The translations under genes and the position numbers were made by a program. DNA of 45,912 bases. Origin: an uncultured Lachnospiraceae bacterium. Lineage in GTDB: Bacteria > Bacillota > Clostridia > Lachnospirales > Lachnospiraceae. The stretch is from positions 1 through 45,912 of the forward strand of contig CADBIU010000001.1 in NCBI GenBank assembly GCA_902794825.1, given 5' to 3'. Shown here piece by piece: positions 1-45,912 of the stretch. The notes under the pieces are model-generated. The model ran no database searches. It had not been told where the DNA came from and saw only the letters and a program-made list of their open reading frames with translations. Within the stretch, counting starts at the first letter, position 1, and every line of letters starts with the position of its first letter.

Positions 1-116
1 TCTCCCTTTCCTCTCGTATAAGAAGAGACATAAGCGACGAACTTGGCGTCTTTTTCATACTCGTAACCTGTCGTACGGTTAGCGGGTGCCTTTTTGATCT
101 CGGATACCTGTGCCAT
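1..116 (-). CDS. Lactonase-like (6-phosphogluconolactonase-family) protein, N-terminal fragment
   Basis: Only the first 38 codons lie in the window; the gene runs off the left edge. The ATG at 116 has a good ribosome site (GGAGGG, 123-130 region) about 7 nt upstream. The peptide begins MAQVSEIKKAPANR and reaches KFVAYVSSYTRGKG. The YVSSYT segment resembles the first beta strand of lactonase-family seven-bladed propellers (YVGTYT in many members), which hydrolyse 6-phosphogluconolactone or related lactones. With so little sequence this family call is tentative. The gene has its own promoter, which overlaps the end of ppk. Confidence 0.45.
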   Translation of the reverse strand, partial: MAQVSEIKKAPANRTTGYEYEKDAKFVAYVSSYTRGKG

Positions 117-173
117 AACTGCGCCCTCCTGTTCACTGCGGCGTCCTGATTGGATTGGTGCCCATATATATTC

Positions 174-202
174 AGAATACCATAAAGAGTGATAAATGTT
201 AA
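174..202 (-). promoter_or_regulatory. Promoter for the lactonase-like gene
   Basis: On the minus strand TTAACA (197-202) and TATTCT (174-179) are separated by 17 nt, and a TG one base before the -10 makes it an extended -10 element. The -35 lies over the ppk stop codon. Confidence 0.5.
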
Positions 203-2406
203 TAATCCGCTTGAGTGTTCACGGGTTCCTTTGGAATAAAGGTGCGGTTATCATGGCCGCTCTTAAGAGCCGCCGCTTCTTTCACTGCCTCTTCGCAGAA
301 CTGAAGCTGCGAATTGACCAGTTCTTTGCCTCTTCTGTCTACCCGGTCATAGGTCCCGTCGCTTCTCAGGATATGGGCTTTTACCGTATCTTCAAGTTCC
401 AGCTTCAGGATATGGAGCGCCTTTTCCCGGATCCTGACGTCTTCGAGAGGGAACATGATCTCTACACGGCGGTCAAGATTTCGCGGCATCCAGTCCGCGC
501 TCGCCGCGTAGATCTCGGGGGATCCTCCGTTTTCAAAATAGTAGATCCTGCTGTGTTCCAGGAAATTGCCTACGATCGAGCGGACAGAGATATTTTCGCT
601 GACCCCGGGAATGCCGGGCCTGATGCAGCAGATGCCTCTTACGATCAGTTCGATCTCCACTCCTGCCGCGCTTGCTCTGTAAAGCGCTTCCATGATATCG
701 GGATCGCACAGGGAGTTCATCTTGGCAATGATGTGCGCTGTCTCGCCGTTCTCGGCGTGCCTCTGCTCGCGTCCGATCAGGTTGATAAATCTGTCTTTGA
801 GCCACAGCGGAGCCAGACTGAGTTTGTTCCAGAATCTCGGCTCTGAGTAACCGGACAGCATGTTAAATACAGCGGTGGCGTCCTCGCCAATGGGATCGCT
901 GCAGGTCATAAGTCCTACGTCAGTATAGAGTTTGGCAGTGGAATCATTGTAGTTTCCTGTTCCCAGGTGAACGTATCTGCGAATGCCGTCCTCTTCTCTT
1001 CTTACTACCAGCGTGATCTTGCTGTGAGTCTTCAGATTCTGAAGTCCGTAGATAACATGGCAGCCTGCCTTCTCGAGCTGTTTTGCCCACTCGATATTGT
1101 TCTCTTCGTCAAATCTGGCTTTTAGCTCAACGAGGACTGTGACCTGTTTGCCGTTTTCGGCTGCTCTGGCAAGCGCCGCGACAATAGGTGAATTTCCGCT
1201 GACACGGTAAAGAGTCTGCTTGATCGCCAGAACGTCCGGATCCACCGCGGCGGCCGCGACGAACTTCACAACCGGGTCAAAAGTCTGATAGGGGTGATGC
1301 ATGAAAACATCGCCCTTTCTTATCTGCTCGAAAATATCGCAGCCGGCGGGGAATTCGGGCACAAGCTGGGGTTTTGCATACCTGTGTTCCCGAAGTTCGT
1401 CATATCCGTCGATCCCGTAAGTCTTCATCAGATATGTAAGATCAAGGGGACCGTCGAGCTCATAGACGAAATCCATGCTCAGAGAGAGCTCTTTCATCAA
1501 AAAGTCAAGGAGCTGTTTGTCAATACCCTTCTCTACTTCAAGCCTGATGGCGTCTCCTCTCTGACGCTTCTTGAGCTGCTTCTGGATCTCCTTGAGAAGA
1601 TCCTCCGCCTCATCCTCGGCGATATCCAGATCGGCGCTTCTCATGATCCTGTAAGGACTCGAACACCTGACTTCATAGTTGACGAAGAGACTCGGCAGGA
1701 ACCTGCGGATGATATCCTCAAGCAGAACAAGTCTTCCCGGATCTCCTTCCTTTCTGGGAAGCATGAGGATCCTGGGGAGTACGCCGGGCACCTGCACGGT
1801 GGCAAACTCGTATTTCTCCTTGCCGGACTTGGCGGCCTTTTTGGACTTCTTTCCGGTTCCGAGAATGCCCGGGGAAGCCGTCTCTTTTCTTGTGAGAAGC
1901 GCTCCGATATTGAGACTCTTATTGCGGATAAGAGGGAAGGGCCTTGAACTGTCCACAGCCATGGGGGTCAGCACAGGAAATACATTGGCAGTATAATAAT
2001 CCTCAATGAAGCGCATCTCTGTCTTATTGAGGGTATCGAGATCACGCACGATACTGAGTTTCTGCTCCTCCAGCGCCGGGATCAGCTGCCTGTTCAGAGT
2101 CCAGTACTGCTGCTGCATAAAAGTGTGCGTCGCCTCAAGCACTGCGGAAAGCTGCTCGGAAGCGGTCATTCCCGCAATATCTTTCTTTTTATATCCGGCC
2201 TGCACCATATCCTGCAGCGAAGCGACTCTTACCATGAAGAATTCGTCCAGGTTGGAGGCGGTGATGCTCAAAAATTTCAGCCTCTCAAGAAGCGGATTTT
2301 CCTTGTTGCGCGCTTCGCTTAGGCAGCGCCTGTCAAATTCGATCCAGCTCAGTTCCCTGTTTATGTAATACTGCGGATTCCTGAAATCAATTGTTTCTGA
2401 TGCCAT
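199..2406 (-). CDS. ppk1: Polyphosphate kinase 1
   Basis: 735 residues, a normal PPK1 length. The enzyme reversibly transfers the gamma phosphate of ATP to the end of a polyphosphate chain. The N-terminal domain begins with YYINRELSWIEFD and SNLDEFFMVR, typical of the family. The autophosphorylated histidine is expected at H461 (LKTHSKITLVV), and the second catalytic histidine at H618 (LEHSRIYYF); both motifs are intact. A lysine/glycine-rich insert near residues 175-197 looks like a flexible loop. The ATG at 2406 is preceded by GGGGGGAG. The gene follows ppx with only 18 bp between them, so polymer-making and polymer-degrading enzymes are very probably on one mRNA. Confidence 0.96.
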   Translation of the reverse strand: MASETIDFRNPQYYINRELSWIEFDRRCLSEARNKENPLLERLKFLSITASNLDEFFMVRVASLQDMVQAGYKKKDIAGMTASEQLSAVLEATHTFMQQQYWTLNRQLIPALEEQKLSIVRDLDTLNKTEMRFIEDYYTANVFPVLTPMAVDSSRPFPLIRNKSLNIGALLTRKETASPGILGTGKKSKKAAKSGKEKYEFATVQVPGVLPRILMLPRKEGDPGRLVLLEDIIRRFLPSLFVNYEVRCSSPYRIMRSADLDIAEDEAEDLLKEIQKQLKKRQRGDAIRLEVEKGIDKQLLDFLMKELSLSMDFVYELDGPLDLTYLMKTYGIDGYDELREHRYAKPQLVPEFPAGCDIFEQIRKGDVFMHHPYQTFDPVVKFVAAAAVDPDVLAIKQTLYRVSGNSPIVAALARAAENGKQVTVLVELKARFDEENNIEWAKQLEKAGCHVIYGLQNLKTHSKITLVVRREEDGIRRYVHLGTGNYNDSTAKLYTDVGLMTCSDPIGEDATAVFNMLSGYSEPRFWNKLSLAPLWLKDRFINLIGREQRHAENGETAHIIAKMNSLCDPDIMEALYRASAAGVEIELIVRGICCIRPGIPGVSENISVRSIVGNFLEHSRIYYFENGGSPEIYAASADWMPRNLDRRVEIMFPLEDVRIREKALHILKLELEDTVKAHILRSDGTYDRVDRRGKELVNSQLQFCEEAVKEAAALKSGHDNRTFIPKEPVNTQADY

Positions 2407-2424
2407 TGTTTCTCCCCCCTGACT

Positions 2425-3996
2425 TTAGAATTCACGCTGCCTGATCACTGGTCTGACGCTGAAAACTTCCTCGAAGAAGTTGGCGCGATTATCAAACAGT
2501 CCCTTTTCGAGCGTTATATCCTTCTTGGTGCTGACAGTGATCTGCAGCTGACCTTCCCGGAGCCGGATCCTTACGTCCGTGAATTTCTTCTTATGGGACC
2601 TGTCGAGGCCGTTAGCGAGCCTCAGGATCGCGGTAAGTTTGGTGACGATCATATAGTCTTTTTTGGTAAGACCCGATTCAGCGCCGCGCTCTTCATAATA
2701 AACAAATCTCCGGTGATTGTACCTGACGACATTGGCGACGATCTCCCGTTCACGCCCCGTAAGCCCAATGATCTCGGTGGACATGATGATATTGTAGGAG
2801 CACTCGGAGAGATTCTGCATGCTTATGTATTTGCCGCAGTCATGCAGGATGGCGCAAAGCCGCAGCAGAAGCCTCTCCCGATCCTTGAGGCCGTGGATCC
2901 TCTTCATGCTGTCAAAAATCTGCAGCGCGATGAGCTCCAGCGTTTTGGCGCGTTCCTCGCTTCCTCTGTAGCGCTTTGAGGTCTCCATAGCGCAGGTGAG
3001 GATATCCTGTTCGAAATCATGCTCAGGTTTTATATATCTCTTCGCGACCGCGTAGTCGTAAACCATGCCGTCACAGAGCGTAACATCGGGGATCCAGATA
3101 ATATCAGCCTTCATAGTCTTGGCTATGCACCTGGTTATGATAGAGCTGATCTTGAGAAGCGGGATCTTTTCGTCAGAGATCCCCAGCCTTGTGGAGAGAT
3201 CAAAAGCGTTGTAATCCCTTAAACCGTCAATAAACGCGCTGAGCGCCGCTGTGTCAAGAAACTCTGCCTGGCCTCTTGCGCCCGGGATCATGCGGCCGGC
3301 GCCGGAGAAATTCTTTCCGTTTCGGGAGGCGTCGGAGAGATAGTCGTCGATGACAACGATCTGCTTGATATCGCGGTCCTTGAGATAGAGCTTCTTGAAC
3401 ACATTTAACTGCGTATTGACGAGTTCTTCGATCAGGGACTCGTTCTGAACAGATCTCGCACCGACTCTGGCCAGCTGTTCCCGAAGGCGCAGAACGCCCA
3501 GCCGCAGGTTCTGTGTAGCGCTGAGCTTATCCTTTTCAAAAAGGGAGATCTGAATGCTGCCGCCGCCGATATCTACGATCGCTGTCGACTGCTCCAGAAA
3601 GCGGTTGAAGACTTCTCCCTTGGACGCTACGGACTTATAGTCCATGAACCTCTGCTCAGTGTTCTCGAGAATATCGATATGGATCCCTGTCTCCTGTTCG
3701 ATCTGGGCAAGGACCATATTTGAATTCCTCATCTCCCTGAAAGCGCTGGTCCCGTAGGCTCTGTAAGCTTCAACGCCATAGTTCTTCATGATCTCGCCCG
3801 ATTCGATGAGGATCCTTTTGAGCTCGGCAAGATGAGCCCTGGACACTTTTCCGGTGTGATAAGTGTCCGTACCGATATCCACCATATGCCTGATACTGTC
3901 GATCTGTCTGATCCCGCTCTTTTTTGACAGTTCAAAGATCTTCATCTCATAGACATAACTGCCCACATCGATTGCGCCGAATAAATGCACTGCCAT
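2425..3996 (-). CDS. ppx: Exopolyphosphatase / GppA-family phosphatase with C-terminal HD domain
   Basis: 523 residues. The N-terminal half is an actin-fold Ppx/GppA phosphatase: AIDVGSYVYEMKI at 8-20, YGTSAFREM at 81-89 and the phosphate-binding loop IVDIGGGSIQ at 140-149. The C-terminal half carries an HD-type motif, ILHDCGKYI at 383-391, as in the long Ppx/GppA proteins. Family members remove terminal phosphate from polyphosphate or from pppGpp; the sequence alone does not decide which substrate is preferred. The ATG at 3996 follows AAGGGGT. It is the first gene of a ppx-ppk operon, which argues for polyphosphate as the main substrate. Confidence 0.9.
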   Translation of the reverse strand: MAVHLFGAIDVGSYVYEMKIFELSKKSGIRQIDSIRHMVDIGTDTYHTGKVSRAHLAELKRILIESGEIMKNYGVEAYRAYGTSAFREMRNSNMVLAQIEQETGIHIDILENTEQRFMDYKSVASKGEVFNRFLEQSTAIVDIGGGSIQISLFEKDKLSATQNLRLGVLRLREQLARVGARSVQNESLIEELVNTQLNVFKKLYLKDRDIKQIVVIDDYLSDASRNGKNFSGAGRMIPGARGQAEFLDTAALSAFIDGLRDYNAFDLSTRLGISDEKIPLLKISSIITRCIAKTMKADIIWIPDVTLCDGMVYDYAVAKRYIKPEHDFEQDILTCAMETSKRYRGSEERAKTLELIALQIFDSMKRIHGLKDRERLLLRLCAILHDCGKYISMQNLSECSYNIIMSTEIIGLTGREREIVANVVRYNHRRFVYYEERGAESGLTKKDYMIVTKLTAILRLANGLDRSHKKKFTDVRIRLREGQLQITVSTKKDITLEKGLFDNRANFFEEVFSVRPVIRQREF

Positions 3997-4066
3997 GTTT
4001 TATGTACCCCTTGTGCTATTTAGTGATTTATAATGGCTGTTCCAGGCGGAACTGCCCTTCTTATCC

Positions 4067-4075
4067 ATTATAACA
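4067..4075 (-). promoter_or_regulatory. Extended -10 promoter for ppx-ppk
   Basis: The minus strand reads TGTTATAAT (TGn plus a perfect TATAAT at 4067-4072), about 70 bp upstream of the ppx ATG. No good -35 is seen at 17 nt; that position lies inside the prfA terminator stem. Confidence 0.5.
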
Positions 4076-4119
4076 AGATAACTTCCCTTCATCCATCAGA
4101 TATGAAGGGAAGTTATCTT
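4075..4119 (-). terminator. prfA terminator, perfect 18-bp stem
   Basis: AAGATAACTTCCCTTCAT at 4075-4092 is exactly complementary to 4102-4119, with a 9-nt loop. On the minus strand the stem is followed by GTTATAAT, which is only moderately U-rich; on the + strand the 3' flank is GATTTTT. It lies just downstream of the prfA stop codon. Confidence 0.75.
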
Positions 4120-4124
4120 GATTT

Positions 4125-5204
4125 TTACAGTGCTTCGTTCATTTTGAGGAGCTTTGCGGCTTGGTCCGCAGCTATGAGACTGTCAATGATCTCATCGAGA
4201 TCTCCGTTCATGACTGCGTCGATCTTATAGAGAGTAAGCTTGATCCTGTGGTCCGTGACGCGACCCTGAGGGAAATTATAAGTTCTGATCTTTTCAGAGC
4301 GGTCGCCAGTGCCGATCTGGCTTCTGCGCAAGTCGGCTTCTTCGTCATGTCTCTTCTGCATCTCAAGGTCATATAATTTGGAGCGCAGAAGCGCCCATGC
4401 TTTGGCCTTGTTCTGAAGCTGGGATTTCTCAGTCTGGCTGTAGATGACGATCCCCGTAGGATAGTGAGTAAGTCTGACCGCCGAGTCAGTGGTGTTGACA
4501 CACTGGCCGCCGTTTCCGGAAGCGCGCATGACATCGACCCTGACGTCCTTTTCGGGTATATCGATGACGATATCATCATCTGCTTCAGGCATAACGGCTA
4601 CAGTGATCGTTGAGGTATGTATCCTTCCGCCGGATTCTGTCGCGGGAACCCGCTGCACCCGGTGGACTCCGCTCTCATATTTCATTCGGGAATAGGCTCC
4701 CTGGCCCTTTATCATGAAACTGACAGATTTCATTCCGCCGATTCCGATCTCTTCATACTCGAGAAGCTCTGACTTCCATCCTCTGCCCTCGGCGTAATGG
4801 ATATACATCCTGTAGATCTCTGCCGCGAACAGGGCAGCTTCATCGCCGCCGGCGCCTGCCCGGATCTCAACAATAACGTTTTTGTCGTCATTGGGGTCTT
4901 TGGGGAGCAGCAATATTTTGATCTCTTCCTCCAGCTCGGCGATCCTGCCGCGCGCCTGGGCAAGTTCTTCCTTGGCCAGTTCCCTCATTTCCTCATCAGT
5001 CTCTTCATCGAGCATGGCAAGAGAATCATCAACCGCTCTTCGGCATTCGCGATACTCCCCGTAAGCCTCCACAAGAGGCGTAAGGTCGCTCTGCTCTTTC
5101 ATGAGTTTTCGAAATCTTGACTGATTTGAAGCTATATCGGGGCTTGCCAGTTCTCTCTGGATATCTTCGTAACGCAGCATAACGCTGTCAAGTTTGTGAA
5201 ACAT
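4125..5204 (-). CDS. prfA: Peptide chain release factor 1
   Basis: 359 residues. RF1 recognises UAA and UAG stop codons and triggers peptide release. The GGQ motif (NGGQ, residues 231-234) that enters the peptidyl-transferase centre and the PxT stop-reading tripeptide (PAT, 187-189) are both present. I chose the ATG at 5204 ([10 protein letters not shown]) because GGAG sits 6 nt upstream and the protein then has the family's length. An in-frame extension to 5261 would overlap the end of prmC. The gene is 13 bp downstream of prmC, whose product methylates the GGQ glutamine. Confidence 0.96.
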
Positions 5205-5217
5205 GGTATTCTCCGTC

Positions 5218-6105
5218 TTATTCCTGGTGAATGCTTTTGATCCCGCATACAATGCGGTCATTTCCGCCGTAGTCCTTAATGGTCCTCACTTCATAATATC
5301 CGGCGTCCTTCATGAGCGCGCCGACCTGCTCCGCCTGGTCGTATCCTATTTCCAGAAAAAGCATTCCGCCTGTCCTGAGATAGTCTGCCGCCTCAGGTAT
5401 GATCCTTTTGTAGAAATAAAGCCCGTCGTCTCCACCGTCCAGCGCCATCCTGGGCTCGTGGATCCGTACTTCGGGAGCCAGTTCACCGATCGTTTCACTC
5501 CTGATATAGGGGGGATTTGAGACGATAATATCGAACTTTTCTCCGGGGTCCACCGCTTCGAAAAGATCTCCGGCCTTCCAGTCACATCGCTCTGAAAGTC
5601 CGAGCTTAAGGGCGTTCTCCTTCGCTACAGCGATAGCTCCCTCAGACAGATCTGTGCCGACGCCTGTGGAGCCGTTGGAATAGTTGAGGAGACTGAGCAG
5701 GATGCAGCCGCTTCCGGTGCAGAGATCCAGGATCCTGTCGCCGTCGCAGACTTCTCTCATAACTTCCTCAACAAGATTTTCAGTATCCTGCTCCGGAATC
5801 AGAACATCGCTGCTTACTCCGAATTCCAGCCCCATAAAATCCCATTTTCCGAGGATATACGCAAGAGGCTCTCTTGAGCATCTGCGCTTTAGTAATCTTC
5901 TGTATAACTCTGCCTCGTTATCTGTTACAGCCCTTTCCCCATCAAGAAGGAGGGTTTGAAGCGATGTTCCGCAGACATGCTCAAGAAGAAGGCGCGCGTC
6001 CAGCTGCGCCTCTCTTTCTTCCTCAAGTGCCATAGACAATGCCGAATTGCCCTCATTGTATAATTCTCTGTATGTGAGATTCTCTGTTGATGCCTCTTTC
6101 CGCAA
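5218..6105 (-). CDS. prmC: Release factor glutamine methyltransferase
   Basis: 295 residues. PrmC N5-methylates the glutamine of the GGQ motif in RF1 and RF2 using S-adenosylmethionine. The SAM-binding motif [11 protein letters not shown] is at 125-135, and the NPPY motif that holds the substrate glutamine is at 197-200. The N-terminal helical domain is at about 10-85. It lies between the DUF1385 gene (15 bp upstream) and prfA (13 bp downstream) in a tight operon, a conserved pairing in Firmicutes. Confidence 0.95.
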
Positions 6106-6120
6106 AATCTCCTCCTCAGG

Positions 6121-7065
6121 TCAGGACTGCAGGCTCTCCGGTGTATAGCCGAATTCCTGTACAAGATAGTTCTTCCAATCGAATACTGCCTCTACGGAAG
6201 CAATGCCGACGCGGATCATGTCGTCATCGGGTTCTTTTGTTGTCATGAGCTGCATCCACAGCCCCGGTTTTGAGATCAGCTGGATCAAAGGATTGCTGCT
6301 GGTTCCGGCAAGACGGATGATCTCATAGGACACGCCGGAGATCACAGGGATCAGAAGGATCCGGAGCGCTACTCTGAGCAAATGGCTGTCGGTTCTTATA
6401 AAAAAGAAGAGAATGATACTTACAAGCATGACGAACATAGTAAAACTGCTTCCGCAGCGCTTGTGAAGCCTTGTACTCTTTCTCGCGTTCTCAACCGTGA
6501 GGGGAAGTCCGCTCTCAAGACAGTTGATACATTTGTGCTCTGCTCCGTGGTACTGATAGAGACGCCTGATGTCTTTCATAGCTGTGATCGCGTAAATATA
6601 GACCACAAAGATCAGTATCCTGAAAAAGCCCTCTATCACGACAAGAAGCCCGGAATTTCCGATCAAACCGGTCAAAAAGGAGGCTGCCGCATAGGGAAGA
6701 AGTATAAAGAGACCTACGGCAATGATCAGAGAAGCTGCGAAGATCAGAGAGGTGATCAGTTTCTCCCCGGGGGAGTCCGGATCGGTGCTGTCTTCGGGAT
6801 CATACATGGACGCGGAATAATCGGTAACTCTCAGTCCCAGGACCAGCGAGTCTATGAGGACAAAGAAGCCGCGTATTATCGGGATCTTTCTGACAGGCGT
6901 GCCGGAAAGGATCCCATCGTACTTCTCTTTTTTGATAACGATCTCTCCGTCCTCTTTTCTAACTGCCACGGCGTAATCGCTGCCGTTCTTCATCATAACT
7001 CCTTCGAGGACCGCCTGTCCGCCTATTCCGCTGTAGCACTGTTCCTCTTTCTTTTCTTTACTCAA
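6121..7065 (-). CDS. DUF1385 family membrane protein
   Basis: 314 residues if started at the TTG at 7065, which has AAGGAGG 7 nt upstream (CAAGGAGGACGAAGT then TTG). The frame is open further upstream, but that reading would cross the promoter and has no ribosome site. Conserved features of the family are the N-terminal GGQAVLEGVMM and the central YHGAEHKCINCLE, with several membrane segments from about residue 100 on. The biochemical function is unknown. In many Clostridia it is linked to rpmE, prmC and prfA as here, and that linkage is the main functional clue. Confidence 0.88.
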   Translation of the reverse strand: MSKEKKEEQCYSGIGGQAVLEGVMMKNGSDYAVAVRKEDGEIVIKKEKYDGILSGTPVRKIPIIRGFFVLIDSLVLGLRVTDYSASMYDPEDSTDPDSPGEKLITSLIFAASLIIAVGLFILLPYAAASFLTGLIGNSGLLVVIEGFFRILIFVVYIYAITAMKDIRRLYQYHGAEHKCINCLESGLPLTVENARKSTRLHKRCGSSFTMFVMLVSIILFFFIRTDSHLLRVALRILLIPVISGVSYEIIRLAGTSSNPLIQLISKPGLWMQLMTTKEPDDDMIRVGIASVEAVFDWKNYLVQEFGYTPESLQS

Positions 7066-7095
7066 ACTTCGTCCTCCTTGCGCGCGTATACAGTC

Positions 7096-7124
7096 AAAAT
7101 ACAGAGTATACGTCCGTATATCAA
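7096..7124 (-). promoter_or_regulatory. Promoter for DUF1385-prmC-prfA
   Basis: TTGATA (7119-7124) and TATTTT (7096-7101) on the minus strand with exactly 17 nt between them. The -35 box shares bases with the U-tract of the rpmE terminator. Confidence 0.55.
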
Positions 7125-7153
7125 AAAACAAGGCAGAGTATACTCCGCCTTGT
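7122..7153 (-). terminator. rpmE terminator
   Basis: Minus strand: a 13-bp stem (ACAAGGCGGAGTA with TACTCTGCCTTGT, one G-U pair) followed directly by TTTTTT. It is a classical intrinsic terminator 24 bp after the rpmE stop codon. Confidence 0.9.
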
Positions 7154-7176
7154 CTTTCGTAGTCACTGCAAATATC

Positions 7177-7380
7177 TTAGTTGTTGTAGCCGTACTTCTT
7201 ATTGAACTTATCAATACGTCCCTTAGCAGCGGCAGTCTTCTGTGTGCCTGTGTAGAAAGAATGGCACTTGGAGCAGACTTCAACGTGGATCTCAGGCTTT
7301 GTGGAACCGGTAACGAATGTGTTGCCGCAGTTGCATGTCACTGTAGCCTGATAATACTTGGGCTGAATAGAAGCTTTCAT
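7177..7380 (-). CDS. rpmE: 50S ribosomal protein L31, zinc-binding type
   Basis: 67 residues, normal for L31. The four zinc ligands of the C+ form are visible: CNC at 16-18 and CSKC at 36-39. The ATG at 7380 follows AGGAGGAAAATC. It is transcribed alone from a near-consensus promoter, with a roughly 100-nt structured leader upstream and a strong terminator downstream. C+ L31 proteins are used under zinc sufficiency; no zinc-independent paralogue is in the window. Confidence 0.96.
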
Positions 7381-7397
7381 GATTTTCCTCCTTACCT

Positions 7398-7436
7398 GAG
7401 CACCCGGGCCCGAAAGCCACCGGAGTAACGGTGCTC
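7398..7436 (-). promoter_or_regulatory. Structured 5' leader of rpmE (candidate L31 autoregulatory element)
   Basis: GAGCACC (7430-7436) and GGTGCTC (7398-7404) form a perfect 7-bp stem in the rpmE mRNA, enclosing GC-rich sequence that can fold further (CCGG elements). The stem ends about 10 nt before the AGGAGG. L31 leaders that bind their own protein are known in several phyla; whether this one matches is not established here. Confidence 0.4.
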
Positions 7437-7487
7437 TGTATGATTAAATTGCCTTATTCGCTGAACTGTTACCAGAACAGCTCTCAA

Positions 7488-7516
7488 ATTATATCACGGC
7501 AATAGCAGACATGCAA
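7488..7516 (-). promoter_or_regulatory. Strong promoter for rpmE
   Basis: TTGCAT (7511-7516), 17-nt spacer, TATAAT (7488-7493), with TGA before the -10 giving an extended -10. This is one of the best sigma-A-type matches in the window. Confidence 0.75.
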
Positions 7517-7517
7517 G

Positions 7518-8321
7518 TTATAGTTTAAATTTTGTCTCCCGAAGTCTTACAGCCCAATACCCGAACGCAGCAAGGCTTCCTACTGCAAAAAAGACCAGCC
7601 ATAAAGGACCCGACAGGATCCTGCCCCATCCTGCTGCGGAGGCGGCAAGGACGCAGAGATTACATGTACAGTGAAGCAGAAAAGGTATTTCAAATCTCAG
7701 GGTAAGCTCATAGCTTAGAGCAAATATCATTCCCATAATAAATCCGTATATGGCCTGTGGAATGTTCTCATGGGCTGCGGCGAATAAAAGCGATGAGAAA
7801 AAGGCCGACGCCAAAGGAGCAAAACCTCTCCGGAGCCTGTGCCATACGATTCCCCGAAATACAATCTCCTCGATAAAAGGCGTGAGGATCCCGTATACCG
7901 CGGCTCCGAGGGGAACAGCGTAGGGGCTGAGGCTGACAGCAGCTTCCCGGGACCATCTTCCAAGAAAAAGATTGCAGAATGCGCAAAGACAGATCGTTCC
8001 GAAAGGGAGCAGTCCTATAAGGGTGCCCTTATCTTTTCTCTTTTCGAGCCAGGAGCGGGAACTTCTGCGGCGGGCGAGTAAGATCTCTCTCCTGCCCTCT
8101 TTCAGGACCGGAATTGCCGCGGCCGCGCTTGAGATTCCAATGATCAGTATACCGGCTATATCACTCCATACTTCATAGTACAGCGTCATATCCACTGACG
8201 CGGTAAGAAGCGCAGATTCCAACAGTCTGTACAGGATCGCCCTGACAGTGATAAAGAGGACCATATAGAACAGAAAAGGCCGCACTGCATACCACCCGAT
8301 CTCCAGCCGCTCGCGATTCAT
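7518..8321 (-). CDS. CPBP family intramembrane glutamic endopeptidase
   Basis: 267 residues with about eight predicted hydrophobic segments. The three CPBP (Rce1/AbiI type) motifs are intact: EEIVFRG with E151, E152 and R156; FAAAHE with H184; and HCTCN with H217 and N221. These residues form the membrane active site of CAAX-type prenyl proteases. Bacterial members process or protect against peptides, including bacteriocins, but most are uncharacterised. A charged cytoplasmic loop (RRRSSRSWLEKRKDKG) lies near 84-99. No bacteriocin gene is adjacent, so the substrate is unknown. The gene stands alone between the rpmE promoter and the terminator of the acyl-CoA dehydrogenase. Confidence 0.88.
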   Translation of the reverse strand: MNRERLEIGWYAVRPFLFYMVLFITVRAILYRLLESALLTASVDMTLYYEVWSDIAGILIIGISSAAAAIPVLKEGRREILLARRRSSRSWLEKRKDKGTLIGLLPFGTICLCAFCNLFLGRWSREAAVSLSPYAVPLGAAVYGILTPFIEEIVFRGIVWHRLRRGFAPLASAFFSSLLFAAAHENIPQAIYGFIMGMIFALSYELTLRFEIPFLLHCTCNLCVLAASAAGWGRILSGPLWLVFFAVGSLAAFGYWAVRLRETKFKL

Positions 8322-8364
8322 TTCTGCGCCGCTCTCCTTCCGAAAAAAGACAAAAGTAATAAAA

Positions 8365-8403
8365 CATAAGTAAAACAGCCCGGCGGAAAAGATCCGCCGG
8401 GCT
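8365..8403 (-). terminator. Terminator of the acyl-CoA dehydrogenase gene
   Basis: Minus strand: an 11-bp GC-rich stem (AGCCCGGCGGA, loop TCTTT, TCCGCCGGGCT; 8377-8387 with 8393-8403) followed by GTTTTACTTATG. Confidence 0.85.
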
Positions 8404-8456
8404 GATCGTGACTGGTCAAATCTCAGTCATTTACGCATTATTCAGATCAGATTCGA

Positions 8457-9596
8457 TCAGCGAAGCATTGCGCCGCCGATGACCATCATCTGAACTTCAC
8501 TGGTTCCTTCATAGATCTCAGTGATCTTGGCATCTCTCATCATGCGCTCGATGGGATACTCACGTGTGTAGCCGTAGCCGCCGAACAGCTGCAGGCATCT
8601 GCGTGTAACGTCGGAAGCGTTAGCTGCAGCAACGAGCTTAGCCTCAGCTGCGAGCTGTGTGTAAGGCTTGCCTTCGTCAACAGCGTTAGCTGCGCGATAA
8701 ACCAGCATCTTGGCAGCTTCTGTATTAGCTTTCATCTTGGCAAGCTCGAACTGGGTGTTCTGGAACTTGGCGATCGGACGGCCAAACTGAACTCTCTGCT
8801 TAACATACTCGACAGTGACGTCAAGAGCGCCTTCTGCGATACCCAGAGCCTGAGCAGCAATACCGATACGGCCGCCGTCCAGAGTCATCATAGCTACCTT
8901 GAAGCCCTTGTTGACTTCGCCGAGGAGGTTTTCCTTCGGAACCTTGACGTTCTCAAATACGAGCTCGCAGGTGCTGGATCCGCGGATACCCATCTTCTTC
9001 TCATGGGAACCGATGCTGAATCCTTCCATCTCCTTCTCCATGATCAGAGCGGTGATGCCCTTGTTGCCGAGAGACTTGTCAGTCATACCGAAAACTACGA
9101 AAATGTCTGCATAGCCTGCGTTTGTGATGAAGATCTTGGAGCCGTTTACCAGATAGTAGTCGCCCTTGTCTTCAAAAACAGTCTTCTGACCTGCTGCGTC
9201 TGTGCCTGCGTTGGGCTCAGTCAGACCGAAAGCGCCGAGCTTCTCGCCGGAAAGAAGCTGAGGAAGATATTTCTGCTTCTGCTCTTCTGTACCGAACTTG
9301 TAGATCGGCCATGCGCAGAGGGATGTGTGAGCAGAAATGCCTACTGCTGTGGAAGCGCAAACCTTGGAAACTTCTTCGATGCACTGAGCATAGGAGAGCT
9401 CGTCCAGACCTGCTCCGCCGTATTCCTCGGGGAAAGGAATACCCATAAGTCCCATTTCAGCTGCCTGTTTGAATGACTCTACAGGGAATTTCTCCTCTTC
9501 GTCGATCTCTGCAGCGATGGGAGCGCAAACGCCTGTTGCGAAATCACGATACAGGCCCAGCATCTCTTCATGGATCTCGTCGTTAAAAAAGTTCAT
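8457..9596 (-). CDS. Acyl-CoA dehydrogenase, short-chain/butyryl-CoA type
   Basis: 379 residues, the usual length of FAD-dependent butyryl-CoA dehydrogenases. FAD-binding motifs are present (FGLTEPNAGTDAAG near 122-135, then FITNAGYAD), and the catalytic glutamate lies in the near-C-terminal ITEIYEGTSEVQ. The family oxidises short acyl-CoAs, or in butyrate-forming anaerobes reduces crotonyl-CoA together with EtfAB. Usual partners (thl, crt, etfA/B, hbd) are absent here: the gene has its own promoter and terminator. The true substrate could therefore be butyryl-CoA or a branched acyl-CoA. The ATG at 9596 follows a strong AAGGAGG. Confidence 0.9.
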   Translation of the reverse strand: MNFFNDEIHEEMLGLYRDFATGVCAPIAAEIDEEEKFPVESFKQAAEMGLMGIPFPEEYGGAGLDELSYAQCIEEVSKVCASTAVGISAHTSLCAWPIYKFGTEEQKQKYLPQLLSGEKLGAFGLTEPNAGTDAAGQKTVFEDKGDYYLVNGSKIFITNAGYADIFVVFGMTDKSLGNKGITALIMEKEMEGFSIGSHEKKMGIRGSSTCELVFENVKVPKENLLGEVNKGFKVAMMTLDGGRIGIAAQALGIAEGALDVTVEYVKQRVQFGRPIAKFQNTQFELAKMKANTEAAKMLVYRAANAVDEGKPYTQLAAEAKLVAAANASDVTRRCLQLFGGYGYTREYPIERMMRDAKITEIYEGTSEVQMMVIGGAMLR

Positions 9597-9679
9597 TGTA
9601 ACCTCCTTTGATATTTAGCTATTTAGCTGCATGCAGCGTTTCTTGATAAAAAATAGACAAATTATTCTTATCACCAAAT

Positions 9680-9708
9680 ATTATACCATTGAATGTATTC
9701 ATTTTCTA
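9680..9708 (-). promoter_or_regulatory. Promoter for the acyl-CoA dehydrogenase gene
   Basis: Perfect TATAAT (9680-9685) with an extended TGG before it; TAGAAA (9703-9708) lies 17 nt upstream as a partial -35. The mRNA leader is about 75 nt. Confidence 0.65.
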
Positions 9709-9757
9709 CAGAATTAGGCAATTTCTTAACAATCCGCCTAAACAAAACGCGCTTGTT

Positions 9758-12700
9758 TTACAGTGGGATCGTTTTCTTCAGCGAAACGGAATATATGAGC
9801 TTTTCCTTCACCTTCTTCCCCGTTATCTGCTTGAGCGCCCTCTCATAGAGATCAAGCTGCACCTGATAACGATCGATCAGATCCTGCGGTTTTTCTACGG
9901 CGTCCGTCTTGTAATCCACCAGAACCAGTTCTCCGTCTTCTTCAAAATACGCGTCGATGATACCCTGTACGAGCACAGTCTCGTCTTTGGGGAAACCGGG
10001 ATTTACCAAATCCGCTTCGATACCGAGGACGAAGGGCTGCTCCCTGTATAGTTCTCCCCGCGCAAAGGCTGCGGCCATCCGCCCCGCCAGACTGCTGTGC
10101 AGAAACGACATGATTCCGTATGCGGGAAGCTGCTCCGCGTAAGAAGGCGGTATTTTGGCAGATGCGGCAAGTTCAGTTCTCCATGAATCGAACTGGGCGG
10201 GGGTAACAGATGCGGGATCGGTAAACTTACCGTAATCAAACAGTTCCAGGAGCCGGTGTACTGCCGTTCCGTATTCGGTGCCTGTAAACGCGCTTCGAAC
10301 AACGCCGGAAGTTTCCTCTCCCTGGTCCTGTCCGGATTCTGCAGCTGCCGCGAAAGAGGCGATGACCGGTGAGAGCCTGTTCTCCGGAAACAGTTCAAAG
10401 ACCTCTTCTCCCTCCTCCTTCAGCGACGCCATCTTCAGTTCAGAGACAGAAGTCTTGGTGTAGAGGCCTCTGAGATCCTCGTGCGCATACCTGCGGGAAT
10501 AGATCTTTATAAGTTCCTCTTCCAGTACCTTATCCGGCAGCGGCGTTCCGCCTATCTCTCCGTATCTGTCGATTTCCTGTCGGCGGAGCCCATATCCTTT
10601 CTGCTGCTCCGCTTCATTCAGGATCAGATCTTTACACTCCACTGTATTAATGTCAAAATACTCCGGGTGCTCGGCAGTACATACCGCATACCATATGAGT
10701 TCAAGAAAACTCTCGGATTCAGACAAAAGAGGAATGGGAAGCTTTTCGCCGGACCTAAGGCAAACCGGGAGTTTTTTCTCCCATTCTCCGAGCTTTTTTT
10801 TCGCGTTTTTCAAAAAGCCGGTCATAATGAGCTTTTCTTTGGCCCTGGTCATGGCCACATAAAGGACCCTGAGTTCCTCTCCAAGGCTTTCCCTGCGAAT
10901 CTTGTCCGCGATCGCTTCCTTGCGCACCGTGCTGTATTTTGACCGCGCGCCGGGATCCCAGAAATCCATGCCGATTCCCCAGTCGTTGTCACAGATGATA
11001 CTTCCTCTGGTATCGTGGGACTTATAACTGTGCTGCTTGCCGGTTCCCGCGACGATGCAGACAGGAAATTCAAGTCCTTTGCTCTTATGGATACTCATGA
11101 TCCTTACAACATCCGCGTTTTCATCCAGAGTATTGGCCTCGCCGTAGTCAACTTCCCTGTGGTGTACCTGGTCGATATACCTGACAAAGTCAAAGATCCC
11201 GCGCAGTCCCATTTTATCGAAAGAAGCCGCCTGAGCCAGAAGAAGTTGAAGATTTGCGCTCCTCTGTTCCCCGCCCGGGAGGGCCCTGCACCACTCTTCG
11301 TATCCTGTCTGTGAGATAAGCCCTGTCAGGAGTTCCCTGATCTGGAGATATATGACCCGGTCTCTCCAGTTGTCAATAAACCGTATAAATCTCCGGCACT
11401 TTTCGGTGAGAAAAGATCCGCTGCCGTTATTCTCTGCAGCTTTAGCCATAAGGCAGTCATAGAGACACATGCCCTTTTCCTGACCTGCCAGTTTGATCTG
11501 TGCGATCTCCTCCTCGCTGAAATCTCCCCAGTAGCCGCGCAGCGCGCCGTACAGCGGAATGTCCTGTCTGGGATTATCAAGGACACGGACAAGTTCCAGA
11601 ATTCCCCGGATCTCTGAAGATGAGAAGTAACCGGTCTTGGACTCGATATAATAAGGGATACCCTGTCTCTCGAAAACATCCCGGAATTCTTCGTTCCAGC
11701 CGGAACCGCTCCTTAAAAGGACCACAATATCCCCGTATCTGCAAGGTCTTGTATTTCCGTCTTCCGCCTTCACCTTAAGGCTCTTTACCAGTTCCCTGAT
11801 CCTGCCCGCTACGGCGATCGCTTCCTTCTGCCTGTCGCTCAGTTCCGCGATCTCATCGGGGACAAGCGCCGCTTCGTCCTTATCGGGACCCGCTACCAGG
11901 AGGAGTTCTGTTTTATAATCGTCCGGATCTGATGCCGCCGGATAAGAGGCGCCGGTCTTAAGAGAGACTTCATCGTCGTACTCAACTCCGCCGATCTCCC
12001 TTCTCATGATCCTGAAGAAGACTTCGTTTACACTGTCCAGCACTTCCGCCCTGCTGCGGAAATTGCTGTCAAGGTCGATCCTCTCCTTTTCTTTGTCAAG
12101 TTTTCTGTAATCTCCCAGCTTTTCCATGAAGATTTCGGGTCTCGCAAGCCGGAATTTGTATATAGACTGCTTGACATCTCCCACCATAAAGCGGTTATAG
12201 ACTCCTTCATCCTCAGTGGAGATCATCCGCAGCAGAACTTCCTGCACTTCATTGCTGTCCTGATACTCATCGATCAGTATCTCGTCAAAATATTGGCGGT
12301 AAGCTATTGCGGCTCTTCCGGGGCGGTATACGCCGTCCTCTCCTCTGACAGTGAGGATCTTAAGCGCCAGATGCTCCAGATCCACGAAATCGATGACGTT
12401 TTTTTCTCTTTTTACTCCGGCAAAATAGTGAAGAAAGCCTATGGTCAGATCCGAGACAGCCCGGTCCGCCTCTCTCATCAGTTCCATCCTCTCAAGAATG
12501 CGGCCGGTCTCAGCGCTCTTATACTTTTGAGCGAGTCCCTTCACATCTTCCTTAGCGCTGTTCCGAAGCGCCATGGCCGTATCTTTTTTGGAGGGATCCA
12601 CTTCAGGGTATTTCGCTGGAGTAAACTTCGGCAGGTTCCTGAACTCCATATTCAGAACTTCGATGATCCTGTCCCAGAGATCTTTCATCTCAACGGGGTC

Positions 12701-13519
12701 CCTTTTGCCGGCCTCCTCCGTACCCGGCACTTCGCCGAGGGCACTTAGTTCCCGCAGTTCATTTTGAAACAGCGGAAGATAGAGACCGGGACCGTCGGGC
12801 AGATCGCAGAAATCAAGAAGTTGTTCATATTGGCGTTTCAGATCCGTTATCTTCTCTGCTGCCGTGAGTATGATGAACTGCATCCATGCGGAACTGAACA
12901 GTTCTTTTTCGTTCTCTACTGTGTAATCTGACGCGCGATCGCGGAGCCACTCCTCCGGATCCGGGTGGCTGACCGCTTTCTTATACAGATCTTCAAGAAT
13001 GTCCTCAAGCTCTCTGTCTCCTGCCCCACGGCAGAAATAGTCTGCGCAGATTCTAAGAGCGGGATCTCCCGAAGCGTATCCTTCCTCGAGAAAGTCGTCT
13101 ATCGCATCCTTTCTCATCAGATCGCTTTCCGTCTGATCCATCTGGCGAAATCCGGGGTCCATGTCGATGTCGCTGAAATTGTTCCTCAGAAGGAAAGTGA
13201 AGAAACTGTCCATTGTGGTGATCTGGGCGTTATGAAGAAGCGTTTCCTGTCTTTGCAGATGGGCGTTCCCGGGTTCTTCTTCAATCCTTGCGGAGATGGC
13301 GGCTCCGATCCTCTCCCTCATCTGTGCCGCAGCCGCTTTGGTAAAAGTGACCACTAAAAGCCTGTCGATATCCGTCGGATCATCGCCTTCACTGATCATT
13401 CTGACGATCCTCTCAACGAGCACAGCCGTTTTTCCGCTTCCCGCCGCAGCTGAAACCAGTATATTGTGCTTTCTTGCCTGCAGAACACTTGTCTGCTGTT
13501 CTGTAAATTCAATTGCCAT
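9758..13519 (-). CDS. addA: ATP-dependent helicase/nuclease subunit A
   Basis: 1253 residues, as expected for AddA. AddAB is the Gram-positive counterpart of RecBCD: it unwinds and resects double-strand ends up to a Chi site and loads RecA. The Walker A AAAGSGKT is at 24-31, the UvrD motif II appears as LIDEYQDS, and the helicase motif MSIHKSKGLEFP is in the second half. A RecB-type nuclease motif (LVLVDYKTD) lies near the C-terminus. The ATG at 13519 is 9 bp downstream of the addB stop, and no strong ribosome site precedes it, so translation is probably coupled to addB. Confidence 0.97.
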   Translation of the reverse strand: MAIEFTEQQTSVLQARKHNILVSAAAGSGKTAVLVERIVRMISEGDDPTDIDRLLVVTFTKAAAAQMRERIGAAISARIEEEPGNAHLQRQETLLHNAQITTMDSFFTFLLRNNFSDIDMDPGFRQMDQTESDLMRKDAIDDFLEEGYASGDPALRICADYFCRGAGDRELEDILEDLYKKAVSHPDPEEWLRDRASDYTVENEKELFSSAWMQFIILTAAEKITDLKRQYEQLLDFCDLPDGPGLYLPLFQNELRELSALGEVPGTEEAGKRDPVEMKDLWDRIIEVLNMEFRNLPKFTPAKYPEVDPSKKDTAMALRNSAKEDVKGLAQKYKSAETGRILERMELMREADRAVSDLTIGFLHYFAGVKREKNVIDFVDLEHLALKILTVRGEDGVYRPGRAAIAYRQYFDEILIDEYQDSNEVQEVLLRMISTEDEGVYNRFMVGDVKQSIYKFRLARPEIFMEKLGDYRKLDKEKERIDLDSNFRSRAEVLDSVNEVFFRIMRREIGGVEYDDEVSLKTGASYPAASDPDDYKTELLLVAGPDKDEAALVPDEIAELSDRQKEAIAVAGRIRELVKSLKVKAEDGNTRPCRYGDIVVLLRSGSGWNEEFRDVFERQGIPYYIESKTGYFSSSEIRGILELVRVLDNPRQDIPLYGALRGYWGDFSEEEIAQIKLAGQEKGMCLYDCLMAKAAENNGSGSFLTEKCRRFIRFIDNWRDRVIYLQIRELLTGLISQTGYEEWCRALPGGEQRSANLQLLLAQAASFDKMGLRGIFDFVRYIDQVHHREVDYGEANTLDENADVVRIMSIHKSKGLEFPVCIVAGTGKQHSYKSHDTRGSIICDNDWGIGMDFWDPGARSKYSTVRKEAIADKIRRESLGEELRVLYVAMTRAKEKLIMTGFLKNAKKKLGEWEKKLPVCLRSGEKLPIPLLSESESFLELIWYAVCTAEHPEYFDINTVECKDLILNEAEQQKGYGLRRQEIDRYGEIGGTPLPDKVLEEELIKIYSRRYAHEDLRGLYTKTSVSELKMASLKEEGEEVFELFPENRLSPVIASFAAAAESGQDQGEETSGVVRSAFTGTEYGTAVHRLLELFDYGKFTDPASVTPAQFDSWRTELAASAKIPPSYAEQLPAYGIMSFLHSSLAGRMAAAFARGELYREQPFVLGIEADLVNPGFPKDETVLVQGIIDAYFEEDGELVLVDYKTDAVEKPQDLIDRYQVQLDLYERALKQITGKKVKEKLIYSVSLKKTIPL

Positions 13520-13528
13520 AGTTTGCTG

Positions 13529-16500
13529 TCACTTTCTGTATTTGTAACCTTCGATGGAGAGATCAAAACCGCAGACACTACTGTAGGGACAATAGTCGCA
13601 CGCTGTTCTGTTGTTTTTCCAGGCGGCCGGATCGGCCTCCGCTTTTCCATCCAGTATATCTTCCGCGAGACGGCAGACCACACTTGTAACTTCCCGGGTC
13701 AGTTCCTTAAACCCTTCGGCAGAATAGACGCTGGATCCGGCGCCCGGATCGCCGTCCTTCTTGAGTTTAAGCGGTATGACGTCGCTCTTTCCGGTGACAG
13801 TCCTGTCCAGATGCCTGTAAGAAACGGGATCTGAGTTTATCATCCCTGTAGGTCTCAGGGAGTCCCTGATTAGTTCAAGACTGTCCCCGCTGCTCTTATT
13901 TCCGTCAATTACCGGGTCGGCGATCCTGTAATAGAGCATGGCGGAAGGAATGATATCCGTTTCCGGGTTCTGCGCTGCCAGATAATCCATCGCGGCGTTC
14001 ATGTACATGAGAAGCTGCAGCTGGATCCCGCGCTTCATAAGATCCTCGTCAAGGTCCAGGGAGCCGGATTTGTAATCCAGTATTTTGACGAAAACGCTGC
14101 CATCCTCTCTGCACAGATCAAGTCTGTCAATCCTGCCGGTAAGCTTCAGGGACCTGCCTCCGCTCAGAGGAAAAGTGATCAGATCCGCCTCACAGCCGGG
14201 ACCGAATCCGAACTCATACCCTTCCGGAACAAAGTCTCCTTTCTGAAGCTGGTATTGGAGCGTATCCGCGCTTCGGGCGAGGATCGCCCGCATTCTTAAA
14301 AGCCATGATTCACTTCTCTTCGTGGAGTACATAAGAAGATCATGGTAGGAAGCAGCCGTCTCATTTAAAGCTTCCGCGGTCAGTTCCTCCCCTTCCTCCT
14401 TTGTGAAGCTGTTCCATGTAAGCCCCTTTTTCAGGAGTTTGCGGCTGAATGAATCCAGACTCATATGGAGGATCGAGCCTGTATCGAGGGACGCCACCGC
14501 AAATTCTTTCCGCTCTTTAAGACCAAGACCGTACTGGAGGAAATATCTGAGAGAACACTGCGCGGCCGTCTCCATCCTGGTGATCCCGCCCATGATGGAA
14601 TTCCCGTACAGAGCCTGTGCTGTCCCGGGACTGATCATTACCGGGTCATACCTCTTGAAAGCGGCCCCTTTAAGACTTTCCAGAGCTCTTTTGTCCTCTG
14701 TGCTTCCTGTGCGCATTAATAAGCCGTATGTGGTCTTGACAGCGTCTGCATCCGGTGATCTGTCGGGGGTCACGCCCTGGGCATAGTCCCGGAGTGCGCC
14801 GGACAGCCAGACTGTGCTGTCCTTAATTCCGGTCAGCTGTTCTGCTGCCGGCCGCAGCTGGGGATGCTCCACAGCAAGCTCGGGAAAGAGTTTTCTGATC
14901 ATCGGGATCAGATAGGAGGGATGCAGGGATCCGCCCTCCGGCGTCGTCCTGGCAAAAGAGAGATAGAGTGCGTCCGTCGGTTTAGTCATATTCATGTAGA
15001 GATAGAGTCTCTGCATATACATCTGCTGACGCGGGGTGGGGGACAATTCCGCCCCCGAAGAGCGCAGAAATTCCCTGTCCAGGTCTGAGAGAAGTCCTCC
15101 TCTTGAGGTTCCCCTCGGGATATTGCCGTCGTTTACGCCGGTAAAGAACAAAACACGGCACTGGGATACCCTTGTCCTCTCAATATCGCCCACAAGTAAT
15201 CTGTCTGTTTCCTGGGGAAGTGTGCCGAGCCTTATCTCTTCGAAACCGGTCTCAAGAAGTTCCAGATAGTCTTTGCCGGAGATCTTTTCATCGCCGAGAA
15301 GATCGTGGATCTGCTCCAGAAGGTCTATTACACAGCGGTAGAGCTGACTGAACTGTTTTCCCCTGACGAAGTCTCCTTCCGAGTCAAACCTGCTGCTCCA
15401 CTCTTCCATTTTCTCTTCCATTGAGAGATTCACCATGAAATCATAAAGCTGCCGTGTTCTCTCGGCGGCAGTGCGCGGAGGGATCCTCTCATCTGTTATG
15501 TCCCCCGCAACCGGCCTGATCTCTTCAAGAAAACGCGCCCGGAGAGGCTCTGTCTGCGCGTCGAAAGGAAGACTCCATTTTTTGCGGCCCCTGATCCCGT
15601 GCTCGAGACAGTAATTCTCGAGAAGGTCAGTTTCATCTCTTGTGAGGCTGCTCATTCCGCTTCTCAGGTAGCGGAATATACTGTTATAGGAATACCCTTC
15701 CGATCTGATCCCCAGAACGCTTCTGACAGCTTCCGTCAGAGGGCTGAGCCCGGCGGAACTGGTCTTGTCCACATATACAGGTATATCGTAGCGGGGCGCA
15801 TACTTTTCGAAGGCGGTTCCGCAGCTGTCGAGATCGCCGCAGACAACAGATATGTCTCTGTACTGGTAGCCTTTCGTCAGAACGAGGCGTTTGATCTCAA
15901 TGCAGATCTGCCTTACTTCCTCTTCCGGCGTGTCGGTCTCAAAGATCCGGATCATTCCGCCGGTATCCTGATCAAATGGAAGTGCGGGATATCGGAAGAT
16001 ATTGTGTTCGAGGTGGCCCAGCACAGGATTATTTAAAAAACGGGCAGGAACTTCATCAGGATCAGAAACGTACAGATCAGTTCCTCTAATAAGCCCCTCG
16101 GTTAAAGCCAGTTTCTCAAGATCACAGACAGTTTTTCTGGTCAGGTAGAAAAGAGCGTCTTCTCTGCCGGGATTTTTATTAAGACATACTTTTTCTATGG
16201 AAGGACCGTCGTCTCTTCCGAGAGAAAGTGAGATGATCACATCCCGGCTATGACGGATCAGGGCGGTGATCACCCTGTACTGAACCGGAGTAAAGCCGGT
16301 AAATCCATCCAGCACAAAGGTGCTGCGTCTTACCCATTCGGAAGAAGGTATAGCCTCAGCCAGGAGGTCCAGCATCTCTTCATTGGTGATAAAACGGTCC
16401 CTCTTGGCCTTCATAAAAGCTGTGTAAAGGGTCTGAAGATCATTTAGCCGCGCATTGAGAGCACCCTGCCCTCTGCTGCCGGCATACTGCTGCATCAGTT

Positions 16501-16936
16501 CCATCTCCTTATCGCCGATACCGTACTGCATGAATTCGGAGATCACGGATTTCACTTCCGAGATCATACCGGGATAGTGGATACTTTTTCTGAGAATTTT
16601 AAGTTCCGGCTCACACTGACCAGCTACTCTGCGCAGAAGAAGAGTCTTTCCCATGTCGTCGAGGACGGCTCTGTGAGAGACTCCGGTCTCCTCGAAGATC
16701 TTGTGCGTCAGTCTTCCGAAACTCAGGACATCTATATTGAGGATACCTTTCTGCGGGGATTCGCCGACTATCTCCTTCTGTGTCTGCATTGAATACTGAT
16801 CCGGAACAATGATCACATAGTTGCTGCCGGATCTGTCCTGGCCGCTGAGCGCATTCTGCGCCTGTTCCAGTATCATATTGTGGAGCAGCCGGCTCTTTCC
16901 CGACCCTGAAGCACCAAAACAAAATCTGTAACTCAT
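13529..16936 (-). CDS. addB: ATP-dependent helicase/nuclease subunit B
   Basis: 1135 residues. AddB is the partner of AddA; its inactivated helicase domain recognises Chi and its C-terminal nuclease cuts one strand. The P-loop GASGSGKS is at 8-15 and the nuclease motif ILDYKSGS is near the C-terminus. The iron-sulphur staple is visible: C1113, C1116 and C1122 (CxxCx5C) at the end, plus an upstream cysteine in AAQCSLRYFLQ, with the same spacing as in B. subtilis AddB. The ATG at 16936 has GGAGGTGA 6 nt upstream. It is the first gene of addB-addA. Confidence 0.97.
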   Translation of the reverse strand: MSYRFCFGASGSGKSRLLHNMILEQAQNALSGQDRSGSNYVIIVPDQYSMQTQKEIVGESPQKGILNIDVLSFGRLTHKIFEETGVSHRAVLDDMGKTLLLRRVAGQCEPELKILRKSIHYPGMISEVKSVISEFMQYGIGDKEMELMQQYAGSRGQGALNARLNDLQTLYTAFMKAKRDRFITNEEMLDLLAEAIPSSEWVRRSTFVLDGFTGFTPVQYRVITALIRHSRDVIISLSLGRDDGPSIEKVCLNKNPGREDALFYLTRKTVCDLEKLALTEGLIRGTDLYVSDPDEVPARFLNNPVLGHLEHNIFRYPALPFDQDTGGMIRIFETDTPEEEVRQICIEIKRLVLTKGYQYRDISVVCGDLDSCGTAFEKYAPRYDIPVYVDKTSSAGLSPLTEAVRSVLGIRSEGYSYNSIFRYLRSGMSSLTRDETDLLENYCLEHGIRGRKKWSLPFDAQTEPLRARFLEEIRPVAGDITDERIPPRTAAERTRQLYDFMVNLSMEEKMEEWSSRFDSEGDFVRGKQFSQLYRCVIDLLEQIHDLLGDEKISGKDYLELLETGFEEIRLGTLPQETDRLLVGDIERTRVSQCRVLFFTGVNDGNIPRGTSRGGLLSDLDREFLRSSGAELSPTPRQQMYMQRLYLYMNMTKPTDALYLSFARTTPEGGSLHPSYLIPMIRKLFPELAVEHPQLRPAAEQLTGIKDSTVWLSGALRDYAQGVTPDRSPDADAVKTTYGLLMRTGSTEDKRALESLKGAAFKRYDPVMISPGTAQALYGNSIMGGITRMETAAQCSLRYFLQYGLGLKERKEFAVASLDTGSILHMSLDSFSRKLLKKGLTWNSFTKEEGEELTAEALNETAASYHDLLMYSTKRSESWLLRMRAILARSADTLQYQLQKGDFVPEGYEFGFGPGCEADLITFPLSGGRSLKLTGRIDRLDLCREDGSVFVKILDYKSGSLDLDEDLMKRGIQLQLLMYMNAAMDYLAAQNPETDIIPSAMLYYRIADPVIDGNKSSGDSLELIRDSLRPTGMINSDPVSYRHLDRTVTGKSDVIPLKLKKDGDPGAGSSVYSAEGFKELTREVTSVVCRLAEDILDGKAEADPAAWKNNRTACDYCPYSSVCGFDLSIEGYKYRK

Positions 16937-16980
16937 CTCCTGTCACCTCCGTTACACAACTTATCATACACCAGCAGCAC

Positions 16981-17016
16981 AATTAAAAGAAGCACCGCCT
17001 GAAAAGGCGGTGCTTC
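16981..17016 (-). terminator. Terminator of the uracil permease gene
   Basis: A 12-bp perfect stem (GAAGCACCGCCT at 16989-17000 with 17005-17016, 4-nt loop). On the minus strand it is followed by CTTTTAATT. Confidence 0.88.
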
Positions 17017-17049
17017 CTGTATTACTTCATTATGCGGTTTGTTACGTGA

Positions 17050-18456
17050 TCAGTGTTTTCCTTTCTCGCGGCTTTCAATGATGGTCTCGCCGGAGATGAT
17101 CTCGAAGTTGACGCCCGTGCGGTTGGGCTTGTCGTCTTCAAATTTGTAGTCTTTGCCGGGCAGGATCGCGTTGAGGATGATACCTACCAGGGAACCGGTA
17201 GCGAGACCGGAAAGGCTCAGTGTCATTGAACCGACGGGGATGTTGATCGCGCCTGCGTTGGAATAGCTGATGCCGATGGAAAGAACCATGATCAGCGCCG
17301 CGATCAGGACGTTTCTGCTCTTGGAGAAGTCGGTGTTCGTCTCAACAAGGTTTCTCACGCCGACTGCGGAGATCATTCCGTAGAGGACAAGGGAGATGCC
17401 GCCGATCGTCGCGGCGGGCATGACCTCGATGATAGCCGCGAATTTCGGGCAGAAGGACATCAGGATCGCAAATCCTGCCGCGATACGGATTACGCGGGGA
17501 TCATAGACCTTTGTCAGAGTCAGGACACCGGTGTTCTCGCCGTAAGTAGTATTGGCCGGAGCTCCGAACAGGGAAGCAATTGCTGTGGCAAGACCGTCGC
17601 CTGTCAGTGTGCGGTGCAGTCCGGGATCCTTAATATAGTTGATGCCGCAAGTGGAACTGATGGCTGAGATATCGCCAATATGCTCCATCATTGTCGCGAG
17701 CGCGATGGGCATGATAGTCACGATGCTCGTGAGAAGAAGCCCCGCGTTGAGATTGCCGCCGGTGAAAATAGAGAATACCGTGTTCTTATAGCTGATCGGG
17801 AAGCCTATCCAGGGAGCTGCCGCTACCTGACTGAAATCGATCAATCCTGCCACTGCCGCGCAGAGATAGGAGCCGATGACGCCGAGCAGGATCGGGACGA
17901 TCTTGATCATTCCCTTGCCCCAGATATTGCAGATCACAACGATAATGATCGCGACAAGGGCTACCCACCAGCAGGACTCGACATTATTGATCGCCGAAGG
18001 AGCAAGGTTAAGTCCGATCGAGATAATGATGGGACCGGTAACTACCGGCGGGAAGTACTTCATTACCTTGCTGGTGCCGTACGCTTTAAAGAGCGCGGCG
18101 AGAATAAGGTAAAGCAGGCCTGCGCATGCGACGCCGAAGCAGGCATAAGGCAGAAGTTCGCTGGACGAGCCGTCTGCTCCAAGGGGAGCGATAGCCGCAT
18201 AACCGCCAAGGAATGCGAATGAGGAACCCAGGAATGCGGGAACCTTTTTCTTGGAGATCAGGTGAAACAGAAGCGTTCCTAATCCTGCGAACAACAGTGT
18301 CGTGGAAACATTCAGTCCTGTGATCAGCGGAACAACCACAGTAGCGCCGAACATGGCGAACATGTGCTGAAGTCCCAGCACGATCATCTTGCCCGTACCC
18401 AGCTCCCGCGCATCGTAAATGGCGCGCTCGCCGACTTTGTACTCGTTTTTACTCAT
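17050..18456 (-). CDS. uraA: NCS2 family uracil (uracil/xanthine) permease
   Basis: 468 residues from the ATG at 18456, which has AGGAGGAAATACAG just upstream. The protein is polytopic, with about 12-14 hydrophobic segments. N-terminal sequence (LGLQHMFAMFGATVVVPLITGL) and the later GENTGVLTLTKVYDPRVIR segment are typical of UraA-type uracil:proton symporters rather than purine-only PbuX/PbuG types. Xanthine transport cannot be excluded from sequence. An in-frame ATG at 18531 would add 25 residues, but the family normally starts at the downstream site. The gene is monocistronic and preceded by a promoter, a leader ORF and an intrinsic terminator, strongly suggesting pyrimidine-responsive attenuation. 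Confidence 0.88.
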   Translation of the reverse strand: MSKNEYKVGERAIYDARELGTGKMIVLGLQHMFAMFGATVVVPLITGLNVSTTLLFAGLGTLLFHLISKKKVPAFLGSSFAFLGGYAAIAPLGADGSSSELLPYACFGVACAGLLYLILAALFKAYGTSKVMKYFPPVVTGPIIISIGLNLAPSAINNVESCWWVALVAIIIVVICNIWGKGMIKIVPILLGVIGSYLCAAVAGLIDFSQVAAAPWIGFPISYKNTVFSIFTGGNLNAGLLLTSIVTIMPIALATMMEHIGDISAISSTCGINYIKDPGLHRTLTGDGLATAIASLFGAPANTTYGENTGVLTLTKVYDPRVIRIAAGFAILMSFCPKFAAIIEVMPAATIGGISLVLYGMISAVGVRNLVETNTDFSKSRNVLIAALIMVLSIGISYSNAGAINIPVGSMTLSLSGLATGSLVGIILNAILPGKDYKFEDDKPNRTGVNFEIISGETIIESREKGKH

Positions 18457-18527
18457 CTGTATTTCCTCCTGTTTGAAAAGATCCGGGAAAGCTGAGCCGC
18501 GATGGCTTTTACAGCCGACGATCGCTG

Positions 18528-18545
18528 TCATCCTGACGATCTCAT
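18528..18545 (-). CDS. Second minimal leader ORF (MRSSG) before the permease
   Basis: Five codons starting at the ATG at 18545, with AAGGGGGT 4 nt upstream. Its TGA overlaps an ATG at 18531 (ATGA) that is in frame with the permease. It lies immediately after the attenuator U-tract, so it is transcribed only on read-through. It could couple translation into a longer permease form, or be chance. Expression is unproven. Confidence 0.3.
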   Translation of the reverse strand: MRSSG

Positions 18546-18556
18546 GATACCCCCTT

Positions 18557-18590
18557 AAAAAACACGTCAGGGAACACTGCCCCTGACGTG
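18557..18590 (-). terminator. Intrinsic terminator inside the permease leader (attenuator)
   Basis: Minus strand: CACGTCAGGG (18581-18590), 8-nt loop, CCCTGACGTG (18563-18572), then TTTTTT (18557-18562). The 10-bp perfect stem and six U residues lie about 70 nt after the predicted start site and about 100 nt before the permease ATG, so the terminator acts in the leader, not at the end of a gene. Confidence 0.88.
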
Positions 18591-18596
18591 CTGCAA

Positions 18597-18638
18597 TTAA
18601 CTCATGATATTCAAACGATTGACAACTCTCCGACTCAT
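18597..18638 (-). CDS. Leader peptide ORF upstream of uracil permease
   Basis: Thirteen codons (MSRRVVNRLNIMS) then TAA at 18597-18599. The ATG at 18638 is preceded by GGGAAGGA with 5 nt spacing, a good ribosome site, about 23 nt after the predicted transcription start. The stop codon lies 6 nt before the attenuator stem, so a ribosome finishing this ORF would cover the 5' arm of the terminator. No run of identical codons is present, which argues against charged-tRNA sensing. Confidence 0.55.
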   Translation of the reverse strand: MSRRVVNRLNIMS

Positions 18639-18652
18639 TGATGTCCTTCCCT

Positions 18653-18697
18653 CAAAAAATCTAAAGAGATTCTAATCAAGAACATAAAAATAGTCAA
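18653..18697 (-). promoter_or_regulatory. Promoter of uraA with T6 initially transcribed tract
   Basis: TTGACT (18692-18697), 17-nt spacer, TAGAAT (18669-18674). The bases after the -10 are CTCTTTA then GATTTTTTG (18653-18661), placing G and A at positions 8 and 9 after the -10, where initiation is expected. This resembles the initially transcribed regions of E. coli codBA and upp, which allow UTP-dependent RNA polymerase slippage. Confidence 0.7.
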
Positions 18698-18731
18698 GAA
18701 GATTTGTAAAAACATTTTCTATAATACTGTC

Positions 18732-19259
18732 TTATTCGCTCTCCTCACCTGACTCTTCGGGGAACTCCTCCTCACAGTCAGCTTCCTTGTCGCGGTCGTC
18801 CTCGTTGACCGCCTCGCAGGCTTCAGGCTCCTCAGAAGCCATTTCTTCTGCCAGCGCGTTTGCTACAGCTTCTTCAACAACTTCTTCATCGAGCTTGCTC
18901 TCTTCTTCCTGAAGGATATCCTTAACACGGGCAGCGGAATCCGCAACAACGCCCTTGACCTTTTCAGCGGTCTCACCGACAACGTCGAGAACTTCTTCTC
19001 CCTTGGGACCGATCGCTTCCTTGACCTTGGCCATCGCATCAGCAGAACTTTCCTTGATAGTAGTGTACGTCCTGGTTGCGGCTGTCATGAATTTCTCTGT
19101 ATAGTCTTCCTCCTCTGACTTCGGGGTATCGTCGTCCTCGAAATCATCGTCAAAATCCTCATCCGGCTCGCTGTTCTTCTGATCCAGATAATTATAAACT
19201 GTTGCCGCAGTTGCGCCTGCCACCGCAAGACCAAAAAGAAGTTTTCCTAATCTAGACAT
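18732..19259 (-). CDS. Hypothetical acidic protein with N-terminal membrane segment
   Basis: 175 residues. Residues 5-24 (GKLLFGLAVAGATAATVYNY) form one hydrophobic helix, probably a membrane anchor or uncleaved signal. Then come a strongly acidic stretch (EPDEDFDDDFEDDD, about 31-44), a middle region with an amphipathic helical pattern of A/V/K (about 60-120, KVKEAIGPKGEEV, EKVKGVVADSAARVKDI) and a second very acidic tail rich in Glu. The middle resembles the repetitive helices of YtxH-like or apolipoprotein-like stress proteins, but I do not recognise a family. The ATG at 19259 has a strong AGGAGG. It is divergent from the TetR gene, which may regulate it. Confidence 0.75.
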   Translation of the reverse strand: MSRLGKLLFGLAVAGATAATVYNYLDQKNSEPDEDFDDDFEDDDTPKSEEEDYTEKFMTAATRTYTTIKESSADAMAKVKEAIGPKGEEVLDVVGETAEKVKGVVADSAARVKDILQEEESKLDEEVVEEAVANALAEEMASEEPEACEAVNEDDRDKEADCEEEFPEESGEESE

Positions 19260-19377
19260 ATTGACCTCCTGTTGATTTTTAATCGGGCAGAATCCGCCCT
19301 GCTGTATTTCATACTACTCTATTTAGATATAAAATTAAAGACTCAAATTGTGATATTGCATTATTTACTCCTCTTTA

Positions 19378-19406
19378 TTGAAGCGGGATTTATGCAATGT
19401 TATCAT
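19378..19406 (+). promoter_or_regulatory. Promoter for the tetR-family gene
   Basis: TTGAAG (19378-19383), 17-nt spacer, TATCAT (19401-19406). The expected start at about 19413 supports the TTG start codon at 19441 and rules out starts at 19378 and 19408. Confidence 0.5.
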
Positions 19407-19440
19407 AATGAATAAGAGGCAGGGAAAGGGGGAAGCAGCG

Positions 19441-20043
19441 TTGAATGAAAAATTCTGGGATTTAAATAAGATCAAACAGAGAAGCATGATCGGCGGAGCG
19501 CTGAAAGTGTTTGCGCGGGACGGATTCCGGCACGCAAGCACCGACGAGATCGTCTTGGAAGCAGGCATCAGCAAAGGGCTGCTCTTTCACTATTTTTACA
19601 ACAAGACCGGTCTTTACGAATTTCTTGCGGAATTCTGCGCCAGATTCGCTCTGGTTGAACTTGACTCAGTGATAGGTAAGGCAGGGATTCTTCCATATTT
19701 TGAACTGCAGCGCAGGATCACCGCGGCCGAGTGCGCGGTCATGAGCAGATACCCTTATCTGTTCCTGTTCCTTGAGCGGGCGGCAAGTGATAATTCGTAT
19801 GAAAACCTGGAGGATGTCCTGTCATACACATCTTTATATACAGAGCGCCGCTCGGCTGTACTTAAGGAGTCGGTTCTGCCGCAGACTATGTCGCCCGAAG
19901 ACGCCGGAAAGATCAGCAGACTTCTGGGTCTTGCGAGAAAAGACGCCGCTCTCGGATTTCTTGAAAAAGGATCTTTTGATCCCGAAGGATTTACTGCCGG
20001 AATCAATGATCTGGTAAAATTCTTTGAAAATATGTACATATGA
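19441..20043 (+). CDS. TetR/AcrR family transcriptional regulator
   Basis: 200 residues from the TTG at 19441, preceded by AAAGGGGG. The resulting N-terminus MNEKFWDLNKIKQRSMI matches the usual start of this clostridial TetR subgroup. The DNA-binding helix-turn-helix spans about 15-55 (ALKVFARDGFRHAS, then the recognition helix ISKGLLFHYF with the following NKTGLY). The C-terminal ligand domain is family-specific and gives no ligand clue. It is one of only three genes on the + strand and is divergent from the acidic membrane protein gene, which is a plausible target along with itself. Confidence 0.9.
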   Translation: MNEKFWDLNKIKQRSMIGGALKVFARDGFRHASTDEIVLEAGISKGLLFHYFYNKTGLYEFLAEFCARFALVELDSVIGKAGILPYFELQRRITAAECAVMSRYPYLFLFLERAASDNSYENLEDVLSYTSLYTERRSAVLKESVLPQTMSPEDAGKISRLLGLARKDAALGFLEKGSFDPEGFTAGINDLVKFFENMYI

Positions 20044-20064
20044 ATTACTTCTGCAGCATAAATC

Positions 20065-20102
20065 AAGAAGCGCATGGATTGGGTCTTATCCATGCGCTTC
20101 TT
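20065..20102. terminator. Bidirectional terminator between tetR and glnS
   Basis: 15-bp perfect stem (AAGAAGCGCATGGAT at 20065-20079 with 20088-20102, 8-nt loop). The + strand continues TAATATG; the minus strand ends in CTTCTTGATTT. It serves convergent genes. Confidence 0.8.
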
Positions 20103-20120
20103 TAATATGTCTGTTTAAAA

Positions 20121-21821
20121 TCACTTCGGCAGTTTGAAGGAACTCTTAAGGCCGACGATCCTGTTAAACACGGGAGCGCCTTCCTTCGAATCGTGGCAGT
20201 CCACGCAGAAATAGCCGTTTCTTACAAACTGGAACCTGTCAAAAGGCTTTACGTCTTTCAGCGCAGGCTCGGCATAAGCGCTGCACTCGATCAGGGAGTT
20301 CGGGTTCAGATTGAGGGATCCGTCTTCATTGTAAACGCCCTTCTCCTCATCTACGATGTTCTCGTAGAGTCTGACCTTGACCGGAACTGCTTCCTTCGCG
20401 CTTACCCAGTGGATCGTGCCCTTGACTTTGCGGCCTGTAAATCCGCTCCCGCTCTTCGTCTCGGGGTCATAAGTACAGTGAACCGCCGTCACATTGCCCT
20501 TCTCGTCGGTGTCATAGCCGGTGCATTTCACGAAATAAGCGTACATCAGGCGTACTTCGTTTCCGGGATACAGCCTCTTGTACTTGGGGATCGGAGCCGT
20601 CAGGAAATCTTCTTTCTCGATCCACAGTTCCCTGCCGAAAGGAATCTGTCTGACGCCCAGTTCCGGATTCTCAAGATTATTGTCGGCGTCAAGCATCTCT
20701 GTCTGATCCTCGGGATAATTGTCGATGATCAGCTTGAGGGGATTAAGAACTGTAAGCATTCTGCTGCAGCTCGGCTTGAGATCTTCTCTGATGCAGTACT
20801 CGAGCATCGCGTAGTCTGAAGAGGACTGGGCCTTGGAGATGCCGCTGAGTTCCACAAATTTCTTGATGGACTCAGGAGTAAAGCCCCTGCGGCGAAGGCC
20901 GGAGATACTCACAAGTCTGGGATCGTCCCATCCGTCTACGATGCCCTCTTCCACAAGCTTCTTGATATATCTCTTGCCGGTGACCACATTGGTCAGATAC
21001 ATCTTGGCAAATTCGATCTGTCTGGGGGGATGCACAAATCCGGCTTCCTTTACGACCCAGTCATAGAGAGGCCTGTGATCCTCAAATTCAAGAGTGCACA
21101 GAGAGTGTGTAATATTCTCGATCGCGTCCTCAATGGGGTGCGCATAGTCGTACATCGGATAGATGCACCACTTGTCGCCCGTATTGTGATGAGACATATG
21201 AGCCACTCTGTAGAGGATCGGATCTCTCATATTCATGTTGGAACTTGTCATATCGATCTTCGCGCGAAGAGTCTTCTCTCCGTCAGCGAATTCGCCGTTC
21301 TTCATTCTGGTGAAGAGATCAAGGTTTTCCTCAACACTCCTGTCCCTGTTGGGATCATTGATCCCGGGCTCGTCCAGAGTCCCGCGGTATTCCCTCATCT
21401 GCTCGGCAGTCAGGTCCGACACATAGGCCTTCCCTTTTTTGATAAGATCTACAGCGATCTCATACATCTGATCGAAGTAGTTGGAGGCAAAAAAGAGCCT
21501 GTCTTCATAATCAGCTCCGAGCCACGCCACGTCCTCTTTGATGGACTCCACGAACTCGCTCTTCTCCTTGGTGGGATTGGTATCGTCAAAGCGAAGGTTG
21601 AATTTTCCACCGTACTGCTGCGCCATTCCGTAATTGAGAAGTATACTCTTGGCGTGGCCTATATGCAGATATCCGTTAGGCTCGGGCGGAAAGCGGGTGT
21701 GGACGGTGTCATAAACGCCCTCGGCGAGGTCTTTGTCAATTTCCTTTTCGATAAAATGGCGGCTTACTCTCTCCTCTGCGGAGGCTGCCGCGTCATCTCT
21801 GTTCAGTTCTTCTTTACCCAT
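20121..21821 (-). CDS. glnS: Glutaminyl-tRNA synthetase
   Basis: 566 residues, normal for GlnRS. It charges tRNA-Gln directly with glutamine. The class I HIGH motif is exact ([13 protein letters not shown] at 53-56). GlnRS-type features include FRFPPEPNG-like [10 protein letters not shown] and GWDDPR followed by ISGLRRRGF. The KMSKS-equivalent loop reads VTGKR (280-284) where E. coli has VMSKR; the lysine is kept. Most Firmicutes lack GlnRS and use GluRS with GatCAB amidation, so this gene marks a lineage that acquired GlnRS. The ATG at 21821 follows AGGAGC. It lies 53 bp after guaB and is probably cotranscribed. Confidence 0.96.
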
Positions 21822-21874
21822 TGCTGCTCCTGCTTCGTGTTATTGGATTTGTAAATGGTCACTCAAAATACAGA

Positions 21875-23359
<1,485 letters not shown>

Positions 23360-23374
23360 CTAAGTTGCCTGTTA

Positions 23375-23884
23375 TCAGTTTGTAAAGACCTTCCTCGGGA
23401 AATATGTGCGGAGGATAGTAATGACCTGCGCTCCGTACTCCCCGACCATATCAAGGATCAGTTTGCTGCCGTCTTTCATCACGACTTCATACCGGAACGG
23501 CTTATTGCCGTCCTCACATGAACTGTAGTCAATAACAGTCAGGTTTCTGCCTTTGTACTCGTCGAGATGACCTGATCCTGACGGCGCCATCACTTCCATC
23601 TTGGTAAGGTCATAGACAGCAAGTTCTTTCCTCCGCTGCTTCTGCTGGATCTTCGCGACCCGGATCTCCTTGTCCACATAGACGTATTCATAATCTACCA
23701 CGGTCTCCAGCCAGGAAAAGTATGCGCCGACAATGCAGCCGATTGCCGGAAGCAGCAGCGCAAAGTGTATGAGAAAAGCAGATAAACAAAAACACACTGA
23801 AAGGACGATCGCACCATAGTGGAGCGCCTTCATCAGTGTGTTCGTTTTCCTGTTGACCACGACTTCCAGGCAGCCTGTTTCCAT
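23375..23884 (-). CDS. Hypothetical membrane protein with C-terminal soluble domain
   Basis: 169 residues. After a short N-terminus (METGCLEVVVNRKTNT) there are two close hydrophobic segments at about 20-36 and 40-57. A cytoplasmic-looking domain of beta-strand pattern follows (EYVYVDKEIRVAKI, then FRYEVVMKDGSKLILDM). This layout recalls small clostridial DUF proteins (DUF6106-like) and bacterial PH-like domains; I cannot confirm either. It has its own extended -10 promoter and is the first gene before guaB and glnS. That placement suggests cotranscription but not a shared function. Confidence 0.75.
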   Translation of the reverse strand: METGCLEVVVNRKTNTLMKALHYGAIVLSVCFCLSAFLIHFALLLPAIGCIVGAYFSWLETVVDYEYVYVDKEIRVAKIQQKQRRKELAVYDLTKMEVMAPSGSGHLDEYKGRNLTVIDYSSCEDGNKPFRYEVVMKDGSKLILDMVGEYGAQVITILRTYFPRKVFTN

Positions 23885-23925
23885 ATCCTGTACCTCATTT
23901 CCGACTTCAGATTATTTCTAACCAT

Positions 23926-23952
23926 ATTATATCAGAACATTTGATAATGCAA
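23926..23952 (-). promoter_or_regulatory. Promoter for the small membrane protein-guaB-glnS genes
   Basis: Perfect TATAAT (23926-23931) with TGA directly before it (extended -10). TTGCAT at 23947-23952 is a likely -35 although the spacing is only 15 nt. Confidence 0.6.
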
Positions 23953-23984
23953 GGCATAAAACCCTTATTTCACTGCCTTCCTGC

Positions 23985-24029
23985 GGGAAAACAAAATCCG
24001 GGGAGCGGCGTGTCAGCGGCTCCCCGGAT
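23985..24029 (-). terminator. lysC terminator
   Basis: 11-bp stem ATCCGGGGAGC (23996-24006) with GCTCCCCGGAT (24019-24029). On the minus strand it is followed by TTTGTTTTCC. Confidence 0.88.
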
Positions 24030-24043
24030 CAGATCTGAACAGG

Positions 24044-25366
24044 TCAGATCCTCGTTTTAACAAAAATATCGTAGATTGCCCGAACAGCGATCTCAAAGTC
24101 AGTGTTGTCAACGCCGATAATGATGTTGAGCTCGCTTGAGCCCTGGTCGATCATGCGCACATTGACCTGGGCATGAGCGAGGGCGGAAAAGATGCGCCCT
24201 GCGGTACCTCGCATGGATTTCATTCCCCTGCCTACGACGGCGATCAGCGCGAGATCCGACTCGATCTCAACGGAATCAGGCTGCGCGTATCTGTGAATGG
24301 CGGATACGACTCGCTGCTCCTTGTGCATGAATTCATCTTCATGAACAACGATGGTCATTGTATCAATACCGGAAGGCATATGCTCGAAAGAAATGCCGTT
24401 GTCTTCAAAAGCCTGCAGCACCTTTCGGCCGAAACCAACCTCGGAGTTCATGAGCGCTTTGGAGACAGTTACCGCGCAGAAGCCCTTTTTGCCTGCAATG
24501 CCTGTGATGACATAGCCGGATTTCTGGCAGGTGCTCTCCACGATCCAGGTACCGTCGGCTTCCGGACAATTAGTGTTGCGGATATTGATCGGGATCCCCT
24601 CATGTCTTACGGGGAAGATCGCGTCTTCGTGGAGAACGGAAGCGCCCATATAAGAGAGCTCTCTCAGTTCCCTGTATGTGATAGTCTCAATGCCTACGGG
24701 ATTATTGATGATCCTGGGATCTGCCACCATAAAGCCCGAGACATCTGTCCAGTTCTCGTAGACGTCCGCCTTGCAGGCTCTCGCTACGATAGAACCCGTG
24801 ATATCGCTTCCGCCCCTGGAAAAAGTCTTGACATGTCCGTCAAGTCCTCTGCCGTAAAATCCCGGAATGACCGCTCTGGGTGTCTCAGAGAGAACCTTGG
24901 TGAGAACCTGATTGGTCTTCTCCGCGTCCAGATTTCCCTGTTCGTCAAAAAAGATCACATCTTTGGCGTCGATAAATTCATAGCCAAGATAGCGGGCCAT
25001 GATGCGTCCGTTGAGATACTCGCCCCTTGAAGCAGCGTAATTGCTGTTCGGATTCTGGGTCATTATCCTCTCGATCTGAGCAAACTCTCCTTCCAGACTA
25101 AAGCCTGTAAGCCCGAGCCCTTCGATGATCTCCTGATATCGGGAGCGGATCTCATCCATCTCTTCTCCGAAATCTTCGTCCTTATAGGCTTTATTATACA
25201 TTCTGTAGAGAAGATCCGTTACTTTGTCGTCGCCGCTGAACCTCTTGCCGGGCGCTGACGGGATGACATAAACCCTGGACGGATCACTTGTGATGATCGC
25301 GCCCACTTTTTTGAACTGTTCTGAATCCGCCAGCGAGCTTCCGCCGAATTTAACTACTTTTTTCAT
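24044..25366 (-). CDS. lysC: Aspartate kinase
   Basis: 440 residues. It phosphorylates aspartate, the first step to lysine, threonine, methionine and diaminopimelate. The kinase begins VVKFGGSSLAD (KFGGSS 6-11), and the substrate loop SRGGSDITGSIVA is visible near 185. Two ACT domains occupy the last ~130 residues (ITGIAGKKGFCAVTV; LIAVVGRGMKSMRGTAGRI), where lysine or threonine usually binds. The length and single-chain form suit the monofunctional, feedback-regulated class. It is the last gene after hom, with a 102-bp gap holding a hairpin that covers its ribosome site. Confidence 0.95.
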   Translation of the reverse strand: MKKVVKFGGSSLADSEQFKKVGAIITSDPSRVYVIPSAPGKRFSGDDKVTDLLYRMYNKAYKDEDFGEEMDEIRSRYQEIIEGLGLTGFSLEGEFAQIERIMTQNPNSNYAASRGEYLNGRIMARYLGYEFIDAKDVIFFDEQGNLDAEKTNQVLTKVLSETPRAVIPGFYGRGLDGHVKTFSRGGSDITGSIVARACKADVYENWTDVSGFMVADPRIINNPVGIETITYRELRELSYMGASVLHEDAIFPVRHEGIPINIRNTNCPEADGTWIVESTCQKSGYVITGIAGKKGFCAVTVSKALMNSEVGFGRKVLQAFEDNGISFEHMPSGIDTMTIVVHEDEFMHKEQRVVSAIHRYAQPDSVEIESDLALIAVVGRGMKSMRGTAGRIFSALAHAQVNVRMIDQGSSELNIIIGVDNTDFEIAVRAIYDIFVKTRI

Positions 25367-25371
25367 AAAAT

Positions 25372-25393
25372 GATCCCCCGCGCAGCGCGCGGA
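25372..25393 (-). promoter_or_regulatory. Hairpin sequestering the lysC Shine-Dalgarno
   Basis: In the mRNA CUCCGCGC, loop GCU, GCGCGGGG forms an 8-bp stem (one U-G pair) at about 25375-25393. Its 3' arm contains the GGGGG that is the only ribosome site correctly spaced for the lysC ATG at 25366. A second AGGAGG lies 20 nt further upstream and can pair with the same CUCC. Confidence 0.45.
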
Positions 25394-25468
25394 GCTTGTC
25401 CTCCTGTATCAATTAAATCCTGATTAGTGACGGTTACAGACCGCCTACTAAGTAATAGCAGAATTTAC

Positions 25469-26686
25469 TCAATCCTGCAAGAGACGAATGCACTGTTTGA
25501 CACTGCTTAATGACTTCACTGCCTCTTCATACTCTCTCTCTGTCATTACGGCGGTGACAAAAGCTCTTTCGTCAGCGGGAGCTCCTTCGTAGTGCACCAT
25601 GAAATCCGCGTGCAGAAGCTCTCCGGCTTCACGCTCTTCCTCTTTTCCTACCCTGACAAAATAGCGGTAAGACTCCTCCTTGGGATCTGCAATAGAAAGG
25701 ATCTCTCCGCTCCAGTTGCATCCGATATTTCTTCCTATGTTCCTGGCGCATTCCATAACGTCGGAGACTACCGCGCTTGCGGTAGGGAACTTTCCCGCTC
25801 CCCTGCCATAGAACATAAGATCGTCCACCATATTCCCGTGGACAAAGACTCCGTTAAACACATCCTGTACGCTGTGCAGGGGATGGTCTTCTCTCACAAG
25901 GAAAGGCGCGGTGCGGACGCTTAACTTGCCGTTCTCGAGCTTTCTGCTGACGCCGAGGAGCTTGATGGCTCTGTTTATGCTGCGTGCATAGCCGAAATCC
26001 ACTGTTGTCACGCGGGAGATTCCTTCACAAGGGATATCCTCATACCGGACAGTCTTTCCGCTGATCAGGGAAGAAAGGATCGCGATCTTGCGGCACGCGT
26101 CGCGGCCTTCCACATCCGCCGCGGGATTTCTCTCCGCGTAACCCTTCTCCTGAGCTTCTCTGAGCGCGTTCTCAAAGGAAAGACCGGATTTTTCCATCCT
26201 GGTCAGGATATAATTAGTGGTCCCGTTCAGTATACCGAATACTGCGGTGATATCTTCCTGAGTAAGGCACGCGTTGATCGGACGGATCAGCGGGATTCCG
26301 CCTCCGACGCTTGCTTCAAAGAGATAGCTGCAGTTATGCGCTTTCGCGATCTCTAAAAGCTCCGGTCCATGGGCCGCTACAAGTTCCTTATTGGAAGTAC
26401 ATACACTGATCCCGCGCTCAAGGGCTTTTCTGGTAAAGGTGTAAGCGGGCTCCCTGCCTCCCATAGTCTCGCAGATCACTTCGATCTCACCGTCATCAAG
26501 AATATCCTGATAGTCGTGGGTCACTCTGTCGTTATAGGGATTGCCGGGAAAATCGCGAAGGTCAAGAATATATTTTACATAGATTCCCTGTGGGACAGTC
26601 TTTCTGATCACATCCTGGTTCCGGTCAATAACCTCAACAACTCCGCCGCCGACCGTGCCGAACCCGAGAACTGCCATCTGTATCAT
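25469..26686 (-). CDS. hom: Homoserine dehydrogenase
   Basis: 405 residues. It reduces aspartate semialdehyde to homoserine with NAD(P)H. The dinucleotide-binding loop VLGFGTVGGGVV is at 6-17. Family signatures include CTSNKELVAAHG, ASVGGGIPLIRP and ILNGTTNYILTRM. After the catalytic part a short C-terminal ACT-like region (about 330-405) is possible but weak. The ATG at 26686 follows AGGAGATT. It lies 30 bp after the ACT-domain gene and upstream of lysC, giving an aspartate-family operon. Confidence 0.95.
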   Translation of the reverse strand: MIQMAVLGFGTVGGGVVEVIDRNQDVIRKTVPQGIYVKYILDLRDFPGNPYNDRVTHDYQDILDDGEIEVICETMGGREPAYTFTRKALERGISVCTSNKELVAAHGPELLEIAKAHNCSYLFEASVGGGIPLIRPINACLTQEDITAVFGILNGTTNYILTRMEKSGLSFENALREAQEKGYAERNPAADVEGRDACRKIAILSSLISGKTVRYEDIPCEGISRVTTVDFGYARSINRAIKLLGVSRKLENGKLSVRTAPFLVREDHPLHSVQDVFNGVFVHGNMVDDLMFYGRGAGKFPTASAVVSDVMECARNIGRNIGCNWSGEILSIADPKEESYRYFVRVGKEEEREAGELLHADFMVHYEGAPADERAFVTAVMTEREYEEAVKSLSSVKQCIRLLQD

Positions 26687-26716
26687 AACTATAATCTCCT
26701 TTTTCCGACGAGTAAT

Positions 26717-27169
26717 TCAGTGAATATTATCTCTTCCCATGATCCTGATCTTCCTTACGCCTCCGAGCGCCTCGATCTTGCGGATCATTCCTCCTATGTC
26801 CTCAGTATTCTCCCTGATCTGCAGGCTGATGCTCAGGTCCGCGACCCCGCTGATCGGAATACTCTGATGGATAGTCAGTATATTGGCGTTGCAGCCCGAT
26901 ATGATCCCCAGGAGACTGGCAAGGATTCCCGTCTCATCGTTGATCTCACATGAGAGTGTGACGTTCATTCCGGACATACTGTCGTGGAATTCTTCGATAT
27001 CGTCCTTGAATTTATAATAGGAACTTCTGCTGATCCCGGCCAGCTCCGCGGCTTCGTTTACCGTTCTGGCTTTTCCTGAGGCCAGCAATTCGTTGGCTTT
27101 GGCGACGCCCCTGAGCACTTCAGGGACTGCCCTCGCGCGAACAATATAGAATTCTGTCTTTTCGCTCAA
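26717..27169 (-). CDS. ACT domain-containing protein, PheB-like (UPF0735)
   Basis: 150 residues from the TTG at 27169, which has AAAGGAG 6 nt upstream; an in-frame TTG at 27196 lacks a good site. The N-terminus MSEKTEFYIVRARAVPEVL matches the PheB/UPF0735 family. Residues about 20-65 contain a helix-turn-helix-like segment (TVNEAAELAGISRSSYYKFKDDI), and an ACT domain follows (about 70-145, LSCEINDETGILASLLGII). The family often sits beside hom or pheA. Its likely role is amino-acid-responsive regulation of this operon, an inference from domains and position. Confidence 0.88.
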   Translation of the reverse strand: MSEKTEFYIVRARAVPEVLRGVAKANELLASGKARTVNEAAELAGISRSSYYKFKDDIEEFHDSMSGMNVTLSCEINDETGILASLLGIISGCNANILTIHQSIPISGVADLSISLQIRENTEDIGGMIRKIEALGGVRKIRIMGRDNIH

Positions 27170-27213
27170 AACCGTCTCCTTTACAAACGAACTCAATGAC
27201 GAAACCTATACTA

Positions 27214-29577
27214 TCACGGTTTATTCTCCATTGCAAGGACATTTGTTTTTCTGGAACGGACAGTCAGAATAATAAACGCTATTACTGCCGCAGCCGAGAT
27301 ATAAGAACACATCCTGATCCCGACCGGCAGATATCTGAATTCAATGGAATGCTTCCCGGCAGGTACAGGGATCGCCATCAGCCCGCCGTCAACTTTTTCG
27401 ATCGTGACTTCCACTCCGTCCACAGCGGCGGTAAAGCCCGGGTCATAGGGAACTGAGAAGAATACCAGATTATCTTCGGGAAGATCTGCCTCTGCGGTAA
27501 ATCCGCTTAACGTAAAACGGAAATCTTTGCAGGATGATTCTGCCCTCTCTCTGCAGTACCTCGCAAATTCCTGATCGCTCATGACCTGCTCATCAGCATG
27601 CCTGTCTTCCTCCATATACTTGCCGTATCTGGCGCATTGTTCCTCTGTGAGGATGATGTCCCTGACAAGCAGTCTGTCTGTCATCTCTCCCTTCTTCATG
27701 GAACTGTATTCCGCATCCCTTATAAAACTGTCGAAAGTGAAACCCATCGGAATATAATTGGAGTTTTCATAGATCCTGTATCCGTCTGTATCCGTATAGT
27801 CGTCATATCCGACAATACCGCCCTTTTCCTCGAGAGTCTCGGAAGGTTTTACAAGAGTATTTTCTATATAATAGCGTACGGAGAGGAGCGCCCTTGCGCC
27901 GGCCCTGTCGATCGGAAGTGTCGATTCTACTGTCCGGATCATTCCGATCTTTCTGTAAAAACTAAAGATGGAAGGATTAACCGTGCTCTCGAAGCAGTGG
28001 ATAGTGGGATAACCCCACACCATCTCGTAGTTCGTCGACGTCCCGTCTGTCTCCACTCTCAGAAACGACGACGTATCCGGAAGTTCCGGTTCTGAATCCA
28101 GCATCTGTTTTCTCCACTTCACGCCTCCCGTTCGCGCGATCAGTGAGTTTCCGTTGTACAAAACTGCCAGATTGGTCAAAAGACAGCAGAATACAGCGGC
28201 GATGAGAAGCGCAGGCTTTCTGTATTTTGACATACTTCTGACATTCGGCAGAATGATGAGGAGAAGTACCAGAATGAGAAGCTGAGCGGCAGTCGCCGCG
28301 ATCTCGATGACAAGAAGGTCATTGTTGCTGCTGACAGAAAACCATTTTGTTTTCCCTTTCTCTATCACGGGAACAAGCGCGCTCAGCATGATCAGTACAG
28401 TGATGATCACAGTGACGCGGGCTGCCTTCATAAGTTCGGTCCTGCCGGCCGATTCGAGCGCGCGGGCTGTCATAGCTGCCATGATCAGGATGGGCATATA
28501 AAACCATCTCGCGTAGTACTCCGAGTTGAAAGCGCTGAAGACTGAATTAAAAAGAGGGATGAAAGCCATTACGCCGCACACCGCGATCATTCTGCTTTTC
28601 CAGGACCTGCGGAATACTTTCATATACGCGATCACGCCTGTCAGTGAAAAACAGGGCAGATAAGCAGCCAGCGAGCCGTTCTTTACCTGCTCTCCCGAGA
28701 AAAGAGTTGGCTTGGCGATGATATCCGGCACCATAAACAGTGATTTGATAATGGCCAGGGGAGTTACGCCCTCATCAAAGGCGAAGATCCCGTAGCCGTT
28801 TATGTAGTCGTTCAGACGGCTGTTTCCGCTGAGCCCGTACACCGACTGCACAAGGAAAAAAGCGGATATCAAAAGCCCCAGGATCCCGCTTAAGAGAACC
28901 CGGATCACATCGCCTGCTATCCTGTGGGGATCTCTTGACGGACAGTACCTCACAATATAGTAGATAAGGATGAAGATCGCCTGTCCGAAGAAGAAATAAT
29001 AGTTTATGACCGACATCAGAGCCGTCATGAGCGTGAATCCGGCTGTTCTGTTCTTCCCGACAGCGTCGTCAAAAGTCAGAAGATACAGCGGGAAAAAAGC
29101 CGTCGCGTCGTGAAAATGCTGAAATACGATGTTGCAGGCCTGAAATCCCGAAAAAGTGTATAGCAGACTTCCGATCACAGCCCAGATATTACCGCGAACA
29201 TTTCTTCTGATATACGCGTAAGAAGTTACCATCGCGGTCCCGTAGCGCAGGGACATGACAAAGGGAAGAATGTAGGGGATCGTCTTCTCGCCAAAAGGAA
29301 TGGTCAGCCAGAAAAAGGGACTGCCCCACAGATAAAAGGACATACTCCCGCCCATGCTGCTTCCGAGGTCAATGTACGGATTCCAGAAGAAGCGGCCGCT
29401 GCGTACTGCCCTGTGCGCGAGTATGTAGAAAGGCACCTGCTGCACATTGTAATCACCGTAATAAAAAAAGATCCCGCCGTGATATATCAAAAAGGGAAGG
29501 ACCGCTGCCAGATACAGCAGCGCTCCTCCCGCGAACAGCAATATATACTGAAGTATGTTCGAACGTTTAGTAGTCAA
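27214..29577 (-). CDS. YfhO family membrane protein
   Basis: 787 residues. The first ~480 residues contain a dozen or so hydrophobic segments, then a long extracytoplasmic part (about 485-755) and a final membrane helix near 760-778. N-terminal features GDYNVQQVPFY and GSSMGGSMSFYLWGSPF are characteristic of YfhO/GtrB-partner proteins, which resemble GT-C glycosyltransferases and help glycosylate teichoic or lipoteichoic acids in some Firmicutes. The donor and acceptor here are unknown. The start appears to be a TTG at 29577 with GAGG 9 nt upstream, 12 bp after the YerC stop, so translation is probably coupled. It lies in an operon with amino acid genes. Confidence 0.88.
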   Translation of the reverse strand: MTTKRSNILQYILLFAGGALLYLAAVLPFLIYHGGIFFYYGDYNVQQVPFYILAHRAVRSGRFFWNPYIDLGSSMGGSMSFYLWGSPFFWLTIPFGEKTIPYILPFVMSLRYGTAMVTSYAYIRRNVRGNIWAVIGSLLYTFSGFQACNIVFQHFHDATAFFPLYLLTFDDAVGKNRTAGFTLMTALMSVINYYFFFGQAIFILIYYIVRYCPSRDPHRIAGDVIRVLLSGILGLLISAFFLVQSVYGLSGNSRLNDYINGYGIFAFDEGVTPLAIIKSLFMVPDIIAKPTLFSGEQVKNGSLAAYLPCFSLTGVIAYMKVFRRSWKSRMIAVCGVMAFIPLFNSVFSAFNSEYYARWFYMPILIMAAMTARALESAGRTELMKAARVTVIITVLIMLSALVPVIEKGKTKWFSVSSNNDLLVIEIAATAAQLLILVLLLIILPNVRSMSKYRKPALLIAAVFCCLLTNLAVLYNGNSLIARTGGVKWRKQMLDSEPELPDTSSFLRVETDGTSTNYEMVWGYPTIHCFESTVNPSIFSFYRKIGMIRTVESTLPIDRAGARALLSVRYYIENTLVKPSETLEEKGGIVGYDDYTDTDGYRIYENSNYIPMGFTFDSFIRDAEYSSMKKGEMTDRLLVRDIILTEEQCARYGKYMEEDRHADEQVMSDQEFARYCRERAESSCKDFRFTLSGFTAEADLPEDNLVFFSVPYDPGFTAAVDGVEVTIEKVDGGLMAIPVPAGKHSIEFRYLPVGIRMCSYISAAAVIAFIILTVRSRKTNVLAMENKP

Positions 29578-29589
29578 GATAGTGTCCTC

Positions 29590-29925
29590 TTACTCGCCTG
29601 TTGTCCCTGCAGCCTTTTCAGCCTCAATGAAGTCTTTCATACTGTTCATTCTTGCAAAGACAAGCGCGTATCCGTCGTCTCCGTAATTGAGAGAACGATT
29701 GACACGGCTGATCGTCGCGGTAGACGCTCCGGTCTTCTCCGCTATCTTGAGATACGTATCATGTCTGCGCAGCATTGTTGCCACCTCAAACCTCTGGGAA
29801 AGTGAGAGGAGCTCATTGACGGTGCACAGATCCTCAAAGAAACTGTAACATTCCTCTTTATTTTCCAGTGTCAAAATAGCTTCAAACAAACTGTCAACAG
29901 CTTCTGTTCTGATCTTTTTGTTCAT
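29590..29925 (-). CDS. YerC/YecD family TrpR-like transcriptional regulator
   Basis: 111 residues with a TrpR-repressor fold pattern throughout. The helix-turn-helix is YLKIAEKTGASTATISRVNRSL at about 58-79, preceded by SLSQRFEVATML, both typical of the YerC/YecD group. The ligand of this group is not established; tryptophan should not be assumed. It is the first gene of an operon with yfhO, the ACT protein, hom and lysC, and may control it. The ATG at 29925 follows GGAG at a long spacing. Confidence 0.88.
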   Translation of the reverse strand: MNKKIRTEAVDSLFEAILTLENKEECYSFFEDLCTVNELLSLSQRFEVATMLRRHDTYLKIAEKTGASTATISRVNRSLNYGDDGYALVFARMNSMKDFIEAEKAAGTTGE

Positions 29926-29970
29926 ACCCCGCTACTCCTTGCTCTCAAGTAATACTAACCTGCACATAAT

Positions 29971-29999
29971 ATTTTAGCATTGTAAAGTTTTAAAGTAAA
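29971..29999 (-). promoter_or_regulatory. Promoter of the yerC-yfhO-ACT-hom-lysC operon
   Basis: TTTACT (29994-29999), 17 nt, TAAAAT (29971-29976), with TGC before the -10 (extended -10). Confidence 0.6.
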
Positions 30000-30072
30000 G
30001 AGTTTGAGCAAGTAATTGGTAGTTGGTATCATTGTTCATCGATATAACATTTATCTGTTTTGTATCTTTACT

Positions 30073-30101
30073 TTTATGTTTACCTGTGCTATTTTGATAA
30101 T
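30073..30101 (+). promoter_or_regulatory. Promoter of the cold-shock gene
   Basis: TTTATG (30073-30078), 17 nt, GATAAT (30096-30101). An overlapping alternative is TTTACT with TATTTT, also at 17 nt. Either gives a 5' leader of about 65-75 nt, long for this window. Confidence 0.45.
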
Positions 30102-30173
30102 GTTGCACAAATTGTTTTATTTTTCACAAACATTTGCGCTGTACTATTCATCACACAATTCGGAGGTAACAAC

Positions 30174-30374
30174 ATGAGTAAGGGTGTAGTCAGACGATTC
30201 AATAACCAGCGCGGTTTTGGATTTATCAGTGATTCGGAAGGAAACGATGTATTCGTGCATTATACAGGTATCAACGGCGAAGGTTTCAAGACCCTTGAAG
30301 AAGGTCAGGAAGTTGAATTCGACATTGTCCAGGGCGAGAAAGGCCCTCAGGCTGTTAATGTGACAAAGTTTTGA
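30174..30374 (+). CDS. Cold-shock domain protein (CspA family)
   Basis: 66 residues, one cold-shock domain. These proteins bind single-stranded RNA and DNA as chaperones. RNP1 is RGFGFIS (13-19) and RNP2 is DVFVHY (25-30). The C-terminal [10 protein letters not shown] is typical. Unusually, the conserved KWFN near the N-terminus reads RRFN: the stacking tryptophan at position 8 is an arginine and the final RNP2 aromatic is Tyr30. The ATG at 30174 has CGGAGGTAACAAC, an excellent site; the frame is open upstream but without a start context. The gene is monocistronic on the + strand. Confidence 0.95.
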
Positions 30375-30384
30375 TCATAATCAT

Positions 30385-30436
30385 AAAAGCCGGACCGGCT
30401 GAGAGTCTTTTTTCTCTCCGCCGATCCGGCTTTTTT
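30385..30436. terminator. Terminator of the cold-shock gene
   Basis: AAAAGCCGGA (30385-30394) pairs with TCCGGCTTTT, with inner CGGC/GCCG and GAGAG/CTCTC pairs, and ends in TTTTTT (30431-30436). On the minus strand the 3' end is TTTTATG, so it may also end the hisA-like transcript. Confidence 0.85.
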
Positions 30437-30466
30437 GTGCTTTTCGCCTCTGTTTCCGGGACCGTT

Positions 30467-31270
30467 TCAGATCTTATCCGCTGCTTCTGCCAGATCCTCA
30501 AGAGTCAGGTTGCCGCCAAACAGTGTCAGCGCGCTGCCCACTGTGACATCCATCCTTCCGCCGGACAGCTTTCCTATCAGTTTGAGGTCGCTCAAAGAGC
30601 GGACGCCTCCTGCATAGGTTATCGGGAATCCCGACATCTGCTCCCATTCACCCAGTAATGATACAAGAGTCTCTTCGATCCCGGACCGCTTTCCCTCCAC
30701 ATCCGCCGCGTGGATCAGGAACTCGTCGCAGCAGCCGGAAAGCCTGTCAAGCACATCTTTTTTGATCTCCAGGTCTGTAAACTTTTGCCATCGGTCGGTA
30801 ACTACTACATATTTCCCGTCAATTCTCTTCCTGCAGCTGAGGTCCAGTACGATCCTCTCCCGCCCGGCTGCTCTTATCATTTCCGAGAGCGCTCTCTCAC
30901 TTAACTTTCCGTCGCTGAACACATAGGATGTCACGATCACGTGAGAAGCGCCTGCGTCAAGAAAGGTTCCGGCAGTCTCAGGAGTGATGCCTCCGCCGAT
31001 CTGCATGCCCCCCGGGAAAGCGGCCAGAGCGCCCATTGCCTGTTCCATGTCTTTTTTATATGCTTCTTCCCTGACAGAATTGAGAAGGATAATATGTCCG
31101 CCACGCAGATCCATATCTCTGTATACGGAAGCGTAATAGGAGGCGTCCCTGTCCGCAACGAAATTTTCCACAGCGGTTCCCATGGAGCGGTCCCCCTGGT
31201 CCTTCAGCGTGCTTCCCACGATCTGCTTGACGCGGCCGTTATGTATATCTATGCAAGGTCTGATGCGCAT
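30467..31270 (-). CDS. hisA: Phosphoribosylformimino-5-aminoimidazole carboxamide ribotide isomerase, eukaryotic (HIS6) type
   Basis: 267 residues. HisA opens the ribose of ProFAR in histidine synthesis. This is the divergent eukaryotic/HIS6 form: RPCIDIHNGRVKQIVGSTL at the start, SYYASVYRDMDLRGGHII, IVLDLSCRKRIDGKYVVV, WQKFTDLEI, FLIHAADVEGKRSGI and YAGGVRSLSDLKLI all align with fungal and plant HIS6 in order. Its length also fits that class, not the ~240-residue bacterial HisA. No other his gene is nearby. The ATG at 31270 follows GGGAGAGCAGGAT. It lies downstream of dapB but after a terminator, so its expression may depend on read-through or an unseen promoter. Confidence 0.88.
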   Translation of the reverse strand: MRIRPCIDIHNGRVKQIVGSTLKDQGDRSMGTAVENFVADRDASYYASVYRDMDLRGGHIILLNSVREEAYKKDMEQAMGALAAFPGGMQIGGGITPETAGTFLDAGASHVIVTSYVFSDGKLSERALSEMIRAAGRERIVLDLSCRKRIDGKYVVVTDRWQKFTDLEIKKDVLDRLSGCCDEFLIHAADVEGKRSGIEETLVSLLGEWEQMSGFPITYAGGVRSLSDLKLIGKLSGGRMDVTVGSALTLFGGNLTLEDLAEAADKI

Positions 31271-31294
31271 ATCCTGCTCTCCCGCAAATCTGCC

Positions 31295-31323
31295 TTCAAA
31301 GAAGGGACCGCCGAAGCGGTCCC
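31295..31323 (-). terminator. dapB terminator with UUCG tetraloop
   Basis: Minus strand: GGGACCGC, TTCG loop, GCGGTCCC (31304-31311 with 31316-31323), then TTCTTTG. The UUCG loop closed by C-G is especially stable. Confidence 0.8.
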
Positions 31324-31338
31324 CGTGTTATTGTGTGA

Positions 31339-32091
31339 TCAGCTGAGCACATCGCTCATGGTGTAAAATCCGGCCTCCCTGCCGGCCAGGAATTTAGCCG
31401 CCTCAACGGCGCCTTTTCCGAACACCGCGCGGCTGTAAGCCCTGTGTGATAGTGTGATCACCTCGTCCTGCCCTGCGAAGATCACGTCGTGGTCGCCCAC
31501 AATGGATCCCCCGCGGACTGCGGAGATACCGATCTCTTTTACAGGTCTCTTCATTCTTCTTCCTGTGCGGTCGTAGACATATTCATACTCGTTTCCAAGA
31601 GCGGCGTTTGCGGCATCGGCAAGAGCCAGCGCCGTACCGCTGGGTGCATCGATCTTCTGGTTGTGATGTTTTTCCACGATCTCGATGTCGAATCCAGCCT
31701 GCGCAAGCTTGGGAGCGGCCTGAGCTATCAGAACTTCGATCAGATTCACGCCTACTGACATGTTGGCGGACTTGAGCACCGCTATCTTTTCTGCCGCGCT
31801 CTGGAGCGCTTTAGTCTGCTCATCTGAGAGTCCTGTGGTGCATACTACTACAGGAAGGTTCTTCGCTGTGCAGTAGGCAAGAAGTCCGTCTACAGCGGAA
31901 GCTGTGGAAAAATCAATGACTACATCCGCTTCAGGGCAGTCGTTGAGATCCCTGTAAACAGGAAATCCTGCGTATGCGTCGCCAAAAGCGTCAACGCCTG
32001 CTACTACCTGTGTCTTTTCATCTTTTTCACATATTTCAGTGATGATATGTCCCATTCTGCCGCAGCAGCCGTGGATAATGATCCTGATCAT
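31339..32091 (-). CDS. dapB: 4-hydroxy-tetrahydrodipicolinate reductase
   Basis: 250 residues. It reduces the DapA product in the lysine/diaminopimelate pathway. The nucleotide-binding loop is GCCGRMG at 8-14, and the catalytic signature EKHHNQKIDAPSGTA is at 140-154 with H142/H143 and K146. The ATG at 32091 lies 15 bp after the dapA stop. The peptidoglycan of Firmicutes needs diaminopimelate, so the enzyme serves both wall and lysine. Confidence 0.97.
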   Translation of the reverse strand: MIRIIIHGCCGRMGHIITEICEKDEKTQVVAGVDAFGDAYAGFPVYRDLNDCPEADVVIDFSTASAVDGLLAYCTAKNLPVVVCTTGLSDEQTKALQSAAEKIAVLKSANMSVGVNLIEVLIAQAAPKLAQAGFDIEIVEKHHNQKIDAPSGTALALADAANAALGNEYEYVYDRTGRRMKRPVKEIGISAVRGGSIVGDHDVIFAGQDEVITLSHRAYSRAVFGKGAVEAAKFLAGREAGFYTMSDVLS

Positions 32092-32106
32092 TCTTTCTCC
32101 CCCTAA

Positions 32107-32997
32107 TCAGATAAGTCCGAAATTCTGCATTGCCTTGCGAAGTCTCTCTGTATTTGCGGGCGTCATTTCCGTAAGAGGCATGCGAAGAGGTCCGGCGTTC
32201 TGGCCCATAAGGTTTACAGCTTTCTTGACGGGAATCGGGTTGACTTCGCAGAACAGAGCCTCGAACAGCTCATGAGTGTCCATCTGGAGCTTTGCGGCGC
32301 TCTTGACGTCTCCGTCAAAGAACTTCCGGCACAGATCATGCATTGCCTTGGGAGCTACGTTTGCTACGACCGAGATCACGCCGAGCCCGCCCATCGAGAG
32401 AAGCGGAACGACCTGGTCGTCGTTGCCTGAATAGAGATCGATGTTTCCGTCGCAGAGGGTCATGAGTTTGACGATCTGGCTGATGTCGCCGCTGGCTTCC
32501 TTGATACCGACGATGTTGGGAACATCTTTGACAAGTCTCGCTACTGTCTGGGGCAGAACATTTCCGCCGGTGCGGCTGGGCACATTGTAAAGGATAACGG
32601 GAGTGCCGGGCACTTCATCCGCGACCATCTTAAAGTGCTTGTAAACGCCGTCCTGGGTTCCCTTGTTGTAGTAAGGGGAAATGAGGAGCAGCCCGTCTGC
32701 TCCGTAAGAGGCGACTTCCTTTGAGAGCTGAATTGCGGTCAGGGTCCTGTTGGAGCCGGTGCCCGCGATCACAGGAACTCTTCCCTTGGTGTGTTCAATG
32801 CAGAACTTGCATACATCGAGATGCTCCTGCTCTGACATCGTGGCCGCTTCTCCGGTAGAGCCGCAGACAACGATCGCGTCCGTCCCGTTGTCGATCTGAT
32901 AATCGATGATATCGGCAAAGGCCTCGTAGTTGACGGACTCATCCGTCTCCTTAAAGGGCGTCACAATTGCTACTGCAGATCCTTTAAAAACTGCCAT
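32107..32997 (-). CDS. dapA: 4-hydroxy-tetrahydrodipicolinate synthase
   Basis: 296 residues. It condenses pyruvate with aspartate semialdehyde, the branch point to lysine. The Schiff-base lysine is K166 (IVGIKEASGD), the catalytic tyrosine is Y137 (ILYNVPSRTG), and the TTGE-type loop appears as CGSTGEAATM (45-54). The ATG at 32997 has AAGGATGGG upstream. It lies 41 bp after the CobO-like gene and directly before dapB. Confidence 0.97.
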   Translation of the reverse strand: MAVFKGSAVAIVTPFKETDESVNYEAFADIIDYQIDNGTDAIVVCGSTGEAATMSEQEHLDVCKFCIEHTKGRVPVIAGTGSNRTLTAIQLSKEVASYGADGLLLISPYYNKGTQDGVYKHFKMVADEVPGTPVILYNVPSRTGGNVLPQTVARLVKDVPNIVGIKEASGDISQIVKLMTLCDGNIDLYSGNDDQVVPLLSMGGLGVISVVANVAPKAMHDLCRKFFDGDVKSAAKLQMDTHELFEALFCEVNPIPVKKAVNLMGQNAGPLRMPLTEMTPANTERLRKAMQNFGLI

Positions 32998-33038
32998 TTT
33001 CCCATCCTTCCTACCGGCGCCCCGCGGCGCGCAGTCAA

Positions 33039-33533
33039 TCAGAAATTCTTGAACTGCATGTTCCCTATCTCGGAGATCTTGTCAGCAAATTTGCAGACCT
33101 CCACATTCATCTCGCTTCCGGTAATGATGATATCCGTATCCGCGCGGGATTCCACGAGTTCCCTCAGATCATCCACCGAAATGATTTTCTTGTTGACGAC
33201 TTCGAGCACTTCATCGAGGACCAGGAGATTACATTCGCCTGTGGTGAGCACTTTCCTGGCAAAATTCAGGCCGTTGCGGATATTGACCGCGGCCTCTTCC
33301 TGCTCTTCCTCGGTACGCTCCATGTAATCTATCTCCGATTTTTCAAATCGGAAGATCTTGATCTCCGGCTCAAGTCTTTTGGTGAAAGGACTGTCTGTGA
33401 TCCCCTTTCCCTTGAGGAACTGGATGATGACGATACTGTCTCCCTCCGAAGCCCTTTTCATAGCGATTCCGAGCGAAGCCGCAGACTTTCCGTATCCATC
33501 CCCCATAAAGATCATTACTTTTCCAGAAGCCAT
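33039..33533 (-). CDS. CobO/BtuR-like P-loop ATPase (putative corrinoid adenosyltransferase)
   Basis: 164 residues from the ATG at 33533 (GGGG 8 nt upstream); an in-frame TTG at 33560 has no ribosome site. The family adds adenosyl to cob(I)yrinic acid or cobalamin. The P-loop reads GDGYGKSAASLG where CobO/BtuR usually has GNGKGKTTA; IVIIQFLKGKG and LLVLDEVLEVVNKKII (Walker B-like DEV) match the family. No other cobalamin gene is in the window. It is the first gene of a likely operon with dapA and dapB. A distinct, non-corrinoid role is possible. Confidence 0.82.
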   Translation of the reverse strand: MASGKVMIFMGDGYGKSAASLGIAMKRASEGDSIVIIQFLKGKGITDSPFTKRLEPEIKIFRFEKSEIDYMERTEEEQEEAAVNIRNGLNFARKVLTTGECNLLVLDEVLEVVNKKIISVDDLRELVESRADTDIIITGSEMNVEVCKFADKISEIGNMQFKNF

Positions 33534-33580
33534 AACGAAACCCCATTTGTTTCTATGCAAAAAACAATAATATCCCTATC

Positions 33581-33609
33581 ACCATAGCACTTTTTACAGC
33601 TTCTGTAAA
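33581..33609 (-). promoter_or_regulatory. Promoter for the CobO-like gene, dapA and dapB
   Basis: TTTACA (33604-33609), 17 nt, TATGGT (33581-33586) with TGC before it. Confidence 0.45.
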
Positions 33610-33634
33610 TCGTCAATAGACGACAGAGCGCCGC

Positions 33635-35404
33635 TTACATTCTCTCAGGCGCTGAGAATCCCAGAACATCGATGCATGTGCTGAGAATGTCAAGAGTAAG
33701 CTTTAAGAGCGCGATCCAGCTTTCCTTTTTCTGCGTGTCCTGCTCTGAGAGGATCTTTGTGGAGTGATAGAAACTGTTGAAGTCATTTGACAGCTGATAA
33801 ATATACGCACAGATTCTGTGAGGCGCGATCTCTGCATACGCATTGTCCATCATCGCGCCAAATCCCGCCAGGTCCGCCATAAGATCCTTCTCGGCTTTGC
33901 TCTGCGCCAGGCCGATCCTGAGATCAGACAGGTCTCTTCCGCCTGACGCGGCATACTTGCCGAGAATGGATTTGATTCTTACGATGGTGTACAGGATATA
34001 AGGACCTGTGTCTCCCTCGAAGGAAGTGAATCTCTCGATATCGAAAATATAGTCCTTCGAGGCCTGATTGGAAAGATCTCCGTATTTCAGGGCAGCGAGA
34101 GCGACCTGTTTAGCCGTCTTCTCAGCTTCCTCTGGCCCGATCTCGGGATTCGACGCTATTTTGCCCCTCATCTCCTCGTTGATGTCGCTGATCAGATCTG
34201 AAAGCTTCATGACGCCGCCGTCTCTCGTCTTGAAAGGCTTGCCGTCTTTGCCGTTCATAGTGCCGAAACCGATATGGCGAAGCTCTGTACTCTCAGGCAC
34301 CAGCCCGCACTTTCTGGCAGTCCTGAAAACCTGCTGGAAGTGAAGTTCCTGGCGCTTGTCCGTGATATAAATGATCTCGTCCGGGTGATAGAGCCTCTCT
34401 CTCTCGCTGATCGTCGCAAGGTCTGTGGTCGTATAGAGCGCGGCGCCGTCGGACTTGAGGATGATGCAGGGAGGGATATCCTTGGTATCGCTCTCCTTAG
34501 CTACATCGACAACGAGAGCGCCGTTTGACTCGTAAGCCAGGCCTTTTTCCTTCATATCGGCGACCATGCCGGGGATCGCGTCGTGAACTGTGGATTCTCC
34601 CCACCAGAGGTCAAAATCGACGTCCAGGTTGGCGTAGTTCTTTTTCATGTCGGCAACGGAGACCTCAATGATCTTGTTCCACAGAGCGCGCAGGCCCCGG
34701 TCGCCTTCCTGAAGCCGGTGGGTGTTGGTCATCGCCTCGGCATAGTACTCTGGATCTTCTTTTGATTTCTTACTTGCCGTGGGATAGATTTCTTCAAGTT
34801 CAGTGACCGTGAAAGGTGCCTCTTCAGGATATTCCCCCTCATAAGAAGGGTCAAAATAGCACAGATCCGGCTGTCTCTTAGAAACCTCTGTGATCACAAG
34901 GCCCATCTGAAGTCCCCAGTCTCCGAGATGGATATCGCCGATAACTTTTTCGCCGTGATACCTGGCGATCCTCTTTACAGCCTCTCCGATAACGGCGCTT
35001 CTGAGGTGCCCTACGTGAAGAGGTTTGGCAACGTTGGGTCCGCCGTAATCGAGAATGATGGAGGCGGGCTTTTCGGGCGTCTCAAGGCCGAACTTTTCCG
35101 CGCGGCTCATCTTACCCAGGTAGTCGCTGATAAAGTCCTCCCGGATCTTCAGGTTAAGAAAACCCGGCTTTACAGCTTCCGCCGATGAGAACACGTTCGA
35201 GTCCTGAAGCTTCGCCGCCACGTCGTTCGCGATCATGATTGGCGCCTTATGGTATCTTTTGGCGCCGGCCATCGCGCCGTTGCACTGGTATTCACACAGA
35301 TCAGGGCGGTTTGAGACAGTGACCTTGCCAAGTTCGCTGTCATACCCTGCCGCATCGAAAGCACCCGCCATCTCAGCGGAGATCAGATTCAGAAATTTTT
35401 CCAC
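33635..35404 (-). CDS. argS: Arginyl-tRNA synthetase
   Basis: 589 residues from the GTG at 35404, with AAGGAG 6 nt upstream. The frame stays open 38 codons further, but that extension overlaps queH and is not conserved-looking. Class I features: HVGHLRS as the HIGH motif (KPLHVGHLRSAVIG) and GDWGLQMGL. The C-terminal anticodon-binding domain includes YILYTIVRIKSIL and ends LGFSAPERM. ArgRS lacks a canonical KMSKS; the corresponding region is GGVMKLSDL. It is 22 bp downstream of queH. Confidence 0.96.
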   Translation of the reverse strand: MEKFLNLISAEMAGAFDAAGYDSELGKVTVSNRPDLCEYQCNGAMAGAKRYHKAPIMIANDVAAKLQDSNVFSSAEAVKPGFLNLKIREDFISDYLGKMSRAEKFGLETPEKPASIILDYGGPNVAKPLHVGHLRSAVIGEAVKRIARYHGEKVIGDIHLGDWGLQMGLVITEVSKRQPDLCYFDPSYEGEYPEEAPFTVTELEEIYPTASKKSKEDPEYYAEAMTNTHRLQEGDRGLRALWNKIIEVSVADMKKNYANLDVDFDLWWGESTVHDAIPGMVADMKEKGLAYESNGALVVDVAKESDTKDIPPCIILKSDGAALYTTTDLATISERERLYHPDEIIYITDKRQELHFQQVFRTARKCGLVPESTELRHIGFGTMNGKDGKPFKTRDGGVMKLSDLISDINEEMRGKIASNPEIGPEEAEKTAKQVALAALKYGDLSNQASKDYIFDIERFTSFEGDTGPYILYTIVRIKSILGKYAASGGRDLSDLRIGLAQSKAEKDLMADLAGFGAMMDNAYAEIAPHRICAYIYQLSNDFNSFYHSTKILSEQDTQKKESWIALLKLTLDILSTCIDVLGFSAPERM

Positions 35405-35426
35405 TGTATACTCCTTGTCTATGCTG

Positions 35427-36101
35427 TTATTTCTCTTCTCTCTTTTGCGCATCTTTTTTGGAAAACGCGCATCCGCAGAAATTCTGTCTGTAGAGGCTGA
35501 ACTGCCTGGACAGCTCAATGGATCTCTTGTAACCGTTCTTTTTCTTAAAATCGGAAGGAAGGAAGTCCACTCCGTATTCCGCGCCGACTTTCTCTCCGAT
35601 CTCGTTCAGTCTCGCCGCGTTCTTGAGCGGGCTGATGGTCAGAGTCGTGGTAAAGCAGTCAAATCCGCCTTCCCGCGCTGCCTGCGCAGTCTTTCTCAGT
35701 CTCATCTCAAAGCAGATCCCGCACCGCTCTCCGCCTTCAGGACATTCCTCATATCCCTTAACTGCTTCAAGGTAATTCTCCGGGTCGTAAGGACACTCGA
35801 GGATATCGATCTTCTCCGCCGCTTCAGTGGAGTTCATTCCCTCGAAGTCCTGTGCCTCTACCTGCCGGTTATACTCTCCTATCAGACGCTTTTCTTCCGA
35901 CAGTCTGTAACTGTATTCTTCTTCAGATGTAATATTCGGATTGTAATAAAAGACAGTGATCCTGAAATGTTCCCTCAGGTATTCCATAACATAACTGGAA
36001 CAGGGCGCGCAGCAGCTGTGCAGCAGAAGCGCTGGTTTAACGCCGCTTTCGTCGATCTTCTGTATTTCCTTTTCCAGGATCCTGCTGTAATTGGGATTCA
36101 T
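35427..36101 (-). CDS. queH: Epoxyqueuosine reductase QueH
   Basis: 224 residues, the DUF208 family. QueH performs the last step of queuosine synthesis in tRNA, as the non-cobalamin replacement for QueG. Metal and cluster cysteines are intact: HSCCAPC (C30, C31, C34), ERCGICFEMRL in the middle and QNFCGC near the C-terminus. The ATG at 36101 is the start. It is followed by argS, so two tRNA-related genes are cotranscribed. Confidence 0.93.
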   Translation of the reverse strand: MNPNYSRILEKEIQKIDESGVKPALLLHSCCAPCSSYVMEYLREHFRITVFYYNPNITSEEEYSYRLSEEKRLIGEYNRQVEAQDFEGMNSTEAAEKIDILECPYDPENYLEAVKGYEECPEGGERCGICFEMRLRKTAQAAREGGFDCFTTTLTISPLKNAARLNEIGEKVGAEYGVDFLPSDFKKKNGYKRSIELSRQFSLYRQNFCGCAFSKKDAQKREEK

Positions 36102-36161
36102 TGGCGTTTTGTCTCTCTTTTGACCCGGCAGCGCGGTTTTTAATGCCGCGGTTCATAACAC

Positions 36162-36194
36162 GGAGTATGCGCGGCAAAAAACCGCACATACTCC
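36162..36194. repeat. Inverted repeat downstream of purL
   Basis: A 13-bp stem (36162-36174 with 36182-36194, one G-U on the minus strand) with a 7-nt loop that is UUUUUUG in the purL mRNA. It lacks a U-tract after the stem, so it is not a standard terminator. A second short palindrome (CGCGG ... CCGCG) lies at about 36133-36151. Confidence 0.6.
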
Positions 36195-36210
36195 CCAAAT
36201 TTCACATCGA

Positions 36211-39200
36211 TTATTTAAAATAGCGAACGCCGCTCTCAAATAGCCGGAGATCCTGTTCTCCGTAAATATTGAGGTTGACGCCTCTTCCCTTTCTCTCGCA
36301 GTGCGCCATCTTGCCGAGGATCCTGCCGTCAGGAGAGGTAATACCTTCGATCGCAGCATAGGAACCGTTGATGTTCCACTCCTCGTCCATGGAAATATTG
36401 CCGTCAGGATCGCAGTACTGCGTAGCTACCTGGCCGTTTTCAAAGAGTCTGTCGATCCACTCATTAGGCGCCACGAACCTGCCCTCTCCATGGGAAGCGG
36501 GATTGGTGTACACGCCGCCGAGCTGTGCGCCGGAAAGCCAGGGGGACTTATTGGTCACGACCTTGGTGTACGCCATCTTGGAAATATGGCGGCCGATCGT
36601 GTTGTAAGTCAGTGTAGGTGAATTATCGTTCTGTCCTGTGATCCTGCCGTTCGGAACCAGACCGAGCTTTATAAGGGCCTGGAAGCCGTTGCAGATTCCG
36701 AGGATCAGTCCGTCTCTCTTGTTTAAGAGGTCTCCCACCGCGTCCTCGATGACTGCATTTCTGAATGCGGTCGCAAAGAATTTGGCGCTTCCATCAGGTT
36801 CGTCGCCTGCGGAGAAACCGCCGGGGAACATGATGATCTGGGCTTCATCTATAGCCTTTGCGTATGCGCTGACACTCTCCCTGATATCCAGAGGACTGAG
36901 GTTCGTGAATACTCTTGTGATCGTCTTTGCTCCGGCCGCTTCGAAAGCTGCCGCAGTATCATATTCACAGTTCGTTCCGGGGAATACCGGGATGAAGACC
37001 GTGGGCTGCGCGATCTTATGGCTGCATACAGCGATGCTGCCCTTATCATAGATCGGTGTGTCGATCACAGATGTATCCGCAGACGCCTTAGTGGGAAATA
37101 CCTTTTCCAAAGGAGCCTTCCATGTCTTAACCGCGTCATTCATGGAAACTGCCGCGCCGCGCCATGTAAAGGCTGCGCCGCTGCCGCTTTCTTTGACAGT
37201 GCCTATCACTGTATAGTTGTCCGGGATGCGATCCTCGAGGATCTGCTCGCAGCCGGGCTCCATCTCAAGGATCAGGTCGCCGATCCTGTTCCTGAACAGG
37301 TGCTTGAGGGGAACTTCGTCTGTGAAAGCGACGCCGAATCCGTTGCCGAACGCCATCTTGGCGGCTGCGGGAGCCGCGCCGTAGCAGTCTACAGCATATG
37401 CGGCTTTCACTTTGCCCTCTCTCATGAGCTCGGTGACCTTCCCGTAGATCTCACAGACATCCGTGTATACCGGAATATCGTATTCATCTCTCTCGATATC
37501 GATCTGCACAAGCTTATCGCCGGCTTTCTTGAGCTCGGGAGTGATCACGTCGCCTATCTCAGCCACGTCTACGGCAAAAGATACCAGCGTCGGAGGCACG
37601 TCGATGTCATTGAAGGTTCCGGACATACTGTCCTTGCCGCCGATACTGCCGATCCCGAATCCGAGCTGCGCGTCATAGGCGCCCAGAAGAGCGGAGAAAG
37701 GCTGGCTCCAGCGGGCAGGATCCTTGGACATCCTGCCAAAATATTCCTGGAAAGTGAGGTGGAGCTTAGTGAGATCACCGCCGGCCGCCACTACTTTGGC
37801 GACAGACTCCGTCACGGCGTAAACTGCTCCGTGATAGGGACTCCAGGAACTGAGATACGGATCAAATCCATAACTCATCATAGTCACTGTATCGGTCTTG
37901 CCGCCAAGAACAGGGAGTTTGGCGATCATCGTCTGGGTCTCGGTAAGCTGATACTTTCCGCCGTAAGGCATATCCACTGTACCGGCTCCGATGGAGGCGT
38001 CGAACATTTCAACGAGGCCCTTCTGAGAGCACACGTTGAGATCCGCGAGAGAACTCTTCATGGCTTTTACGAAGTCCTCACCGGTCATATCGCGGTTTCT
38101 GCGGTCGCCAAATGCTTCCCGCACGCCTTCACACGCGAATTTATTGAGATAATTGTCCTTCTCAGAGGGCATGAGAACTTTTACATCAGTAGCCTGATGC
38201 GCGCCGTTCGTGTCAAGGAAAGCCCTTGAAATATCCACGACGGGCCTGCCTCTCCAGTTGAGCACAAGCCTGGGCTCTTTCGTGACTACAGCGACTGGAG
38301 TAGCCTCGAGGTTCTCTTCCGCCGCGTAAGCAAGGAACTGTTCCTTATCTTCAGGCGCGACCACTACGGCCATTCTCTCCTGGGATTCGGAGATGGCAAG
38401 TTCTGTTCCGTCCAGACCTTCATATTTCTTGGGAACAAGGTCGAGATTGACTTTAAGGCCGTCTGCCAGTTCACCGATTGCTACGGATACACCGCCTGCT
38501 CCGAAGTCGTTGCATTTTTTGATTATGCTTGAGACTTCAGGCCTTCTGAAAAGTCGCTGGAGCTTTCTCTCAGTAGGGGCGTTACCCTTCTGGACCTCAG
38601 CTCCGCAGTCTGTAAGGGACTGGTCGTTGTGCGCCTTGGAGGAGCCGGTAGCGCCGCCCATTCCGTCGCGACCCGTGCGGCCGCCGAGCAGGATGATGAT
38701 ATCGCCGGGATCGCTGTTCTCACGCTTAACATTTCTGCGCGCCGCAGCGCCCATGACAGCGCCGATCTCCATTCTCTTTGCGACATAGCCGGGATGGTAG
38801 ATCTCTTTTACATGTCCCGTCGCAAGGCCGATCTGGTTTCCATAGCTGGAGTAGCCCTTTGCGGCACCTGTGACAAGCTTCTTCTGGGGAAGTTTGTTCT
38901 CGAGAGTCTCGGATACGGGAACTGTGGGATCTGCCGCGCCGGTCACGCGCATTGCCTGATATACATAGCCTCTTCCGGAGAGCGGGTCGCGGATCGCTCC
39001 GCCAAGGCAGGTAGCTGCGCCGCCGAAAGGCTCGATCTCCGTGGGATGATTGTGCGTCTCGTTTTTAAAGAAGACAAGCCATTCCTCCGTCTCGGGCCCG
39101 TTTCCATAGTCAACTTCCACGGGTACAACAACAGAGCAGGCGTTATTCTCGTCAGATTCTTCCTGATCGTTAAGCTTGCCGTCTGCCTTTAGCTTTTTCA

Positions 39201-40047
39201 TTCCCATGATGGCGAGATCCATCAGGCAGACATATTTGTCGTCTCTGTCTTTATAAAATTCTTCTCTGGTGTCGAGATAACTGAAATAAGTGGGCTCGAT
39301 GATGTCCCTGTAGTAGCCGTCCTCAAATTCCACATCCTGAAGTTCCGTGGAGAAGGTGGTGTGGCGGCAGTGATCCGACCAGTAGGTGTCCAGAACACGG
39401 ATCTCAGTGATAGTGGGATCTCTGTGCTCAGTGCCGGCAAAATAGTCCTGGATGAACTTAAAGTCGTTGGGAGTCATCGCAAGTCCCAGTGAAGCGTACA
39501 GATCCATAAGATCTGTCTCGTTCATACTGATCATTCCGGTCATGACCCTGACATCCTCCGCTTCCGGGTAATCCATCTGAAGCGTTTCGGGCTTCTCCAT
39601 ACCGGTCTCCCGGGAGTCGACAGGATTGATGCAGTAATGCTTGATCCTCTCAAGTTCCTCATCAGTGATTTCACCGAGAAGAATATATGTCTCCGCCGTT
39701 CTGATCACAGGCTGTTCGTTTTCATTTAGAAACTGGACGCACTGGACCGCGCTGTCCGCTCTCTGGTCAAATTGTCCGGGAAGGGCTTCAACACTGAAAA
39801 CATGCCCGTTCGCGGGAACATCGATTGTTTCTCTGTAAAGAATATCCACGGGCGGCTCTGAAAAGACTGTCCTGCACGCGGTTTCAAAAACTTCATCGGA
39901 GACATTCTCCACATCGTATCGGATCAGTTTCCGAACTCCGGTAAGCCCTTTCACTGCCAAAAAGCCGATGATGTCATCCCTCAGCTGTCTTGCCGCAACC
40001 GCGAAGGGCTCCTTCTTCTCAACATAGATCCGTCTGACTTTACTCAT
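36211..40047 (-). CDS. purL: Phosphoribosylformylglycinamidine synthase, single-chain
   Basis: 1278 residues, the long fused form. It converts FGAR to FGAM with ATP and glutamine in purine synthesis. The synthetase part includes FKNETHNHPTEIEPFGGAAT and GGRTGRDGMGGATGSS. The C-terminal glutaminase has the nucleophile C1119 (GICNGFQ) and the pair H1249 and E1251 (AHCERKG). Bacillus-type Firmicutes use separate PurS/PurQ/PurL; the fused form is common in Clostridia. The gene is monocistronic, away from any pur cluster. The ATG at 40047 is preceded by AGGAGGAGAG. Confidence 0.97.
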   Translation of the reverse strand: MSKVRRIYVEKKEPFAVAARQLRDDIIGFLAVKGLTGVRKLIRYDVENVSDEVFETACRTVFSEPPVDILYRETIDVPANGHVFSVEALPGQFDQRADSAVQCVQFLNENEQPVIRTAETYILLGEITDEELERIKHYCINPVDSRETGMEKPETLQMDYPEAEDVRVMTGMISMNETDLMDLYASLGLAMTPNDFKFIQDYFAGTEHRDPTITEIRVLDTYWSDHCRHTTFSTELQDVEFEDGYYRDIIEPTYFSYLDTREEFYKDRDDKYVCLMDLAIMGMKKLKADGKLNDQEESDENNACSVVVPVEVDYGNGPETEEWLVFFKNETHNHPTEIEPFGGAATCLGGAIRDPLSGRGYVYQAMRVTGAADPTVPVSETLENKLPQKKLVTGAAKGYSSYGNQIGLATGHVKEIYHPGYVAKRMEIGAVMGAAARRNVKRENSDPGDIIILLGGRTGRDGMGGATGSSKAHNDQSLTDCGAEVQKGNAPTERKLQRLFRRPEVSSIIKKCNDFGAGGVSVAIGELADGLKVNLDLVPKKYEGLDGTELAISESQERMAVVVAPEDKEQFLAYAAEENLEATPVAVVTKEPRLVLNWRGRPVVDISRAFLDTNGAHQATDVKVLMPSEKDNYLNKFACEGVREAFGDRRNRDMTGEDFVKAMKSSLADLNVCSQKGLVEMFDASIGAGTVDMPYGGKYQLTETQTMIAKLPVLGGKTDTVTMMSYGFDPYLSSWSPYHGAVYAVTESVAKVVAAGGDLTKLHLTFQEYFGRMSKDPARWSQPFSALLGAYDAQLGFGIGSIGGKDSMSGTFNDIDVPPTLVSFAVDVAEIGDVITPELKKAGDKLVQIDIERDEYDIPVYTDVCEIYGKVTELMREGKVKAAYAVDCYGAAPAAAKMAFGNGFGVAFTDEVPLKHLFRNRIGDLILEMEPGCEQILEDRIPDNYTVIGTVKESGSGAAFTWRGAAVSMNDAVKTWKAPLEKVFPTKASADTSVIDTPIYDKGSIAVCSHKIAQPTVFIPVFPGTNCEYDTAAAFEAAGAKTITRVFTNLSPLDIRESVSAYAKAIDEAQIIMFPGGFSAGDEPDGSAKFFATAFRNAVIEDAVGDLLNKRDGLILGICNGFQALIKLGLVPNGRITGQNDNSPTLTYNTIGRHISKMAYTKVVTNKSPWLSGAQLGGVYTNPASHGEGRFVAPNEWIDRLFENGQVATQYCDPDGNISMDEEWNINGSYAAIEGITSPDGRILGKMAHCERKGRGVNLNIYGEQDLRLFESGVRYFK

Positions 40048-40101
40048 AGATCGCGCTCTCTCCTCCTATGGGGTAAGTGATTTGTATTATTGTCTCAAGG
40101 A

Positions 40102-40110
40102 ATTATATCA
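40102..40110 (-). promoter_or_regulatory. Extended -10 promoter for purL
   Basis: TGATATAAT on the minus strand (TATAAT at 40102-40107). No good -35 is seen at 17 nt. The mRNA leader would be only about 48 nt, too short for a purine riboswitch. Confidence 0.55.
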
Positions 40111-40175
40111 TACGAATTCAAAATGTACATACACGGTATGTCTAATGATTTTATTTACTTCTCCGTAAATTTTAG

Positions 40176-40204
40176 TTGAACATCCTAATAGGTTGTGTTA
40201 TACT
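40176..40204 (+). promoter_or_regulatory. Promoter for tRNA-Trp
   Basis: TTGAAC (40176-40181), 17 nt, TATACT (40199-40204), preceded by TGT (extended -10). Start is expected near 40211. Confidence 0.7.
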
Positions 40205-40245
40205 CTCAAATGTTGACGGACAAAAAGAACCGTTTATAAGTTTAT

Positions 40246-40316
40246 AGGGGAATCATACAATGGCAGTATCACGGTCTCCAAAACCGTTCATGGGGGTTCG
40301 AATCCCTCTTCCCCTG
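40246..40316 (+). tRNA. tRNA-Trp (anticodon CCA)
   Basis: Complete cloverleaf: acceptor AGGGGAA with TTCCCCT, discriminator G, D arm ATAC-AATGGCA-GTAT, anticodon stem ACGGT/ACCGT with loop CTCCAAA (anticodon CCA), 4-nt variable region, T arm GGGGG-TTCGAAT-CCCTC with one G-U pair. The 3' CCA is not encoded. It has its own promoter and terminator. Confidence 0.96.
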
Positions 40317-40322
40317 CTCAAT

Positions 40323-40355
40323 AAAAGCCTTCATCATTCGCTGATGAAGGCTTTT
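40323..40355. terminator. Bidirectional terminator between tRNA-Trp and the alcohol dehydrogenase
   Basis: 14-bp stem (AAAAGCCTTCATCA at 40323-40336 with 40342-40355, 5-nt loop) ending in CTTTTTC on + and in CTTTTATTG on minus. Confidence 0.88.
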
Positions 40356-40382
40356 TCATTGTCATGATCAAATCCTGTTCTT

Positions 40383-41462
40383 TCAGATTCCGGCAATTCT
40401 TCTGATGACCGCTTCGTAGACGGGGAAAGGCGGGAGCTTGCACTTGCCTTTATTGGCAAACACTTCTTCCACCGACTGCTCAAGGATCTCCATGGGGACC
40501 TCGTCTCTTCCGCAGGTTTCCACATAGTATTCCTCAAGTTCCTCTACTGTCTTAAATCCGGCGAGGGACAAAATATGGTTTACTTCCACAGGATCCGCTT
40601 CCCTCAGATAGCCGGCAAGGAAGTATCCGCATGCCTTACCGTGAGCCATATGGGCGCTGTAGGTAAGTCTGTAGCTGAGGGCGTGCGGCATAGAAGTCGC
40701 GGTGTGCGCGATGGCCATGCCTGCCATGCAGGAGGCGTTCATCATATTCTGATAGTCCTCAGGGGAAGCCTCTCTTTTGCCCAGTACTACATCCTTGCTG
40801 CGGGCCCAGACTTTGATGCCTGCTTCCGCGCACATTCTGCTGAAGTCTGTTGCGGCTGAGTGAATGTAGCTCTCGTAGAGATGGCAGAGAGCGTCCATTG
40901 TAGTGTTGGCGAGGATCTGTGCCGGCATTCCGGAAAGATACTTGCCGTCGATCAGCGCAAGATCCGCAAAGATCTTGTGGGGAATGGACCCCTTGACGTG
41001 TTTGTCGTGCCTTGTAAGAACAGAGACAGCTGTGACTTCCGAACCGGTTCCGGCTGTGGTAGGGATCTCGGCGATCGGCAAAGTGGAGGTCTCCGCTGTT
41101 TTGTCATAGAGATACTCCCAGTCCCGGTCGTGGTGGCGGATCATCAGGGCGATCGCTTTCGCCGCGTCCATGGGGGATCCGCCGCCGATGCCGATCACGA
41201 AATCGGCCTTCACCTTGCAGCCCACCTGCCTGGCTCTCATGATCGTTTCCACTGAAGGATTCTCCTCCACTTCCGCGAATTCAACCCAGGATACGCCGTG
41301 CTTATCAAGAGCAGCCGTGACATCCGCGAAAGCGCCGCATCTTCTGGCACTGCTTTTTCCGGTCACGATCAGCGCGCGGCTTCCCAGAGAAGCGAGCTCA
41401 GCGCTGTGGCTCAGTACACAATTCTCTTCTGAATATACAAGAGTCGGCATTAAGAATTTCAT
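40383..41462 (-). CDS. Iron-containing (group III) alcohol dehydrogenase
   Basis: 359 residues. The family interconverts alcohols and aldehydes with NAD(P)H and one bound metal. NAD-binding GIGGGSPMDAAK is at 91-102 and TTAGTGSE at 135-142. The metal ligands are D190, H194 (TTMDALCH), H260 (MPHALSY) and H274 (HGKACGY), with the same spacing as FucO. The protein is shorter than AdhE and many butanol dehydrogenases, so the substrate is open. The ATG at 41462 has GGAGGTGATCAG. It is 18 bp after the CBS-ACT gene, at the end of the liv operon. Confidence 0.9.
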   Translation of the reverse strand: MKFLMPTLVYSEENCVLSHSAELASLGSRALIVTGKSSARRCGAFADVTAALDKHGVSWVEFAEVEENPSVETIMRARQVGCKVKADFVIGIGGGSPMDAAKAIALMIRHHDRDWEYLYDKTAETSTLPIAEIPTTAGTGSEVTAVSVLTRHDKHVKGSIPHKIFADLALIDGKYLSGMPAQILANTTMDALCHLYESYIHSAATDFSRMCAEAGIKVWARSKDVVLGKREASPEDYQNMMNASCMAGMAIAHTATSMPHALSYRLTYSAHMAHGKACGYFLAGYLREADPVEVNHILSLAGFKTVEELEEYYVETCGRDEVPMEILEQSVEEVFANKGKCKLPPFPVYEAVIRRIAGI

Positions 41463-41480
41463 CTGATCACCTCCGCCGGA

Positions 41481-42176
41481 TCAGCAGGTCTTTTCCGGGA
41501 CATCAAAGTTTTTGGTAGTGCCGAATTTGGTCGTCTGTACGATCCCTTTGAGTTTGAATCCCTCATTGACAAGGATCTGCGCCATATCTTCCACAGAGAT
41601 GGCGCCGGAAGCCTTGACCACGATCTCGGCTCCTCTTTCCTTAGTGTGATAGACTGCCAGAGAATCCAGATTGGCGTTGTTGTCGCCGAAACACTTGGCC
41701 ATTGGAGCAAATTCGCCGGGAGTGTCGGTGGCGGCGAAAATGAATCTTGTTCCCTGTTTCCTGTATCCGAGAAGCTCTACGAAAGCCTGGAAAATATCTT
41801 TATCTGTGATGATTCCGATAACTTTGTTGTTCTCATCCACTACAGGAAGAACAGAAATCTCGTTTTCCAGCATGGTCTGGGCCGCGACCTCAACAAATAC
41901 ATCCTGAGAGATCGTCTTGACGTCCGTGATCATGATGTCCTGGACCTCGGTCTTGCTCAGAAGATAATTGAGCTCATAGATAGAGAGAGACGTGGAGCTC
42001 GCTCCGCTCTTCTCTTTTACAAGTCCTCCCGTGACAAGTCCGATCAGTTTGCCCTGGTCATCTACCACGGGCAGGCGGTGAAAATGATTTTTTCTCATGA
42101 TCTCAACCGCTTTGGAGATCACTACATCCTTTGTGATCGTATAAGGTTTCTCTGTCATATGATCTTTAACGTACAT
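41481..42176 (-). CDS. CBS-pair plus ACT domain protein (AcuB-like)
   Basis: 231 residues. Two CBS domains lie at about 1-60 (HMTEKPYTI ... KLIGLVTGG) and 78-135 (IMITDVKTI ... KVIGIITDKDIF), then an ACT-like domain at about 140-210 (RFIFAATDTPGEFAPM). CBS pairs bind adenine nucleotides, and ACT domains usually bind amino acids, so a sensor role is plausible. AcuB of B. subtilis has this layout. The ATG at 42176 follows GGGAGGAAGCATA. It is 55 bp after livF with no terminator seen, so it is probably part of the branched-chain amino acid operon and may sense its substrate. Confidence 0.85.
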   Translation of the reverse strand: MYVKDHMTEKPYTITKDVVISKAVEIMRKNHFHRLPVVDDQGKLIGLVTGGLVKEKSGASSTSLSIYELNYLLSKTEVQDIMITDVKTISQDVFVEVAAQTMLENEISVLPVVDENNKVIGIITDKDIFQAFVELLGYRKQGTRFIFAATDTPGEFAPMAKCFGDNNANLDSLAVYHTKERGAEIVVKASGAISVEDMAQILVNEGFKLKGIVQTTKFGTTKNFDVPEKTC

Positions 42177-42231
42177 TATGCTTCCTCCCTGTGATCATTG
42201 TAAGTAACCATACCCGCTTTATAATGAGCGC

Positions 42232-42936
42232 TCATCCGCCGAGATAGGCCTTCTGCACTCTCTCGTCGTTCGCGAGTTCTTCACCGGTCCCCTCCAGTGT
42301 GATGTTGCCAGTTTCCAGCACATACGCCCTGTCCGCGATGGCCAGCGCTCTTTTGGCGTTCTGCTCAACTAAAAGGATAGTAGTTCCCTTGTCGTTGATC
42401 TCCCTGATAATATGGAAGATCTCGGATACGAGGAGCGGTGAAAGTCCCATAGAAGGCTCGTCCAGAAGCAGGATCGAAGGCTTTGCCATAAGGGCTCTGC
42501 CCATAGCAAGCATCTGCTGCTCGCCTCCGGACAGTGTTCCGGCAAGCTGCTTTCTTCTTTCCTTAAGACGCGGGAACAGCTGATAGACTTCCTCCATATC
42601 CTCGGCCATTTTGGCTTTGTCCTTCCGCAGATAAGCGCCCAGGATCAGGTTCTCTTCGACAGTCTGTTCCGCGAAGACTCTTCTTCCCTCGGGAACCTGC
42701 GCAAGGCCCATGCCTACGATCTTGTTGGCAGGAGTCTTTGTGAGTTCCACGTCGTCGAGTTTAATGCTTCCTTCCGCGGCCTTGACAAGACCGGAGATCG
42801 CGTGCATCGTCGTCGTCTTTCCGGCGCCGTTCGCGCCGATCATTGTCACGATCTCGCCGTCGCGTACCTCAAAAGAGATGCCTTTGATGGCTTCGATCAT
42901 GCCGTATTTTACTTTTAAGTCCGTTACTTTCAGCAT
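42232..42936 (-). CDS. livF: Branched-chain amino acid ABC transporter ATP-binding protein LivF
   Basis: 234 residues. One of two ATPases of the high-affinity leucine/isoleucine/valine importer. Walker A GANGAGKTT (34-42), signature LSGGEQQM, Walker B ILLLDEPSMGLSP, and the H-loop position is Q-like in LVEQNAK, as usual for LivF. The ATG at 42936 is 3 bp after the livG stop, with GGGGGAC upstream. Confidence 0.96.
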   Translation of the reverse strand: MLKVTDLKVKYGMIEAIKGISFEVRDGEIVTMIGANGAGKTTTMHAISGLVKAAEGSIKLDDVELTKTPANKIVGMGLAQVPEGRRVFAEQTVEENLILGAYLRKDKAKMAEDMEEVYQLFPRLKERRKQLAGTLSGGEQQMLAMGRALMAKPSILLLDEPSMGLSPLLVSEIFHIIREINDKGTTILLVEQNAKRALAIADRAYVLETGNITLEGTGEELANDERVQKAYLGG

Positions 42937-42939
42937 ATA

Positions 42940-43728
42940 TCAGTCCCCCAGGTACGCTTTGATGACTTCAGGGTTTGACTGGATCTCCTCCGGCGTTCCC
43001 TGTGCCAGCATCATTCCGTAGTTCAGTACAGTGATCCTCTCGCAGATTCCCATGACAAGCTTCATATCGTGCTCGATGAGCAGCACCGCGATCTTAAAGT
43101 GGTCGCGGACAAAGCGGATCATGTCCATCAGTTCCGCTGTCTCCTGAGGGTTCATGCCTGCGGCAGGCTCATCCAGAAGAAGAAGTTTGGGATTCGTAGC
43201 CAGTGCTCTGGCGATCTCAAGCCTTCTCTGCGCGCCGTAGGGAAGATTGCTCGCCTTGTAATCCGCGTACTTGTCCAGCTCCATGATCTTAAGAAGGTCC
43301 ATCGCTTTCTCGTTGATCTCTTTCTCGCTGGCGAAATACTTCGGAAGCCGCAGGATCGCTGTGATCGGAGAATACGGAATAACATTGTGGAAACCTGTCT
43401 TGACATTGTCCAGGACAGTAAGGTTGCCGAACAGCCTGATGTTCTGGAATGTTCTGGCGATTCCCGCCTTGTTGATATCCACGACGCTCTTTCCAGCCGT
43501 ATCCTTGCCGTCAAAATATATTTTGCCCCTCGTAGGCTTGTAGACCTTGGTCAAAAGATTGAAAACGGTAGTCTTTCCTGCGCCGTTGGGGCCGATCAGT
43601 CCCACGATCTCGCCGTCATAGACCTGCATGTTCAGGTCGTTTACTGCTGTCAGGCCGCCGAAGTCGATGCCGAGATCCTGTACGTCCAGAACGGGTGCTT
43701 TCATGTTCTTATCTGTATTGTCAGCCAT
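42940..43728 (-). CDS. livG: Branched-chain amino acid ABC transporter ATP-binding protein LivG
   Basis: 262 residues from the ATG at 43728, with AAAGGAGG 8 nt upstream; an in-frame GTG at 43737 lies within the ribosome site and is unlikely. Walker A GPNGAGKTT is at about 46-54, the signature region reads LPYGAQRRLEIARAL, and Walker B is LLLLDEPAAGMNP. The C-terminal NYGMMLAQGTPEEI is typical of LivG. It starts 1 bp after the livM stop. Confidence 0.96.
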   Translation of the reverse strand: MADNTDKNMKAPVLDVQDLGIDFGGLTAVNDLNMQVYDGEIVGLIGPNGAGKTTVFNLLTKVYKPTRGKIYFDGKDTAGKSVVDINKAGIARTFQNIRLFGNLTVLDNVKTGFHNVIPYSPITAILRLPKYFASEKEINEKAMDLLKIMELDKYADYKASNLPYGAQRRLEIARALATNPKLLLLDEPAAGMNPQETAELMDMIRFVRDHFKIAVLLIEHDMKLVMGICERITVLNYGMMLAQGTPEEIQSNPEVIKAYLGD

Positions 43729-43729
43729 A

Positions 43730-44794
43730 TTAAGCACCTCCTTTCGCCTTGCCTGAAAACAGGCTCTTCCATTTCGTCATGAGCCATTCGTTGTTTGTCA
43801 CGAGCATGATGAGGATCAGCACTACTGCATAGATCAGCATTCTGTAGTCCTGCAGCGAACGAAGCAGTTCCGGAAGCAGGATCAGGACAACGGTCGAAAT
43901 GATCGTGCCGGTCATGTTCCCGAGTCCGCCCAGAACGACGTAGACGAGGATCAGAATGGAGGTGTTGAAATCGAATTTGTTCGGGACCAGCGTGGAGTAA
44001 TTAAGTCCATAGAGGGCTCCTGCGGCACCTGCCAGCGCGGCTGACGTAACAAACGCCAGCATCTTGGTCCTGGAGATCGGAATGCCGACAGATTCCGCGG
44101 CAATACGATTGTCTCTCGCCGCCATGATCGCCCTGCCGCTTCTTGAAAACATCAGGTTATAGACGACAAGGAGCGCGACGATGACAAGGACAGTCCCTAC
44201 TGTGAAATTGGCGATCTTCTGTGTACCGGTGGCGCCCATGGGACCGTTCAGGAGCATCTTCCCGCCTGGCTGGAGCTTGAAATTGCTCTCTACGAAACTG
44301 AAGTGTAGCCCCTCAGTGTCGATACCGATATATGCGTTCATGAAAATACTCTTGATGATCTGTCCGAAAGCCAGCGTGACGATCGCGAGATAGTCGCCCT
44401 GAAGTTTAAGGACGGGAATACCGATCAGGAATCCGAAAACCGCTGCCAGTATTGCTCCGCAAAAGATCGCAATGATCAGTCTGGGGATGCCGGCAGAGAT
44501 ACTGTTCGCCAGTATACCGGAGACGCAGATTCCGCAGAAAGCGCCTACGCTCATAAATCCTGCCTGGCCCAGATTGAGTTCTCCGGAAATACCGACATTG
44601 AGGTTGAGGCCTATAGCAGCCACGACATAACAGGTGATCGGAACCAGGAGACTGCTGAACATACTGCCGAGACTTCCGGTCTTAAGGAGAACTTCAACAG
44701 CAATATATGCAATGATCACAAGAGCGAAGGACATGAGTCGTCCTCTGTTCTTTTTGTCTCCGAAGCGGGAGAAAACGCTGCTTTTTTCTTTCAT
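43730..44794 (-). CDS. livM: Branched-chain amino acid ABC transporter permease LivM
   Basis: 354 residues with 8-10 hydrophobic segments. The family signature is GLNLNVGISGELNLGQAGFM, followed later by the EAA-like loop GRAIMAARDNRIAAESVGI that contacts the ATPases. The ATG at 44794 follows GGGAGGAAGTAAGAC. It pairs with LivH to form the membrane channel; overlapping gene ends show strong translational coupling. Confidence 0.95.
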   Translation of the reverse strand: MKEKSSVFSRFGDKKNRGRLMSFALVIIAYIAVEVLLKTGSLGSMFSSLLVPITCYVVAAIGLNLNVGISGELNLGQAGFMSVGAFCGICVSGILANSISAGIPRLIIAIFCGAILAAVFGFLIGIPVLKLQGDYLAIVTLAFGQIIKSIFMNAYIGIDTEGLHFSFVESNFKLQPGGKMLLNGPMGATGTQKIANFTVGTVLVIVALLVVYNLMFSRSGRAIMAARDNRIAAESVGIPISRTKMLAFVTSAALAGAAGALYGLNYSTLVPNKFDFNTSILILVYVVLGGLGNMTGTIISTVVLILLPELLRSLQDYRMLIYAVVLILIMLVTNNEWLMTKWKSLFSGKAKGGA

Positions 44795-44809
44795 GTCTTA
44801 CTTCCTCCC

Positions 44810-45685
44810 TTAAACCTTGACGTTGATCTTTTTGCCGAGAAGTCCGGTGGGCTTGATCAGAAGGATCACGATCAGGACACCGAATACTATGGCGTCGGAA
44901 AGCTGCGTAGAAATGTAAGCCTTTGCAAAGATCTCGATAATTCCCAGGAGCAGACCTCCGATAAAGGCTCCCGGAATCGATCCGATCCCTCCAAATACTG
45001 CCGCTGTAAACGCCTTGATGCCGGGCATGGATCCCATAGTCGGATAGACGGACGGATATGTGGAAGCAAGCAGCACGGATGCGATGGCTGCAAGGCCCGA
45101 TCCGATCGCGAACGTGATCGAGATGATCATATTGACATTAATGCCCATCAGCATTGACGCGCCTTTGTCCTCGGAGCACGCGCGCATGGCGCTGCCTGTT
45201 TTCGTCCTGTTAATGAAGAGAGTAAGGCATATCATTACGACTATGCAGGTTGCGATAGTGATCAGTGTCAGATAGGACACCGAAGCGGATCCCAGGGAAA
45301 TGCTTCCCGTGCTGATCGCGGAAGGAAACACCTTACTGGAGGATGACCACAGGATCTGCGCGCCATTCTGAAGAAAATAGCTGACGCCGATCGCGGTGAT
45401 CAGGACTGCCAGACTGGGAGCCTGCCGGAGAGGCTTGTAAGCAAGCCTTTCGATCAATACGCCCAGCATGGTGCACACCGCTATTGCCGCCAGAACTGCC
45501 AGCGGGAAGGGAAGCGCGAATTTTGTAAGTGCAAAGAAAGCGATGTACGCTCCGATCATGATAATATCGCCATGTGCGAAATTGAGCATCTTGGCAATGC
45601 CGTAGACCATCGTATATCCCAGCGCGATGATCGCGTACACACTGCCGAGTCCCAATCCGTTGATCAAATAGGATAGAAACTGCAT
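44810..45685 (-). CDS. livH: Branched-chain amino acid ABC transporter permease LivH
   Basis: 291 residues from the ATG at 45685 (MQFLSYLINGLGLGSVY), with AGAGAGG upstream. The frame stays open to 45742, but that region is part of the terminator after livK. LivH signatures are ALGYTMVYGIAKMLNFAHGD and the coupling loop GSAMRACSEDKGASMLMGI. It lies 107 bp after livK. Confidence 0.95.
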   Translation of the reverse strand: MQFLSYLINGLGLGSVYAIIALGYTMVYGIAKMLNFAHGDIIMIGAYIAFFALTKFALPFPLAVLAAIAVCTMLGVLIERLAYKPLRQAPSLAVLITAIGVSYFLQNGAQILWSSSSKVFPSAISTGSISLGSASVSYLTLITIATCIVVMICLTLFINRTKTGSAMRACSEDKGASMLMGINVNMIISITFAIGSGLAAIASVLLASTYPSVYPTMGSMPGIKAFTAAVFGGIGSIPGAFIGGLLLGIIEIFAKAYISTQLSDAIVFGVLIVILLIKPTGLLGKKINVKV

Positions 45686-45726
45686 GTCTGTCTTCCTCTC
45701 TATAAAACTGCCTGTATCGCAAATAA

Positions 45727-45760
45727 AACAGGAAGCCCGCACGGGGCGGGCTTTGCCTGT
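45727..45760 (-). terminator. Terminator between livK and livH
   Basis: Minus strand: AAGCCCGC, 5-nt loop, GCGGGCTT (45733-45740 with 45746-45753), with outer ACAGG/CCTGT pairing, then TTTTATTT. It sits inside the operon, and would make the binding protein more abundant than the membrane parts. Confidence 0.85.
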
Positions 45761-45791
45761 TCATACTAAGTTCACCGTGATCAGCGAAAGA

Positions 45792-45912
45792 TTACTCTTC
45801 AACACCTACATAAACGCCGTTCTGGATCACAACAGCCTTGGGAGACTTTGTGACTTCACCGTTTGCGTTCCAGGTCATCTCGGAACCGGTCAGACCGCTG
45901 AATGTCATGCTT
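45792..45912 (-). CDS. livK: Branched-chain amino acid ABC transporter substrate-binding protein, C-terminal fragment
   Basis: Only the last 40 residues lie in the window; the gene continues past the right edge. The readable end is TFSGLTGSEMTWNANGEV then AVVIQNGVYVGVEE and TAA at 45792-45794. The pattern (a GLTG turn, a strand, then NGEV/K and a final beta hairpin) fits the C-terminus of type I periplasmic-binding-fold LivK proteins. The position upstream of livHMGF makes the assignment firm. It would be the extracellular lipoprotein capturing leucine, isoleucine and valine. Confidence 0.85.
   Translation of the reverse strand, partial: SMTFSGLTGSEMTWNANGEVTKSPKAVVIQNGVYVGVEE

Follow-up and report, generated by a model that had tools for sequence, protein, structure and literature searches.

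The window analyzed here, a stretch of 45,912 nucleotides from an uncultured, rumen-type Lachnospiraceae bacterium (contig CADBIU010000001.1, assembly GCA_902794825.1), contains a 13-codon leader ORF that stops just before a predicted intrinsic terminator, upstream of a gene for a UraA-like permease. Translation-coupled attenuation before the permease is well supported by the comparison of leader sequences, and the ribosome itself would probably decide whether the transporter gene is read. On balance, we favor the view that transcription of a uracil permease gene is controlled here by a ribosome-gated attenuator.

Organization of the permease leader

The features of the locus are as follows:

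18669..18697, minus strand: predicted sigma-70 type promoter, TTGACT-17-TAGAAT (consensus scan; by eye, retained in near relatives)
18653..18661, minus strand: GATTTTTTG, probable start region with a T6 run (direct reading; GAT3-6G in the leaders of the clade; codBA match)
18644..18648, minus strand: AAGGA ribosome site of the mini-ORF (direct reading, leader comparison)
18597..18638, minus strand: 13-codon leader ORF MSRRVVNRLNIMS with a TAA stop (direct reading, leader comparison, shuffles)
18557..18590, minus strand: attenuator with a 10-bp stem, an 8-nt loop and T6 (direct reading, folding)
17050..18456, minus strand: NCS2 permease, UraA-like, the regulated gene in our proposal (protein models, homologue comparison)

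By direct reading of the minus strand, the -35 (TTGACT, 18697-18692) and -10 (TAGAAT, 18674-18669) elements are separated by a 17-nt spacer and match 10 of the 12 consensus letters. The consensus scan found 8 promoter-like sites of equal quality within 5 kb; shuffled sequence gave 4.1 on average, so that the promoter is a prediction only. Five nucleotides lie between the AAGGA (18648-18644) and the ATG at 18638, and six (18596-18591) between the stop of the mini-ORF and the stem. The stem is a perfect 10-bp pairing (18590-18581 with 18572-18563) followed by T6 (18562-18557), with a folded energy of -20.4 kcal/mol. The attenuator lies within about 105 nt of the probable transcription start, and the TAA of the mini-ORF and the ATG of the permease are 139-140 nt apart. 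The original prediction had described the 13-codon ORF with its AAGGA site, its stop at 18597 and the stem 6 nt further on, all of which proved correct to the base; the absence of any run of a single codon in this ORF, which it had also claimed, was confirmed. Nine letters, TATCATGAG, flank the attenuator on both sides (18609-18601 and 18549-18541, minus strand), the downstream copy being partly altered in near relatives.

The permease and its neighbors

The permease passes the NCS2 superfamily model and scores below the stricter cut-off of the uracil permease equivalog. It shares 36% identity with E. coli UraA, and both contain the segment NTTYGEN, which we take to hold the glutamate that binds uracil. 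The three best relatives with a solved structure are all uracil permeases. A PyrR gene over cut-off directly adjoins the permease gene in 4 of 14 genomes from other families, which fits a uracil permease. The nearest named matches come from uncultured Lachnospiraceae MAGs of the RUG series, and those farther out from Oribacterium and [Clostridium] aminophilum. The frame of the permease is open for 25 codons farther upstream, to an ATG at 18531 (18457-18531, minus strand); this stretch is missing from relatives such as L005, and the start at 18456 was therefore preferred. The neighboring upstream gene (18732-19259, minus strand) encodes a small acidic protein with one membrane-like segment and matched no NCBIfam or Pfam model. 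Similar acidic protein endings precede many permeases of the genus.

The leader ORF and the hairpin among relatives

Of the 55 genus genomes in which the permease was matched, all but G028 (a match of 43% identity) contributed a leader, 54 in total; a further 80 loci came from named genomes, and 8 of these 80 share their leader with a genome of the genus. Twenty-six genus leaders out of the 54, along with that of Oribacterium sp. KHPX15 (L042), contain a terminator whose stem foot is of the CAC type. This set of 27 leaders was chosen by the hairpin with the ORFs in view, and hence not blind. In 23 of these 27, we observed an ORF of 8 to 20 codons, starting at an ATG with at least three ribosome-site (Shine-Dalgarno) letters; its stop lies no more than 14 nt ahead of the stem base and no more than 15 nt past it. 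The ORF runs through the hairpin in two others (L026 and L130). A stem without its ORF, the case that would weigh against the original prediction, was found only in the remaining two (L134 and L136), where it comes after the upstream gene; in L134, the leader of G065, the hairpin lies about 9 nt past the stop of that gene. The leader peptides of the set have little in common beyond a frequent MR or MSR start.

Dinucleotide shuffles of the 85 nt upstream gave an expectation of 1.65 leaders with an ORF ending at the stem among 18 representatives, which are partly related and not fully independent, against 15 observed. When the real start codons were kept, 14 of 16 stops fell at the stem, compared to 3.05 predicted. 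For the window leader alone, an ORF of at least 7 codons with a Shine-Dalgarno site and an ATG ended at the stem in 7.9% of the shuffles. Taken together, the retention of the start and the ribosome site, the change of the peptide and the retention of the stop at the stem support a genuine leader ORF.

Twelve of the 62 genus genomes contain the sequence of the window stem, each at a single site, which always lies a short way ahead of the permease. The CAC foot of the stem is kept across the leaders and the loop letters GTGTTCCC within the clade of the window, while the loop and the upper stem vary freely outside this clade. Where the ORF stops before the stem, as it does in 14 representatives, the distance from stop to stem is 1 to 14 nt, a stretch that a ribosome at the stop codon should cover. 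A short ORF of variable sequence was thus kept in place among orthologous leaders, as had been anticipated, but the fixed distance from stop to stem expected along with it was not one number.

Exceptions and leaders outside the genus

As far as the scan and inspection by eye went, a hairpin of this type is missing in 28 of the 54 genus leaders, including those of the near kin L004 and L007. The scan missed the hairpins of L018, L020, L118 and L119, which were recovered by eye or by pattern, so further hairpins may hide among the 28. L118 and L119 (leaders of G067 and G063) keep the mini-ORF and the hairpin with a T tail decayed to TTTCATG, and termination there may be weak or lost.

Outside the genus set, five leaders of 72 further loci (L065, L068, L071, L089 and L103) have an ORF that ends 0-6 nt into a different hairpin, Oribacterium being the sixth case. 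Four of the five belong to one Oscillospiraceae-side group of the permease tree; L071 comes from Pseudoflavonifractor phocaeensis. Two other loci outside the genus passed the mechanical scan and were rejected: the ORF of L051 seems to be the tail of the gene upstream, a situation also met in L050 and L056, and that of L084 has 8 codons and a GTG start. In a tree of 106 permeases built by a quick method, the layout label must change at least 10 times, 6 of the changes being forced by well-supported branches, which indicates that the layout was repeatedly gained or lost.

In the last 130 nt of the permease leader L073, from an uncultured Clostridia MAG, an upstream GACCGGCAAG can by eye pair with the CTTGCC of the terminator; there, the same permease may be under antiterminator-type control. 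A search for plasmid copies of the window leader gave no match.

Frequency of the layout in the genome

A sample of 840,631 of the 2,735,962 bases (31%) of the genome of the window was examined with a simple ORF caller. A hairpin was present in the upstream gap of 100 of 732 called genes, and 7 loci, including the permease, met the mini-ORF criterion. Among the other 6, one starts with ATG and has a weak hairpin (-12.4). The layout is therefore nearly unique to the permease in this sample.

Of 136 strong terminators of ordinary genes in the same genome, 19 start at 12 nt or less from a stop, against 13 of 14 leader ORFs, the latter being the representatives that stop before the stem, drawn from several genomes. 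The corresponding counts were 7/17 and 4/19 in the genus genomes G014 and G069, 12/29 and 9/36 in the PyrR-bearing relatives G049 and G037, 5/7 in phage SPBc2 and 14/31 in E. coli K-12. E. coli is thought to couple transcription and translation, and it has more close terminators than the genome of the window; for this reason spacing was dropped as a gauge of coupling by which to rank organisms, and was kept only for the contrast between leader ORFs and ordinary genes.

Directly upstream of pyrB, upp, pyrE and pyrG of the same genome, which follow another gene by 15, 51, 34 and 87 nt, respectively, no leader with a mini-ORF and a terminator was found, and a shared pyrimidine regulon was rejected on this ground. 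Thirty pyrB loci were inspected by eye, with a misplaced start in at least two (L142 and L168). The 87-nt gap before pyrG (L262) contains a G+C-rich hairpin (GGGGT...ACCCC) without a T tail; pyrG of B. subtilis is controlled by a G-run start (excerpt of PMC4448216).

Search for an antiterminator, PyrR and RNA families

In an RNA duplex test against shuffled sequence, no upstream stretch showed better than chance pairing with the stem's first 16 nt: the 5' arm against the upstream 75 nt gave z = +1.04 in the window and a mean of +0.34 over 18 leaders. The claimed lack of a competing antiterminator was thereby borne out. PyrR was over cut-off in none of the 62 genus genomes (listed completeness 63 to 99%). 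Weaker matches to the PyrR model, with E-values up to 1e-6, occurred in 13 of the 62 and are perhaps other phosphoribosyltransferases. The PyrR RNA element RF00515 was over cut-off neither in the genome of the window (0/1) nor in the 62 genus genomes, the latter searched with stricter filters and at most 49 candidates scored per genome. PyrR-RNA attenuation was rejected on these results.

At the leader, no Rfam family attained its gathering score, and the three matches (E-values 2.1-4.3) were at chance level; over the whole window, only a tRNA attained it. An amino-acid leader-peptide attenuator of the trp/his type was rejected as well, the leaders having no regulatory codon run and no alternative hairpins. 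In the open literature, a scope outside which subscription papers mostly lie, we found no report of this leader.

Proposed mechanism

Given no antiterminator, no codon run and no PyrR or RNA site over cut-off, the remaining explanation is that a ribosome standing at the stop codon masks the stem directly. In the mechanism that we propose, RNA polymerase would start near 18661, transcribe the ribosome site and the 13-codon ORF, and meet the intrinsic terminator. If the polymerase reaches the terminator before the ribosome reaches the end of the ORF, the hairpin would form and transcription would stop. If the polymerase is slow or paused, the ribosome at the stop would cover the 5' arm, no hairpin would form and the permease would be transcribed. 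We hold this read-through step with good confidence. The leader peptide itself would have no role, and the device would be a race, in which whatever slows the polymerase relative to the ribosome opens the permease gene. Shortage of pyrimidines (UTP) would be the likeliest signal, slowing the polymerase; in the clade of the window it would act also at the T3-T6 start.

At the E. coli terminator tR2, moving the stop from 28 to 5 bp upstream lowered termination from about 90% to less than 10%, and repression of the terminator was abolished without translation (excerpt of PMC4824070). According to the same excerpt, E. coli terminators in the first 100 bp are usually not repressed, the ribosome being behind, unless a pause couples both. 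Since the attenuator of the window lies so close to the transcription start, a pause or a slow start would be needed here.

Comparison with known systems

Attenuation by a ribosome race, without codon runs or antiterminators, operates at E. coli pyrBI and pyrE, and the device of the window may work like both. Like pyrBI with its leader pyrL, it has a translated leader ORF (predicted here) at an intrinsic terminator, no antiterminator, a pyrimidine gene, a short T run at the start (AATTTG in pyrBI) and a similar T content of the leader (33% here, 34% in pyrL). The strict likeness to pyrBI that had been suggested fails: pyrL, with 44 codons, runs through its terminator, whereas the 13 codons of the window end 6 nt before it, and the longest T run before the stem is 3 nt, against 5 in pyrL. 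An ORF overlapping the terminator was seen in L006, L026, L130, L065, L071, L089 and L103 and not in the window; since the ORF lacks this overlap and the pause tract is unproven, we did not file the leader as pyrBI-type. At the E. coli pyrE attenuator, the rph stop codon lies a few nucleotides before the terminator. The layout of the window is nearer to this arrangement, except that the ribosome there comes from a full upstream gene (rph) and here from a dedicated mini-ORF. L134, with its hairpin after the stop of the upstream gene, looks nearer still to rph-pyrE.

We know of no leader ORF with an attenuator at E. coli codBA or upp. As in codBA, TAGAAT is followed by the identical nine letters GATTTTTTG, with a spacer of 7 nt here and 6 in codBA; slippage at the window start is a prediction from sequence. 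Both codBA and upp-uraA are UTP-controlled (excerpts of PMC6245113 and PMC4448216), the latter operon containing the related permease. PyrR attenuation of Firmicutes pyr genes and permeases is similar in the kind of target gene and in the use of attenuation, but differs in its components, PyrR and RF00515 being below cut-off in 62/62 genus genomes. Firmicutes leader-peptide attenuators such as hisS (excerpt of PMC2965389) and bmrCD (PMC4191407) likewise place a short translated ORF before a terminator; in contrast to the His codon run of hisS, the leader of the window lacks any codon run, and its ORF stops at the stem. The authors of a 2010 survey knew of no demonstrated leader peptide system beyond Proteobacteria and Actinobacteria, ermC excepted; the survey describes a histidine leader in bacilli (excerpt of PMC2965389).

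The T-run start and the signal

The window has the traits of a codBA/upp-type start (A or GA, a T run and G, 6-8 nt after the -10). Among the 27 leaders, a GAT3-6G start was present in 11 of 11 from the clade of the window and in 0 of 16 elsewhere; a T5 run of another kind follows the -10 of L126, and in L015 a run of T6 lies farther down. Of 959 promoter-like sites in the genome sample, 16 have a purine followed by T4 or more at the start place, a base rate at which the T6 alone is suggestive only. A promoter-like site (L194, around position 7914, reverse strand) has GGATTTTTTGG just before a gene that presumably encodes an FtsW/RodA-like protein, and is possibly another U-slippage start. The original prediction had combined the attenuator and the T6 start into a two-level pyrimidine sensor: the T3-T6 start is kept in the clade of the window, but with none among the 16 other leaders, this second level is at most a local feature.

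Before the stem, the longest T run is at most 4 nt in 19 genus-type leaders. Between the ATG and the stem, A exceeds T in 15 of these 19, and T is below 20% in 5. Runs of 4-5 T precede the hairpin in the five outside leaders, which seem more like pyrBI than the genus-type leaders. UTP is the natural guess for the signal of a uracil permease without PyrR; as the actual regulating signal it has, in our judgment, slightly less than an even chance.

Alternative explanations

The same ribosome gate could respond to general translation capacity or growth state instead of UTP, which we regard as rather unlikely while giving it real weight. The excess of A over T in 15/19 leaders, the T content below 20% in 5/19, the lack of any T run above 4 and the absence of the T-run start in 16/27 leaders all agree with a general signal. 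They have to be set against a uracil-type permease as the gene concerned, in a genus without detected PyrR, a T content of the window leader equal to that of pyrL, and the T runs of 4-5 nt in the five outside leaders.

The other explanations do without the gate. A protein or small molecule binding the conserved hairpin through its loop, with the ORF secondary, would account for the retention of the CAC foot and, in the clade, of the loop; the free change of the loop and upper stem outside the clade, the Rfam search with its three chance-level matches and the ORF statistics, which it leaves unexplained, make it improbable. We consider it still less probable that the mini-ORF boosts translation of the permease by re-initiation, or protects the RNA, next to a hairpin that acts as a constant partial terminator: leader genes near a start codon have been proposed to help re-initiation, but at 10-16 bp (abstract of PMC4833913) against 139-140 nt in the window, and the position of the ORF follows the hairpin rather than the start codon of the permease. 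An accidental ORF ahead of an ordinary terminator would be unremarkable for the window leader taken alone, given its shuffle probability of 7.9%, and is hardly credible for 15 of 18 representatives where 1.65 were expected. Overall, these comparisons argue for the ribosome-gated attenuator. Against it count the 28 genus leaders in which the hairpin was not seen, L134 and L136 with their stem and no mini-ORF, the poor T tails of L118 and L119, the usual lack of repression at early E. coli terminators, and pyrB, upp, pyrE and pyrG, which show no such leader directly upstream.

Implications for Clostridia

As a tentative generalization, polymerase and ribosome may race each other to set uracil uptake in Clostridia without PyrR. 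A dedicated mini-ORF of nearly any sequence would bring a ribosome to rest at its stop, over the base of a terminator; one clade would have gained a codBA-like U-slippage start as well, and the layout would several times have arisen or been re-tuned ahead of the same permease. Should attenuation hold in Lachnospiraceae lacking a detected PyrR, and likewise in some Oscillospiraceae, it would be a second answer to pyrimidine sensing in Firmicutes. In B. subtilis, transcription is reported to outrun translation (excerpt of PMC7858274), which counts against the proposal. If the proposal is true, leaders would be sites of working transcription-translation coupling in a phylum whose model organism, B. 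subtilis, has been described as uncoupled, and the leader would provide a simple reporter of whether ribosomes in gut and rumen Clostridia keep pace with RNA polymerase.
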